Shown here piece by piece: positions 1-53,042 of a stretch of 53,042 nt of DNA (position 1 is the stretch's first letter; every line of letters starts with the position of its first letter). This stretch comes from an uncultured Methanobrevibacter sp. (GTDB lineage Archaea; Methanobacteriota; Methanobacteria; Methanobacteriales; Methanobacteriaceae): positions 1-53,042 of the forward strand of contig OMVY01000012.1 of the NCBI GenBank assembly GCA_900314635.1, written 5' to 3'. A program made the position numbers and the translations under genes. The notes beneath the pieces are model-generated. The model saw only the letters and a list, made by a program, of their open reading frames with translations. It made no database searches and had not been told where the DNA came from.

Positions 1-287
1 CTCAGCAGATTAATATTTTCCAAAGGCAGTTTGATGTCTTCCTTATCATATAAATGTCCTTTGCGGCTTAATTTATTTCTCATTTTTATGCATTCGGATA
101 CTTTGAAATGCTTGTCGAACTTTGTATTGACAAGGAGTCCGTCAGACTTTTTTAAATATTTCATGTCATGCTTCTTGCAATATTCCAACAAATTCCTACA
201 AGTTTCAGGACTTCCAATAAGTTTTTCCGGAAAATCCAATTTGATTAATTCCTTTGAATATTTGTCTTGTGATATTGAATCTGTCAT
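1..287 (-). CDS. Hypothetical protein, 3' end outside window
   Basis: Reading the minus strand from the ATG at 287 gives an open frame to the window edge, about 95 residues beginning MTDSISQDKYSKELIKLDF and rich in Lys, Leu and Glu. An AAAGGCGAT ribosome binding site sits just before the ATG, which supports this start. I do not recognise the family: there is no signal peptide or membrane segment in the visible part, and the composition suggests a soluble charged protein. The upstream DNA holds a duplicated 61-bp block. The plus-strand frame over the same DNA is low-complexity and is treated as its shadow. Confidence 0.6.
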   Translation of the reverse strand, partial: MTDSISQDKYSKELIKLDFPEKLIGSPETCRNLLEYCKKHDMKYLKKSDGLLVNTKFDKHFKVSECIKMRNKLSRKGHLYDKEDIKLPLENINLL

Positions 288-345
288 GAAAATCGCCTTT
301 CAAGTAAATATCTCTTTTATCAATAAAAAAATTTTATTAAAAAAT

Positions 346-476
346 CTCATTTATTTTATCATGTATTTACTTCCAGTTTACAGGGGTTATGGAGAAAAAA
401 TTTTTTTTAATAAAGCTCATTTATTTTATCATGTATTTACTTCCAGTTTACAGGGGTTATGGAGAAAAAATTTTTT
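346..476. repeat. Tandem duplication, two identical 61-bp blocks at 70-bp period
   Basis: Positions 346-406 and 416-476 are the same 61 bases, containing the core TTCCAGTTTACAGGGG and ending in an A6T6 run. The block lies between the start of the leftmost minus-strand gene and the end of the phosphodiesterase gene, so it is in the upstream region of the former and the terminator region of the latter. It may be a duplicated promoter or terminator segment. Confidence 0.9.
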
Positions 477-490
477 AATTAAACCCCCAA

Positions 491-2455
491 CTAGCTCTTC
501 AATTCAGCCAAATTCTCCTTCAATAACTTATAAATGCTTTCAGCACCTATTATATCATCATCACTGACCTTCCAGCTTGAAGGATATAATATGAATGGCT
601 TGGATTGGTCTCCGCCTGCTCCTCCATGGCTTCCAACCAATTCCTCAAATGCGCATACCTCATCGGCCTCCTCATCATAAAAGCTGTTGACCAGAATATC
701 CGGTGTATGCTCAAATGAGCTTGTCCTTTTCAAATGTCTGACGATATTGTCTCCAAATCCGAGAAGAGGGTTTTCCCCATCAATTTCATCACTGTCAAGA
801 TAGTATGTTCCATTCTTTCCAATTGCCATGTCCCCATGTTCTCTGGAACGCACTAGAATGAAACCGACATATTCATTGTTTATAATGCCGGGTATCAGTT
901 CAGGGAAATAGCTGTTGATTTCCTCATATGTCAGTCTCTTGCTCCATTGTGTCAGGTAAATCATTGCAAGGTTTCCTGAAGCCAATACGATGACTTCAGA
1001 GTCGCTTAATTCCTGTGCTTCCTTATTCTCTTTGGCTATTTTCTTCTCCTTTCTTGCAAATGGGGTGTAGTCCTTTACAAAATGGTCGTCATTGGAATCC
1101 ATTTTTGCAAAGACAGACATGTCTTCAGGAAGCAGGGACTTGACAAAGTCCTCAAAGCTTTCTCCATATCTCTGGGTAAATGTGGCTCCGTTTGTCTGGC
1201 CGTGATCTGATTGAATCACGAACTGATAATCCCTTGGGGAATACTTGTTGGCATCAATCAGGTGTTTGATCTGCCTGTCCATCTGCCTTAAGGCAATCCA
1301 TGCATCACTGTCCCTGACTCCAGAGTGGTGGGCTATCTCATCATAACCAAGATATGTTGAGTATGCAACATCAACATCACCTATCATCATGTCTCCGATT
1401 AGTGTTGAAGTGTTGATTTCCCTCATGAAGACGTTTGTGGCGGCTCTTGTTGGAATGTAGATTATTCCCCGTTTTATTCTTGGAGTGACATTTCTTAGGG
1501 AATGTGTGATTTGAGACCAGACCTCGCGTGCCATGTCGGCGAGAAACAGGGAGATGATACGTGCGAAATTGCTTGGATTGGAAAATACTGAGTACCATGC
1601 CTTGTTGTAGAGTTTCTTGAAGTCCATTATCTTGCTGAAAGTAAATATCACATTGTCGGTATCGCCTGAGAATAGATTGGATCTGCTTGCTCCATTATCC
1701 ACAAGCAATCCATCTCCATTTGAAATCCTCTCTTCCAGTTCAGGCACTTTGGTGATTCCGGAACATTGCATCATCTGATTGCCGTTGCCCTTTTCTATCC
1801 ATCTGAATGCAACGATGCCTTCATTGTTTCCATGAAGGATTCCAGCCTGGCTTGCACCGGTTTGTGAAGACAAGTCGGTTTCCCACATTCTAAGATTGTA
1901 GTCGCCGCCTTCGATCATTTCCTTGATGGTAGGCATGTCTCCTCTTTCAACTGCTTCAAGAAGAACTTCATAGGCAAGCCCGTCGATTTCAACGATTATC
2001 ACTCCAGGATAATCCTTGACTTCATCTTTTCTATTCTTTTTAGCATCATTAAAAACAGAACGGTAATATGAGCTGTCATCATCAATTGTTATCAATGAGG
2101 AAAGCAAGGTTGTCACAGCAGCCATTCCCAGCGGGGCAAGGATTGTTGCAAGGCCGTGGATTTCTATGGAAAACAATGGTGCAAGAATTTCAAGGAGAAT
2201 TCCGTTCAATATCAGTGTTCCGAATCCGAAGGTCAGGACCAGGAAGGGCATTGCTATTCTTGTCAGCACAGGCCATAGGATTGCATTTACCAAACCTATG
2301 AATAAGACTAGAAGGAATATGTCATCAAATGAGCTGATCTTGACTCCTAATCCTAAAAAGCTTATCAGGTAGATTCCTATGATATTTCCAATAAATACTA
2401 TTAGACTTCTCTTGAAACTTCTTTTAGGGGTTTGCTTTTGCTTGATAATTTCCAT
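491..2455 (-). CDS. Holin-4_2-type membrane domain fused to alkaline-phosphatase-superfamily phosphodiesterase
   Basis: The first about 120 residues hold four hydrophobic segments resembling the superfamily IV phage-holin-like domain (PF04020). A type I phosphodiesterase/alkaline-phosphatase-like domain follows, opening with VIIVEIDGLAYEVLLEAV and carrying SDHGQTNG and late HTPDIL and GSHGGAGG segments typical of metal ligands in this superfamily. The enzyme probably hydrolyses a phosphodiester or phosphate bond at the membrane; its substrate cannot be read from sequence. I chose the ATG at 2455 because GGCGATC, a match to the GGTGATC-type site, lies directly before it; a TTG four codons upstream is inside that site. 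It appears monocistronic. Confidence 0.8.
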   Translation of the reverse strand: MEIIKQKQTPKRSFKRSLIVFIGNIIGIYLISFLGLGVKISSFDDIFLLVLFIGLVNAILWPVLTRIAMPFLVLTFGFGTLILNGILLEILAPLFSIEIHGLATILAPLGMAAVTTLLSSLITIDDDSSYYRSVFNDAKKNRKDEVKDYPGVIIVEIDGLAYEVLLEAVERGDMPTIKEMIEGGDYNLRMWETDLSSQTGASQAGILHGNNEGIVAFRWIEKGNGNQMMQCSGITKVPELEERISNGDGLLVDNGASRSNLFSGDTDNVIFTFSKIMDFKKLYNKAWYSVFSNPSNFARIISLFLADMAREVWSQITHSLRNVTPRIKRGIIYIPTRAATNVFMREINTSTLIGDMMIGDVDVAYSTYLGYDEIAHHSGVRDSDAWIALRQMDRQIKHLIDANKYSPRDYQFVIQSDHGQTNGATFTQRYGESFEDFVKSLLPEDMSVFAKMDSNDDHFVKDYTPFARKEKKIAKENKEAQELSDSEVIVLASGNLAMIYLTQWSKRLTYEEINSYFPELIPGIINNEYVGFILVRSREHGDMAIGKNGTYYLDSDEIDGENPLLGFGDNIVRHLKRTSSFEHTPDILVNSFYDEEADEVCAFEELVGSHGGAGGDQSKPFILYPSSWKVSDDDIIGAESIYKLLKENLAELKS

Positions 2456-2784
2456 GTTGATCGCCAAGGCTTTATTTTACTTTTTTTGCAAGTTTTCAAT
2501 TGAAAACAAACTATATAAGAATATATTGGGTTAGTAAACTATTTAAAAATTAAGGAAATGATTAAAAAAAGAAGTTTTAGTAAAAACTAGGATATTAACA
2601 TTCCTTAGCATCATTCAAATTTCTTTAATAAACAATAGAATATAATCTAATTCATTTAAACTTCTGTTTAAATAATTCTAAAATAAATAAATTTTTTTTA
2701 AATACTGATTTTTTAGCACCAACATTGTTAATGTGTTATTGACATTTAAACCCCTGAAATTTCTAATAATATTTAATAAATTCA
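2456..2784. other. Intergenic, AT-rich; promoter-like TATA for the phosphodiesterase gene
   Basis: No coding frame is seen. A TATATA-like stretch about 50-60 bases upstream of the 2455 start (around 2510-2525) is a plausible archaeal TATA box for the minus-strand gene. The remainder is A/T runs beyond the 3' end of the HNH gene. Confidence 0.4.
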
Positions 2785-4002
2785 CTACAATATATCTGAA
2801 TAACATTCTTCAATAATACTCAAACTATTGGTATATGTATTATCTACTATATCATATTCTTTATCAAAACCTTTATTAAGAATTTGAACTAGGCTATCGA
2901 AACTAAAAATAGTTTCAACTGAATCATTCGAAATATTTTCATCAATTCTTTTACATTTCTCTTTTAACATAATCTTTTGATAAGGAATACTTATTTCACT
3001 AGTATGATTATTTGGATGGGCATATAATAAATGTTGATCTGGTGTTAAAACAATTATATTTTCATAACAATAAGAAAGTTCGGGGAACCTTGACCTAGGA
3101 AATATATGATGTAATTGAGTACCAATACCTTTGTGTTCATCACAAACTTCAGAAAACCCATTTCTATATTTTTGATTAAATTGGCGTAAGAACTTCATAG
3201 CTTTGTTTGTTTTATGTTCAATTACATTTACTAAATGTTTATAATCTGGTGTTCTTTCCCATTCTTTACGAGTTTTGTCTCCTGGTTTGTTTGCATAAAT
3301 ATCTCTAAAATTCTTTTGAGCATACCTTAAATCTGGAAAAGTTATAATTTCTTTTGATATATGTCCTCCACGAGTACCCAAAGATTTATTAAAACAAGCT
3401 AACGGATTTAAAACTTTTATAAAAATACGTCTAACTTCAACTGCATTATTTATGGGAGTATGTGAAATAGTAAAAGTAACAAACTTTTCTTTAGTTTCTT
3501 TATATTGTTCAGGTGTTTGATTAACAAAAAAATCTTCAAATGAATCTAATAAATCTGAATCATATAGAACTTTTGAAATATATTTTACTAAGAATTTATA
3601 AGCAAATTTTTCGCTGAAAGATATATATTCTAAAATATTATAATTGTTAATTCTATAAAAATTTCTATTGCCCTTTTTATATTTAAGTAATACATTAGAA
3701 TAAGCTAATAATTCTATTGGTTGAGCAAAAAATTTATCATATTCATTTCTAGCGTTAGTGTTTAAAATATGAACTTTATTAAAATAATCACCTATTACTT
3801 CTGCAGAATATGGATGATCCCAAATATCTTTAGCGGTGAACCATGAATCAATATCATCATTTTCTTTAACATAATCAATAATACAATCTGCTATAACACT
3901 AACCACATCAATAGCACATTTTTGATCAATCCAACGAGCATTATTAGTCTTTCTAACATCATAATTGTTAGATTCCAACAAAATATCAATTAACTCTTCC
4001 AT
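2785..4002 (-). CDS. HNH-family restriction endonuclease, copy B
   Basis: This roughly 405-residue protein has an HNH nuclease core near residue 298: the pair in QLHHIFPRSRF, then ENIIVLTPDQH and a following AHPNN. The N-terminus carries NNYDVRKTNNARWIDQKC, which is also present in its upstream neighbour, and the two proteins align along their full length. It is last in a minus-strand run of C5 methyltransferase, N6-adenine methyltransferase and two HNH proteins, so the likely role is cutting unmodified foreign DNA. The ATG at 4002 follows a GGTTGAT site; the TTG three codons upstream lies in that site. Recognition specificity cannot be read. Confidence 0.75.
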   Translation of the reverse strand: MEELIDILLESNNYDVRKTNNARWIDQKCAIDVVSVIADCIIDYVKENDDIDSWFTAKDIWDHPYSAEVIGDYFNKVHILNTNARNEYDKFFAQPIELLAYSNVLLKYKKGNRNFYRINNYNILEYISFSEKFAYKFLVKYISKVLYDSDLLDSFEDFFVNQTPEQYKETKEKFVTFTISHTPINNAVEVRRIFIKVLNPLACFNKSLGTRGGHISKEIITFPDLRYAQKNFRDIYANKPGDKTRKEWERTPDYKHLVNVIEHKTNKAMKFLRQFNQKYRNGFSEVCDEHKGIGTQLHHIFPRSRFPELSYCYENIIVLTPDQHLLYAHPNNHTSEISIPYQKIMLKEKCKRIDENISNDSVETIFSFDSLVQILNKGFDKEYDIVDNTYTNSLSIIEECYSDIL

Positions 4003-4164
4003 AATTATCAACCCAAATATAAAAATTCCAAAAAATATTTCTCTTACTGGCTAATTCTTTAGAACCATCAGCAATTCGTAGTTTCTTCATCCTAAACGGA
4101 ATCATCACTTAATTACAGTAATGACATATAATTATATGTATTTATATTATTATATTAAAAAATT

Positions 4165-5409
4165 TTATATATTTTCTGAATAGCTTTCATTAATAATATT
4201 AATCACATCATTATAAGAATTACCAACAATCTCATAATCTTTACTAAGACCGATATTAATAACTTCAACTAATTTATCAAAGCTATAAATAGTTTGAACA
4301 GTTTCATTTGAAATATTTTCATCGATTCTTTTGGCTTTTACTGTTAATAATTTTTTTTGATACGATTTATTAATCTCATGATAATTAATCTCATGAGGGT
4401 TATTTTCGTTATTTCTGTGAGCTCTTGCATGCTGATTAGGAGTTAATACAATAAGATTCTCTAAATAATCTGAAATCTTTTTAAAATCTGATTTTGGAAA
4501 TATATGATGTATTGGATAAGCTTCATCTTCATCAACACCACTAACTTCAGAACGGCATCCCCTATATGTGCAATTATGTTCACGTAAAATCCTTTTAGCC
4601 TTAGTAGTTTCACGTTCTATAACTCTTTCAACTGATTCGCATCTTGCCCTATATTCCTCTGTTTGTTTCCACTCCTCACGAGAAGTTTTCTTAGGTTTGT
4701 GTGCATAAACATCCCTAAAATTTAATTGATTATACGATAAATCAGAAAAGGTAATAACTTGTTTAGACATATAACCCCCAGATGTTCCAAATTTACTATT
4801 ATAACAAGCTAAGGGATTTACTATTTTTGTAAAAATACGATTTACTTCCTTGTGTTTGTTAATCGGAGTGTGTTTAATAGTAAAATCACCAAAATCTTTT
4901 TTAAGTTTTTTAAATTCCTCTTTAGATTGGGAAGTGAAAAAAGTTTCAAACATATCATAAATTTCACTATCATTAAGAACTTTAGGAATATAATTTATTA
5001 AAAACCTATAAGCAAAACGGTCACTGGTAGCTATATGACTTAATAATTCATGATTATTAATTCTATAAATATTTCTATTACCTTTTTTAGACTCAAATAA
5101 TATGTGTGAATAACCGAATAATTTTAAAGGTTGAGCAAAAAATTTATCATACTCATTTTTAGCTTTTTCATGCAAAACATGGACTTTATTAAAATAATCT
5201 CCAACACTTTCTACAGAATATTCAAAATCCCATATATCCCTAGTAGAAAATTCTATATTCCTATCACCTTTTGAATCTACATAATGCAATATGCAATCAG
5301 CAATAATGTATAATACATCAGGAGTACATTTCTGATCAATCCATCTAGCATTCTCAGTTTTTCTAACATCATAATCATATTGAACTAAAAATTCAATAAT
5401 TTCTTCATC
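4165..5409 (-). CDS. HNH-family restriction endonuclease, copy A, with disrupted start
   Basis: This is a paralogue of the downstream gene, with the HNH core YPIHHIFPKSDF followed by LIVLTPNQHARAHRNN. The first ATG in frame is at 5289, but homology continues upstream in the same frame for 40 codons (DYDVRKTENARWIDQKC matches copy B). At the expected start the sequence reads ATGAAGAAATT, where copy B has ATGGAAGAATT, so the ATG at 5408 is out of frame by one base. No other ATG, GTG or TTG is available before a stop. The gene may be inactive, start from a rare codon, make an N-truncated protein from 5289, or carry a sequencing error. The whole homologous frame is annotated. Confidence 0.65.
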   Translation of the reverse strand, partial: DEEIIEFLVQYDYDVRKTENARWIDQKCTPDVLYIIADCILHYVDSKGDRNIEFSTRDIWDFEYSVESVGDYFNKVHVLHEKAKNEYDKFFAQPLKLFGYSHILFESKKGNRNIYRINNHELLSHIATSDRFAYRFLINYIPKVLNDSEIYDMFETFFTSQSKEEFKKLKKDFGDFTIKHTPINKHKEVNRIFTKIVNPLACYNSKFGTSGGYMSKQVITFSDLSYNQLNFRDVYAHKPKKTSREEWKQTEEYRARCESVERVIERETTKAKRILREHNCTYRGCRSEVSGVDEDEAYPIHHIFPKSDFKKISDYLENLIVLTPNQHARAHRNNENNPHEINYHEINKSYQKKLLTVKAKRIDENISNETVQTIYSFDKLVEVINIGLSKDYEIVGNSYNDVINIINESYSENI

Positions 5410-5439
5410 TTTTATAATACCACATCCTAATAGAAAAAA

Positions 5440-6765
5440 CTACTTTCTACTCAATCCAAAAAACATTACACTATTCGAATCAATATTTAAACTGCGAGTA
5501 CTATAATTTCTAGCAATTCTATAAAATTCTTCAAAAGTTTCTCCACTAAAAAACTCTAAATCATCCTTAGTTATATCATAATCAGATTTATTCTCCAATA
5601 TTGCAACAGAACCATTAACAACAGTATTTTTAGGTTTTTTAACAAGCCTTGGATAATAAGTCATATTAGGACATAAATAAACATCATCCCTATCCAAATA
5701 CTTATAAACAGAACATTTTTTTAAATCATTTAAATCAATAAAACCATCATAACCTTCAATATTTATTATACCTCCACCATCACGAAGAATATTCCTACTT
5801 TTTATAACCCTTATTTCCCCATCATCTTTTAGAAGTTTATTTGTAATTTGGCGATCTCTAAACGAATTAAATACGTCAAAAACCATATTTGAAGCTAATT
5901 CATCAAAAAAATCATTCCGATAAATTATCCAAGAAGGAAATTCATCACTAGTAATTTTGCTTTGTTTTTGAATATTTATTAAATCTTTTGTAACAGAATA
6001 AGATATAGTTTCATTAGGTTTTTTAGAGGTATTAATGAATATAGCTATTGTTTCAATTAAAACCCCTTTAAATCCTTTTTCTCCGAAATCGACAATTTTT
6101 TCTATACTGAATTTATTTATTCTTTCACGACAAAGAGAAAAATCAGGATTATGTAAAAAATATTTAGGCATTACCAGAACTACATTTTCAGATAAATGAG
6201 ATGCCTTTTGTAAGAAGAATCCTGCAATATTTTTAGTAACATTATCTTCAAACATAGATGAATAAACATCTAATCCCCTCGCTTTAGATAGTTTAAGAAA
6301 TGGGGGATTACCAATAATTAAATCATAATTACCCTCAAAATTATGTGTTAAAAAATTGTGATTGAAATAATTTATCTCAACATTGCTTGGAATCTGTTTA
6401 AATTGGTTTAATAATTTAATTAAAGCAATGCTTTCTTCATCAATATCATTAAAATCTATAATTAATTTTTTAGCATTTTTGTATTTATTAATAATAATTG
6501 ATAAAAAATTACCTACTCCTGCAGATGGTTCTAAAACTCTTATTGTTTCCTTTTCAATATTTGGTAAATACTCTTCAATAAGAGTTAATGTTTTAAAATC
6601 AGTATAATATGCTGCAGTTTCAGTACGTTTATTATTTACAATCTCAGCTATTCTAGATAATTCTTCAATACTTAAATCTTCAGGATTATCTTTAATAAAT
6701 TCCATGACTTTCTTTCTATCAGATAAGGCGTGTTTGTCCACTATTTTTTTTAGATTTTTTTCCAT
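5440..6765 (-). CDS. N6-adenine-specific DNA methyltransferase
   Basis: The SAM-binding motif LEPSAGVGNF is at residues 78-87 and the catalytic NPPF at 153-156 (DLIIGNPPF), the order of a gamma-type N6-adenine enzyme. The C-terminal half is probably the target-recognition part. At 441 residues it is the size of a stand-alone type II methyltransferase. It starts inside the 3' end of the C5 methyltransferase gene, a 47-base overlap that implies co-translation, and is followed by two HNH nucleases. It probably protects one strand of the site they cut. The ATG at 6765 has only a weak GGATG-like site before it. Confidence 0.85.
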   Translation of the reverse strand: MEKNLKKIVDKHALSDRKKVMEFIKDNPEDLSIEELSRIAEIVNNKRTETAAYYTDFKTLTLIEEYLPNIEKETIRVLEPSAGVGNFLSIIINKYKNAKKLIIDFNDIDEESIALIKLLNQFKQIPSNVEINYFNHNFLTHNFEGNYDLIIGNPPFLKLSKARGLDVYSSMFEDNVTKNIAGFFLQKASHLSENVVLVMPKYFLHNPDFSLCRERINKFSIEKIVDFGEKGFKGVLIETIAIFINTSKKPNETISYSVTKDLINIQKQSKITSDEFPSWIIYRNDFFDELASNMVFDVFNSFRDRQITNKLLKDDGEIRVIKSRNILRDGGGIINIEGYDGFIDLNDLKKCSVYKYLDRDDVYLCPNMTYYPRLVKKPKNTVVNGSVAILENKSDYDITKDDLEFFSGETFEEFYRIARNYSTRSLNIDSNSVMFFGLSRK

Positions 6766-7918
6766 TTAATAATACATCCTTAATGTTTCTAGCTATTTTC
6801 TGCATAATTATAGTAGGTACTGCTTCACCAATGCATTGCCTTATATTAATCTCATTTTTCTTTAAAAATTCTTGTTTCTCTTCTAAAGATAAATTATTCA
6901 GTTCTTCTTCACTTTCTTCAACCCATTTAAAATTATCAGGAATATTCATCAATAACATTAATTCTCTAATACTAAAAACACGGTCATCTACTGGATGAAC
7001 AGTATTCTGACTAGCTAAAATATCATTGCGAGTGTGAATACAAGGACCCACCTTATCCCAACATTGTCTAGTATATTTATCTCCATTTTTCTTTACATTA
7101 GGTACAATTTTTCCATCTACTATTTTATGAGGTCTCTTATTTATGTCCTCATTATCAAAAGCAGATTCTCCTTCAGAAATATCAGAAATCCAATTTCTCA
7201 TATCTTCTCTATAAGGTTTAAAATTATGGTAAATATCAGTAGAATCAATTTCACCCATTTCTTTTAAACTTGGTAAATCACCTATTACATCAATAAGATT
7301 CTTAGGTTTCTCTTCTTCAGGAAACAAATCTAAAGGATGAACTTTATTAATTAAATCTCTTCTTACACCAATTGCTAATGATCTTGGGCGGCTACTATTT
7401 GCCCCATAATCTTTAAAATTAATAATTTTTTCTTCATAAAGATAATCATTAGATAACCAGTCTTTAAAAGCTTGTCTAATTTTCTTCTCAACATCATGAT
7501 CAATGCATTTAGTATTCATAAAAGCCCTAACATTTTCAGAAATGAAAAATTTAGGTTTAATTTCTTTAACTATTTCTAAAGACTCAACAACTAATGAATT
7601 CTTTTCAATGGTTCCATCATTCTTTTTATGATTAGCCACAGACATTCCTTGACAAGGCGGAGTAAAAATAATTACATCAACGTCTACAACGTTTTCTTTT
7701 TCCTTAAAATTAGTTATAGCATCAAATAATTGCTGTTTAATTTCATCTTGTGTTATATCTCCTAAAATATAACCCTCATCATATTTAAGTTTATTATTAA
7801 TTTTTTGAACATTTAATCTACGTTCAATTAATTCAGAAGTAGCTATACCATCAAAACCCTCTACTTTAAAACCAAAACATCCTACTCCTGCAGAACTAAA
7901 TAAACTTATGTAATTCAT
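6719..7918 (-). CDS. DNA (cytosine-5-)-methyltransferase
   Basis: A complete C5 methyltransferase of 399 residues. Motif I is near the start (SLFSSAGVGCFGF), motif IV is TPPCQGMS with catalytic Cys about residue 89, and motif VI is ENV at 128-130. A variable region containing DKVGPCIHTRND follows, and the C-terminal motif is near IGEAVPTIIMQKI. It transfers a methyl group from SAM to cytosine in a specific site. It is first in the minus-strand run and overlaps the adenine methyltransferase. A GAGGGT site precedes the ATG, and a TTTATAAAT box near 7957-7965 is the likely promoter of the whole unit. Confidence 0.9.
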   Translation of the reverse strand: MNYISLFSSAGVGCFGFKVEGFDGIATSELIERRLNVQKINNKLKYDEGYILGDITQDEIKQQLFDAITNFKEKENVVDVDVIIFTPPCQGMSVANHKKNDGTIEKNSLVVESLEIVKEIKPKFFISENVRAFMNTKCIDHDVEKKIRQAFKDWLSNDYLYEEKIINFKDYGANSSRPRSLAIGVRRDLINKVHPLDLFPEEEKPKNLIDVIGDLPSLKEMGEIDSTDIYHNFKPYREDMRNWISDISEGESAFDNEDINKRPHKIVDGKIVPNVKKNGDKYTRQCWDKVGPCIHTRNDILASQNTVHPVDDRVFSIRELMLLMNIPDNFKWVEESEEELNNLSLEEKQEFLKKNEINIRQCIGEAVPTIIMQKIARNIKDVLLNGKKSKKNSGQTRLI

Positions 7919-7970
7919 AGAATACCCTCTTTTTATTAATATATTAGGTGATATTATTTATAAAATTATT
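7919..7970 (-). promoter_or_regulatory. Promoter of the restriction-modification unit
   Basis: On the minus strand a TTTTATAAATAAT TATA box lies about 40 bases before the C5 methyltransferase ATG, giving a short leader that contains GAGGGT. No controller-protein gene or obvious C-box is seen, so control may rely on gene order alone. Confidence 0.45.
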
Positions 7971-8197
7971 TTTTTTAAGAAGTTTATACATAATTTTTTG
8001 TTTAAATCTATTTATAAAAATTGAGAAAGAATGGATATGAAAAAATTTAAAAATATTTTAATTTGACAAAAATAGAATTATTTAAATCCCTAAACTATCT
8101 TTAAATAGAAAAATGTAATTTGAATAAATTAGGATAAATAATAAAATTTTCAGGAAAATATTTTTTCTTAGAATCCATAACCCTCCAATAATAAATC

Positions 8198-8914
8198 TTA
8201 AGAATTATTTTCATCTATTAAAGTTTTTAAGTCTTCAAGTGATAAAATTTCATTCTTTTTCCTATGAATCATCCTATGGCAATTAGCACATAGAACAACT
8301 AAATCGGTTGAGGGATCTATTTCTGATTCTTCGTTTATTTGAGAAAGTGGTTGAACATGATGAACTTCAATATAATTTGTTCCCCTTTCACCATAAACAT
8401 CTTTAAAATTAAATCCACAAGCCATACAAGTAGTGCCATGTATTTGAACTGCTTGTTTTCTTAATTTAGGATTTCTTTCATACAGGGTTGTGAAAATTTG
8501 TTTCTTTTGTCCCTCTTTTAGAACAGTATATTCCTCTGCAGTTTCTAATTCAATATCTTTTTTTACTAATTCATAATTTATAGAATCACTCTCTAAAATT
8601 GATATTAACTCATCATAAGATGGATTATTTTTAGATTTAAGTTCAATTATAGCTTCTTCAATACTCATACCTTGAAAAATTCCCCTAAATTTTCCTAAAC
8701 CTAAATGATTCAGAATTGCCCAAGATTGCCAACCTCTAGAATCTTTTTTCCATCCCTCATCATCGGGATTATTAAGATTTAAAATAATTGTATCAATGTT
8801 TTTAGTTGAAAGATTATCGAATAAGTATGCTTTTACAACAGAAACACGTTCTTCAAAAGAGTATGCATTAAATTCTCTTTCCCTGTATTTTATTTTTATG
8901 TCAGGTATTTCCAT
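8198..8914 (-). CDS. McrA-like zinc HNH endonuclease
   Basis: The C-terminal third is a zinc-dependent HNH domain: CMACGF, then YIEVHHVQPLSQ, then LVVLCANCHRMIHR, giving two CxxC pairs around the His-His core. The N-terminal 140 residues are unrecognised and contain GWKKDSRGWQSWAILNHLGL, possibly a DNA- or base-recognition region. Similar architectures occur in modification-dependent or stand-alone restriction enzymes. It is separated from the methyltransferase unit by about 280 bases with its own AGGATGAT site, so it is a neighbour rather than a subunit. Whether it attacks modified or unmodified DNA is not readable. Confidence 0.75.
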   Translation of the reverse strand: MEIPDIKIKYREREFNAYSFEERVSVVKAYLFDNLSTKNIDTIILNLNNPDDEGWKKDSRGWQSWAILNHLGLGKFRGIFQGMSIEEAIIELKSKNNPSYDELISILESDSINYELVKKDIELETAEEYTVLKEGQKKQIFTTLYERNPKLRKQAVQIHGTTCMACGFNFKDVYGERGTNYIEVHHVQPLSQINEESEIDPSTDLVVLCANCHRMIHRKKNEILSLEDLKTLIDENNS

Positions 8915-9150
8915 TTTATCATCCTTTGAAATAAGTTTACTATATAAAACTATATATAAAACTAAATAAATACCTTAGCTAAAAATTCTTCTAAATTTTT
9001 TAAATATTAATTCAATTAAAAACATTTTTTAACTATAATAAATAATAATTATCTTTTAACTATTCATTACAAATAGTAAACACTTTATTTAAATACATAA
9101 CCTTTAAATAACTTGATAATCACAAAATAAACTACTCATAGGTGATTAAA

Positions 9151-9528
9151 ATGTGTGAAGAAAAATTAACCTTGGAAAAAATAATAGATGAAGAAAATAA
9201 AAAAATAGAAGAAAAATATGAAAAAGCAGAAAGCCTTATAGAACTCTTCCCATCATGGAAAGTGCATAATACTACAGAAATAGATTATGAAACAGCTAAA
9301 TTAATGGACTTGAGAAGAAAAAAGAAAAGCCAGATAGACGAACTTAAAAGAGAAATAAGTGATTTGGATTATGAAATAGGATTCAAAATGGGAGTAGAGG
9401 AAGGTGAAATCAATGTAAATTATGAAATAGCACATGAATTATTAAAAGAAGATTATCCTCTAAATGAAATATCCACTATGACTAATTTAACAACAGAACA
9501 AGTAAAACAATTAGTCCAAACCATCTAA
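9151..9528 (+). CDS. Small coiled-coil protein with helical C-terminus
   Basis: The product is 125 residues, starting MCEEKLTLEKIIDEENKKIE. Glu/Lys-rich heptads across residues 1-80 predict coiled coil. The C-terminal segment LNEISTMTNLTTEQVKQL looks like the short helical tail seen at the end of Rpn/PD-(D/E)XK transposase-family nucleases, but the nuclease domain is absent. It could therefore be a remnant or an independent small protein. A textbook AGGTGATTAAA site selects the ATG at 9151 over the GTG nine bases earlier. It stands alone beside the defence island. Confidence 0.6.
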   Translation: MCEEKLTLEKIIDEENKKIEEKYEKAESLIELFPSWKVHNTTEIDYETAKLMDLRRKKKSQIDELKREISDLDYEIGFKMGVEEGEINVNYEIAHELLKEDYPLNEISTMTNLTTEQVKQLVQTI

Positions 9529-9637
9529 AATTTTATCAAAATTAATCTTAGCCTGATTATAATCTGCTCATGTCATCATCTAATAAAAAATTAATACTAC
9601 AAACAACAAACTAATTAAATAAAACAAGGTGGTTGAT

Positions 9638-10147
9638 ATGGAAACTAAGAATTTAGCAATTATATGTGTGGCAATTATTATTTGTGTGGCCATTATAGCT
9701 GCTGCATTTGTCATGGTAAACAATAACTCCAATGATGATGTTGTAGTAGTTAATGAAACCAATGAATCCAGTGATTCTAGTGTAAATGAAACATCTTCCA
9801 GCAGTAGTGATTCATCAAGTGCTGAACTTGGATCCCGTGAGAATCCTAAGACTGAAATAGATTATAATAATGGACATGACGGTGAGCTCAACCCAAACTA
9901 TGGAGATTATTATGTATTAGATGGCGGTCTTTTCCGTGATGATAATGAATATCTTGGAGGAGCAGGAACATATACATTCATAAGCGGAGATGATCAGGAT
10001 GGAAAACATAGTTATATAACTGGAGTATGGTATGGTAAGTGCAAGGATCATGGATGGGTTGAATTGAATTCAGACAAGCATTGTCCTATATGTGCTGAAA
10101 AAGGCATGGACGCAAGAGTATACAAAGGCACAACATATCAGGCATGA
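9638..10147 (+). CDS. Membrane-anchored surface protein with C-terminal zinc-ribbon-like motif
   Basis: An N-terminal hydrophobic helix (about residues 5-28) is followed by an Asn/Ser-rich linker with SSSSSDSSS, the usual stalk of methanogen surface proteins. The outer domain contains DYNNGHDGELNPNYGDYYV and a C-terminal CKDHGWVEL...CPICAEKGM segment with four possible Cys/His ligands. The protein is likely anchored in the membrane facing outside. Function is unknown. AGGTGG precedes the ATG at 9638. A candidate zinc site outside the cell is unusual and could instead be disulfides. Confidence 0.65.
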   Translation: METKNLAIICVAIIICVAIIAAAFVMVNNNSNDDVVVVNETNESSDSSVNETSSSSSDSSSAELGSRENPKTEIDYNNGHDGELNPNYGDYYVLDGGLFRDDNEYLGGAGTYTFISGDDQDGKHSYITGVWYGKCKDHGWVELNSDKHCPICAEKGMDARVYKGTTYQA

Positions 10148-10377
10148 ATATAATATTTTAAAAATTTTTATTTTTTTTTAAATTTAAAGTTTTTTTAAGC
10201 TTTAAATTATCTTTTTTTAATTTAAAACTTTATTAATAATCCTTATATAAATTTTATAAGCCTTTTTTTATTAAATATATGAAAAATAGTAGTTAATAGA
10301 AATAGTAATTTATTAGAAAAATAGCAGTTAATTAGAAAAAATAAAAAAATAAAAAAAGAATAAAATTTTAAAAAAGA

Positions 10378-11058
10378 CTATAAAGAACCATAAAGCTCTT
10401 CATACTCTTTAATACCGGAATATAAAGCTTCTTTTCCCTTGTCATCAATCTCTGTAAGAGTATTGTCCAGAAGTGAAGAGTATTCCAGTCGCATCTTGTC
10501 CTCTGTTTCGCTTTCAGCTCTTTGTTTAAGAGTATTCACAAAGTTTTCAAAATCTTCTATGAATTTTTCGTCTTTGTTGCCAAGGGCGTCTTTATAGCAT
10601 TCTTTTTCAATATCTTCAATGTTCTTTTCAATAAAGGCAGTCCAGTCTGGCTGTTCAATAAGCTCCACATCATCTATTGCCTTGTCTTTATAGACCTTGA
10701 AGAATTCATTCAGCTTTTCACTGCTGCCTGCATGAATCAGGGCCATCTGAGCGAACTGGATGATTTTCTTATATTCGGAAATCTCCATGTCCACAGGAAG
10801 CAGTCCCTTTCTATAAGGGCCGTATGCTTCAACAGCAGCTTCCTTTGCAGAATAATATTCTTCCCTGTTGTCTGTTGGGAAATTGAATGCTACTTCGGCA
10901 ATGTCGAAGATGCTCTCATTTGTGATGGCAAGATCTTCCACCATGCATTGATGATCTTCATCGAATTCACTGCTCATGCACAGGTATTGAGTCTTGTCTT
11001 CATCATTCAAAAATTCAACTTCTATAATATAGGTTTCAATCCAGTCTGCTGGATCCAT
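10378..11058 (-). CDS. Hypothetical acidic helical protein
   Basis: A 226-residue soluble protein, strongly acidic (many Glu and Asp) and predicted mostly helical, starting MDPADWIETYIIEVEFLNDE. No signal peptide, membrane helix or catalytic motif is visible, and I do not recognise the family. It has its own intergenic regions on both sides, and the upstream region shows AT-rich promoter-like DNA. The plus-strand frame 10522-11082 mirrors it and was discarded because this strand has normal acidic and aromatic composition for the genome. Confidence 0.6.
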   Translation of the reverse strand: MDPADWIETYIIEVEFLNDEDKTQYLCMSSEFDEDHQCMVEDLAITNESIFDIAEVAFNFPTDNREEYYSAKEAAVEAYGPYRKGLLPVDMEISEYKKIIQFAQMALIHAGSSEKLNEFFKVYKDKAIDDVELIEQPDWTAFIEKNIEDIEKECYKDALGNKDEKFIEDFENFVNTLKQRAESETEDKMRLEYSSLLDNTLTEIDDKGKEALYSGIKEYEELYGSL

Positions 11059-11384
11059 ATGAGTTCTTTGGATTTTTTTTAATATTATAAAACATTCACC
11101 CCTTTATTGTACTAATATTGTATATATTTTTTAATTGTATTGAATTTAACTTTGTTCAAAAAAATTCTCATATTTTTTTATTTTCGAACATAAATTAATC
11201 TTTTCAATTAATATTAAATATATTTTTTTTTAGATTACTTAATTGTTTCTCCACTTTTTGTATAGTTAGTTTTATTATCAAAAATTTTAATAATGATAAC
11301 TTATACATTTTATTTTGTAAGAGATTATTCATATACTTAATTATGGACAAAACTAATATAAAGTTTATAGTTTAACTATATTCG

Positions 11385-11570
11385 GGTTGGTTATATATCT
11401 TTTTATATAATTGGCTTTTATTAGGTGCTCTTAGCATGGGGGGAAAGCCATATAGTAAAATGATATATCTTCTTTAGAAGAAAATAGTGGTTTTTTAAAA
11501 TCGCCATTGTAGGGGTCGGTTATTAATTTTGTTTGTAATGGAAGAATAATCAAAAACTTTTCTTTTTTTT
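11385..11570 (+). ncRNA. Candidate structured RNA
   Basis: In otherwise very AT-rich DNA this stretch has G-rich patches and successive hairpins: TTATATA/TATATAA (11391-11410); GGCTTT/AAAGCC (11413-11449) enclosing TGCT/AGCA; CTTCT/AGAAG (11469-11480); and ATAGTGG with CCATTGT via two G-U pairs (11484-11510). A TATA-like AATATAAAG/TTTATAG stretch lies about 25 bases before 11385, and an eight- to nine-T run near 11563-11571 could terminate it. No coding frame fits. It does not look like tRNA, SRP RNA or RNase P RNA. Confidence 0.4.
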
Positions 11571-11629
11571 TAAAATATTTTTTAAAATTCTATCTCATTT
11601 TTAAAATCAGCATTGGATCATAAGCTTGA

Positions 11630-11790
11630 TGCTAGGATAAGATTCTAATTTTTTTAAAAGTTATTTTTTTTAAGGTTAGGATTCTATTTTTTTTAAAAAT
11701 TTAGTTTATTTTTTAGATTAAGCTTCTATTTTTTTTAAAAAATTTATTTTATATCAAATTAAGAGTCTATTTTTTAAAAAACATTCATTT
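11630..11790. repeat. Degenerate T-rich tandem repeat, about four units of roughly 40 bp
   Basis: Four copies of a pattern like GATTCTATTTTTTTTAAAAA recur at about 40-base spacing just downstream of the candidate RNA. Each holds a T8 run flanked by A runs, so the block may act as serial termination signals on the plus strand. Confidence 0.6.
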
Positions 11791-11912
11791 TAATGTGAGC
11801 AAATAAAAACAAGACTTCTAAGGGAATATTTTTAATGAAAAAGGTTAAAAAAAGCAGTAAATTAAAAAAAATCGGAGAATAATATGCAAGGTTAAAAACA
11901 ACTATGTAAAAA

Positions 11913-11933
11913 GGGGGGGGGTATTAGTAATAC
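11913..11933. repeat. G9 tract abutting a perfect inverted repeat
   Basis: Nine G residues (11913-11921) are followed at once by GTATTA-G-TAATAC (11921-11933). Homopolymeric G of this length stands out strongly in this base composition. It lies in non-coding DNA about 350 bases before the Nim-like gene. Confidence 0.85.
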
Positions 11934-11939
11934 ATATTA

Positions 11940-12289
11940 TTCTCTTAGACAATTATTTGTTTTAATGATATATAAATATTCATTTTTTTAAATAACAAAT
12001 GAAAATTATCCTTTTATTATACACTTGACTTTTTTATGAAGATTCTTCATAAAAATAATTAATTTTAATTGTTTGTTAATTAAATATTCAAAAAAATGAA
12101 CGAAATAATAATAACTGCTTTTTTTCATTTTAAAAAAGTAAAAATGAAAATTTTAATATTATTTCAATCATAAATAGAATAATGTTTATAATGAATTTAT
12201 CAAAAGTAATATTTATGCAGAAAAATAAAAGAAATGATTACTATTGAATTTAATAACAATGCCAACAAAATTTATAAAGAATGATTGAA
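11940..12289. other. AT-rich intergenic stretch before the Nim-like gene
   Basis: No gene is seen. Several TATA-like segments occur, the closest being TTTATAAAG ending about ten bases before the Nim-like start, which would make a leaderless or nearly leaderless transcript if used. Confidence 0.4.
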
Positions 12290-12766
12290 ATGTTCAGGGA
12301 AGTAGCTAGAGTAAAACAAAAATTATCAGATGAAGAATGCATGGAAATATTGAAAAGCGAGCCTAGAGGAGTTCTTTCCCTAATAGGAGATGATGACTAT
12401 CCATACGGCATGCCAATGAATTTCCTATATATTCCAGAGGACAATGCCATATATTTCCATGGAGGAAGAAAAGGCCATAAGATCGATGCAATCAGGAAAA
12501 ACAACAAGGCGTCATTCTGCACATATGATTCCGGATTCAAAAAGCCAGGAGAATGGTCATTGAATATAAAAAGCGTGATAGCCTTCGGAAGGATTGAAAT
12601 GATCGATGACATGGGAGAAACTGAAAGAATCAGCAGGCTTTTAAGCTACAAGTTTACAGACGACGAGGATTATATTGAATCTGAAATAAAAAATTTTTTG
12701 AAAAGTACATTGTGTTTTGCCTTAAAGATAGAACACCTGACTGGAAAGATAGTTAATGAATCCTAG
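12290..12766 (+). CDS. Pyridoxamine 5'-phosphate oxidase-family (Nim-like) flavoprotein
   Basis: The sequence MFREVARVKQKLSDEECMEIL, then RGVLSLIGDDDYPYGMPMNF and AIYFHGGRKGHKIDAI, follows the NimA/FMN-binding split-barrel pattern throughout about 158 residues. Family members bind FMN or heme and some reduce nitroimidazoles; the substrate here is unknown. The start at 12290 matches the family's usual MFREM-type start; an ATG three codons upstream is possible. Cytosolic and monocistronic, followed by a T-rich repeat block. Confidence 0.85.
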   Translation: MFREVARVKQKLSDEECMEILKSEPRGVLSLIGDDDYPYGMPMNFLYIPEDNAIYFHGGRKGHKIDAIRKNNKASFCTYDSGFKKPGEWSLNIKSVIAFGRIEMIDDMGETERISRLLSYKFTDDEDYIESEIKNFLKSTLCFALKIEHLTGKIVNES

Positions 12767-12930
12767 TCTTTTTTTCTTTAATTATCGCTTTTTTATTTAG
12801 TCTTTTTTTCTTTAATTATCTCTTTTTTTCCATTAGTTTTTCCTTTAATTATCTTTTTTTATCATAGTTTTTTCATTGATTATTCCTTTTTCCTAGTCTT
12901 TAATTATCTCTTTTTTTTAATGTTCAATTC
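12767..12930. repeat. T-rich tandem repeat after the Nim-like gene
   Basis: About five degenerate units built on CTTTAATTATC plus T6-T8 begin right at the stop codon. On the plus strand this is a series of T-tracts, the signal for intrinsic termination in archaea, so it probably serves as the terminator. Confidence 0.65.
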
Positions 12931-13054
12931 TACATTTTTAAAAAAATTTCTTTTTTATCAAATTTGAAAAAATCTTAAATAAATAAATAACAAAAATATA
13001 ACCAACTAAATGATTAAATAAACAATTACTTTCTTATATATAAAGGTGAAGATA

Positions 13055-14833
13055 ATGAAAATCAATAAGGTTTTAGTAATCCTGCTTATTTCAATTCTGC
13101 TTTTTTCATCTGTGTCTCCTCTTTCAGCAGATGATGACAGAAGCTATACCATAGATGATGCCATTATCAATCTTACAGTTGAAAAAAGCGGGCTGCTTCA
13201 TGTTGATGAAGCCTATTTGTATTCCTTTGACGGCGAGTTCAACGGTGTATACAGGGACATACCCCTTAAATCCGGAGAAAGGGTCCGCAATGTCAAAGTC
13301 ACTGCAGAAGGAGCATATCCTGTTCTTCAAGAAACTGATGACAGCGGAGAGAAACGCTTGAAGATCTATTTATATGCAGACAAGGCCCATACCCGAAAGA
13401 TTAAAGACTGCAAAGTAAAGATTCACATCAGCTATGACATGGAGAATGTTGTAACCCTCTTCAATGATGTTGGAGGCCTCCAGTACAAGCTATGGGGTGA
13501 CGAGTGGGATGTTGGAGTCGGACATGTGAAGGCTGTGGTCAGCATGCCTGGTGATAAGAACAACACATACTATTTAAATCCAAGCGAGTACAACAAGACC
13601 AGCTCCATGAAGGGCGACACATTAACAGCCGAGACCACTTCAATTCCAAAAGGAGAATTCTATGAATTGCTTCTCCTCATGCCTTTAAGCGATTTCGACA
13701 GCGATGCCCCATATGCAAAGCATGTGGATAAAAACGGAAGGGCCATGATTGAGAAGAACCTTGAAGACAGCATACAGTCAAGGGCCATGTGGGCGATGTC
13801 ATTCATAGCACTTGCACTTCTCTCACTTCTAAGCCCTATAATTGCAGTATTCGTATACCTGAGATATGGAAGGGAGCCTGAAGTTGCATACGAGGGAATA
13901 TATGAAAGGGACCTTCCAACAGATGACCCTCCTGTCTTCATCAATGCGATGATGAAATCACACGGGCTTGGAGATCCCGACATGGAAGGATTCCAGGCAA
14001 CGCTTCTTGACCTGATTGACAGAAAGGTGATCTCCCTTGACGTTCAAGCAGGGGATTTCAGCACAAAGGATTTGATATTGAAATTCGAAAGAGATGACCT
14101 CAAGGATTTGAAGAGGTATGAGAGAAACCTTTACAACATGCTCTACTCCCTCTCAGACGGAGGAGTATTGAACATGTCAGAACTTGACTCCAAGCTCTCA
14201 AGCGAGTCAAAGGGAAAATGGTTCATGGGGGAGCTTGACAATTTCTACGAGTCTGCAAAGTCAGAATATCTTTCAGAAGAAACAGTAAATAGATACTTCA
14301 ACAACCGCGGAAGCGATATCACAATGTTTCTTGCCTTTGGAGGAATAGTCATGGCTGCAATCATGCTCTTCCTCGGATTCACCACCAATCTGAAAGCGGG
14401 AATATATGTGTTGGCTGGCGGAGCATTCCTCTTAGTGTTCTCAATTGCCTTAATATTCCTTCCTGATGACATCTTCGGACAATGGACTCCTGAGGGAAGA
14501 GTCTTCTATCTCAAATGGAAGAACTTCAAGAAGTTCCTGCAGGACAACAGCCTCATCAAGGAGCACGCTCCTGATTCCATTGTCGTGTGGAAGAAGTATC
14601 TTATTTATGGAACAGCTCTTGGAATAGCCGACGAGGTTTATGAGTCCATGAAGATGAAGATACCTGATTATGCTGATTATGATGACAGTGTATTGGTTTA
14701 TCACTATTATGGAGGTTATCATATGATGCACACCGCATATGATACCGGATATTCAGCTGCCAATCCTTCTGACTCCAGCGGTTTCGGAGGACTCGGCGGA
14801 GGTTCCGGCGGTGGTGGTGGAGGAGCTTTCTAG
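13055..14833 (+). CDS. DUF2207 domain membrane protein
   Basis: A signal peptide (MKINKVLVILLISILLFSS) is followed by the extracytoplasmic DUF2207 domain with SYTIDDAIINLTVEKSGLLHVDE and YRDIPLKSGE. Hydrophobic segments lie near residues 250-275 and 425-470, with a cytoplasmic region between. The C-terminus is a Gly-rich tail (GGLGGGSGGGGGGAF), typical of this family. Function of the family is unknown, and it is presumed membrane-bound. AAGGTGAAGATA before the ATG at 13055 contains the GTG of an apparent longer frame, so the ATG is preferred. Its codon use is richer in C/G-ending codons than the defence island. Confidence 0.88.
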   Translation: MKINKVLVILLISILLFSSVSPLSADDDRSYTIDDAIINLTVEKSGLLHVDEAYLYSFDGEFNGVYRDIPLKSGERVRNVKVTAEGAYPVLQETDDSGEKRLKIYLYADKAHTRKIKDCKVKIHISYDMENVVTLFNDVGGLQYKLWGDEWDVGVGHVKAVVSMPGDKNNTYYLNPSEYNKTSSMKGDTLTAETTSIPKGEFYELLLLMPLSDFDSDAPYAKHVDKNGRAMIEKNLEDSIQSRAMWAMSFIALALLSLLSPIIAVFVYLRYGREPEVAYEGIYERDLPTDDPPVFINAMMKSHGLGDPDMEGFQATLLDLIDRKVISLDVQAGDFSTKDLILKFERDDLKDLKRYERNLYNMLYSLSDGGVLNMSELDSKLSSESKGKWFMGELDNFYESAKSEYLSEETVNRYFNNRGSDITMFLAFGGIVMAAIMLFLGFTTNLKAGIYVLAGGAFLLVFSIALIFLPDDIFGQWTPEGRVFYLKWKNFKKFLQDNSLIKEHAPDSIVVWKKYLIYGTALGIADEVYESMKMKIPDYADYDDSVLVYHYYGGYHMMHTAYDTGYSAANPSDSSGFGGLGGGSGGGGGGAF

Positions 14834-15397
14834 CTTCTTCCTTTTTTTATTTTTTTATAATTTCTTTTTGAGAAAATTAGTTTTTTAAGTTCTTTATTTT
14901 AATATCCGTTTTCAAATGACTCGAGTTTTAACTCTTTTTTTAGAATAAAATTAGTTTTTTAAGTGATTTTTTTATTTTTTAAAAAGTTCAATTTTGCATG
15001 GAAATATAGAAAAAAATAGGTTTTTAAAATTGAATAATGATAAATTTGTAAAACAAATTTTAACATATCCCTACTCAACAAATCTAATTACAGGTTGGCA
15101 TTTGCCACCAAACATCCTAAGATGTTTGATAATATTTTAAATATCATAATATATGAATGTTATTATTTGACCTAATTTTAACTTATTCTGGTTTACTATT
15201 TATAACTATACATAATTTTTACAAGTTTAAATCAATTTTACAAGTCAATAATAATTTTATAAATTAATTGTAATAATTTTAGTTTGTTATAGTTAAAATA
15301 AAGCATTTTTAGCAAAGTTTAAATATTAGGATAAACAACAATTCTATCAAGAAGAAATTTTCGCAGGTTTTGGGTTTAAAAAATATGATGTGATAAT
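14834..15397. other. Intergenic region with two adjacent hairpins
   Basis: No coding frame is seen. At 15093-15109 GG-T-TGGCA pairs with TGCCACC around a two-base loop, and at 15110-15127 AAACATC pairs with GATGTTT around CTAA. The two sit side by side about 270 bases before the HEPN gene. They could be a processed leader, a protein site or the end of a transcript; no T-run follows directly. Confidence 0.5.
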
Positions 15398-15820
15398 ATG
15401 CAAAATATTGAAAAAAGCCCTCAGTACGATTTGTATCGTTTGACTAAAAATTTATACTTAAATAAGGAAAAACTCGTACCTGAAAATGCTGATATGCGAT
15501 GTGTAAAAAGCACAATTATAAATAGAGCTTATTATAGTTCTTATTCATTAGCATCAGTATGGCTAAACTATAATTTTGATTTTCAAATCAAACCTCCTAA
15601 AAAATTTAAAAATTATAGACCCTTTGTTTCAGGACATATACAAGTCTTAAAAGCTCTTTTAAAATATGAAAAGGAGGACACTAATTTATATCTTGGTCGT
15701 CTAAAAAATTTAAGAACTAAAGCAGATTATCATTTGGAATCCAAAATATATGATGATGAAGTCGAGGATGCTTTAGTTTATATGAAAAGAATATTCAATG
15801 ATTTAAAATTTGGTGATTAA
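15398..15820 (+). CDS. HEPN-domain protein, probable RNase toxin
   Basis: This 140-residue all-helical protein shows the HEPN pattern: NRAYYSSYSLASV (residues 42-54) in the first long helix and RTKADYH (106-112) in the later helix, an Arg-x5-His arrangement within the R-x4-6-H signature of HEPN RNases. The gene ends GGT GAT TAA, and this GGTGAT serves as the ribosome binding site of the next gene, whose ATG is one base after the stop, so the two are translationally coupled. HEPN toxins usually pair with an MNT nucleotidyltransferase; none is here. The start ATG follows a GTGATA site. Confidence 0.75.
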   Translation: MQNIEKSPQYDLYRLTKNLYLNKEKLVPENADMRCVKSTIINRAYYSSYSLASVWLNYNFDFQIKPPKKFKNYRPFVSGHIQVLKALLKYEKEDTNLYLGRLKNLRTKADYHLESKIYDDEVEDALVYMKRIFNDLKFGD

Positions 15821-15821
15821 A

Positions 15822-16187
15822 ATGCAGGAAATTCAAGATCAGTCAAGTTGTATATATGAAATGCATTATGATGAAGAATGCTCCTCAAGTACTGGAATAG
15901 CCTCACTTAATGAAAAATTAAGTAATGATGAAAAAATAAATATTTTAATTGATCATTTGGAGCTTCTTTCAAAGAAATATGGTTTGGGAGACGTGAAGTT
16001 CTGGTATGAGCCTTTTTCAGATGGTTATAAAATGTTTTCAGTCCAGATTTGTCCAGATCATAGTGATGACGAGAGGATAGAGGTTCTTGATAAAATTACG
16101 GATGAAATGCGGGATTTTGCAAAAAAGAATAACATGGAACGATTTTTTGCTTACTCATGTGTCCTGTATGATTATGATGTTGAATAA
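15822..16187 (+). CDS. Small acidic partner protein 1 of the HEPN gene
   Basis: This 121-residue acidic protein starts MQEIQDQSSCIYEMHYDEE. An N-terminal Ser/Asp/Glu-rich region precedes a compact alpha/beta-looking domain: INILIDHLELLSKKYGLGDV, KFWYEPFSDGYKMFSVQI and NNMERFFAYSCVLYDYD. I do not recognise the family. Tight coupling to the HEPN gene (one-base gap, shared ribosome binding site) suggests an antitoxin or regulatory partner. The GTG upstream lies inside GGTGAT and was not used. A paralogue follows 23 bases downstream. Confidence 0.65.
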   Translation: MQEIQDQSSCIYEMHYDEECSSSTGIASLNEKLSNDEKINILIDHLELLSKKYGLGDVKFWYEPFSDGYKMFSVQICPDHSDDERIEVLDKITDEMRDFAKKNNMERFFAYSCVLYDYDVE

Positions 16188-16210
16188 GTTTTTAGAAATA
16201 TGGTAGTTTT

Positions 16211-16615
16211 ATGAATGGAATGCATTATGATGAATATTCCTCAAGCACAGAAATATCATCCCAAGAAAATTTAAGTGATAATGAAAAAATAAATATTCTA
16301 ATTGATGAAGATTCCTCAAGTATTGGAATATCATCCCATGAAAAATTAAGTGATGATGAAAAAATAAATATTTTAATTAGTCATTTGACTCTTCTTTCAA
16401 AGAAATATGGCTTAGGAGAAGTGAATTTCTGGTACGAGCCTTTTTCAGACGGTTATAAAAATTTTTCAATCAAGATTTCTCCAGATAAAAGTGCTGATGA
16501 GTTAATAGATCTTCTTTATAAAATTGAAGATGAGATGGAGGATTTTGCAAAAAAGAATAACATGGAAAGATTTTTTGCTTACTCATGTATTCAGTATGAT
16601 TATGATGTTGAATAA
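16211..16615 (+). CDS. Small acidic partner protein 2, paralogue with internal duplication
   Basis: The C-terminal 80 residues match partner 1 closely (LLSKKYGLGEVNFWYEPFSD and KKNNMERFFAYSC in both). Its N-terminal acidic segment is present twice: SSSTEISSQENLSDNEKINI and then SSSIGISSHEKLSDDEKINI. This is a tandem gene duplicate followed by a partial internal duplication. GGTAG lies before the ATG. It ends the short HEPN operon. Retention of both copies suggests that copy number or variant specificity matters, but no function is established. Confidence 0.62.
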   Translation: MNGMHYDEYSSSTEISSQENLSDNEKINILIDEDSSSIGISSHEKLSDDEKINILISHLTLLSKKYGLGEVNFWYEPFSDGYKNFSIKISPDKSADELIDLLYKIEDEMEDFAKKNNMERFFAYSCIQYDYDVE

Positions 16616-16899
16616 TAAAATACGTTTTTTATTTTTCTTACTTTTTTTATCAGGATTTTGATTTATTTAAATTAAAAAGCTGAATAATAATTTTAAATAG
16701 TTTTTCCAAAACTTAATTTTAATCAATGACAATTTCAATATTTTTATATCTTTGCAATATTTTTAAAAATTAACTCGCTTGTATCTATGGATTCCCAATT
16801 TAAATTTTAATTATTTAACTTCTTTATTTTTTACACCTTTTTTTTTAATTTCCCATCGATGTATAAAAATATATAAATGGAGAATTCAAATATAAAAGT
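16616..16899. other. Intergenic with strong TATA box for TrmO
   Basis: The stretch around 16861-16880 contains ATGTATAAAAATATATAAAT, a good TATA box. About 25 bases downstream lies the ATG at 16900 with no clear ribosome binding site, so this message may be leaderless or nearly so. The rest is T-rich terminator-like DNA after the HEPN operon. Confidence 0.45.
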
Positions 16900-17388
16900 A
16901 TGAAAATTGAACTTAATTCCATAGGAACCATCCATTCTCCACACAAAGAGCTTGAAGGAATGCCTATCCAGCCTACAGGCGCCAAGGGAGTCCATGGAGA
17001 AATAGAAATAAAAGATCAATATGCTGCAGGACTCAAGGATATTGAGGGATTCTCACATCTGATACTTATCTACTACTTGCATGAATGCAGGAATGAAGCT
17101 CTTGAGGTAAAGCCATTCATGGATGATGCAACACATGGAGTGTTTGCAACAAGGGCTCCTAAAAGGCCTAATCATATTGGAATGAGCACAGTAAAACTAG
17201 AAGGAGTCGATGGCAATGTTCTCCACATATCCAATGTGGATATTCTAGACGGCACACCTCTTCTTGATATCAAGCCATATGTTCCACAACTGTTTGAAGA
17301 TACAATCGATGAGTTGAGGATAGGCTGGTTTGAGAAGAACCATCACAAGGCTAAAAAGCAGAAAGCAGACGACAGGTTTATTGACTAA
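16900..17388 (+). CDS. trmO: tRNA (N6-threonylcarbamoyladenosine(37)-N6)-methyltransferase TrmO
   Basis: It has the TsaA/TrmO beta-barrel pattern: IGTIHSPHKELEGMPIQPTG at the start, GFSHLILIYYLHEC, TRAPKRPNHIGMSTVKL, and DILDGTPLLDIKPYVP. These segments include the conserved Arg-Pro-Asn and Asp-Gly-Thr-Pro motifs of the SAM-dependent enzyme that methylates t6A37 in tRNA-Thr. At 162 residues it is full length for the short archaeal form. A second, shorter family member lies at 52.2 kb. Archaeal members may have other substrates. Confidence 0.88.
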   Translation: MKIELNSIGTIHSPHKELEGMPIQPTGAKGVHGEIEIKDQYAAGLKDIEGFSHLILIYYLHECRNEALEVKPFMDDATHGVFATRAPKRPNHIGMSTVKLEGVDGNVLHISNVDILDGTPLLDIKPYVPQLFEDTIDELRIGWFEKNHHKAKKQKADDRFID

Positions 17389-17770
17389 ATTTTTTTTATT
17401 TTTTTTAATTTTTTCACTATTTTTAATTGATTTTAATTTGTAATTTCTTCTTCGAATCCTATTTTTACTATTTAAATATATTTTATATTTTTTATAAATG
17501 GTTTACTGTTCTTAAAATAAGGTATATCTTATTAATAAGCTTTTTTATTTGATTTTAAACAATTATTTTTTATATTATAATTTACAAATTAGGATTTACT
17601 TTTAAAAAGTTTTCACTTTTTTGAAAATGAGAATTTGAAAATTTGTTTTAACAGTCAAATATGTAATAATTTTAAATTTTTCAAGAAAGTGCAAGGAGAA
17701 TTATGGAACTGCAGTTTTTTAGTAAACTAAATAAATTACATTTTTTATAATATATAATATGGAGAATAGC
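17389..17770. other. AT-rich intergenic region
   Basis: No gene is recognised. A GCAAGGAGAATTATGG segment near 17688-17705 looks like a ribosome binding site and start, but no useful frame follows; it could be a remnant connected with the decayed Bro-N gene next to it. Confidence 0.35.
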
Positions 17771-18287
17771 ATGTCTGAGGGAATTAAATTATTCAATGAT
17801 GAAAAAGTCAGAGTCAAATGGGATTCTGAAATAGAAGAATATTATTTTTCAGTAATAGATGTAATAGCGGTATTGACAGAGAGTAAAAAACCAAGAGATT
17901 ATTGGTACCGCCTAAAAAAAAGAGAGTTGGAACATGGTGTTGATCTGTCGACAAATTGTCGACAGTTGAAAATGCCCGCTCATGATGGGAAAATGCGTTT
18001 GACTGATGTTCTGGTAGACAATTGCTGAATATAAGGAATATAAAGGTTTGAAGAAGGAAGGCCTTAGGGATAATATGACTAATATGGAATTGGTTTTGAA
18101 TATGCTGGCGGAAGTATCCACTACTGAAATTAGCAAAGTTGAAAATCCTGAAGGTTTTTATGAAAGCAGAGATGTAGCCCAGCGTGGAGGCAATATTGCA
18201 GGTAATGCTCGTAGAGAAATAGAAAATGTCACAGGCAAAAAGGTTGTTAGCCCACATAATGCAAAAGATAAGAAATTGCTAGGTTGA
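17771..18287 (+). pseudogene. Bro-N/antirepressor-family gene, internally deleted and frameshifted
   Basis: The first part (17771-18028) encodes VKWDSEIEEYYFSVIDVIAV and YWYRLKKRELEHG...TNCRQLKMPAHDGKMRLTDV, the N-terminal Bro-N pattern of phage-type antirepressors. It stops early after VLVDNC. From about 18027, in another frame, AEYKEYKGLKKEGLRDNMTN and then MELVLNMLAEVSTTEISK and REIENVTGKKVV form the usual C-terminal end of the same family. Full-length members are roughly 270-290 residues, so about 100-150 residues are missing at a junction near 18020. ATGGAG precedes the chosen ATG; one at 17759 is an alternative. Confidence 0.75.
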
Positions 18288-18330
18288 TAATTCCCTTGAA
18301 GCCTTTAATAATAATCAACTAATGATAAAT

Positions 18331-19005
18331 ATGAATCAAGTAACATTAAACAATAAAGATTACAAAAAAGTGGCAGGGTTGGAGTCTTTGAATATGTTCA
18401 AAGGGCAGCTCTATGAAACCATAGTAACTACTCAAAATGGAGAACTGGTTAAAAACGCAGCTCCAATCGGAGTTATCTGCAAGGATTCCAATCATGTTGT
18501 AATTCATCTTGACAACTGCGTCCACACCCACTTGAACATATTAGAAAATGGAGAGCTTATTGTAAACATTACAAAGAATCCTCTTGTTTTCACAATTTCC
18601 ACTCTTGGTGAGCTGGATGATAAGTATTTTGATGAATTCAAGGGTTTTCCTATGATAAAAGACAGTATTGGATTCTTCAAGGCACATGTTGTAAAGACCA
18701 GAGACAAGAAACGGGAAAACGACTACAATGATGGAATTGGCAACATTGTAACCTGCGAGGTCGATGATATTTACATAAGCGATTATAAGGAGATTGTTCC
18801 TTTAAACCGTGCAATGAATGCGGTTATTGAAAGCCTGATTTACTACTGCAGATTCGACCACAAGTACAGCCACATGCAGAAGGAGATATGGATTCATATG
18901 AAGGAGCTCAACAGAGTATGCCACAAGGTGGGAAATGAGTCTGAGAAGAAGTCCATGGAGCTTATTCTAGCTAAAATGAAGGAAACCCATGACTATTTGG
19001 AATAG
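18331..19005 (+). CDS. DUF447-family flavoprotein
   Basis: Residues around LYETIVTTQNGELVKNAAPI, GVICKDSNHVVIHL and LENGELIVNITKNPLVFT match the archaeal DUF447 family (PF04289), a flavin-reductase-like split barrel that binds FMN. The C-terminal third is helical (IWIHMKELNRVCHKV). It is cytosolic, with an unknown reaction. The start at 18331 is preceded by TGATAAAT; an ATG three codons earlier is part of that element. It is single and not obviously linked to the decayed Bro-N gene 43 bases upstream. Confidence 0.8.
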   Translation: MNQVTLNNKDYKKVAGLESLNMFKGQLYETIVTTQNGELVKNAAPIGVICKDSNHVVIHLDNCVHTHLNILENGELIVNITKNPLVFTISTLGELDDKYFDEFKGFPMIKDSIGFFKAHVVKTRDKKRENDYNDGIGNIVTCEVDDIYISDYKEIVPLNRAMNAVIESLIYYCRFDHKYSHMQKEIWIHMKELNRVCHKVGNESEKKSMELILAKMKETHDYLE

Positions 19006-19227
19006 TCTTCAATTACAACTTTTTTTTATTTTCTAAAAAATTTTTTTTCTATAATATTAATCAAACATTTATTAGTCATTTACATTACAAACCTGTTTTT
19101 AACTATTTTTAATTAATTTCCCAATTGTTTTTATTTGAAAAATTATAATAAAAGGTTTATATGATTTTTTATAAATATTAACACAATAAAAACAAATTTA
19201 ATCTATTTTCAAAAACAAGTGATTATC

Positions 19228-20595
19228 ATGGATTATGATTACGATGTTATTTACATAGGAAGCGGAAATGCGGCATGGCAGGGAGGAAGATTCCTCACAG
19301 ATGCCGGATGGAAGGTTCTCATAATAGAGGAAGGTCTCTATGGAGGAGCTTGCGCCAACTACGGCTGCAACTCAAAAATCCTTCTGGATGCTCCATACGA
19401 ACTTAAATCAGCAATAGAAAGATATGAAGGAATAGGAAAGAAAGGAGACTTCAGCGTCGACTGGCCTTCTCTTATGGAATACAAGAGAGTTAGAATTGCC
19501 GGACTCTCAACATTCCTTGACGGCAAGTTCAAGGAATACGGCATAGATGTGGCTGATGGAAAGGGCTTCATCGTGGATGAGCATACCGTAGGCGTTGGGG
19601 ATAAGACCTATACAACCGAAAGGATTGTAATAGCCACAGGATTGTCACCTGTAATTCCTGAAATTCCAGGCAAGGAATACATTCACGACAGCACAGAATT
19701 TCTGGATGTATCTGAACTTCCAGAGCATGTAATAATCATGGGAGCAGGCTTTGTTGGAATGGAGTTTGCATCCATATTATGCGAGGCTGGAAAGGAAGTG
19801 GACCTGCTTGTCCGCTCTGAAATTTGTCTGAGGCACTTTTACCAGCCTTATGTGGAGCTTGCAATTAACGAACTTGAATCCAAGGGAGTGAGATTCCATT
19901 ACAACCAGTCTCCAGCATCAATTGAAAAGGACGGAGATGATTTCATTGTTACCACTCAAGACGGTTCAACATTCACTGGAGATTATGTGATAGGCGCCAT
20001 GGGAAGAGAAGCCAATGTCAAGGACATAGGCCTTGACAAGGTAGGTCTTGAATATACAGCATCAGGAATTCCTGTTGATGGAAACATGAGGACAAAGGTT
20101 GACAATATCTTTGCAACAGGAGATGTTGCAGACACAGGTCAGGCAAAGCTTGTAACCGTTGCAATCCACCAGTCCAAGTATCTTGCAAAGTATCTTCTCG
20201 GCCAGACCGATGAGGAGATTACCTATCCTGTTGTTCCAGCAGTTGTATTTACTCTACCTAGAATCGCAACTGTGGGAATTCCGGTCTACAAGGCATTGAA
20301 TATGGAGGGATACAATATCCACAGGATAAGGTATGGAGATTCCTATTCAATCGAGCTTAAAAACGACAGGACCGCAGAGGTCACTGTAGTTACAGATCCT
20401 GACATGAATATCGTTGGAGCAGAGCTCTATGGTCCTGAAGCTGAAAACATGGTCAATATCTTCGCATTCATCATAAACAAGAACATTAGCTTGGAAGAGC
20501 TTGACTACTTCATTTACGCATTCCCTTCCAGCATTTCCGTAATGCTCTACAAGATGCACAATATTCACTATAAAATAGGAGATAGGAAGGAATAG
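19228..20595 (+). CDS. FAD-dependent pyridine nucleotide-disulfide oxidoreductase
   Basis: It has the full class I architecture: an FAD-binding GSGNAAW near residue 10, a redox pair GGACANYGCNSK (Cys-x4-Cys), a second nucleotide site VIIMGAGFVGMEFASI, and IFATGDVAD. It resembles dihydrolipoamide dehydrogenase or mercuric reductase-like proteins. The C-terminal segment, where those enzymes carry a His...Glu pair (HAHPTxSE), reads IYAFPSSISVM here, so the usual proton-transfer pair is missing and classical Lpd activity is doubtful. AAGTGATTATC selects the ATG at 19228. Monocistronic. Confidence 0.85.
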   Translation: MDYDYDVIYIGSGNAAWQGGRFLTDAGWKVLIIEEGLYGGACANYGCNSKILLDAPYELKSAIERYEGIGKKGDFSVDWPSLMEYKRVRIAGLSTFLDGKFKEYGIDVADGKGFIVDEHTVGVGDKTYTTERIVIATGLSPVIPEIPGKEYIHDSTEFLDVSELPEHVIIMGAGFVGMEFASILCEAGKEVDLLVRSEICLRHFYQPYVELAINELESKGVRFHYNQSPASIEKDGDDFIVTTQDGSTFTGDYVIGAMGREANVKDIGLDKVGLEYTASGIPVDGNMRTKVDNIFATGDVADTGQAKLVTVAIHQSKYLAKYLLGQTDEEITYPVVPAVVFTLPRIATVGIPVYKALNMEGYNIHRIRYGDSYSIELKNDRTAEVTVVTDPDMNIVGAELYGPEAENMVNIFAFIINKNISLEELDYFIYAFPSSISVMLYKMHNIHYKIGDRKE

Positions 20596-20664
20596 TTTTA
20601 TAGCGATAGAATAGTTTCTTATAGTGATTTTAAGATAAACAATTATATTTATTAGGTGGTTTTT

Positions 20665-21903
20665 ATGGATATTAAGAAAACCTTGTACCTTCTGGCATTT
20701 CTTGTACTTGTCATGGGCATGATAAGCGCGGTATCGGCTGCAGATGATGTAAGCATAGTGGCTGATGATTCTGGAATGGATGTGGTATCCGATTCCAGTG
20801 ATATTGGTTCTGTATCAACTGATTCAAGTGCTGTTTTAGGAGATGATGCTGATTCAGGCACAAATACAGATGATTCAGGTACAAATACAGGTGGTTCTGG
20901 TGCTGATTCAGGTACAAATACTGATGGTTCTGGTGCTGATTCAACAGCTTCTGCAAATTCAAGTTCAACAGAGTCCCCTAAGATAGGAACATCCAAGACA
21001 ACTGTAACAGGCACTAAGAATTTAAAGATCTTCTATGGTGAAAGCGGCAATTTCAAGGTCAAGCTCACCGACAAGGACGGAAAAAACATAGCAGGCAAAG
21101 TTATTAAACTAACTTTGACTGACCCTTCAGGCAAGAATACCTACTATCAAAAGACAAGCAACAAGAATGGAAATGTTTATCTGACTTTGGAAAAACCTGC
21201 AAAGGGAGTCTACACAGTTAAATATTCATTTGCCGGAGACAGCTACTACGCTCCTTCATCAGGAAGCAAGAAGGTAATTGTTGCTAAAAAACAGTCTTTG
21301 AAGCTTATCGGCAAGGATAAAAAAGGAAAAGTTCAATTGTTGTCAGTAATAGGCAATCCATATTCCAAATACAAGATAGCTTATGTTGTAGGATTGCATA
21401 TAAGAGAAAAGCAGATTCATGAATCCTTTTACAAGCTCATCAAAAACAAGAAGAACATGAACTATGCATATTATGTTTACAAGATCACTTTAAGAAAAGT
21501 CACAGGTGATTATTCCACAGACCGGATGAACGGACAGCTGCTTGCCAAGAAGTATATTGTTCCTCATGCAAAGAAGATGAAATACAATCTTGTGGTTGAT
21601 GTTCACTCAACAGACGGACGTGTTTATAAAAACACTTACTTTATTCATGTTCCTAAAAACAAGCATAAGAAATCCATGAAATATGCAAAGAAGACAATCA
21701 ACAATATTAAGAAAGCTGAGAAGAATTCTAAAATACAATACTGGTCTCCAGCCAGTCAGACAAGCCCTCCTTATCTGCATCTTCCCCTTATCAAGGCGGG
21801 AATTCCTACTTTCGTATTTGAAACTTTGAGTTCAGAAAAGAAAAGCAGGAGCAATTACAGGGCTAAACTGCTTATTAATGCTGTAGATAAAGTATTTGCA
21901 TGA
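20665..21903 (+). CDS. Secreted Ig-like protein with M14-type metallopeptidase-like domain
   Basis: A signal peptide (KTLYLLAFLVLVMGMISAVS) is followed by a Ser/Thr/Gly/Asp linker with repeated SGTNTD and SGADS units. Next comes an Ig-like domain (SGNFKVKLTDKDGKNIAGKV), and a C-terminal domain with GLHIREKQIHESF, VVDVHSTDG and FVFETLSSE. The His-x-x-Glu, later His and later Glu are spaced as the zinc ligands and catalytic Glu of M14 carboxypeptidases. A surface or cell-wall peptide target is plausible but unproven. It is typical of methanogen surface proteins. The ATG at 20665 follows AGGTGG. Confidence 0.7.
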   Translation: MDIKKTLYLLAFLVLVMGMISAVSAADDVSIVADDSGMDVVSDSSDIGSVSTDSSAVLGDDADSGTNTDDSGTNTGGSGADSGTNTDGSGADSTASANSSSTESPKIGTSKTTVTGTKNLKIFYGESGNFKVKLTDKDGKNIAGKVIKLTLTDPSGKNTYYQKTSNKNGNVYLTLEKPAKGVYTVKYSFAGDSYYAPSSGSKKVIVAKKQSLKLIGKDKKGKVQLLSVIGNPYSKYKIAYVVGLHIREKQIHESFYKLIKNKKNMNYAYYVYKITLRKVTGDYSTDRMNGQLLAKKYIVPHAKKMKYNLVVDVHSTDGRVYKNTYFIHVPKNKHKKSMKYAKKTINNIKKAEKNSKIQYWSPASQTSPPYLHLPLIKAGIPTFVFETLSSEKKSRSNYRAKLLINAVDKVFA

Positions 21904-21939
21904 TTTAAAATTATTTTTTGCATTAGCCTTTATTTTTAA

Positions 21940-22045
21940 AGGTTAATTTTTCTCTATTTTTTTTTAAAATTATTTTTAAAGCTTATTTTCTCTATTTTTT
22001 TTAAAATTATTTTTAAGGCTTATTTTTCTCTATTTTTCAAAATTA
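21940..22045. repeat. T-rich tandem repeat, three units of about 38 bp
   Basis: The unit TCTCTATTTTTTTTAAAATT recurs three times at about 38-base spacing between the convergent secreted-protein and marker 5-like genes. It probably provides termination T-tracts for the plus-strand gene. Confidence 0.65.
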
Positions 22046-22083
22046 GCTGTTTAAATCAGATTTTTATATTTTTTTAAAATAAG

Positions 22084-22704
22084 TTATTTAATGCTTTTAT
22101 CAAGCATCATGGTGAATTTATTCAAGTCCATTTTTTCATCAATTATTCTTCTAGGATATTTTCTGACATACTCTCCATTTGCCTTGCCTTTCTCAAGCTC
22201 TTCCAGGTAGTCTAGAAAATTGTTTATCTCATCAATCAACTCGATGATCTCCTGTGCGGTATTTGGGTAATCCAGTATCAGGAAAGGTATGTTCTTCTCT
22301 CTTATCTGGGATTCCATCAGCAGCTTGGTGTTTAAGCATCCTGTGCCTCCGCCAAAAAGGATAAGCTCGTTTAAAGTGTTGTACATATGCTTTTTCGGAC
22401 TTTCGCTCATCATTATCACAGCCTCCGCCTCATCTATGACAGGGCCGATGATTGACATCCTGCCGAGCACTCCTGATGGGGCTTCAGTTCCTGAATATTT
22501 TATTCCATGCCTTGGAACGAGATATGGCATGTCATGGATTGATTTTTCAGATGACTTGTTAACATCCTTGCGGTATTCTTCCATAGTCTCCTGATTCATC
22601 CTCTCTTTGTACATCCTGTCATAATTGGATAACAGCTCGTGCTGGGATTTGTTTACCTGGTTGAGGAGAACCATTGCGCTGTCTGGAAAAATTGCCACCT
22701 TCAT
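22084..22704 (-). CDS. Methanogenesis marker 5-like protein
   Basis: MKVAIFPDSAMVLLNQV at the start, IKYSGTEAPSGVLGRMSI, GPVIDEAEAVIMM and a Cys in GGGTGCLNT, then NIPFLILDYP, resemble my recollection of methanogenesis marker 5 proteins, which share a xVPSGVRGRM core. This protein is longer (206 residues) than the roughly 140-150 I expect, with extra sequence between the N-terminal strand and the core. It may be a divergent paralogue. The role of marker 5 is unknown, but it occurs across methanogens. The call is tentative. Confidence 0.5.
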   Translation of the reverse strand: MKVAIFPDSAMVLLNQVNKSQHELLSNYDRMYKERMNQETMEEYRKDVNKSSEKSIHDMPYLVPRHGIKYSGTEAPSGVLGRMSIIGPVIDEAEAVIMMSESPKKHMYNTLNELILFGGGTGCLNTKLLMESQIREKNIPFLILDYPNTAQEIIELIDEINNFLDYLEELEKGKANGEYVRKYPRRIIDEKMDLNKFTMMLDKSIK

Positions 22705-22899
22705 TTAATCATAACCATTTTAATTTATTTAAACTATATTTTATTTTTTGATTAATTAAGACTTTCTATTGATTTAATATCCTTTTTCCAAATTATTTAG
22801 TAAAACTGGTATTGGCAAGTTCGGATGGATTTTATTTTTAAATCAAATCCCCTTTGATAGTTTTATATTCTTTGAAATACAATTATTATTAGTGATTAT

Positions 22900-23211
22900 A
22901 TGGCATACCAGAAATACACCATAGGTGATGTTGATGGGATTCTTCAGGGTTTGAGCGGAGATAAATTGATATTTACCCGCCACAGCTTTAAAAGAGCCCA
23001 GAACAGAGAGATTGATGAGGACTATGTCCGGAATGTGATATTCAACGAAGATCCCCTGGACATAGACAGCGACAAGAAGGCTAATGAATTCAGGCTTTTC
23101 TACCCTTCACAGCTTCATAACAACAAGGAACTTGTTGTTGTCATTGCCATAGATGATGGTTATGTGATAGTACAAAGCCTGTGGGAAGCTAAACGGATTT
23201 TTAAACATTAA
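22900..23211 (+). CDS. DUF4258 / RelE-fold-like small protein
   Basis: This 103-residue protein carries FTRHSFKRAQNREIDEDYVR, the HxxxRxxxRxI pattern of DUF4258, followed by beta strands (FRLFYPSQ, LVVVIAIDDGYVIVQSLWE). DUF4258 is related to the RelE/ParE toxin fold, but many members are orphans. No antitoxin-sized gene abuts it on either side. The start ATG follows GTGATTAT. Confidence 0.65.
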   Translation: MAYQKYTIGDVDGILQGLSGDKLIFTRHSFKRAQNREIDEDYVRNVIFNEDPLDIDSDKKANEFRLFYPSQLHNNKELVVVIAIDDGYVIVQSLWEAKRIFKH

Positions 23212-23302
23212 TTAGCACGGTAGTTTCATAATATTAAGTTAAATAATTCACACGGTTTAGTTTATATAATATAAAACTAAATATCATATTGGAGTTAATA
23301 AA

Positions 23303-23821
23303 ATGGAATTTTTAGACCTTGCAAAGAAACGTTATTCCTGCCGCAAATACAAAAGCGACAAGGTGGAAGAGGAGAAAATAAACAAGATACTGGAAGCGGC
23401 CCGTCTTGCGCCGACTGCTGCAAACAATCAACCCTGCAGAATTCTAACCATTCAATCTGAAGAAGGCCTTGAAAAGATGAAGAAAGTTACCAATTTCACT
23501 TTTGACGCCCCACTTGTTTTTGTTGTGTTTTCAGATTTGAGAGAATGCTGGTATCATCCTTTCGAAGACTTGAACAGCGTAAGCATAGACCCATCAATTG
23601 TAGCCACACATATGACTCTGGAAGCTGCTGACCTTGATCTCGGAAGCCTTATGATTTTAGGATACTCTCCATCATTTTTAGGAAGGGAATTCGATGTTCC
23701 TCCTTATTTGTTTCCAAACATGATTCTTGCCGTAGGATATGAAGCCGATGATTCAGTTCCTAATCCACGTCATGAAAGTCGTAAGGAAATTGAGGAATTT
23801 ACTTATTATGAGTCTTTTTAG
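23303..23821 (+). CDS. Nitroreductase-family flavoprotein
   Basis: It opens with FLDLAKKRYSCRKYKSDKV and EEKINKILEAARLAPTAANNQP, which is the FMN-binding nitroreductase signature, then DAPLVFVVFSD and LEAADLDLGSLMILGY. At 172 residues it is the short methanogen form. It probably uses NAD(P)H or reduced F420 with FMN to reduce nitro compounds or quinones; the substrate is unknown. GGAGTTAATAAA precedes the ATG. Confidence 0.9.
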   Translation: MEFLDLAKKRYSCRKYKSDKVEEEKINKILEAARLAPTAANNQPCRILTIQSEEGLEKMKKVTNFTFDAPLVFVVFSDLRECWYHPFEDLNSVSIDPSIVATHMTLEAADLDLGSLMILGYSPSFLGREFDVPPYLFPNMILAVGYEADDSVPNPRHESRKEIEEFTYYESF

Positions 23822-23843
23822 ACTGATTCTTGATTAAATATTA

Positions 23844-23900
23844 AGTTAGCATGGCTTTTATAAAAAAAGATTCAGTTAGCATGGCTTTTATAAAAAAAGA
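23844..23900 (+). promoter_or_regulatory. Twin TATA-containing direct repeat
   Basis: Two identical 27-bp copies (23844-23870 and 23874-23900) of a sequence including TTAGCATGGCTTTTATAAAA lie 30 bases apart. Each holds a TATA-like TTTTATAAAA. They stand immediately before a long hairpin, so they look like a duplicated promoter for a short RNA, though they could also follow the nitroreductase gene as terminators. Confidence 0.55.
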
Positions 23901-23920
23901 GTGGTGTAATTTTTTTCATA

Positions 23921-23979
23921 GAGAAGCTGTGCTACAAAGGGGTAATAATTGTTGAACAATTTAAGTAGCACATCTTCTC
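23921..23979 (+). ncRNA. Nested stem-loop, candidate small RNA
   Basis: The arms GAGAAGCTGTGCTAC (23921-23935) and GTAGCACATCTTCTC (23965-23979) pair at 14 of 15 positions. Inside lies a second perfect hairpin, AATTGTT-G-AACAATT (23947-23961). The element follows the twin TATA repeat by about 20-30 bases. This is the most stable hairpin I noticed in the window. It could be a short RNA, a cruciform protein site or a mobile remnant. Confidence 0.5.
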
Positions 23980-24398
23980 ATATTTAGTAACTCCTACTTA
24001 TTATATAAACTTTGCTATTTTTTGTCTACAAATTTTATTTTCAATACTTATTTTTTTAAATATTTTTAATTCTGTACTCTTATTTTAATTCTTTTTGAAA
24101 TAGGTATTTTATTTCCCTGGTGTATTTTTCTTATACTGCTATATTGTAAATTTCAAAAATTTATTTGTCATTTTTTTAAATTCTGTGTTTTTGTGCTTGT
24201 ATTTTTTTGTGTTTTTTCATACTTGTGTTTTTTACAAAAATATTATTAAACACACTTCAAATCATTTTATATCTGATTAAAGACTATTTTTTAATATATT
24301 CATTTGTAAATTACTTCAAATTCAAAAACCTTTCTGGTTTAAAAAAATTCAATCTAAAAAAATGTTTAAATTAACCTTTGATTTACAAGGGTGTTAGA
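23980..24398. other. T-rich intergenic region
   Basis: Nothing coding is seen. Several TTTTTGTGTTTTT-type tracts occur around 24180-24235. A GGGTGTTAGA ribosome binding site just before 24399 belongs to the next gene. Confidence 0.4.
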
Positions 24399-24962
24399 AT
24401 GAGTGAATTGGATAGTGAAAAAGGTATTGGAAAAACAATTGCAACCAAGGTTCCCATGAACATACATGAGGAATTGATTGGCTTGGTAAACAGCGGAGCA
24501 TATTTAAGCATTTCAGATTTCCTGAGGGAGGCTATAAGAAATGAACTGGCGCTTTACAAGATAAATGATATTCGAGATATCAAATACATGGATGCTAAAA
24601 AGGAGGTTCTCAGTTATTTCATGAAATATCATGACTGTTATTTGGATGAGATAGCTTTTGATTTGGAATTGGATTTTGATCTGGTTTCCAGGATTTTAAA
24701 AGATCTCCTAAGGGAAGGCAGGATAATTCTTGTTACAGGCAAATCAATCCTTGAGGAAATTGAAGAGAAAAACTTCGACGGCAGTGATTATAATCTGATT
24801 AAACTCCAGGGAAAGCGCATAATCATTCAATCAAAGTCTACAGGCAACAGATATATAACGCTGCGTCATGACAGGAATAATAATACTGTATTAAAAAGCA
24901 AGGATGAAATTGTTTTCAATGGAACTGCGATTTTATCAAAATGTTATTCCTTTGTTAAATAA
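24399..24962 (+). CDS. Ribbon-helix-helix plus winged-helix transcription regulator
   Basis: N-terminal TIATKVPMNIHEELIGLVNS and SISDFLREAIRNEL form a CopG/Arc-type ribbon-helix-helix. Then KEVLSYFMKYHDCYLDEIAF and SRILKDLLREGRIIL look like a winged-helix segment. The last 60 residues are beta-rich. It is probably a DNA-binding regulator and sits upstream of the prepilin peptidase and pilin-like genes on the same strand, so it may control surface structures. The ATG at 24399 directly follows GGGTGTTAGA; the longer TTG-started frame includes that site. Confidence 0.72.
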   Translation: MSELDSEKGIGKTIATKVPMNIHEELIGLVNSGAYLSISDFLREAIRNELALYKINDIRDIKYMDAKKEVLSYFMKYHDCYLDEIAFDLELDFDLVSRILKDLLREGRIILVTGKSILEEIEEKNFDGSDYNLIKLQGKRIIIQSKSTGNRYITLRHDRNNNTVLKSKDEIVFNGTAILSKCYSFVK

Positions 24963-25285
24963 TTTTCCTTTGGAGGTTAATTGTGATATTATATTATTGG
25001 ATGTTTACTTGATTATCCAGGTCTTTACCTTTATTTCGTAAGTTTGGATGTTATTTTTGAGTTTTATTATTTAATTATCGAAATTGGGCTAATTTGGAGT
25101 TTATTATTTAATTGATATTCTTTCATAAAATTGATTTTTATTAATAATTATTTTTCAATTTTATTAAATTATTTCATTTTAATATCAATTTAACAAGTTT
25201 ATATTATTTTTTTAAGCAAATAAACTGCTTAATTTATATATCTCATTAAATAAACTCTAATTCACCTTTTTATTTCGGTGATTTT
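24963..25285. other. Intergenic region, probable promoter of the prepilin peptidase
   Basis: AT-rich with no gene. A TTTATATATC box at about 25232-25243 lies roughly 45-50 bases before the peptidase ATG and is a fair promoter candidate. CGGTGATTTT immediately before the ATG is its ribosome binding site. Confidence 0.45.
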
Positions 25286-26326
25286 ATGAACTTGTCCAGT
25301 ATTTTATTTGAAAATGTTTCTTCCATTTCAGATTTATTGATTTTGATAAATGCAAATAATCTCTCCATTTTCGATTTATTGATTTTAATAAATCTAATAT
25401 TTATAATGGGAATATTATTCATATCCAATTATTATGATTTGAAATATAATATTGTGCCAAATTACCTTGTCAAGATCTTGATGGCATCAGGGCTTTTAAT
25501 AAATGTGTCATTAGCCATGCTCTTTAAAAGCTTTTCTTTCCTGTTATTCTCATTTGTCCTTGCATTTTCAGTTTTCATATTTTCATTCCTCCTTTGGATG
25601 CTTAAATTCTGGGCAGGAGGTGATGTGAAGCTCTTTACGGCATTGTCCTTTTCTTTAAGCTTTTTATCGAAGGATTTTATTTTAAATCATTTTGCAAATT
25701 CCCATATGCTGGATTGTTATGGCGCTTCATATATTGTCAATAATTTGACTATATTCCATCAGTTTACGCTCTATCCTAAGGTATTTTCCATATTGCTAAA
25801 TGGATTGCTGCTGTATTTGCCCTTGATAATATCAATAATCATTATCCGATTTTTCAAAAGTAGTAAAACTGATTTTGGCTTTAAAAACAATTTACAAACA
25901 TCTTATTTGGCTAATTTCTTCATCTTGATCATCTTTAATTTTTCTAATATCATCAAGCTCTCCACAAGATCGTTAATCGATATTCGGGATTTAAAAGAGG
26001 GAATGCTTCTTGATAAATATTATTTTGATGACGAGAAGGTTTTCATTAAGATAAATGATTTGGATGGGGATTATAATCTGGTTTGCCATAAAGAGGCAGG
26101 CAGATTTAATAATTCATCTCAAGGGTATTATCTGGAATCTGGAACTGCAGCAGGTCTTACTTTAGATGATTTGGATTTTTTAAAGGGATTATATGATGAA
26201 GGATTAATCAAATCCTCCAAATTCAATATAAAACTCACTATACCATTTCTTCCCTCTTTGACTCTGGGTTTTATTGTCATGCTGGTATGGGGAGATTTGA
26301 TATCTCTTATTTCATCACTTGTTTGA
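25286..26326 (+). CDS. A24-family archaeal prepilin peptidase (EppA/FlaK-like)
   Basis: A polytopic membrane protein with both catalytic aspartate motifs of the A24 peptidases: Asp in NYYDLKYNIVPNYL (about residue 52) and GGDVK (about 112). It has N-terminal and central hydrophobic segments, a soluble C-terminal region (LKEGMLLDKYYFDDEKV, EAGRFNNSSQGYY) and a final membrane helix, as in preflagellin/prepilin peptidases with extra C-terminal domains. It would cleave class III signal peptides. The adjacent gene encodes such a substrate with QLSLEYILI, which favours an EppA-like role. Confidence 0.85.
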   Translation: MNLSSILFENVSSISDLLILINANNLSIFDLLILINLIFIMGILFISNYYDLKYNIVPNYLVKILMASGLLINVSLAMLFKSFSFLLFSFVLAFSVFIFSFLLWMLKFWAGGDVKLFTALSFSLSFLSKDFILNHFANSHMLDCYGASYIVNNLTIFHQFTLYPKVFSILLNGLLLYLPLIISIIIIRFFKSSKTDFGFKNNLQTSYLANFFILIIFNFSNIIKLSTRSLIDIRDLKEGMLLDKYYFDDEKVFIKINDLDGDYNLVCHKEAGRFNNSSQGYYLESGTAAGLTLDDLDFLKGLYDEGLIKSSKFNIKLTIPFLPSLTLGFIVMLVWGDLISLISSLV

Positions 26327-26411
26327 TATTTTTGAGAATAATCATTAATTTTTAAAAAAATCAGTCAATTTAGAAAAATAGTTAATAAAAAATCAGTTGT
26401 GTGTTGGTTAT

Positions 26412-26870
26412 ATGTTATTTAATAGGATATTCAGGGAAGATAGAGCCCAATTGTCTTTGGAGTACATATTGATTGCAATGATGTCAATATTGCTCATAAC
26501 TCTCGTATCCATTCCAATTCTAGGCTTAAGCATTGATTATTCCTTTGATGTTGTGGATTCTCTGAATGCCAAAACTGAATTAAGCAAGATAACTGAAGGA
26601 ATAGATTTCTGCTATAATTCAGGCAAAGGATCTAAAAAGATAGTTTTAATTGATTTAAATAATGATTTGGAAATTAATCTATTGAATAACAACTCAAAAG
26701 GACTGGCCGTTGTTGATTTGGATTTGTCCAATAATGATTCTAAAACTATTTATCAGTCTTTTGACTGTCCGTTATTGAATGAAAATATTGTATTGTCCAA
26801 GGGTTTTAATAAGGTCCTCATAGAATGGAGTGATGAGAGCGGTTTAATTGAGGTATCAAAGATTAATTGA
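26412..26870 (+). CDS. Class III signal-peptide pilin-like protein
   Basis: FREDRAQLSLEYILIAMMSI is a class III archaeal signal peptide: basic residues, a Gln at the cleavage site and the QxSxEYxxL start of the mature hydrophobic helix. The mature part is a short Asn/Asp-rich beta-looking domain with one Cys pair (FCYNSG, SFDCPL). It would be processed by the prepilin peptidase encoded just upstream and assembled or anchored at the membrane. GGTTAT precedes the ATG at 26412; the earlier GTG frame is less likely. Confidence 0.78.
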   Translation: MLFNRIFREDRAQLSLEYILIAMMSILLITLVSIPILGLSIDYSFDVVDSLNAKTELSKITEGIDFCYNSGKGSKKIVLIDLNNDLEINLLNNNSKGLAVVDLDLSNNDSKTIYQSFDCPLLNENIVLSKGFNKVLIEWSDESGLIEVSKIN

Positions 26871-27058
26871 TGTTCTTATTGGGTCATTCAGGATTGATTT
26901 ATATTGCAATTGAGCATATTGGATTAATTTATTTTACAATAGTTTATTTAGGATTAATTTATTTTTCAATAAACTATCTAGGATTAATTTATTTTACATT
27001 TGTAATATCTAAGCTTAATCAAGCATTAATTGGATATACTGGCTTTTATTTCAATTAA
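26870..27058 (+). CDS. Small hydrophobic protein of ten-residue repeats
   Basis: The ATG overlaps the pilin-like gene's stop codon (TGATG), suggesting coupling. The product is about 62 residues with four ten-residue repeats of the type GLIYFTIVYL, encoded by four exact 30-bp units at 26891-27010. It would be one or two membrane segments. Preservation of a codon-multiple period and the stop-start overlap favour expression, but a non-coding minisatellite that happens to be open cannot be excluded. Confidence 0.4.
   Translation: MFLLGHSGLIYIAIEHIGLIYFTIVYLGLIYFSINYLGLIYFTFVISKLNQALIGYTGFYFN
26891..27010. repeat. Four 30-bp tandem repeats
   Basis: Units start at 26891, 26921, 26951 and 26981, each beginning GGATTGATTT or GGATTAATTT. 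The period is exactly 30, a multiple of three, and lies within the small hydrophobic frame. Confidence 0.85.
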
Positions 27059-27400
27059 TTTATTTTTTGATTATTTTGTTCATTATTATTATGAATTTTT
27101 ATATCATTCATTTATTTTTTTAATTTTTTTATAAACAAATTTTGTTCTATATTTGGCTTACTATTCCATTTTCAAAAACTTTATATTTAAAAAATTTTAA
27201 TAGTATATATTGTACTTAAAATTCCTAATTTTAATTTTATTTTAAAAAAATTCTTTTAAAATTAATAATTAATATTAATTTATTTTTTAAGTCATTATTA
27301 AATAATTTTATAAGGTGTTTTTTATTTTAAAGACATTTTATTAATTATAATGTATTTTTACTAAAATATTGATGTTATTTTTAAAAAAGAGTTGATTTAG
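27059..27400. other. AT-rich intergenic region
   Basis: Long T and A runs with no gene. TTTATATTTAAAAAATTTTA at about 27180 is TATA-like but 200 bases from the next start. Confidence 0.35.
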
Positions 27401-28201
27401 ATGGATATTTTCACTGCAATTATTTATATAATCCTATTCATTATAATAATGGCAATTGCATTTTCCATGGGAGTCACTTCTCCTTTAGTTGGAAAGCGGG
27501 AAGTGGCCTATATTATTGCAATTGGTTTTGTCCTTGGTGGAATCGGCGGATATTTCTTTATAGAGCCTATTTATGAAGAAGTGCCATATGCTATTGGAAA
27601 CGTGCAAGGGCTCTTTACATTGGACAATGAAGTGATAAACTTGAATATTCCTTCTACTTCAAACATCAGTACGATAACATCTAAAATTCTAGATAAGAAT
27701 GGAGTTAATTCAGTAAGCACTAATGGTTTCGAGTTGAAGACAAGCAATATGAATGGAGAGCTGCAAAACACAGTAAGTTCTTATTTGAATAATGATACGA
27801 CAATTAAAAACTTCACTATTACCAATAATACCATTACAGTGGATCTGGCGAATGATGAAAGTTCCACATCTACTTTAGGTTCTCTTGTAACCTGGCTGTC
27901 ACAGAATGGAGTTGTATCAGAATTTGCATTTGTCCATATTCAAGTCAAAGTCAATGCAAATGATGTTGTTGAGATAAAAGAGGATCTTAAAGATAATGGT
28001 TATACTGTAATGTCTGTTGAAGGACCTGTCCAAGATACTATCAGGTTTTTTAAAGTCAATTCAATTCCAACATTGGGAATAATCTTTATTTCAGGAATAA
28101 TAGGTATTATAGTGGCAGTTGCAGGAATATATGTTGAACCTGTAACTAATTTCTTCAGACGTTTTAGAAAACCTAAAGACAATGGACGTCGTCGATATTG
28201 A
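27401..28201 (+). CDS. Membrane protein of unknown function
   Basis: N-terminal hydrophobic segments (about residues 5-25 and 35-55) and a C-terminal one (about 225-245) flank a roughly 165-residue soluble domain. That domain appears to have two similar halves, each with a beta-strand/helix pattern (STITSKILDKNGVNSVSTN and STLGSLVTWLSQNGVVSEF). The tail RRFRKPKDNGRRRY is basic and likely cytosolic. I do not recognise the family. It is near the pilin-like locus but separated by 340 bases. A GTTGATTT site precedes the ATG. Confidence 0.65.
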   Translation: MDIFTAIIYIILFIIIMAIAFSMGVTSPLVGKREVAYIIAIGFVLGGIGGYFFIEPIYEEVPYAIGNVQGLFTLDNEVINLNIPSTSNISTITSKILDKNGVNSVSTNGFELKTSNMNGELQNTVSSYLNNDTTIKNFTITNNTITVDLANDESSTSTLGSLVTWLSQNGVVSEFAFVHIQVKVNANDVVEIKEDLKDNGYTVMSVEGPVQDTIRFFKVNSIPTLGIIFISGIIGIIVAVAGIYVEPVTNFFRRFRKPKDNGRRRY

Positions 28202-28381
28202 GTTTAAATAATTTTAAACTCTTTTTACTTTTTTTTTTTAATATGATTTTTATTTTTCTATTTTAACAGATAATGCATTATTTTATTAAGTCTTAATCAC
28301 AAATTACTATTTAGTTTTTATTTTAACTAGCAATTTTTAATCACAAATTAATATTTTAAAAATATCTTACAGGTTTTAAAA

Positions 28382-29062
28382 ATGAATTCTGCAGTTTTGT
28401 TTTCAGGTGGAAAGGACAGCGTAATGGCATTATATCATGCCTTGAATAATGGAGATGATGTCAAGTATCTTCTTTCAATGAAATCTGAAAATGATGAGTC
28501 CTATATGTTTCATGTGCCTAATATCCATTTAACTGACCTGCAGGCGGAAGCCATTGGAATTCCTCTACTTGAGGCCAGAACCAAAGGAATAAAGGAAGAG
28601 GAGCTGGACGATCTGCTTGATGCCTTCAAGAAATTGAAGGATTTGGGAGTTGAAGCCATTTATACTGGAGCATTGTACTCCGAGTATCAAAAATCAAGAA
28701 TTGAGCGATTGGCAGGTGAAGTCGGCATTCAGGTAATTTCCCCATACTGGCATGTTGATGTTGAGGAATACATGAATCTGGTTATTGACAGCGGTTTCAC
28801 AGTAATACTTAGCGGAGTTGCAGCATACGGCCTTGATGAGAAATGGCTGGGCAGGGTCATTGACAGAAAGGCTCTTGCAGAGCTTATAAAATTAAGTGAA
28901 AAGACTTATATAAACGTAGCTTTTGAAGGTGGAGAAGCTGAAACACTTGTAATTGATGGACCCATATTTAAAAGAAGAATTGAGATTCTGGATGCTGAAA
29001 TTGATTGGGATGTAAGCAGTGGAACTTACAACATACTTGACGCCTGCTTGGTTGATAAGTAA
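28382..29062 (+). CDS. dph6: Diphthine--ammonia ligase (Dph6)
   Basis: The ATP-PP loop FSGGKDSVMALYHAL is at the N-terminus, followed by EARTKGIKEEELDDL and GVEAIYTGALYSEYQKSRIE, ISPYWHVD and AFEGGEAETLV. This is the Dph6/DUF71 pattern that converts diphthine to diphthamide on elongation factor 2 using ATP and ammonia. At 226 residues it is full archaeal length. AGGTTTT precedes the ATG. It is a housekeeping gene and supports an archaeal host. Confidence 0.92.
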   Translation: MNSAVLFSGGKDSVMALYHALNNGDDVKYLLSMKSENDESYMFHVPNIHLTDLQAEAIGIPLLEARTKGIKEEELDDLLDAFKKLKDLGVEAIYTGALYSEYQKSRIERLAGEVGIQVISPYWHVDVEEYMNLVIDSGFTVILSGVAAYGLDEKWLGRVIDRKALAELIKLSEKTYINVAFEGGEAETLVIDGPIFKRRIEILDAEIDWDVSSGTYNILDACLVDK

Positions 29063-29247
29063 TTCTAACTTTTTTTTAAATTTCATGTTTTAATCAATGG
29101 TTATTCATGGTGTTAAATAAATTTGATGATTTATAGTGTTTTTTATTAATTAATGATTTAATTGATGATTTATAGTGTTTTTTTATTAATTAAAGAGTTA
29201 TAGTCTTTTTAAATAAAATTAAAGAATGTAACCTAAATGGAAAATAG

Positions 29248-29949
29248 TCAATAATAACTTTTTATTTCAGATTTGGTTATTACCGGCGATACATTTCTAG
29301 TATTTGAAAATGCATTTTCCATTATTCTTTTGTTTTTTCTCTTAGGATATTCCAGTTTTTTTCTCTCATCTTTTATGCTTGCCTCCAGTCTTTTTATCTC
29401 ATCCTTCATAGATTCCACTTTATTCTCCTCTTTCAATAGAAAGTCATAATCCTTATTCATGATCTTATATGCTGAATATTCGGATGTTCTGTTGAATGTG
29501 TTTGTATAATTTATTTCATCATTCAAGCCTGCTAGCTTGTAAGGCATGTCATTGCATGAGTACTTGTATATCTCTGTGGCATTGAAATTGCTTAAATTAT
29601 AGATTGCACTGTTTATGACTTCCAGTTCCTTTAAACTAAAATTCACATTAGGTATTTTTGTAATATAATATCTGTTGAGGGTTGTATTATAATACTCTTC
29701 TTTTCTGTGAAAAACGCAGTCCTTCTTGACCAGTTCTTCAGTTATTTCCTTGAAATGTTCAGGTTCTATTCCCTTTTTGGTTTTAAAGTATTTTTCATTG
29801 GTCAGGGACTTTTGATAAAGTTCATAGTAGTTGAAATCTATAAAATAGAGAAGATTGGAAAGCACGGTTTTTCCAATGTGCCTTTTATCACAACATGCGC
29901 ATATCATGTATGCAAGAAGTTTTGTGTATTTGTCTCTTTTAAAAGTCAT
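29248..29949 (-). CDS. Panacea/SocA-like (DUF4065) protein
   Basis: Residues KTVLSNLLYFIDFNYYELYQ and KSLTNEKYFKTKKGIEPEHF match the Panacea (SocA-like, DUF4065) domain, which serves as an antitoxin chaperone in several toxin-antitoxin systems. The C-terminus is a charged coiled coil (ESMKDEIKRLEASIKDERKK) and a basic tail. No adjacent toxin-sized gene exists: about 185 bases and 630 bases of non-coding DNA flank it. It may be an orphan antitoxin or a family member with another role. Confidence 0.65.
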   Translation of the reverse strand: MTFKRDKYTKLLAYMICACCDKRHIGKTVLSNLLYFIDFNYYELYQKSLTNEKYFKTKKGIEPEHFKEITEELVKKDCVFHRKEEYYNTTLNRYYITKIPNVNFSLKELEVINSAIYNLSNFNATEIYKYSCNDMPYKLAGLNDEINYTNTFNRTSEYSAYKIMNKDYDFLLKEENKVESMKDEIKRLEASIKDERKKLEYPKRKNKRIMENAFSNTRNVSPVITKSEIKSYY

Positions 29950-30129
29950 TTGATCCCCCAGCGGTTTATAGCTTTTTAATAATAACCAATGACTTTTATT
30001 AAAGAATTAAGAATTTTTATTTCTTACAAATTAAACCATATAAAATAAGATGATTAATTGAATTAATCATTATTTTATTATTGGATAATATGGTATTTTA
30101 AATAAAAGCAAGAGCATTTGAAAACTAAT
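29950..30129. other. AT-rich intergenic stretch upstream of the Panacea-like gene
   Basis: No coding frame. The region upstream of the minus-strand start contains TTATTATTGG and AT runs that could carry its promoter, but no single TATA box stands out. Confidence 0.3.
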
Positions 30130-30380
30130 ATTTTTTTTGTTTTTTTAATGAATTTTTCTAAATCAGTTATTTTTTGTTTTTTTAATGAATTTTTCTAAAT
30201 CAGTTATTTTTTGTTTTTTTTAATGATTTTTTCTAAATCAGTTATTTTTTGTTTTTTTTAATGATTTTTTCTAAATCAGTTATTTTTTGTTTTTTTTAAT
30301 GATTTTTTCTTAAAATGGTATTTTTTTAATGATTTTTTTCTTAAGCAGTTATTTTTTTTGTTTTTTAATGAACTTTTCTA
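30130..30380. repeat. T-rich tandem repeat, five to six units of 37-38 bp
   Basis: Units with CAGTTATTTTTTG begin at 30164, 30201, 30239, 30277 and, more degenerate, 30346. Each continues with a T7-T8 run, TTTAATGA and TTTTTCTAAAT. The first four are nearly identical. The block lies between divergent genes, so it is not just a terminator of one of them. Confidence 0.8.
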
Positions 30381-30583
30381 TTTTCTTGTTTAAACATATA
30401 TTTGAGCCATGTTAATGTATTTATACATAATTAAAATTTGGAATATTATCCTACAAAAATATCAAAATGTATAAATATACTAAAAAACAGATTTAAGTAT
30501 ACCTAATAAAATTGAAAATTATTATTTTCTAAAATAATAATTCGAAAATTTTGACATAGAAATATACACATGAAGGAATTATT

Positions 30584-31360
30584 ATGGCTAAAAAAGACTA
30601 TTTTGACTTAACTGATCAAGTTGCAGTAATTACCGGAGCTTCCTCTGGTATTGGTTACCAAATCGCAAAAGCTTTAGCAAACCAAGGTGCTAAATTAGCA
30701 TTATTTGCTAGAAGAGAAGAAAGATTAATCGCAAACAAAAAAGAAATCGAAGACGAATACGGCGTAGAAGTAATGTACTGCGTTACTGACGTAACCGATT
30801 ACGACAATGTTGCTGCATCTGTTCAAGCAGTAGTTGACAAATTCGGAAGAATCGACATCTTATTCAACTCCGCAGGTATGGGTGGAAACATCCCTATTTT
30901 AGACCAAACTCAAGAACAATGGGACAAACACATTGCTGTTGACCTCGGTGGTATCTACAACTGTTGTAGAGAAGTAGGTAAAGTAATGATTAAACAACAC
31001 TACGGAAGAATCATCAACGTAGGTTCCATTCACTCACGTGTAATCTTCCCTGGTGGAGGAATTTCCGCTTACTCCGCAGCTAAAGGTGGAGTAATGAACT
31101 TAACCAAAAACATTGCTGTAGAATGGGGAGAATACGGAATCACCTGTAACGCAATCGGTCCTGCAGTATTTGAAACCGAATTGACTGTAGATTCCATTGA
31201 AATGGATGGATTCATGGACTTAATTAACGCATACTGCCCATTACACAGATTAGGTAAACCTGGAGAACTCGACGGTATTGTTATTTACTTAGCATCCGAA
31301 TGTTCCAGTTTCTGTACCGGTCAATTAATCTGTATTGACGGTGGATGGACTGCTATATAA
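30584..31360 (+). CDS. SDR-family NAD(P)-dependent dehydrogenase
   Basis: A classical short-chain dehydrogenase: TGASSGIGYQIAKAL coenzyme loop, NSAGMGG for the NNAG motif, catalytic Ser before YSAAKGG (Tyr-x3-Lys), and a C-terminal CTGQLICIDGGW typical of 3-oxoacyl or sugar/gluconate dehydrogenases. The substrate is unknown. Its codon use differs from its neighbours, favouring C-ending Ile, Asn and Asp codons and GGT for Gly, the pattern of a highly expressed gene. GAAGGAATTATT precedes the ATG. Monocistronic. Confidence 0.9.
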   Translation: MAKKDYFDLTDQVAVITGASSGIGYQIAKALANQGAKLALFARREERLIANKKEIEDEYGVEVMYCVTDVTDYDNVAASVQAVVDKFGRIDILFNSAGMGGNIPILDQTQEQWDKHIAVDLGGIYNCCREVGKVMIKQHYGRIINVGSIHSRVIFPGGGISAYSAAKGGVMNLTKNIAVEWGEYGITCNAIGPAVFETELTVDSIEMDGFMDLINAYCPLHRLGKPGELDGIVIYLASECSSFCTGQLICIDGGWTAI

Positions 31361-31539
31361 TTTTGGTCTTAGAACACATTTGAATCAAGGGGATAATTTT
31401 ATTATCTCCTTTTTTTATTCTCGAAAATGATAGTTTTATTTTATACGAATTAAACTCTTTTTTTATTAGAAACTCTCTTTTTTTTAATTTAAACCATGTT
31501 TTAATAAGTGCAATTTAAATCACTGTTTTTAAAATGCAT

Positions 31540-31672
31540 TAAAAATTCTCTTTTTATGTTTTATTGGTTTAAAATAAGTAGGATTAGAAACTCTATTTTT
31601 ATGTTTTTATTGCTTTAAATAAGTAGGATTAGAAACTCTATTTTTATGTTTAATTGCTTTAAAATAAGTGAT
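31540..31672. repeat. T-rich tandem repeat, three units of about 44 bp
   Basis: Three units around AGAAACTCTATTTTTATG start near 31548, 31591 and 31636 between the convergent SDR and transporter genes. They probably act as termination signals for one or both. Confidence 0.7.
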
Positions 31673-31750
31673 TAAGAAAAATTATAAAAAATAATAAAAA
31701 AAGAAAAGAATTAATTTAAATTCTTTAAAAGAATTTAAATAATTCCATAA

Positions 31751-32395
31751 TTAAGCAGGAGCTCCTTTTTCAGCCCAGCTTACTACTTTTCCAGTAAATG
31801 GTTGAGCGATTACAATCCAAACCAGACTGATGAGCCAGTGGGTGATAATCATGATTGCAATTTCCCAAACAGGGAAAACAAACAGGAATGCAAGTCCGAT
31901 AAATACGATGTTATCGACTAATTCACCAGTACCAATAGCTATAAGGTTCATTACATTGGAGTAGGAACCACTGCGGTTTACAATAGTAGTCAGTCTAGCA
32001 TTTACCCAGTTACCCATCAAGTAGCTGATATATGAAGCAATTAATATTCTAGGGGTTTGAGTAAATACGAATTGCAGTGCTGAATCTCCAGTATAGTTTG
32101 CAGGAGATGGCAGGAACAATATCAATGTGGTCATACAAACAAATAAAACATCAACAGCAATACCTAAAATCAATGTTCTGTGTGCTGTCTTTTCACCATA
32201 TACCTTGGTAATTACATTGGTTAAAACATATACCAAAGGATAAATCAATACTCCCGCAGGAGTTTCCATACCCAGGAAGTTAATATTAATGATTTTAACA
32301 GTAATCAAGTTGGCAATAGTAAAAGCCATACAGAAAAATGCTGTGATGATCACCCTTTTTTCGGTAAAATCAAAATCTAAATCCATTTTATCCAT
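31751..32395 (-). CDS. yhhQ: VUT-family queuosine/archaeosine-precursor transporter
   Basis: Six or so hydrophobic segments with the YhhQ/DUF165 pattern: FFCMAFTIANLITVKIININ, PAGVLIYPLVYVLTNVITKV-YGE, and GTGELVDNIVFIGLAFL. Family members import preQ0/preQ1-type 7-deazaguanines used for queuosine in bacteria; in archaea the likely product is archaeosine. A TTG-started frame extends five codons upstream, but AAGGA lies there, so an ATG at 32395 or 32386 is preferred. The upstream region carries repeated TTGTTA...TAACAA sites. Confidence 0.88.
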   Translation of the reverse strand: MDKMDLDFDFTEKRVIITAFFCMAFTIANLITVKIININFLGMETPAGVLIYPLVYVLTNVITKVYGEKTAHRTLILGIAVDVLFVCMTTLILFLPSPANYTGDSALQFVFTQTPRILIASYISYLMGNWVNARLTTIVNRSGSYSNVMNLIAIGTGELVDNIVFIGLAFLFVFPVWEIAIMIITHWLISLVWIVIAQPFTGKVVSWAEKGAPA

Positions 32396-32414
32396 ATTCC
32401 TTAATTTCAATGAA

Positions 32415-32547
32415 TTGTTACTTTAAAATTATAATTTATAAAATTACAGTAACTTATTTGTTAATTTTAAAATAACAATTTATTTTTAATCCTTTTAATA
32501 AAATAATAAGTATTATTTAGTATTTTCTTGTTAGTTTAAATTAACAA
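32415..32547 (-). promoter_or_regulatory. Three TTGTTA-N8/9-TAACAA inverted repeats, putative operators
   Basis: Perfect arms occur at 32458-32478 (TTGTTA, nine bases, TAACAA) and 32528-32547 (eight bases between arms), both with a TTTAAA core. A decayed copy is at 32415-32435 overlapping the transporter's TATA-like box. Their position upstream of the minus-strand transporter start suggests a dimeric repressor or activator. Confidence 0.5.
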
Positions 32548-32829
32548 TTTAATTTTAATATTTAATGCTTAATAAACGTTTGTACGATTGTGTTGTAAAA
32601 AAGTAAAATAAATTGAATTTTTAATTTTCATAAAATTGGGAAACAGCATTATTTATAAAAATATATAAAGATTAAAAAATAAACTAGTTACAGGAAATAG
32701 TTGGTTTTTGAATTAAACAATTTAATTTATTAAATTAAATATATGATTAATTATTTTTATTTAGCACTGGATTCTTATAATTATATTGTCCAGTATTCTT
32801 ATTATCTTAATTATTTAAGGGATGTTTGC
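32548..32829 (+). other. Divergent intergenic region with TATA box for the kinase-like gene
   Basis: TTTATAAAAATATATAAAG at about 32651-32669 is a strong TATA box on the plus strand. Transcription would begin near 32695, giving a leader of about 130 bases before the kinase-like ATG; the apparent upstream 29-codon extension lies in this leader. Confidence 0.45.
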
Positions 32830-33405
32830 ATGAAAAGGTTTATTGCTGTAGATGGAGTGGATGGTTCAGGCAAGGATACACAAGCCAAGCTTATCAAGGA
32901 AAAATATGAAAAGGAAGGAACTGTTGTGGTACGTTCCCATCCGACTTCAGATAATTTCTTTGGACGAACTTCAAAGTCTTGCCTTCAAAAGGAAGGAAAG
33001 CTTAATTTCATAATAGCTACCCTGTGCTATGGCGCTGATGCAATCAGATCTGTAATAAAATATTACAACAAGGCAGATACTGTAATTCTGGTGAGGTACA
33101 CATTAGCTGTCAGTTATCTCCCTCCTATTGTGGGACTGCCTCTCTACAAGCTTGTATGCTTTGCTCTTCCCGTATCAGACTACATGTTCTACCTTGACAT
33201 ATCTCCTGAAGAGTCACTAAGACGTGTTAAAAGCCGAGGGGAGGCGGAAGAGATGTTTGAAAACTATGAATCCTATGTGAAGGTTAGAAACAAGGCCCAG
33301 CCTGTTTTATACAATTGGAATGTGATTCAAGCCGATGGGACTGTTGAAGAGGTCTTCTCAAGAATAGAGACTGTTCTTGATGATCTAGACGGCCATCAGG
33401 AATAG
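32830..33405 (+). CDS. Thymidylate kinase-like NMP kinase
   Basis: MKRFIAVDGVDGSGKDTQAKL is a P-loop start like dTMP kinase, and SRGEAEEMFEN resembles its lid region. However, where dTMP kinases have an Asp-Arg-Tyr/His motif this protein has ILVRYTLAVSY, lacking the Asp, and the REPGGT segment after the P-loop is replaced by SHPTSDNFFGR. It may therefore be a divergent paralogue acting on another nucleotide or an inactive form. A GGGATGTTTGC site supports the ATG at 32830. Confidence 0.75.
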   Translation: MKRFIAVDGVDGSGKDTQAKLIKEKYEKEGTVVVRSHPTSDNFFGRTSKSCLQKEGKLNFIIATLCYGADAIRSVIKYYNKADTVILVRYTLAVSYLPPIVGLPLYKLVCFALPVSDYMFYLDISPEESLRRVKSRGEAEEMFENYESYVKVRNKAQPVLYNWNVIQADGTVEEVFSRIETVLDDLDGHQE

Positions 33406-33676
33406 TTTTTTTTAATTAAACTTTAAGCTGTTTTTTAATAATTTTAATCATTTCAAATAAAATTCAATTTCTTTTTTTCAATACCTTAAAATTTTTTAAG
33501 CGATTTTTCAGCTGTTTTTCTTTAAAAGAAGATCTTCAAATGAATTTTGTTCCATCATTGTTCATTAAAATAATGAATAACTATGTTATTGTTTAGCATT
33601 TTTAAGCATTGGCAAAATGAAATATAAAGACTTAAATAAGATAATATTAAAATATTTAATTACAAAAACACGAAGC
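33406..33676. other. AT-rich intergenic stretch
   Basis: No gene is seen. AAATATAAAGACTTAAATAA near 33620 is TATA-like and precedes the hairpin-rich region by about 50 bases. Confidence 0.35.
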
Positions 33677-33774
33677 ATGCAATCAATGATTGCATTAAGT
33701 TTTTATATGAATAAAATTTTATAAAACACGTTTTGTATGTAATGTATTTACATTAAGTCTCAATCTCTTGATTG
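33677..33774 (+). ncRNA. Three consecutive hairpins, start of a possible long non-coding RNA
   Basis: ATGCAATCA-A-TGATTGCAT (33677-33695), AATGTA-TT-TACATT (33739-33752) and CAATC-TCTT-GATTG (33761-33774) follow each other. The first two are each followed by a TTAAGT segment. Together with the 101-bp units and the terminator downstream they may form one transcript of about 450-480 bases. Confidence 0.35.
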
Positions 33775-33795
33775 ATGAATTTCTTTTTAAAAGAA

Positions 33796-34090
33796 GGGAT
33801 TAAACTCACGAGAAAATAAAATTTTAAATACAGAAATAGTTTATTATTGTTTTTCAATAATAGTAAGCGGTTAAACATATAAAAATTTTTAAGGATGGGA
33901 TTAAACCAATCTAGAATAAGATTTTATTAGCGGAAATTTGTTTATTATTGTTTATCAATAGTAATAAGCGGTTAAACATATAAAAATTTTTAAGGATGGG
34001 ATTAAACCAATCTAGAATAAGATTTTATTTAATGAAAATAGATTTTTCATCTATTTGTTTATTATTGTTTTTTCAATAATAATAAGCGTA
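33796..34090. repeat. Three tandem units of about 101 bp, each with an internal hairpin
   Basis: Units begin at 33796, 33897 and 33998, each starting GGGATTAAAC. Units 1 and 2 are exactly 101 bases and share the 3' part GCGGTTAAACATATAAAAAT. Units 2 and 3 share a 5' part of over 30 bases. Each has the stem TTATTATTG...CAATAA. The third carries an extra hairpin, AAATAGA/TCTATTT (loop TTTTTCA). There are no unique spacers, so this is not CRISPR. Confidence 0.85.
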
Positions 34091-34103
34091 GCGAACAGAT
34101 TAG

Positions 34104-34148
34104 GTTGGAGATAATATTCTCCAACTTAATATTCTATACTCTTTTTTT
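34104..34148 (+). terminator. Stem-loop plus T-run terminator
   Basis: GTTGGAGA (34104-34111) pairs perfectly with TCTCCAAC (34118-34125) around TAATAT, and a T7 run follows at 34142-34148. It closes the 33.7-34.1 kb hairpin region. Confidence 0.6.
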
Positions 34149-34373
34149 AACGATTTTATAAATAATCCTCCAGATATCTTTTTTAAAAAAATAGGTATTG
34201 GACTTTAGTCATCTTTTTTTCAAAAATGGGTTTTATACCGTAATCATCTTTAAAACGATGTTTTGACCTTTAGTCATTTTTTTAAAAATTTATAAAAATA
34301 GTTTAAATTAAATGATTCTGTTTGAAATATTAAAAAAAAGTATTGTTAAAAATATTTAAAAAAAAATAATGTT
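34149..34373. other. T-rich stretch with repeated TTTAGTCATC elements
   Basis: GACTTTAGTCATCTTTTTTT (about 34201), CCGTAATCATCTTTA and GACCTTTAGTCATTTTTTT (about 34265) are degenerate copies of one element, lying past the 3' end of the marker 8 gene. No gene is seen. Confidence 0.4.
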
Positions 34374-35225
34374 TTAAATCAAAGGCTCTGGATATCTAAC
34401 ATCCTCGGGAGGATAGACATTAGTACTTAAAGGCTTGCCAACCACCTTCAAACGATTATCTAGGAATATGCGGCCCATTTCACTAGCAACAACAATAGGA
34501 ACCACTTTTCCAAAATAATAGCATTCATGCTCCTCTGCATAATCCCGTATATGCTTGGATGCGCAAGCTGTAATCACATCGCTGTATTTGAAAAGCATTT
34601 CAGCATCTTTTCTTGAAATGCCTGTTGTATGGGCAATGAACAAGTAAACATTAACATCCTGAGGAATATCCAATTCCCTTATCTCTTTAATGACTGGAGA
34701 AGGCACTAATGTTATTGCTATGTTCTTAAAACCCCTCTCAATAGCTAGTTTGAGTCCTTTAATCGGATCAAGCTCGGCAGTATCAGGATTTACCACATTC
34801 TCCATTCCCACCTTTTCCATAAGCTCAGGGATAGGGCTGGTAGATACAAGGGCTGAGACTCTGCCGCCTACTCCGTCAGCTATTTCTGGCTCTGTGATAA
34901 GCAATGTTCCAATTCCATCGCAGGCTCCAACCAGACAATCCAGACATCCATTTGCAAGATTTGTTGAGATTATTTCAGATAAGCCGACAGCTACAAACTG
35001 GTCTTCCAATTCAAGTTCACGCTCTTTTGTACAATAGCCGAAGGTGTCAATTCTAAATTCAATGTTTTCCTTGACAGCTTGCGGAGTTAATTCATTGATT
35101 CCTCTGACCTTTTGAAAAATAGGACATACTTTGATTTCAGGCTCTCCAACATCTGTAATCTTTCCATTTTCAATTGTCACTCTTGCTTTTCCCAAAGCTT
35201 CAATCACATGCTTGTCTTTTGTCAT
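34374..35225 (-). CDS. Methanogenesis marker 8 protein (DUF2099)
   Basis: HVIEALGKARVTIENGKITDV, KENIEFRIDTFGYCTKERE and GLSEIISTNLANGCLDCLVG, then TEPEIADGVGGRVSALVSTS, match the DUF2099 / methanogenesis marker 8 family, found in methanogens with unknown function. It has several Cys residues (CPIF, GYCT, GCLDC, ITACAS) that could bind metal. At 283 residues it looks full length. It lies 51 bases from an iron-sulfur flavoprotein gene on the same strand, so the two may be co-transcribed. Confidence 0.9.
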   Translation of the reverse strand: MTKDKHVIEALGKARVTIENGKITDVGEPEIKVCPIFQKVRGINELTPQAVKENIEFRIDTFGYCTKERELELEDQFVAVGLSEIISTNLANGCLDCLVGACDGIGTLLITEPEIADGVGGRVSALVSTSPIPELMEKVGMENVVNPDTAELDPIKGLKLAIERGFKNIAITLVPSPVIKEIRELDIPQDVNVYLFIAHTTGISRKDAEMLFKYSDVITACASKHIRDYAEEHECYYFGKVVPIVVASEMGRIFLDNRLKVVGKPLSTNVYPPEDVRYPEPLI

Positions 35226-35276
35226 AATAATCTAATCCATAGAAATAGCCAATAATCAGTTTAAAAAGAGATTAGT

Positions 35277-35810
35277 TTACAATCCCTTTCCGAATTCATA
35301 AGCTGCTTTCATATATTCTTCCTGCTCTTTAGCAGCACCTTTTGGAAGGACTCCTCCTGCATTGATTGCTGTGGTTTCAAAACCTAGATTGGTGAATAAT
35401 CCGGTTGTCATGTTTTCAGCATCAATGAGAGCTTCAGCTGGAGCTCCGCTTGTGTAGATGGCGAGAAGTTTTCCGCTGAATTCTTTTTGAGGATTTGTAA
35501 ATACGCTGTAGAATCTGTCAATGACAGCCTTGGCTTGTGCGTTGATGGTTCCAAAGTAGATAGGACTTGCAAAAATCACAGCATCGCTATCAAGAATGTC
35601 CTGCAGGATATCCGCCATGTCATCATCATATACACAGTCTATTCCATCTCCACAGCTGCCGCATGCCTGGCATGGATTTACTTCCAGGTCCTGAACGAAG
35701 TACTTCTTGACTTCAGCTCCATTTTCCTCTGCACCTCTAATGGCTTCATCTGTTAAAACATCACAGTTTCCGCCAGCACGAGGGCTTGTTACAATTGCAG
35801 TTACTTTCAT
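35277..35810 (-). CDS. Iron-sulfur flavoprotein / NADPH-dependent FMN reductase family
   Basis: MKVTAIVTSPRAGGNCDVL is the FMN-binding flavodoxin-like start, and CQACGSCGDGIDCVYDDDM is the compact cysteine cluster that holds a 4Fe-4S centre in Isf-type proteins. ASPIYFGTINAQAKAVIDRF follows. Such proteins transfer electrons from ferredoxin to acceptors, often under oxidative stress. AAGGAGATTGAAT gives a strong site for the ATG at 35810; the TTG two codons upstream is part of the spacer. Confidence 0.88.
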   Translation of the reverse strand: MKVTAIVTSPRAGGNCDVLTDEAIRGAEENGAEVKKYFVQDLEVNPCQACGSCGDGIDCVYDDDMADILQDILDSDAVIFASPIYFGTINAQAKAVIDRFYSVFTNPQKEFSGKLLAIYTSGAPAEALIDAENMTTGLFTNLGFETTAINAGGVLPKGAAKEQEEYMKAAYEFGKGL

Positions 35811-36049
35811 ATTCAATCTCCTTAATTTGATGTAATTTGTTGTTATAACTATTGTTACATCTATAATATATTTTAATGATAATGTTATTTAAATTATTAG
35901 TAAAAATGAAAATGCCTTGAAAAGAGTTTTTTATAAAGATAATATTTTTTTAAAATTAATAAAAAAGAGTTTTTTATAAAATAAAGTAATACTAAGGAGT
36001 TTTTAAAGAAAAAAAGAGTTATTAGGATAAATTAATAAGCAAATATTAA

Positions 36050-36592
36050 TTAATCCATTACTTTATTAAAGAAAGAGACCACTTCTTTCTCATATGATTC
36101 GAAATCGTCTTCGTTGATTATATAATAATCTGAAGTAGCCATAACAGTTCCTATTCCAAGATTAAGTTCCCTTTCGTCTCTTTCCTTGAAGTCTTCATAT
36201 ACATTGGAGTCATCTTCGCGGTTTCGAGCGGTCACTCTTTCAAATCGGGTTTTAGGACTTGCGAATACAGATACTGTTGTGAAGTTTTCAAAGCTTTCAT
36301 CAAACATTTCTATTTCATAAGGACTTCTGATACCTTCGACAAGTATTGTATCGGCATCCGCGTTTTCTTCCAGGAAGGCTTTGATCTTTTGAACAGTCAA
36401 TTTGGCAACGATATACTGGCCGTGTTCCTCTCTTAATTTTCTTGCAGTGGTTCCTGTATCTTCTCCTCTTTCCTTTGCTTTTTCGCGAATGATATCCCCC
36501 ATATTAGCTACAATAGCTCCTTTTGATTTAGCTAAATCAAAGAAAAGGCTTTTTCCAGAACCTGGTAATCCTATAACTCCTAAAACTTTCAT
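36050..36592 (-). CDS. UPF0200 nucleoside/nucleotide kinase-like protein
   Basis: A P-loop kinase fold: MKVLGVIGLPGSGKSLFFDL, then NMGDIIREKAKERGED, VEGIRSPYEIEMF and RFERVTARNREDD. This is the archaeal UPF0200 family related to dephospho-CoA and adenylate kinases. It lies about 200 bases downstream of the phosphopantoate--beta-alanine ligase on the same strand. A role near CoA synthesis is possible but not shown. Confidence 0.85.
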   Translation of the reverse strand: MKVLGVIGLPGSGKSLFFDLAKSKGAIVANMGDIIREKAKERGEDTGTTARKLREEHGQYIVAKLTVQKIKAFLEENADADTILVEGIRSPYEIEMFDESFENFTTVSVFASPKTRFERVTARNREDDSNVYEDFKERDERELNLGIGTVMATSDYYIINEDDFESYEKEVVSFFNKVMD

Positions 36593-36788
36593 TGTATCCC
36601 CAATTTGTGAGTGATTTTTTAAAAAATATAATTTCTTTTAATATTAGAAATAATAATTTCCTTAAAGAGGAAACTTAATATCTCTTTTTTAATTGGTAGA
36701 AATAATAATTTCCTAAGTGGAAAATAAATATTTCTTTATTTTTTAATGATTGTAGAAATAAATATTTCTTTTTAATTATTATTATATT

Positions 36789-37535
36789 TTATTCCAATTT
36801 AATAGCTGCAAGGGACTTTTTTAAATTCTCTTCATTAGAGAAATCCGCTACAATGGACTCTAAAAACTCCTTATCCTTGTCTTTGCCTTCTTTTTTAAAT
36901 TCAAGAGCTATTTCAGTCATCAAAGGCACGCATCTTACAACATTGTCGACGATTGTAATTGTAGACATCTTGGCGGTTCTTGACAATGGATTCAAGTCAA
37001 TGGCTATGATCTTCTTGCCGTTTTGAACCAGAACTTCCGCCCTGTCCCCGTCTTCAAGAGGCACAAGCATGACATCTGCAGTATATGATCCTTCTTTGCT
37101 TGCTGTAGCCCTTGGGCTGTTGAGATTGTCGATATATTCCAGTTTTTCATCATTGCCTCCCAGAATATTGTCCCAGCCTCTTTCCTTGAACATGCGGCTT
37201 ATGATTTCCACTCTTTCTTCTGTTCTATAAAAAAGATTGATTTCGATTTTGGAATCTGTGGCTTTGGCAAGTTCTATTATCTCATCGATTGCCAGAGCTG
37301 TTGTATTTCCATTTACTGACAAGACTGGATTTTCTGCAAGAAATATTGTAGCAACAGCAGCTCGGCAAGCCTCTTTAGCGGTTTCTGTAGTCTTCTCGCC
37401 GATTAGATAATCGAAGGTCTCTCCCCTTCCATGTGCTATCATTCCTGAATCTGCAAGATAACCTTCTTTGAATGCATTTTTAACCTTGTCTCTAAGAAGC
37501 AAGGATTCATAACGTGGGTGTGTTTTTGGTATCAT
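36789..37535 (-). CDS. 4-phosphopantoate--beta-alanine ligase
   Basis: [48 protein letters not shown] and [20 protein letters not shown] match the archaeal phosphopantothenate synthetase (DUF137), which joins 4-phosphopantoate and beta-alanine with ATP in CoA biosynthesis. The length, 248 residues, is typical. This is a diagnostic archaeal gene. Its start faces a TetR gene across 320 bases. Confidence 0.92.
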
Positions 37536-37858
37536 GATTAAATATTGGTTAAGATATTTAATATAATTATCTTAAAAACATGGTTTCTTTTTATTCTTCT
37601 TATGATTTTATGAGGTCCTTAAAATTATGATTTCTTTTTATTTTTTTGTGTATTGTTTTTTTATAATTATCTAAGATATTGATTATTTTTTATTCATATG
37701 TATGATTTTTTAAAATTTTTTTTACCAGTAGTATAATTAACGTATCATAATACTTTTTAATCTATAAATATGATTTTTTTTAACTTTTATAGTTTTATTC
37801 AACTAATTATTGTAAAAAATACAAAATTTTATATATGTATACAATTAAAATTATAATT
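37536..37858. promoter_or_regulatory. Divergent intergenic region with a possible TetR operator
   Basis: GTAT-CATA-ATAC at 37742-37753 is an inverted repeat just upstream of a TATA-like CTATAAATATG (37761). It could be an autoregulatory site for the TetR protein. The minus-strand promoter of the CoA gene should also lie here. The ATG at 37835 is a less likely TetR start than 37859. Confidence 0.35.
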
Positions 37859-38431
37859 ATGTCAGGCAAAAAAGAAGATTTAAGGGTTAAAATTACAAAA
37901 CAACTGCTTTATGATGCGATGTTTGACCTTCTCAGAGATAATCGTTTTGAGAATATCAAGGTAACAGACATATGTGATAAAGCAGAAATTCATAGAACAA
38001 CTTTTTATAAGCATTTCGATAATAAATACGAACTTTTAGAATATTGCATTCTGAAATTGTCCGAAGGTTTTGATGAGATATTGGGCAAATATCATTATGA
38101 CAACCTGAATGAATTCTATGAAATTATCCGCAATGGTTATGTGACCAATATCATAGAAAAGGACAATCTTTTCATTGAAATTCTCTCAAACAACAAGAAT
38201 GGAATTCTAATGGAAAAAGTCTATGATGTAATCATTAACAGAGTGACTGAAAACTTGAAAAATAATGTATCTGCTGATAAATTAAAAGGAATTCCCCCAG
38301 AATTCATTGCCCAGTACTATGTGGCTGCTACATTTGAAGTATACAGATACTGGCTGGAGCACCCTGATTTCTGTACAAAAGAAGAATTGATCAAGTATTT
38401 GGATGTTTTAATTTTCGACAGCTTTGACTGA
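37859..38431 (+). CDS. TetR/AcrR-family transcription regulator
   Basis: The N-terminal helix-turn-helix reads ITKQLLYDAMFDLLRDNRFE then KVTDICDKAEIHRTTFYKHF, a classical TetR DNA-binding domain, followed by an all-helical ligand domain with YVAATFEVYRYWLEHPD. It is probably a ligand-responsive repressor; the inducer and targets are unknown. The start MSGKKEDLRVK is preferred to an upstream ATG at 37835 because the added residues (MYTIKIII) do not fit the family. Confidence 0.85.
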   Translation: MSGKKEDLRVKITKQLLYDAMFDLLRDNRFENIKVTDICDKAEIHRTTFYKHFDNKYELLEYCILKLSEGFDEILGKYHYDNLNEFYEIIRNGYVTNIIEKDNLFIEILSNNKNGILMEKVYDVIINRVTENLKNNVSADKLKGIPPEFIAQYYVAATFEVYRYWLEHPDFCTKEELIKYLDVLIFDSFD

Positions 38432-38585
38432 ATTAGTTATTTAATGATTGAAAACGCATTTAATGCTGGTTTTCAAGTTTTTTATCTTTTTTTATTTTTA
38501 TAATATGATTTCAATTTTCTTTTTTTAAATTACTTGTTTTTGTAAAATTAGTTATTTTTAGCGATTTCAAGCATTATTCATTTAA

Positions 38586-40403
38586 TCAATCATTATGGAA
38601 ATATTCATAAACATTGGAAGCTACTTTTTCATTCATTCCCTTGACTCCTGCAAGGTCTTCTATGGAAGCCTCTCTGATATGGTCAATATCCTTGAATTCC
38701 TTGAGAAGAGCCATCTTTCGCTTTTTGCCAACTCCTGCAATATTGTCCAATGGAGACTCCTCCATCTTTTTAGCTCTCAGCTGTCTGTGATAAGTAATTG
38801 CAAACCTGTGGGATTCATCTCTGACCCTTTGCAATAGCTGCAGTCCTTCATTATCATGGGGAATAATGATTGGAAAACTGCTGTTTGGAACAAAGATCTC
38901 CTCGAATTCCTTGGCAAGGCCGATGATAGGAATATGGGTAAGTTTGTATTCCTTTAAAACATCATAAGCCATTCCAAGCTGTCCCTTTCCTCCGTCGATA
39001 ACAATCAAGTCAGGCTCCTCGCCTATTTCAAGAGGCTTTATGTCAAGGTCGTTGTTTCTTTCCTTTTCCCGTTTTTCCGCATAATAATCCCTTAAAGGCT
39101 CCAGCCTTCTCTCAAGGAGCTCCTTCATCATTGCAAAATCGTTAGGTCCTGGAGTTTTCATCTTGAATCTTCTAAACTGCTTCTTGTTTCTTTTCCCATC
39201 AAGATATGAAACCTTTGATCCTACTGCAAGCTTTCCTGAAATGTTTGAAATATCATAGCCTTCAATGGTTCTTGGAAGCTTTTCAAGCTTCAAATACTTC
39301 TTGATTTCAATCATCGCATTATCCATCTTCTGCTTCTGGCCCTTGATGATTTCAGCATTCTTGCTTGCCATACGAACAAGACGGAGCTTCTTGCCCTTTT
39401 GAGGAATTTTGATTGAGACCTTGTTTCCTCTTAAATCGCTCAGCCACTCTTCAATTAATTCCTTGTCAGGAATATCCTCTTCAAGGAGAATCTCCTTTGG
39501 AACATGCCTGTTGATGCCGTAGTACTGCTTGCAGAATGCAGACAATATCTCATCAGAGGTGGTGTGCTGGGATCCATTCATCAGGAAATCGTCTTTTCCA
39601 ATGATTCTTCCATCCCTTATACTCATTACCACGACAACAGCATGCCTGTTGGTGTAAGCAGTGGCAATGATGTCCTGGTCTTCCTCATGAGCGAATTCCA
39701 CAAACTGCTTCTCCATTACGCTTCTGATGGATTCTATCTGATCTCTGATGACAGCCGCTTTTTCAAATTCAAAATTGGCGGATGCCTCTTTCATCTCAGC
39801 TTCAAGATCCTTTATTATCTTTGTATATTTTCCCTGGAAGAACAGGTCGATTTTTTCCATGTTTGACTGGTACTCCTCCTTGGTGATTCCCCCATCGCAA
39901 GGCGCAAGGCAGAGGTCTATCTGGCTGTTAAGGCATGGGCCATCCATGTTTCTGCAGGTTCTTATCTTGAAGAGCTGCTTTAGGAATTTAACAGTCTGTC
40001 TGACTGATGTCACATCTGTAAACGGGCCGAAGTATTTTCCAGTCTTTCCTATGTTTCTTGTAATCTGTATTCGTGGAAAGTCTTCGTCTGTCAATTTTAC
40101 ATAAGGATATCTCTTGTCATCTTTCAGGCTAACATTATATCGAGGCTTGTGCTTCTTTATAAGATTTGCCTCTAGAATCAGAGCTTCCTTTTCAGAGTTT
40201 GTGATGATGTATTCAAGACTGTTGAAATGACTCATCAGAACCTGGGTTTTTGGCCTGTCGAGGTTCTTTTGAAAATAAGACTTAACACGATTCTTGAGGG
40301 ATTTGGATTTGCCTATGTAGATGATTTTTTCATTCTTGTCCTTCATGATGTATATTCCAGGCTTCTGTGGCAGCTCATCCGGTGATGTTACTTTTGTAGA
40401 CAT
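38586..40403 (-). CDS. uvrC: Excinuclease ABC subunit UvrC
   Basis: Full-length UvrC of 605 residues: GIY-YIG nuclease domain at the N-terminus (KPGIYIMKDKNEKIIYIGKS), a Cys-containing middle segment (RTCRNMDGPCL and DLCLAPC), a UVR helix pair (FEFEKAAVIRDQIESI), the RNase H-like second nuclease domain (YDISNISG and LIVIDGGKGQL), and C-terminal helix-hairpin-helix motifs (IAGVGKKRKMALLKEF). It makes both incisions in nucleotide excision repair with UvrA and UvrB, which are not in the window. Methanogens acquired this bacterial-type system. AGGAGG precedes the ATG. T-rich DNA lies after its stop. Confidence 0.95.
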   Translation of the reverse strand: MSTKVTSPDELPQKPGIYIMKDKNEKIIYIGKSKSLKNRVKSYFQKNLDRPKTQVLMSHFNSLEYIITNSEKEALILEANLIKKHKPRYNVSLKDDKRYPYVKLTDEDFPRIQITRNIGKTGKYFGPFTDVTSVRQTVKFLKQLFKIRTCRNMDGPCLNSQIDLCLAPCDGGITKEEYQSNMEKIDLFFQGKYTKIIKDLEAEMKEASANFEFEKAAVIRDQIESIRSVMEKQFVEFAHEEDQDIIATAYTNRHAVVVVMSIRDGRIIGKDDFLMNGSQHTTSDEILSAFCKQYYGINRHVPKEILLEEDIPDKELIEEWLSDLRGNKVSIKIPQKGKKLRLVRMASKNAEIIKGQKQKMDNAMIEIKKYLKLEKLPRTIEGYDISNISGKLAVGSKVSYLDGKRNKKQFRRFKMKTPGPNDFAMMKELLERRLEPLRDYYAEKREKERNNDLDIKPLEIGEEPDLIVIDGGKGQLGMAYDVLKEYKLTHIPIIGLAKEFEEIFVPNSSFPIIIPHDNEGLQLLQRVRDESHRFAITYHRQLRAKKMEESPLDNIAGVGKKRKMALLKEFKDIDHIREASIEDLAGVKGMNEKVASNVYEYFHND

Positions 40404-40587
40404 TTAAAACCTCCTGTCTTATTTTCAATTAATAATCATTTATCAATAATCTGAGAAAAATTTTCTTCTATATAGTTTATATAATTCGCAATTAATAAAA
40501 CTAATGGTTTTTTCACTTCTCCAATCGGTATATTACTAATGGTTTTTTTCACTTCTCAAATCCGTATTTTTTTCAATCCAAAAATAA

Positions 40588-40689
40588 TTAAACCAGCATG
40601 AAATACATGGTATATCCTATTATAAGTGCTAATGCAACCAGTATGAAAGTGTATAAAATGATTTTTAAAATGGCTTCTTTCTTTGACAT
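40588..40689 (-). CDS. Small single-span membrane protein
   Basis: MSKKEAILKIILYTFILVAL starts a 33-residue product whose residues 8-32 form a hydrophobic helix. A longer frame to 40809 overlaps the divergent plus-strand gene and has an unlikely N-terminus, so the short form is given. There is no good ribosome binding site; TATA-like ATAAATA lies just upstream. It is plausible as a membrane peptide but not secure. Confidence 0.35.
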   Translation of the reverse strand: MSKKEAILKIILYTFILVALALIIGYTMYFMLV

Positions 40690-40739
40690 GTATTTATTTA
40701 TGTTTTCAATACTTATATCAGTAAGTTTTATCTTAATTG

Positions 40740-41108
40740 ATGTACAAACTAATAGTAAAGAATTATTCAATGAGTGGTAAAATGGATGATGATTACGAAT
40801 ATATGACATTCGATCCTGAAATGGAGTTTGTTTTAGGTGAATACAAAGATGGAGAGTTAAGAGATAAGGAAATTACCTGTCAGGAGATTTTGGACAATCA
40901 TCTTAAAGACAATTATCAGAAAAACGATATCATAGAAATAGAAAATCCCTTTGACAAGCCATTGCTTAGAAAATATATACAGGTTATCAATGTGGATGAT
41001 GAGATGATTGAAATGATCTACCATCAGAATCAAATAGAATATGATCCTTTCAAATTCGTCATGCAGCAGGCTCCAATAGTCAGAGGACGTATTTTAATCA
41101 ATAAATAA
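40740..41108 (+). CDS. Hypothetical small acidic protein
   Basis: About 122 residues from the ATG at 40740, with alternatives at 40770 and 40782. The last follows GTGGTAAA and gives MDDDYEYMTFDPEMEFVLGE. The C-terminal part includes IEIENPFDKPLLRKYIQVIN and FKFVMQQAPIVRGRILINK. The protein is acidic, with no membrane segment or recognised domain. It lies 79 bases before the GlcG-like gene on the same strand and could share its transcript. Confidence 0.6.
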   Translation: MYKLIVKNYSMSGKMDDDYEYMTFDPEMEFVLGEYKDGELRDKEITCQEILDNHLKDNYQKNDIIEIENPFDKPLLRKYIQVINVDDEMIEMIYHQNQIEYDPFKFVMQQAPIVRGRILINK

Positions 41109-41187
41109 TAATTCAATTTTTCAAGTTTTTATACTATCGAAATTTGGTTCAATAATAAATAGATTCAAGACCTTACTAGATGATAAT

Positions 41188-41601
41188 ATGACATTAAGTG
41201 ATGAAATAATCGATAAAATGGTGGAAGCTGCAAGGGAGAAAGCCAATGAAATCGGAATAGACATATCTTTTGCAGTTTATGATGAGTACGGATACCAAAA
41301 ATATTTTAGAAGATTTGGCAATGCGCTTCTCTTTTCCACTACTCTTGTTCCGGCAAAGGCATATACTGCCGCAATGATGGAAATGCCTACACATGTTTTA
41401 GCTAAATTATCAGCTCAAGGTGCTCCTCTTCAGGACGTTCATGTACTGGACAGCAAGATGACTCTAGTATCTGGAGGATATCCTTTATATATCGATGGCA
41501 AGATTGCTGGGGGAATAGGTGTCGGAGGAGGCAAGGGCAGCGAGGACGATGAAATAGCCAAATATGTCCTTGAAGTCTTTTCCAAACTGACTAGTGAATA
41601 A
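41188..41601 (+). CDS. GlcG/HbpS-family heme-binding-type protein
   Basis: MTLSDEIIDKMVEAAREKAN, ISFAVYDEYGYQKYFRRFGN, LVPAKAYTAAMMEMPT and GGYPLYIDGKIAGGIGVGGG match the GlcG/HbpS fold. Family members bind heme or cobalamin or act in diol metabolism; the role in methanogens is unclear. The length of 137 residues is typical. TGATAAT precedes the ATG. Confidence 0.85.
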   Translation: MTLSDEIIDKMVEAAREKANEIGIDISFAVYDEYGYQKYFRRFGNALLFSTTLVPAKAYTAAMMEMPTHVLAKLSAQGAPLQDVHVLDSKMTLVSGGYPLYIDGKIAGGIGVGGGKGSEDDEIAKYVLEVFSKLTSE

Positions 41602-41861
41602 ACTATTTTTATTTTATTTTTTTAAATTCTTTTTTTTAGTATATTTCAACTATTTTTTTTCTTTTCATATTTCTTATTTCAATATCCTAATCCAAGAAAA
41701 ACAATTTTTCTGATTGCTAGACTTATAATTATGGCTTTTTTTCTAATTCTTTAACTATAATTATAATTTTTTATTTTTTTTTCATAATTTTTTGAAATTG
41801 AATGAGAACTATAATTATTAAATATTAGGATAAATAAAATAAGATTAATTGGAGGCATATC

Positions 41862-42401
41862 ATGTCAATTTATGAATATACTGTTCTAGACAAGGAAGAT
41901 AATGAAGTAAGCCTTGAAAAATTCAAGGATTATGTTGTGCTGATTGTTAATACAGCTACAGAATGTGGTTTTACTTCTCAATATACTGATCTTGCACGTC
42001 TTTATGATGAATTTGAAGACAAGAAGTTTACAGTTATTGAATTCCCATGCAATCAGTTCGGCGGACAGGCTCCTGGAACTGATGATGAAATTCAGGGATT
42101 CTGCAGACTTGAATTCGGTGTGAAATATCCTATTTATAAGAAAATTGATGTAAATGGTGAAAACGAAGAGCCTTTGTTTGCTTATCTCAAGAGTCAAAAG
42201 GGATTCGAAGGATTTACAGGCGAAAAGGCAGAGCTTATGGATGGGGTTTTAAAACAGGTCGATCCTGATTATGAAAACAATGATGATATCAAATGGAACT
42301 TCACCAAGTTCCTGATTGACAGAAATGGTGAAGTTGTAGCAAGATTCGAGCCTACCGAAGACATGCAGGTAGTAGAAGATGCTATAAAAGAATTATTATA
42401 A
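41862..42401 (+). CDS. Glutathione peroxidase-family thiol peroxidase
   Basis: NTATECGFTSQYTDLARLYD holds the catalytic Cys (about residue 35), FPCNQFGGQAPG holds the conserved Gln and a further Cys, and WNFTKFLIDRNGEV holds the Trp-Asn. It is a cysteine, not selenocysteine, form and probably uses thioredoxin to reduce hydroperoxides, since methanogens lack glutathione. GGAGG precedes the ATG. Monocistronic, in a region with other oxidative-stress genes. Confidence 0.92.
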   Translation: MSIYEYTVLDKEDNEVSLEKFKDYVVLIVNTATECGFTSQYTDLARLYDEFEDKKFTVIEFPCNQFGGQAPGTDDEIQGFCRLEFGVKYPIYKKIDVNGENEEPLFAYLKSQKGFEGFTGEKAELMDGVLKQVDPDYENNDDIKWNFTKFLIDRNGEVVARFEPTEDMQVVEDAIKELL

Positions 42402-42740
42402 TATTTTTCATAATCTTTCTTTTTTTAATTATTTTTTAAATTTTAGCTTTTTAAATCATTTTTTTATATTTTAGATTTAACTTTTTAAAATTAATATCGT
42501 TATATTTTATTTCTGATTCGTATTTTTTAAATTTATATTGTTATATTTTTTTTGATTCCTATTTTTTAATCATTTGATTAATTTTTTTGATTTACCTTTT
42601 TGATATCATCACTAATTTAATCATTATTTACTTTTTTATCAAAATTGTGTTAAAAAATGAAATTATAAAAAAATATAAATCTTACGAAAACTAAAAAATT
42701 ATTGTATACATTTTAATTTTAAATATTATGGAGAATAGAA
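42402..42740. other. T-rich intergenic region
   Basis: Serial T-tracts after the peroxidase gene suggest termination. ATGGAGAATAGAA at the right edge is the ribosome binding site of the next gene. No gene or clear repeat is seen. Confidence 0.4.
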
Positions 42741-43217
42741 ATGGATAGAGAGCAGCTTTTTGGCATTGCTTTTATAGCAATAGGATTAATACTAATGATC
42801 TTGCCTGGTTTTTCATCTTATTTGATATTAGTTATCATTGACTTATTAGTAATGGTGCTGGGTGCGAATTTAATTTATAGAGAATTTAAAAAAGGAAATA
42901 GAGACTTAATGAGTAAGAGGATTTTAGCTGGTATAATACTCATTTTAATTGCATTGATATTCTATTTTGGATTTAAACATACATCCTTATTTGCAGGAGT
43001 ACAATTTATATTGATGGGAATAATCTTTATGATTCTGGGATCACTTGGATTGAAGAAATATATTCATTTGTCAAAATTAGTTTGTACAATTATTTTGATA
43101 TTGGGTATTGTGATATTCATTGTTCCTTTTATAACAGGATTTGATTTAAATGCTTCCACTTTCATAGTAGGAATGACAACTGCTGTAGAAGGAATTCTTT
43201 TATTCTTGCACAAATAA
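42741..43217 (+). CDS. Small multispan membrane protein (DUF308-like)
   Basis: Its 158 residues form about six hydrophobic segments in close succession, with short polar loops such as REFKKGNRDLMSKR and GLKKYIHLSK. It resembles HdeD/DUF308-type small membrane proteins in layout. There is no signal sequence beyond the first helix and no catalytic motif. GGAG lies before the ATG. Function unknown. Confidence 0.65.
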   Translation: MDREQLFGIAFIAIGLILMILPGFSSYLILVIIDLLVMVLGANLIYREFKKGNRDLMSKRILAGIILILIALIFYFGFKHTSLFAGVQFILMGIIFMILGSLGLKKYIHLSKLVCTIILILGIVIFIVPFITGFDLNASTFIVGMTTAVEGILLFLHK

Positions 43218-43634
43218 TTTTTTAATTTATTTTTTATTTTCAAATTTTTTATTTTCAAATTTTTTTTAATTTACAATTTTTTTATTTTCAAATTTTAATT
43301 TTTATAAAATTATTCATTTAGATATTTTAAAAAAATTATTTTATTTTTTTTCAATTTTATAATTTCTAATTTTTCTATTTTCAAATTTTCAATTTTTTTA
43401 ATTTAGGATTTTTTCAATTCATTTTTAAATTTTAAATTTTTTAATTTCTGATTTTTTAAATTTATTAAATTTGCAATTTTAGATTTTTCAATTTTTAAAA
43501 TTTTGTAATCTAGAAAATTTTTTTTCGATTTTTTCTAAAAAATCAATTTTTCATTTTGAAAAATTCTTCCCTGAAATTATCAAAATTATTTCGTTATACC
43601 AAGGTTTAACGAACTAGATAACTATCTTCTAAAT
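43218..43634. other. Low-complexity A/T region
   Basis: About 340 bases of alternating TTTTTATTTTCAAATTTT-like runs follow the membrane-protein stop, then a less simple segment with GGTTTAACGAACTAGATA (about 43602). No gene is seen. Confidence 0.5.
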
Positions 43635-43710
43635 AAAATGCTCTAAAATAGCATAAATTTTTAACTAGATGTAGATATAGTTGTTTCATTTTTGACTTTT
43701 AGAGCATTTT
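43635..43710. repeat. Perfect 14-bp inverted repeat, 48-base loop
   Basis: AAAATGCTCTAAAA (43635-43648) and TTTTAGAGCATTTT (43697-43710) are exact reverse complements. The loop contains AACTAGATGTAGATATAG, echoing AACTAGATAACTA just upstream of the left arm. A T-run ends the right arm. It may be the end of a small RNA, a terminator or a remnant of a mobile element. Confidence 0.75.
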
Positions 43711-43854
43711 TTAATTTTCGACATATTTTCCCTTTTTACACTTGAAATTTATCATTAATATTTGTATATTTATTTAGTAATACTTTGGAAAAATCGAAAA
43801 TTTGTTGTATGATTATCAAAATGTTTGGTAAAATAAGAATGTTTTATAATATTG

Positions 43855-43968
43855 AAATAGTTTATACTCTAATAAATAGTTTGTATTATACAAAATAGTT
43901 TTATATTATAAAAATAGTTGTGCTTATTATAAATAGTTTAATACTTTACAAATAGTTTTTCCCATATG
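43855..43968. repeat. Six iterons at exact 19-bp period
   Basis: AAATAGTT begins at 43855, 43874, 43893, 43912, 43931 and 43950, six copies at a constant 19-base period. Units include AAATAGTTTATACTCTAAT and AAATAGTTTAATACTTTAC; the first eight bases are invariant and the rest is looser and A/T rich. The layout resembles replication iterons or a multi-site operator. It lies 360 bases before the first HTH-repeat gene. Confidence 0.85.
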
Positions 43969-44328
43969 AAATTAAAAATATACGTTTATCTAATAAAAAT
44001 ACAAAAATAATTTTTTTCTATAATATTTTTTATTTTATACTATAATATATTTAATAGATAAAAATATTTTTTTTATACAAGTGTAGATTAATATAGTTTT
44101 TAAATTTAGGTGGCTGATAAAAATTATAAGATTCATTAAATTTATAAATTTTGTTAATTTTTAAAATTATGAAATTTGATAATATCGATTTTTCGTAAAA
44201 ATAAAATATTCATGGAGAAAATGGAGATTTAGAAAAATATGTTATATATTTATATGCTTATTTTTTTATATCAAAACAATTAAACTATTATTAAGCAATT
44301 AACTAAAATAACGCATCCTGTTGATAAA
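43969..44328. other. AT-rich leader between iterons and first HTH-repeat gene
   Basis: TTATATATTTATATGC near 44240-44257 is a good TATA box about 80 bases before the first gene of the trio. The rest is A/T runs that could be an easily melted region. No gene is seen. Confidence 0.45.
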
Positions 44329-45066
44329 ATGAAGAGAAGAAAACTGCCGAGCATCAAGGAAAGCGAAAATATTCCAATCGACCTGGAACCAAGCTTGTTT
44401 GGAGGATTTAATTATTCAAATGGAAATCCTGCGGATTTTACATTGAATGATATCATAAGCATAAACAAGTTGTATCATAATGGGGTTTATGACACATTAG
44501 AGCTGGCAGACAAATTCGATTTGGAAGAAAGACTTATTCGACAGATAATCTGGCGTTTTGATGCAGGTGACTTCGATAAATTTTTGAAAAATTTCAAAGA
44601 TCTTGACGTTCTTGATTTGGAGGATATAGACTTCAACAGCAATAATTTTACAAATGAAAAGCTTAAGAAACTGGATTTATTTATTTTTCACAAAAACCTA
44701 TATAAAAGCGATGAAAACATATGTGAATTGCTGGATTTGGATATTGAGACAATCAAAACTTACCTTGAATATGGAAAAACAGGAATCATGCCCTATTACA
44801 AGTTTTATCAGGATTACAAGGATGCTGATGAGCGTAATGCTTTAAAAGAGATTGAAGATGATTTCAGAAAAAGCGATGAATTGATTAAAGTTTTCATTTC
44901 ATATACTTATCGCGGAATAAGCATGGAAAACATATCAAAACTGACTGGAATCGATTTGAAAAAGGTAAATACCTGGCTTGATTTGGGAAAAGAAGGAAAA
45001 GAGCCTTTTGATAAATTTTATGAAGATTATCTGGAGGCTGTGGAATTCAGGGATAATCTTCGTTAA
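44329..45066 (+). CDS. HTH-repeat protein A (terminase-small-subunit-like modules)
   Basis: The N-terminal module TLNDIISINKLYHNGVYDTL leads to a helix-turn-helix and DAGDFDKFL. Two further modules have the pattern SDENICELLDLDIETIKTYL then EYGKTGIMPYYKFYQDY, and ISKLTGIDLKKVNTWLDLGK followed by EGKEPFDKFYEDYLEA. The W/Y-L-x-x-G-K-x-G-x-x-P-Y/F-x-x-F-Y pattern is like the DNA-binding HTH of phage terminase small subunits. No other enzyme domain is seen. It is first of three related genes downstream of the iterons. TGTTGATAAA precedes the ATG. Confidence 0.7.
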   Translation: MKRRKLPSIKESENIPIDLEPSLFGGFNYSNGNPADFTLNDIISINKLYHNGVYDTLELADKFDLEERLIRQIIWRFDAGDFDKFLKNFKDLDVLDLEDIDFNSNNFTNEKLKKLDLFIFHKNLYKSDENICELLDLDIETIKTYLEYGKTGIMPYYKFYQDYKDADERNALKEIEDDFRKSDELIKVFISYTYRGISMENISKLTGIDLKKVNTWLDLGKEGKEPFDKFYEDYLEAVEFRDNLR

Positions 45067-45207
45067 GAAATATGATTTTATCAATTTTTAAAATTTCAAA
45101 AAAATTTATTCATCTTTATTAATAATAATTTTTTTTAAATGATTAAGAATTATATAATCAAAAACACAATATTTATATGATAATCTAATTAATTTTACAG
45201 GCATAAC

Positions 45208-46242
45208 ATGAGAGAACTTCCAAACACTAAAGAATATGAGCCTTATGATTTAAGTCTCACACTAGACAAGCGTTTTTTATTTAAAAATGGCAAATTTGCA
45301 CCATTCACCCTGCATGATCTGATTCAAATCAACTATTCCTACCACTATGAATGCTATTCAATATCTGAATTGTCTGATGAATACGGAATTTCATTCGATG
45401 TCATTAAAAGAATTCTAAGCCGCTATCAAAAAGGAGATTTTGACAAATTCATCAATGATGAATATTTTAAAGACCTGAATGAAGGTGAACTTAAGAATCA
45501 TTATTCAAGATTTGAAGATTTTTTAAAAGGAAAATCTGCAGATTTCACTTCTTTGACAATGAAAGGATACAGCATCGCTAAATCCTGTGAAATCTCTAAT
45601 TTAGACATTGATGAAGTTGAATCATGGCTTTTAAAAGGCGAGAAAGGCTTGAAGCCATATGACATCTTTTATGATGCTTTTCTTGAAAGCAAAGAGCAGC
45701 TTCTTGATGAAAAGGCTCCTCTTTTAATAGAAAACATAGAATCAGGGCATTCTTTGGCAAAAGCATCACAGATGGCGGACTTATCTATTAATGAAGTGAA
45801 GATGTGGATAGAAAAGGGCCATGGGAAAATAGAACCTTATGCTGATTTTTATAAGGATTACTCTAATGCTTTAAAGGCAGTTAACAAGAAAAGAATAGAA
45901 AATTTCCTTAAACTCATCAAAGAAGGCAGGGAACTTAATGTTGCAGCCATTCAATCAGGTTTGGATGTAGGGGATGTCAAGAATTGGATTAAAAAGGGAA
46001 AAGAAGATTTAAGTCCATATAATCAGTTTTATAAGGAATATGTGCGATCACGGCAAGATCATATAAAGGACAAGCTGAATCTGTTTCTCTTGAAAACCGA
46101 AGAAGGAAAGGCAATCAATCAGTCTGCATTTGAGGCAGGTTTGGATGATGAGGATGTTAGAACATGGTTGAAATATGAGGAAGAAGGAAAAGAACCATAT
46201 ATTGAGTTTTATCAGGATTATAAGGAAGCACTGGATAAATAA
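45208..46242 (+). CDS. HTH-repeat protein B with five modules
   Basis: The N-terminal module (TLHDLIQINYSYHYECYSIS then QKGDFDKFI) matches that of protein A. Four further modules of roughly 55-60 residues follow, with cores IAKSCEISNLDIDEVESWL, LAKASQMADLSINEVKMWI, NVAAIQSGLDVGDVKNWI and NQSAFEAGLDDEDVRTWL, each ending in a P-Y-x-x-F-Y-x-x-Y-like helix. The repeats suggest binding to multiple adjacent DNA sites. AGGCATAAC precedes the ATG. It is 141 bases after protein A. Confidence 0.72.
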   Translation: MRELPNTKEYEPYDLSLTLDKRFLFKNGKFAPFTLHDLIQINYSYHYECYSISELSDEYGISFDVIKRILSRYQKGDFDKFINDEYFKDLNEGELKNHYSRFEDFLKGKSADFTSLTMKGYSIAKSCEISNLDIDEVESWLLKGEKGLKPYDIFYDAFLESKEQLLDEKAPLLIENIESGHSLAKASQMADLSINEVKMWIEKGHGKIEPYADFYKDYSNALKAVNKKRIENFLKLIKEGRELNVAAIQSGLDVGDVKNWIKKGKEDLSPYNQFYKEYVRSRQDHIKDKLNLFLLKTEEGKAINQSAFEAGLDDEDVRTWLKYEEEGKEPYIEFYQDYKEALDK

Positions 46243-46305
46243 GTAAAATAATGATGATTTTAAAATAAGAATATCTTAAATGGTAATTGAATAAAGGGGA
46301 TTTTT

Positions 46306-47208
46306 ATGCAGAATAATGATTTGGAAAAAGACCTGATTGAAAAGTCTGTTTTAATAATGAAAGGAGTAACAAGTCTTCAAGAAATCAATAGGATTCTTGG
46401 AATAGAGGATTCTACAAGCGAAAAGTGGCTGGAACTTGCCGAAGAAAATATCGAACCTTATAAACGCTATGCCGAGGAACTTAAGCTGTTTTTGGAAAAG
46501 AATGGTTTGAACTATGATAGCATTGTCGAAAACGACTTTAAAATATTCAAGGATAATGAATTGGACTTTTTATTAGAGGATAACTATCTGTTTTCCCTTG
46601 ACAATACAAGAGAAGATAAGATAAGCATTTTAAAGACCAGAGTGCATCCTGAAAATCTAAGAGATTCAATAGAAAATCTCAAAAAACAGACCTCCAAGCT
46701 TGATGATGTGTTCAATCTGCTCATGCAGTTGGATGAATCTGCTTTAATAGGACTTTTAGATGATGGAAATTTTGAAAGCAAGTCAAAGGAAGAAATTGCA
46801 GATAAGATCATATCTGATCTTCGTCTTAAGAACATTGATAAGTTGATAATGAATCTTGAAAGCTATTTGTCAGATTTGAACGAGTTCAATATCACTTCAC
46901 AACTTTCTGAAAATAATGTCCTAAAATCCGTTGATGGAGATAATGTCCTCGAAGCAGATGATAATAAAGTTATTGAGGATGATTTAGGCAATGATTCATT
47001 GAATGAAGGCAATTTCGAGTCATTTGTTGATGGGATGATGAATGACTTTTTAAACGCCTTGAAGGAAGGAAAATCCGAAGAGGAGGCTATGGACATATCA
47101 GGAGTTAACTCAATCACCCTCATGAGCTGGAAGATTATGGCCGAAAGCGGAGACGAGACTTTTAAGAAGTTCCATGATGAATATATGAATCTAATGAAAA
47201 ACAATTGA
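46306..47208 (+). CDS. HTH-repeat protein C with long acidic linker
   Basis: The first module, QEINRILGIEDSTSEKWLEL then EENIEPYKRYAEEL, and the last, AMDISGVNSITLMSWKIMAE then TFKKFHDEYMNLM, are diverged versions of the modules in A and B. Between them lies about 190 residues of acidic helical and disordered sequence (DGDNVLEADDNKVIEDDLGN). It may bridge proteins or DNA. GGGGATTTTT precedes the ATG; it is 63 bases after protein B, so probably co-transcribed. Confidence 0.65.
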   Translation: MQNNDLEKDLIEKSVLIMKGVTSLQEINRILGIEDSTSEKWLELAEENIEPYKRYAEELKLFLEKNGLNYDSIVENDFKIFKDNELDFLLEDNYLFSLDNTREDKISILKTRVHPENLRDSIENLKKQTSKLDDVFNLLMQLDESALIGLLDDGNFESKSKEEIADKIISDLRLKNIDKLIMNLESYLSDLNEFNITSQLSENNVLKSVDGDNVLEADDNKVIEDDLGNDSLNEGNFESFVDGMMNDFLNALKEGKSEEEAMDISGVNSITLMSWKIMAESGDETFKKFHDEYMNLMKNN

Positions 47209-47458
47209 CTTGACTGATTTTTAAATACCATTTTTTTAAAAATTATAAAAAACATTTAGAAAATTTTAAGTATATATTTTATCTATATATATTAATATGA
47301 GTAGATAAAATATATTTTCTGTTTTTATTGTAGTGGATTTATTTGAATAGTAAAATTATGCTGATTTAAAGAATTCTCTCATAAAATCAAATATTTTATC
47401 CCTCTAGTTCGAATTTTGGTCTTTTATCAAAATTTATAACTTAAATGGAGAAATTAAA
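47209..47458. other. Promoter region of the alcohol dehydrogenase gene
   Basis: AAGTATATATTTTATCTATA near 47268-47290 carries TATA-like sequence. ATGGAGAAATTAAA just before 47459 supplies the ribosome binding site. A TTCGAATTTTGG stretch at 47408 is not part of a tRNA. Confidence 0.4.
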
Positions 47459-48523
47459 ATGAAAGGATTGGCAAGAATTGAACAAGACGTACTTGGCTGG
47501 GTAGACATTGAACTCGATGAATGTGGACCTTACGATGCAATCTGCAGACCATTGGCTATGGCTCCATGTACTTCAGACGTGCACATCGTATGGGGTCATG
47601 CATACATGAGCGATGCTCCTAACCGTGTAGTTGGACACGAAGCTACTGCTGAAGTTGTAAAAGTAGGTGACAAGGTAAAAGACTTCAAACCTGGAGACCG
47701 CGTAATCGTGCCGGCTATCACTCCTGACTGGCTTACCGTACCTGCAGAACAGGGATTCTCTCAACACTGCTACGGAATGGGTACCGGTATGAGTTTTGTA
47801 ACCTTCAAGCACGGAGTATTTGCAGAACAGTTCCATGTAAACCAAGCAGACGCTAACCTGGCTCACCTGCCTGAACATGTAAGTCTTGAACAAGCTGTTA
47901 TGATATCCGACATGATGACCACAGGTTTCTATGCTGCAGAACTTGCAGACATTCAGCCTGGTGATACAGTAGCATGTTTCGGTATCGGTCCTGTAGGTCT
48001 TATGGCATTGGCTGGAGCCCAAATCAAAGGAGCTTCACATCTTATTGCTGTCGGAAGCCGTCCAGCTGCAATCAAAGTAGCTAAGGAATATGGTGCAAAT
48101 GATATTGTGGACTACCACAACGGAAACACTGTGGACCAAATCATGGATCTCACCGATGGAAAAGGAGTAGACAAGGTTGTAATCGGTGGAGGAGGAAAAG
48201 ACACCCTCTCTGAAGCTTTATCTGTTCTTAAAGTCGGTGGTATCATAGGTAATGTATTGCACTATGATGGTATTGAAACCATCCCTATAGATGGACTTTC
48301 CTGGGGTCAATGACTTTCTGATAAAACCATTCGCGGAGGAGTATGTCCTGGAGGACGTGCTAGAATGGAAAAACTGGCTAATCTTATTGAATACGGCCGT
48401 TTCGACTCATCCAAATTAATCACTCACAAATTCAATAAATTCGATGACATCGAAGAAGCCATGATCTTAATGAGAGACAAGCCACGTGACTTAATCAAAC
48501 CTGCAGTTATCCTTGATGACTAA
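47459..48523 (+). pseudogene. adh: NADP-dependent secondary-alcohol dehydrogenase interrupted by in-frame TGA
   Basis: MKGLARIEQDVLGWVDIE, the zinc ligands Cys in MAPCTSDVHIVW, His-Glu in GHEATAEVV and Asp in MISDMMTTG, and GSRPAAIKVAKEYGANDIVD are the signature of NADP-specific isopropanol dehydrogenases such as the Thermoanaerobacter brockii enzyme. The frame stops at TGA (48311-48313) after GLSWGQ. It then continues in the same frame with LSDKTIRGGVCPGGRARMEK to a TAA at 48521, a perfect fit to the family C-terminus and to its about 352-residue length. The TGA aligns with a Gly, so GGA to TGA is the simplest cause. Codon use is that of a highly expressed gene. Confidence 0.85.
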
Positions 48524-49093
48524 ATGGATGATTAAATTATAAAATATATCAAGAGCTGTAATTTGATTTTTTAATCATTTTATAGCTTTTTTTATTAAAT
48601 TCTCCTGTTAAACGATTGATCAAAGATTTGAGCCTGTCGACGGCGATTTTTTTTATTATAAAGTTGGATAATTGTTTTTTTCATTTTAATTTCAATTTGT
48701 TCTAAATTTATAGAAAAGTTTTTATGCATATTAAATTATAAATATAAATAAGATTTAATTTTATTAATTAAATTTTAAAAAAGTTTCAATTAACTTTTTT
48801 GTTCAATAAATATTTGTTCAAAAGTGATAATTTTATCAATTTTTTAAAAATAGGCTATTATCTAATTTTTAAAAATTTTGATTTATGTGATTTAATTAAA
48901 ATATGTTTTTAAGTTATTTGGGGTAATTTGACTTAAATATATCAAAGAGCTTATAATATTTAATCCAATATTTGTTTAATGAAGATTAACACTTAATAAT
49001 ATATTTAATTAAATTTTTAGGATCTTTTTTCAATTATTTTGCATTATAATGTAAAATTATCATTAAGTTAATTTTTCTACAGGAGTTGTTCTT
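48524..49093. other. AT-rich intergenic region
   Basis: No gene is seen. A small GC-rich spot, GAGCCTGTCGACGGCGATTT at about 48630-48649, followed by T8, could terminate the alcohol dehydrogenase message. AGGAGTTG at the right edge is the ribosome binding site for the MarR gene. TATA-like segments occur near 49000. Confidence 0.45.
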
Positions 49094-49519
49094 TTGCCGA
49101 AAAAATACTTAATTTCAGGACTCTGTCAACGTTTTCTTAGACTGAATAAAAGATTTTTAGAAGATGTTATTAAAAAATCAAATATTACTTATGAACAATA
49201 CCATTTCTTGTACATGCTCAGCATTAATCCATCATGTAACCAAAGTTATTTATGTGAATTTTATAATGCTAAGAAAAGTCTTGTTTCAAATGTCTTGCGC
49301 TCACTAGAGGATAAGAATTATATTACCCAGACTATTGATCCGGATAACCGCAGGTCATATATCATCAATCTCACACCTGCAGGTTTTGAAGTTTTAAATG
49401 CTATTCGCGAAAAAGATATTGAGTTTGAAAACCAATTATTTAATCTTTTAGGAGTAGAAAGGGCAGAGTTTATGGAAAACATGGAAGAAATATATAATAT
49501 TATATTAAAGAATCAATAA
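49094..49519 (+). CDS. MarR-family transcription regulator
   Basis: The winged-helix core is seen: FLYMLSINPSCNQSYLCEFY, KKSLVSNVLRSLEDKNYITQ and DPDNRRSYIINLTPAGFEVL, the last being the typical wing with Asp-x-Arg. At 141 residues it is full length and probably binds DNA as a dimer. The start is TTG at 49094, with AGGAG eight to nine bases upstream; no suitable ATG precedes MPKKYLIS. It heads a cluster of flavodoxin-type genes that it may regulate. Confidence 0.87.
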   Translation: MPKKYLISGLCQRFLRLNKRFLEDVIKKSNITYEQYHFLYMLSINPSCNQSYLCEFYNAKKSLVSNVLRSLEDKNYITQTIDPDNRRSYIINLTPAGFEVLNAIREKDIEFENQLFNLLGVERAEFMENMEEIYNIILKNQ

Positions 49520-49677
49520 TATTTTAATTCTTTAAATTTCTTTTTTTATTATTTCCTTTTTTTTAAATCTTAGATTTCCTTTTTAATAGATTAATCACTA
49601 TTTTTAAAATCTTCTATTTCCTTTTTTAATTAGATTAATCACTATTTTAAAATACTATAGAAATCTTTTAGAAAAAA
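49520..49677. other. T-rich stretch after the MarR gene
   Basis: Repeated TTTTTAATAGATTAATCACT elements (about 49581 and 49625) with T-runs lie here. They probably include the MarR terminator. Confidence 0.45.
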
Positions 49678-49755
49678 TTTATATATGTTAAAAAATATAA
49701 TAAGTTGCAATGAACAACTATTGAATATGTCAACATTTGCTACCATATATAGCAA
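49678..49755 (+). promoter_or_regulatory. Promoter and inverted repeats before the flavodoxin cluster
   Basis: A TTTATATATG box at about 49678-49687 is followed by GTTG-N7-CAAC, TTGA-N5-TCAA and TTGCTA-N7-TAGCAA (49737-49755). These sit from the expected transcription start into the leader and could be MarR operators. The leader to the flavodoxin ATG is about 150 bases. Confidence 0.4.
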
Positions 49756-49856
49756 TCATTGCAGAATATTGGATGTTTATTTTTAATAATTATCAAACAA
49801 TAATTTTTTATAAAATCAAAGTGAATAATTAATTAGGCATACCTAAAAGTGATATG

Positions 49857-50333
49857 ATGACCAATGAATTGATTATTTATTTTAGCAAGTCTGGAAATAC
49901 CAAAGTTATTGCTGAGGCATTGAAAGAACTGACTGGCGCGGATATCTTTGAATTAGAGCCTGTACGAAAATATTCTGCATCCTACAGCCTGACTGTAATT
50001 AGATCAAGACTGGAAGACCTGTTTAGAATGGATGTCAAGGTAAAGGAATATTTGGATTCCATAGAGGACTATGATATAATCTACATAGCTTTTCCTGTAT
50101 GGGCAGCTACATTTCCAAGGATTGTAAGACAGCAGCTTGAAAAGCTCGACTTCAATGGAAAGACTGTCAGAGCTGTTATCAGTCATGGAAATGGTGGATT
50201 TGGCAAAAGCAGAAAAGACATAAGAGAAATTTGCAAAGGCGCTCAAATCGACGAGGCATTTGGAATATATGATTACAATATCAAATATGCCAAAAGAAAC
50301 CTTGGCGAATGGCTAGACAATGTGAATTTTTAA
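49857..50333 (+). CDS. Flavodoxin-family protein 1
   Basis: ELIIYFSKSGNTKVIAEAL is the phosphate-binding loop of flavodoxin, followed by YDIIYIAFPVWAATFPRIV and AVISHGNGGFGKSRKDI for the flavin ring. At 158 residues it is a short-chain form. It carries electrons on FMN or reduces a partner. GTGATATG precedes the ATG at 49857, which is preferred over the adjacent ATG three bases upstream. Confidence 0.85.
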   Translation: MTNELIIYFSKSGNTKVIAEALKELTGADIFELEPVRKYSASYSLTVIRSRLEDLFRMDVKVKEYLDSIEDYDIIYIAFPVWAATFPRIVRQQLEKLDFNGKTVRAVISHGNGGFGKSRKDIREICKGAQIDEAFGIYDYNIKYAKRNLGEWLDNVNF

Positions 50334-50450
50334 AAATAGCTTCATTAAAAATAATTCGAAAAGATTAAATGAATAGTATTCATGAAAATAATAAAGATTT
50401 AATTGAGTAGTATTCATGCAAAAATAATAAAAAATTATAGAGGATTTAAA

Positions 50451-51185
50451 ATGGTAAAACAAACAGCAGGAAGAGATTTTCTAGGGAATCTGGCTCCTAA
50501 ATTCGCACAGCTTAATGATGATGTGTTATTTGGAGAAATATGGAGCAGGGAAGACAAATTATCCCTTAGAGATAGGAGCATGATAACAATAGCTGCTCTT
50601 ATGGGAGCAAAAAACTTCCCACAGGTTAAAGCTCACCTGGAAATAGGCAAGGCTCATGGGATTACAAAGACAGAAGCCGTAGAAATAGTAACCCAATTGG
50701 GATTTTACACAGGATGGCCTAATGCATGGACAGTTTTCCCAATGATTGAGGAAATATATGCTGACGAGGAAGAAGACATCCATGGAGGAATCTTTGGAAT
50801 GGGAGATCCTAATGACGCATATGCAGAATTCTTTGTAGGCCAGTCCTACTTGAAGCCTATAGCAATAAATGAAGATATTCCAACATTTGTGGGCAATGTG
50901 ACTTTCGAACCGGGTTGTAGAAACAACTGGCACATCCATAAGGCATCCAAAGGCGGCGGACAGATTCTAATCGGCGTTGAAGGAGAAGGATGGTACCAGG
51001 AAGAAGGAAAAGAGCCTCAAAAAATGGTTCCAGGAACTGTAATTATAATCCCTCCGAATGTTAAGCACTGGCATGGAGCATCCAAAGATGAATGGTTCAG
51101 CCATCTTGCTATTGAAATTCCAGGAGAAGACAGCGAAAACCAATGGCTTGAAGCTGTAAGCGATGAGGAATACTTGAAATTATAA
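50451..51185 (+). CDS. Carboxymuconolactone decarboxylase-like and cupin fusion protein
   Basis: The N-terminal half has the CMD/AhpD fold (LSLRDRSMITIAALMGAKNF, PQVKAHLEIGKAHGITKTEA). The C-terminal half is a cupin with NNWHIHKASKGGGQILIGVE, GTVIIIPPNVKHWHGASKDE, giving the His ligands of a metal site. No CxxC of AhpD is visible, so peroxidase activity is unlikely by that route. It lies between two flavodoxin genes. AGAGGATTTAAA precedes the ATG at 50451; upstream residues of the longer frame do not fit the family. Confidence 0.85.
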   Translation: MVKQTAGRDFLGNLAPKFAQLNDDVLFGEIWSREDKLSLRDRSMITIAALMGAKNFPQVKAHLEIGKAHGITKTEAVEIVTQLGFYTGWPNAWTVFPMIEEIYADEEEDIHGGIFGMGDPNDAYAEFFVGQSYLKPIAINEDIPTFVGNVTFEPGCRNNWHIHKASKGGGQILIGVEGEGWYQEEGKEPQKMVPGTVIIIPPNVKHWHGASKDEWFSHLAIEIPGEDSENQWLEAVSDEEYLKL

Positions 51186-51283
51186 TGTTTTTGTCATATT
51201 TATTAAATATGATTTTTTCTGATAGTAATTGTAATTGTAATTTTATAATCATTAAACATATTGAATAATAAGGAGAATAAACA

Positions 51284-51769
51284 ATGAGCATACTGGTAGC
51301 ATATTTTTCAGCATCAACTGGAAAAGTAACTGAAAAAATGGCAGAAAAGCTTGCAAAAGCAGTAGACGGAGACTTGTTTGAAATCAAACCTGAAACCATA
51401 TATACTGAAGCGGACTTGGATTGGACAAATCCTGAAAGCAGATCATCAAAAGAAATGAAGGACAATCCATCATTCAGACCTCCGATTGCAGAAAAGATTG
51501 ATAATATGGATGATTATGACACAATATTTGTAGGTTTCCCTATTTGGTGGTATATTGCACCAACAATCATCAATACCTTCCTGGAATCATATGATCTCAG
51601 TGGAAAAACAATCATTCCATTTGCAAGTTCAGGTTCAAGCGGCATGGGCAATACAAATGCTAATCTTGCTCCATCTTGTCCAGATTCCAAATTAATCGAA
51701 GGAAAAAGATTCCCAGCTAATGTCAGCGAGGAAGACTTTGCAGAATGGGCTGAAACTTTAGATATTTAA
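51284..51769 (+). CDS. Flavodoxin-family protein 2
   Basis: MSILVAYFSASTGKVTEKMA is the FMN phosphate loop, and DTIFVGFPIWWYIAPTIINT and FASSGSSGMGNTNANLAPSC are the typical later flavin loops of flavodoxin_4-type proteins. It is 161 residues, soluble, about 100 bases after the CMD-cupin gene, and preceded by AAGGAGAATAAAC. Likely a partner or isozyme of the flavodoxin upstream. Confidence 0.87.
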   Translation: MSILVAYFSASTGKVTEKMAEKLAKAVDGDLFEIKPETIYTEADLDWTNPESRSSKEMKDNPSFRPPIAEKIDNMDDYDTIFVGFPIWWYIAPTIINTFLESYDLSGKTIIPFASSGSSGMGNTNANLAPSCPDSKLIEGKRFPANVSEEDFAEWAETLDI

Positions 51770-51944
51770 TTTTTTAAAATAAAGATTACTGCCTTATTCT
51801 AAGCGCTTTTAAGGCATTAATAATAATTTCATATTAAAATAATTTCCTTTAAAGGCATTTCATATTTTTAAAATATGGAATCTCCTTCAAGGAATTTATG
51901 AATATTTTATTTTTTCTCTTTTTATTAATTATAGATAAAAAAAT
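51770..51944. other. AT-rich intergenic stretch with repeated AAGGCATT elements
   Basis: TTTTAAGGCATTAATAAT and TTTAAAGGCATTTCATAT lie near 51809 and 51852. No gene is seen. Confidence 0.35.
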
Positions 51945-52065
51945 ATGTCTCCACTAATTATCTTATGTGATATTTTCTTTTTTTTAACTTATACTGTATT
52001 TTCTTTTTTTGCCTTATGTGGTATTTTCTTTTTTTTGCCTTATGAGGTATTTTTTTATATTTTTT
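51945..52065. repeat. T-rich tandem repeat, four units of 25-26 bp
   Basis: CTTATGTGATATTTTCTTTT-like units start at 51962, 51988, 52013 and 52039. They form an apparent hydrophobic frame of Phe-rich residues, but this is low complexity and not a convincing gene. The block lies upstream of the TrmO-like gene and after the flavodoxin. Confidence 0.75.
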
Positions 52066-52171
52066 TTTTTGATTATATGCTATTACCTATTTTTTATATT
52101 ATAGATATTTTATCCAAACTTTTAAAATCATTGTTTTACAAAATAAAACTAAATGTCTAAAAGTGATTTTT

Positions 52172-52564
52172 ATGAAAAATGAAGAAATTGTATTTCACCC
52201 GATAGGATATATAAAATCCGATTATAAAACAATAGAAGAAACTCCAAAGCATGGCTTTGAAAATGAATTTGAAGCTGAAATTATCATAAAAGAAGAATTT
52301 TTGGAAGCGATGGCAGATATGAAGGAGAATCAAAAATATATGGTTTTATTCCACTTCCATAAATCTGAAGGATATGAGCTTACATCTCCGCTTCATGGAG
52401 TGGGTCCCATGATGGGATTGTTTTCCACACATTCCCCAAGAAGACCAAATCCGATAGGAGTATCCATCATCACCATAACAGGAATTGATAAAAATGTCAT
52501 TAAGTTCAAGGGTGTAGACATGCTTGATGGAACACCAGTTCTGGATATAAAATCAGCTAAATAA
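52172..52564 (+). CDS. TrmO/TsaA-family protein, short paralogue
   Basis: The 130-residue product opens with FHPIGYIKSDYKTIEETPKH and contains YMVLFHFHKSEGYEL, FSTHSPRRPNPIGVSIITIT and DMLDGTPVLDIKSAK, the TrmO/TsaA barrel motifs. It stops soon after the Asp-Gly-Thr-Pro segment, lacking the extra C-terminal residues of the 16.9 kb copy. Either the two methylate different RNAs or one has another substrate. GTGATTTTT supports the ATG at 52172. Confidence 0.8.
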   Translation: MKNEEIVFHPIGYIKSDYKTIEETPKHGFENEFEAEIIIKEEFLEAMADMKENQKYMVLFHFHKSEGYELTSPLHGVGPMMGLFSTHSPRRPNPIGVSIITITGIDKNVIKFKGVDMLDGTPVLDIKSAK

Positions 52565-52944
52565 AAATTTTAAAATTGAAAAATTTGTTTATATTTATAC
52601 TTTTTATCAATTGTTTTAGATTAATAGGATTATAATTCTAAAATTACTATAAAATGCAATTTATTGAATTTTTCGAATTAACGCCTTATTAATTGTATTT
52701 TAATTATAATATATAATTAACTAATTAATTTATAAAAAATATACAAAAAATAAATATTGTGTATTTAACATACATAAGATTAATATATTAAAAGAAAAAT
52801 AATAAAGATAGTTAGCAATTCAATAAATGAATAATTGTTCAAACTTTAATTTATGAAGAATTTTAATGAATCAATCTATATATTTGATATAAATAATTTT
52901 AACTTTTTTTACATATTGGTATTTTTTTATTAAAATTATTCAAA
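52565..52944. other. AT-rich intergenic region
   Basis: Nothing coding is seen. ATTATAATATATAATTAACT near 52705 is TATA-rich. The region ends at a GGGACTGTCACAAATT motif. Confidence 0.4.
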
Positions 52945-53042
52945 GGGACTGTCACAAATTGGTGTGATTTTAAAAAAATAGCATTTTTTTGAAAAAATCT
53001 TTTTAGTTCGTTAAATCTTTTATTTTTTAAAAATAAGGACAA
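52945..53042. mobile_element. Possible end of an insertion sequence
   Basis: GGGACTGTCACAAATTGGTG at 52945-52964 resembles the GGG-ACTGTC type terminal inverted repeats of IS1182-like elements, followed by about 80 bases of AT-rich sub-terminal DNA to the window edge. It also holds a small inverted repeat, TCACA...TGTGA. No transposase is visible because the window ends, so the call is tentative. Confidence 0.3.

Follow-up and report, generated by a model that had tools for sequence, protein, structure and literature searches.

Stand-alone tandem helix-turn-helix array proteins in a Methanobrevibacter genome, with some larger relatives beside defence genes in Methanobacteriaceae

Three adjacent genes of an uncultured Methanobrevibacter sp., here called A, B and C, were found to be stand-alone members of a family of tandem helix-turn-helix (HTH) array proteins of the Methanobacteriaceae. 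They lie in the window, i.e. the whole stretch of 53,042 nucleotides analysed here (bases 1-53042 of contig C26 in a genome of 2.29 Mb), where all three occupy the + strand after a 1.1-kb AT-rich gap: gene A at 44329-45066 (245 aa), gene B at 45208-46242 (344 aa) and gene C at 46306-47208 (300 aa). Large proteins of the same archaeal family contain arrays that arose by multiplication of one module of these proteins, and a subset of the large proteins is encoded next to PbeA/PbeC/DndE-like genes or BrxD and helicase genes. With a probability of about 0.4, we interpret A, B and C as trans-acting orphan recognition or adaptor arrays related to subunits of defence systems, acting by a mechanism that we infer below. 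The first-pass annotation had proposed an undescribed DNA-organising, replication or regulatory system; it did not contain the reading, suggested in part by the larger relatives, of a link to defence islands.

The three genes are intact. Codon periodicity follows GC1>GC3>GC2 in each of them (about 0.42-0.46, 0.21-0.26 and 0.31-0.38 GC at the first, second and third codon positions) and the gaps between the genes contain 13-19% GC. TATA-like sequences were recognised by eye upstream of A and of B, as was an SD-like AAAGGGGA preceding the ATG of C. As C carries this SD-like site and starts 63 bp after B, the two likely form an operon and may be co-transcribed. No Pfam or NCBIfam model matched A, B or C above cut-off, in keeping with the earlier view that the whole proteins belong to no described family, and no recognised Rep or Par domain was detected in them.

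The proteins are built from modules of two kinds. The T module of about 55 residues was searched for with a profile made from 181 modules of other loci, after removal of window sequences, and was detected twice in A (A-T1, a TerS-like HTH, at 44662-44832 and A-T2 at 44875-45045; E of 5e-11 and 1e-15), four times in B (B-T1 at 45526-45696, B-T2 at 45706-45873, B-T3 at 45883-46053 and B-T4 at 46066-46233; 2e-12 to 2.5e-16) and twice in C (C-T1, the weakest, at 46327-46494 and C-T2 at 47029-47196; 2.7e-4 and 8e-16), whereas none of 600 shuffled A, B or C proteins reached E<0.01. Alignment of 17 T modules gave the majority pattern G...G.EPY..FY, and a Trp within the third helix is almost invariant. 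The first module of A (44386-44595) and of B (45253-45462) is of the other kind, N, a homeodomain-like HTH of about 70 residues which ends in RII.RFD.GDFDKFL and shows invariant positions and a basic third helix in the alignment. The N module of B, which was also recovered in the predicted structure, resembles the homeodomain-like HTH_28, and that of A matches copies in the large array protein L018 of genome G007 at a phmmer E of about 1e-14. Hence A consists of one N and two T modules and B of one N and four T modules, and C carries its two T modules on either side of an acidic helical middle region (46495-47028). Earlier, about three, five and two module copies had been reported, all with a conserved G-K-x-G-x-x-P-Y-x-x-F-Y tail; the tandem HTH organisation stands and the tail belongs to the T modules, but the N modules lack it, and the counts of three in A and five in B came from counting N along with T. 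Of the three supposed paralogues, A and B are plainly paralogous to each other (38% across residues 2-163 of B), whereas C is linked to them through its two T modules only. Elsewhere in the window, at 15810-16615, another pair of neighbouring paralogous ORFs (125 and 134 aa) was seen; within the second, a 75-bp stretch is duplicated in tandem.

An AlphaFold2 model of B, built on a 17-row alignment, confirmed the HTH expected from the sequence, with HTH units joined by long shared helices at a mean pLDDT of 79.8. Each T unit is predicted to comprise a helix, a turn, a recognition helix and then a helix of 28-29 residues that runs into the next module. T2-T4 were mostly modelled above 85 and B-T1 poorly, and at a pTM of 0.44 the arrangement between modules is uncertain; the model of C was of low quality everywhere but in its last module. 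Foldseek gave no significant match against the PDB, and in BFVD about 1.5 modules gave high-probability matches with E>0.1 to small viral proteins, some of which are named terminase small subunit.

Judging from profile matches, T and the HTH of the terminase small subunit (TerS) of archaeal tailed viruses, present as proviruses in the same archaeal family, are homologous. The best PHROGs family for B was the terminase small subunit phrog_4102 (E=1.6e-8 over three stretches; 1e-3 for C and 0.016 for A). The provirus TerS genes L059 and L060 of two related genomes (136-139 aa) match this family at 2.6e-23 and 2.2e-26 and are directly followed by TerL (2.6e-67 and 2.6e-36). As the T profile finds these phrog_4102 genes that precede TerL (5.5e-10 and 1.3e-7), T is homologous to the HTH of true TerS proteins, and the resemblance to terminase small subunits noticed at the outset is sustained. 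The best phrog_4102 match is confined to positions 15-91 of 166, and the remainder of TerS, i.e. the oligomerisation and TerL-binding part, was not found in A, B or C; lacking this part and a TerL neighbour, they were rejected as TerS. A phage remnant was rejected as well, since searches of phages, plasmids and viral contigs gave no match to B and the flanking genes include neither packaging nor structural genes of phages, where the absence of a large terminase, portal or other phage gene had already been remarked. As proviruses of this host family carry a TerS homologous to T, A, B and C could be read as packaging decoys, free TerS-like modules that would disturb viral TerS-pac recognition or TerS assembly, but as the match to TerS ends with the HTH region and the giant array proteins are linked to other gene sets, we regard this as very improbable.

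The profile search across archaeal genomes that the first-pass annotation had suggested was run with T. The module was present in 58 of 139 genomes of the Methanobacteriaceae, for the most part arrayed in proteins 750-1690 residues long, whereas another 13 genomes from the order and phylum gave no match. Among the loci read, 34 ORFs that contain T modules encode 754-1686 aa. Apart from these, T was found in proteins of about 240 aa with two modules and in a genus-conserved single-module gene of 79-90 aa. Such a one-T protein, conserved in the genus at 70-90 aa, lies at L011:4359-4631, with matches in G006, G009, G012, G013, G015, G016 and G018. A DUF1232 (YkvA-like) gene adjoins T-array genes at 15 loci. 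At the 17 loci of the largest giant cluster, none of the neighbours was recognised as a defence gene; a DUF4145-like N-terminus, suspected by eye for its 17 members, had no Pfam support and was dropped. Outside the window, A and B match L018 at 5e-70 and 7e-68, far better than all else. C matches a 1686-aa protein of its own genome via T modules, and L086, a 1285-aa array protein of G007, via a T module and its middle region, the first part of which aligns at E=3.5e-6.

The defence linkage of T arrays is clear from neighbour counts for a subset of the loci read. In the same genome as A, B and C (G000), contig C18 (L009 1-15999) encodes the 1686-aa ORF with ten T modules, which adjoins PbeC (1.4e-183) and a small gene in the DndE position; divergent from it are BrxD (3.2e-79), a BrxHI/HII-SngC-type helicase (3.7e-162) and orf443, and PbeA lies on the same contig near its end. 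PbeA and PbeC also adjoin the array relatives L018, L075 and L076. A giant array gene is adjacent at 7 of 14 BrxD loci, where BrxD forms part of a trio recurring in Methanobacteriaceae with an Lhr-type helicase, called by the PADLOC BrxHI/BrxHII and SngC models, and an unnamed gene (L060, L069, L071-L074, L087, L150 and L151). Most PbeA loci showed no T array nearby. PbeA, PbeC and DndE were not found beside A, B and C, nor does any defence gene in the window adjoin them. At 2785-8914 of the window, a cluster of two HNH-type proteins, an N6-type and a C5-type methyltransferase and another HNH protein appeared restriction-modification-like by eye, with low GC3 measured in two of the genes.

One such array lies in a Pbe-like operon, a kind of operon whose order here is often methyltransferase, PbeA, PbeC, small DndE-position gene and a variable fifth gene. 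Five genomes whose PbeA shares 71% identity with the G007 protein have a fifth gene of about 320 aa, the product of which closes with a Zn-ribbon and a short domain read by eye as a winged HTH. L018 is the orthologue in G007: its residues 18-325 align with this fifth protein (E=3e-74), and the roughly 720 residues beyond 325 comprise seven or eight copies of N along with one T module. As shown by this alignment of sequences, the array of L018 is a C-terminal extension of the fifth Pbe-like operon protein, placed after the Zn-ribbon part, a segment that recurs in several giants.

Since the C-terminal array of L018 is the counterpart of A and B, C corresponds to a portion of L086, and no orthologue of the cassette was found in other genomes nor any close relative in GTDB contigs, the three genes could also be non-functional leftovers, i.e. 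fragments of giant arrays without their N-terminal and Zn-ribbon parts that persist by chance. We consider this doubtful, as three frames are intact with coding periodicity and separate start signals, and A and B each begin at a module-unit boundary. An empty-site comparison did not reveal an insertion boundary, the flanking zinc alcohol dehydrogenase gene being in other contexts in relatives. The frame of that gene (window 47459-48523) is broken near 48310 into 284 and 52 aa, while its 95-99% identical relatives have full frames of about 354 aa; it is either a pseudogene or a sequencing error.

The composition of the modules was considered for what they may bind. All three proteins are acidic, with pI values of 4.3-5.1, and the mean charge of their T recognition helices is -1.1 against +2.0 in two provirus TerS, B-T3 being the sole basic one among the four of B; DNA binding by these acidic T modules is thus putative only. 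The whole-protein charge of A and B lies near the median of window ORFs. The third helices of N were net basic in nine aligned copies counted by eye, and DNA contact is best supported for N rather than T modules, as far as sequence can tell. T modules share 25% identity within a protein and 23% between proteins, their most variable column lies in the recognition helix, and the recognition helices of the four T modules of B are all different. Appended arrays with divergent modules and a variable recognition helix suit arms that recognise varied targets, though the same pattern of divergence would also follow from weak constraint.

In the reading as orphan arrays, the arrays would be multivalent recognition or adaptor arms that bring ATPase, helicase or nuclease machinery to a particular DNA or DNA-protein complex, with preferences that differ from module to module. 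DNA is probably contacted by the basic N module; the T modules, which are more acidic, may have a weak affinity for DNA or may interact with partner proteins. A, B and C would act in trans as orphan arms, adding to or blocking the specificity of a resident system, for which the 1686-aa array protein with the PbeC, PbeA and BrxD genes on contig C18 is the candidate; their role may be likened to that of an orphan specificity subunit. If the arrays are specificity arms, they would form a recognition component of methyltransferase-linked Pbe-like systems that is absent from the descriptions available in the Pbe papers, they would be a case of hosts re-using a packaging-protein module of archaeal viruses, possibly against viruses, and with up to ten different modules per chain they would be open to a search for a recognition code. 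A fuller account, in which Methanobrevibacter-type archaea domesticated a viral terminase HTH module as recognition arrays of Pbe/BREX-like immunity and A, B and C serve in trans as exchangeable specificity arms used against viruses, is unlikely in its entirety.

A MarR regulator and redox genes lie near A, B and C, which along with their small size, HTH fold and own TATA-like and SD-like signals would fit ordinary local regulators, i.e. multi-HTH transcription factors for their own or a few neighbouring genes. This too seems unlikely to us because the closest relatives are giants with some defence neighbours and not regulators, four unlike T modules in one chain are unusual for a local regulator, and the recognition helices are acidic.

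Upstream of A, the iteron array reported earlier does exist as six AAATAGTT cores at exactly 19-bp spacing on the + strand (43855-43957). It is part of a separate conserved intergenic element (window 43590-43957) that also contains an imperfect palindrome of 25-28 bp (TTCGTTA.AC...GT.TAACGAA) and a TTTTACACTTGAAAT motif, which we take to be mini-ORB-like. The syntenic site of the element is 3' of a gene for a helicase of about 2400 aa in G000, G016, G009, G010 and G002 (L097, about 9670-10100; L125-L128), with similar core arrays and palindrome in all five genomes and TTTTACACTTGAAAT in most; a further copy, matched by blastn at 70% over 406 nt (E=1e-37), is in the window. In G016, G009, G010 and G002 the search for relatives of B found none, and since the same element occurs there, the array is judged to belong to an element independent of A, B and C. 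The idea of module arrays facing iterons in a replication or DNA-organising role is not supported, and A, B and C were rejected as partners of the array, the four unlike recognition helices of B being ill suited to six identical cores. Iteron-binding replication or partition proteins would otherwise have been suggested by the exactly spaced cores and by TTTTACACTTGAAAT beside them, near-copies of which (TTTTACACTTGAAAC) occur twice upstream of the cdc6/orc1-like gene of the genome (L130); given the copies syntenic in four genomes and elsewhere in G000 without A, B and C, the differing recognition helices of B and the acidic modules, we find this explanation quite unlikely. The cassette is now separated from the 19-bp-repeat element, which is a candidate origin-like or protein-binding locus and merits its own study as an origin-like site.

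Among known systems, provirus TerS of PHROG 4102 has an HTH module homologous to T, but it comprises one module and a further part and precedes TerL, whereas A, B and C have two to four T modules and no TerL partner, and A and B carry N modules. Pbe (PbeABCD) systems have been described (PMC6459918) and recast as CxC-ABC/DndE systems with an HKD-SF2 nuclease, a small protein and methylases (PMC10853773); the component lists in these sources, as far as available, name no HTH-array subunit. What A and B match best is the C-terminal array of a fifth protein from such an operon, and in their own genome an array protein stands beside PbeC, but A, B and C lie outside any such operon. For the BrxD/BrxHI pair of type-2 BREX and the SngB/SngC pair of Shango, seven such loci have an adjacent giant T-array gene; the likeness is one of the named genes, and A, B and C are elsewhere in the genome. 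The BREX proteins BrxA, BrxC and PglZ contain several HTH per chain, proposed as DNA-recognition surfaces (PMC12839542), and the openly searchable text on Pbe and multi-HTH BREX proteins (PMC6459918, PMC10853773, PMC12839542) describes no TerS-like array subunit. T arrays share with BrxA, BrxC and PglZ the presence of several HTH in one chain, but going by the available descriptions of these proteins they are set apart by an HTH of another type, in up to ten copies.
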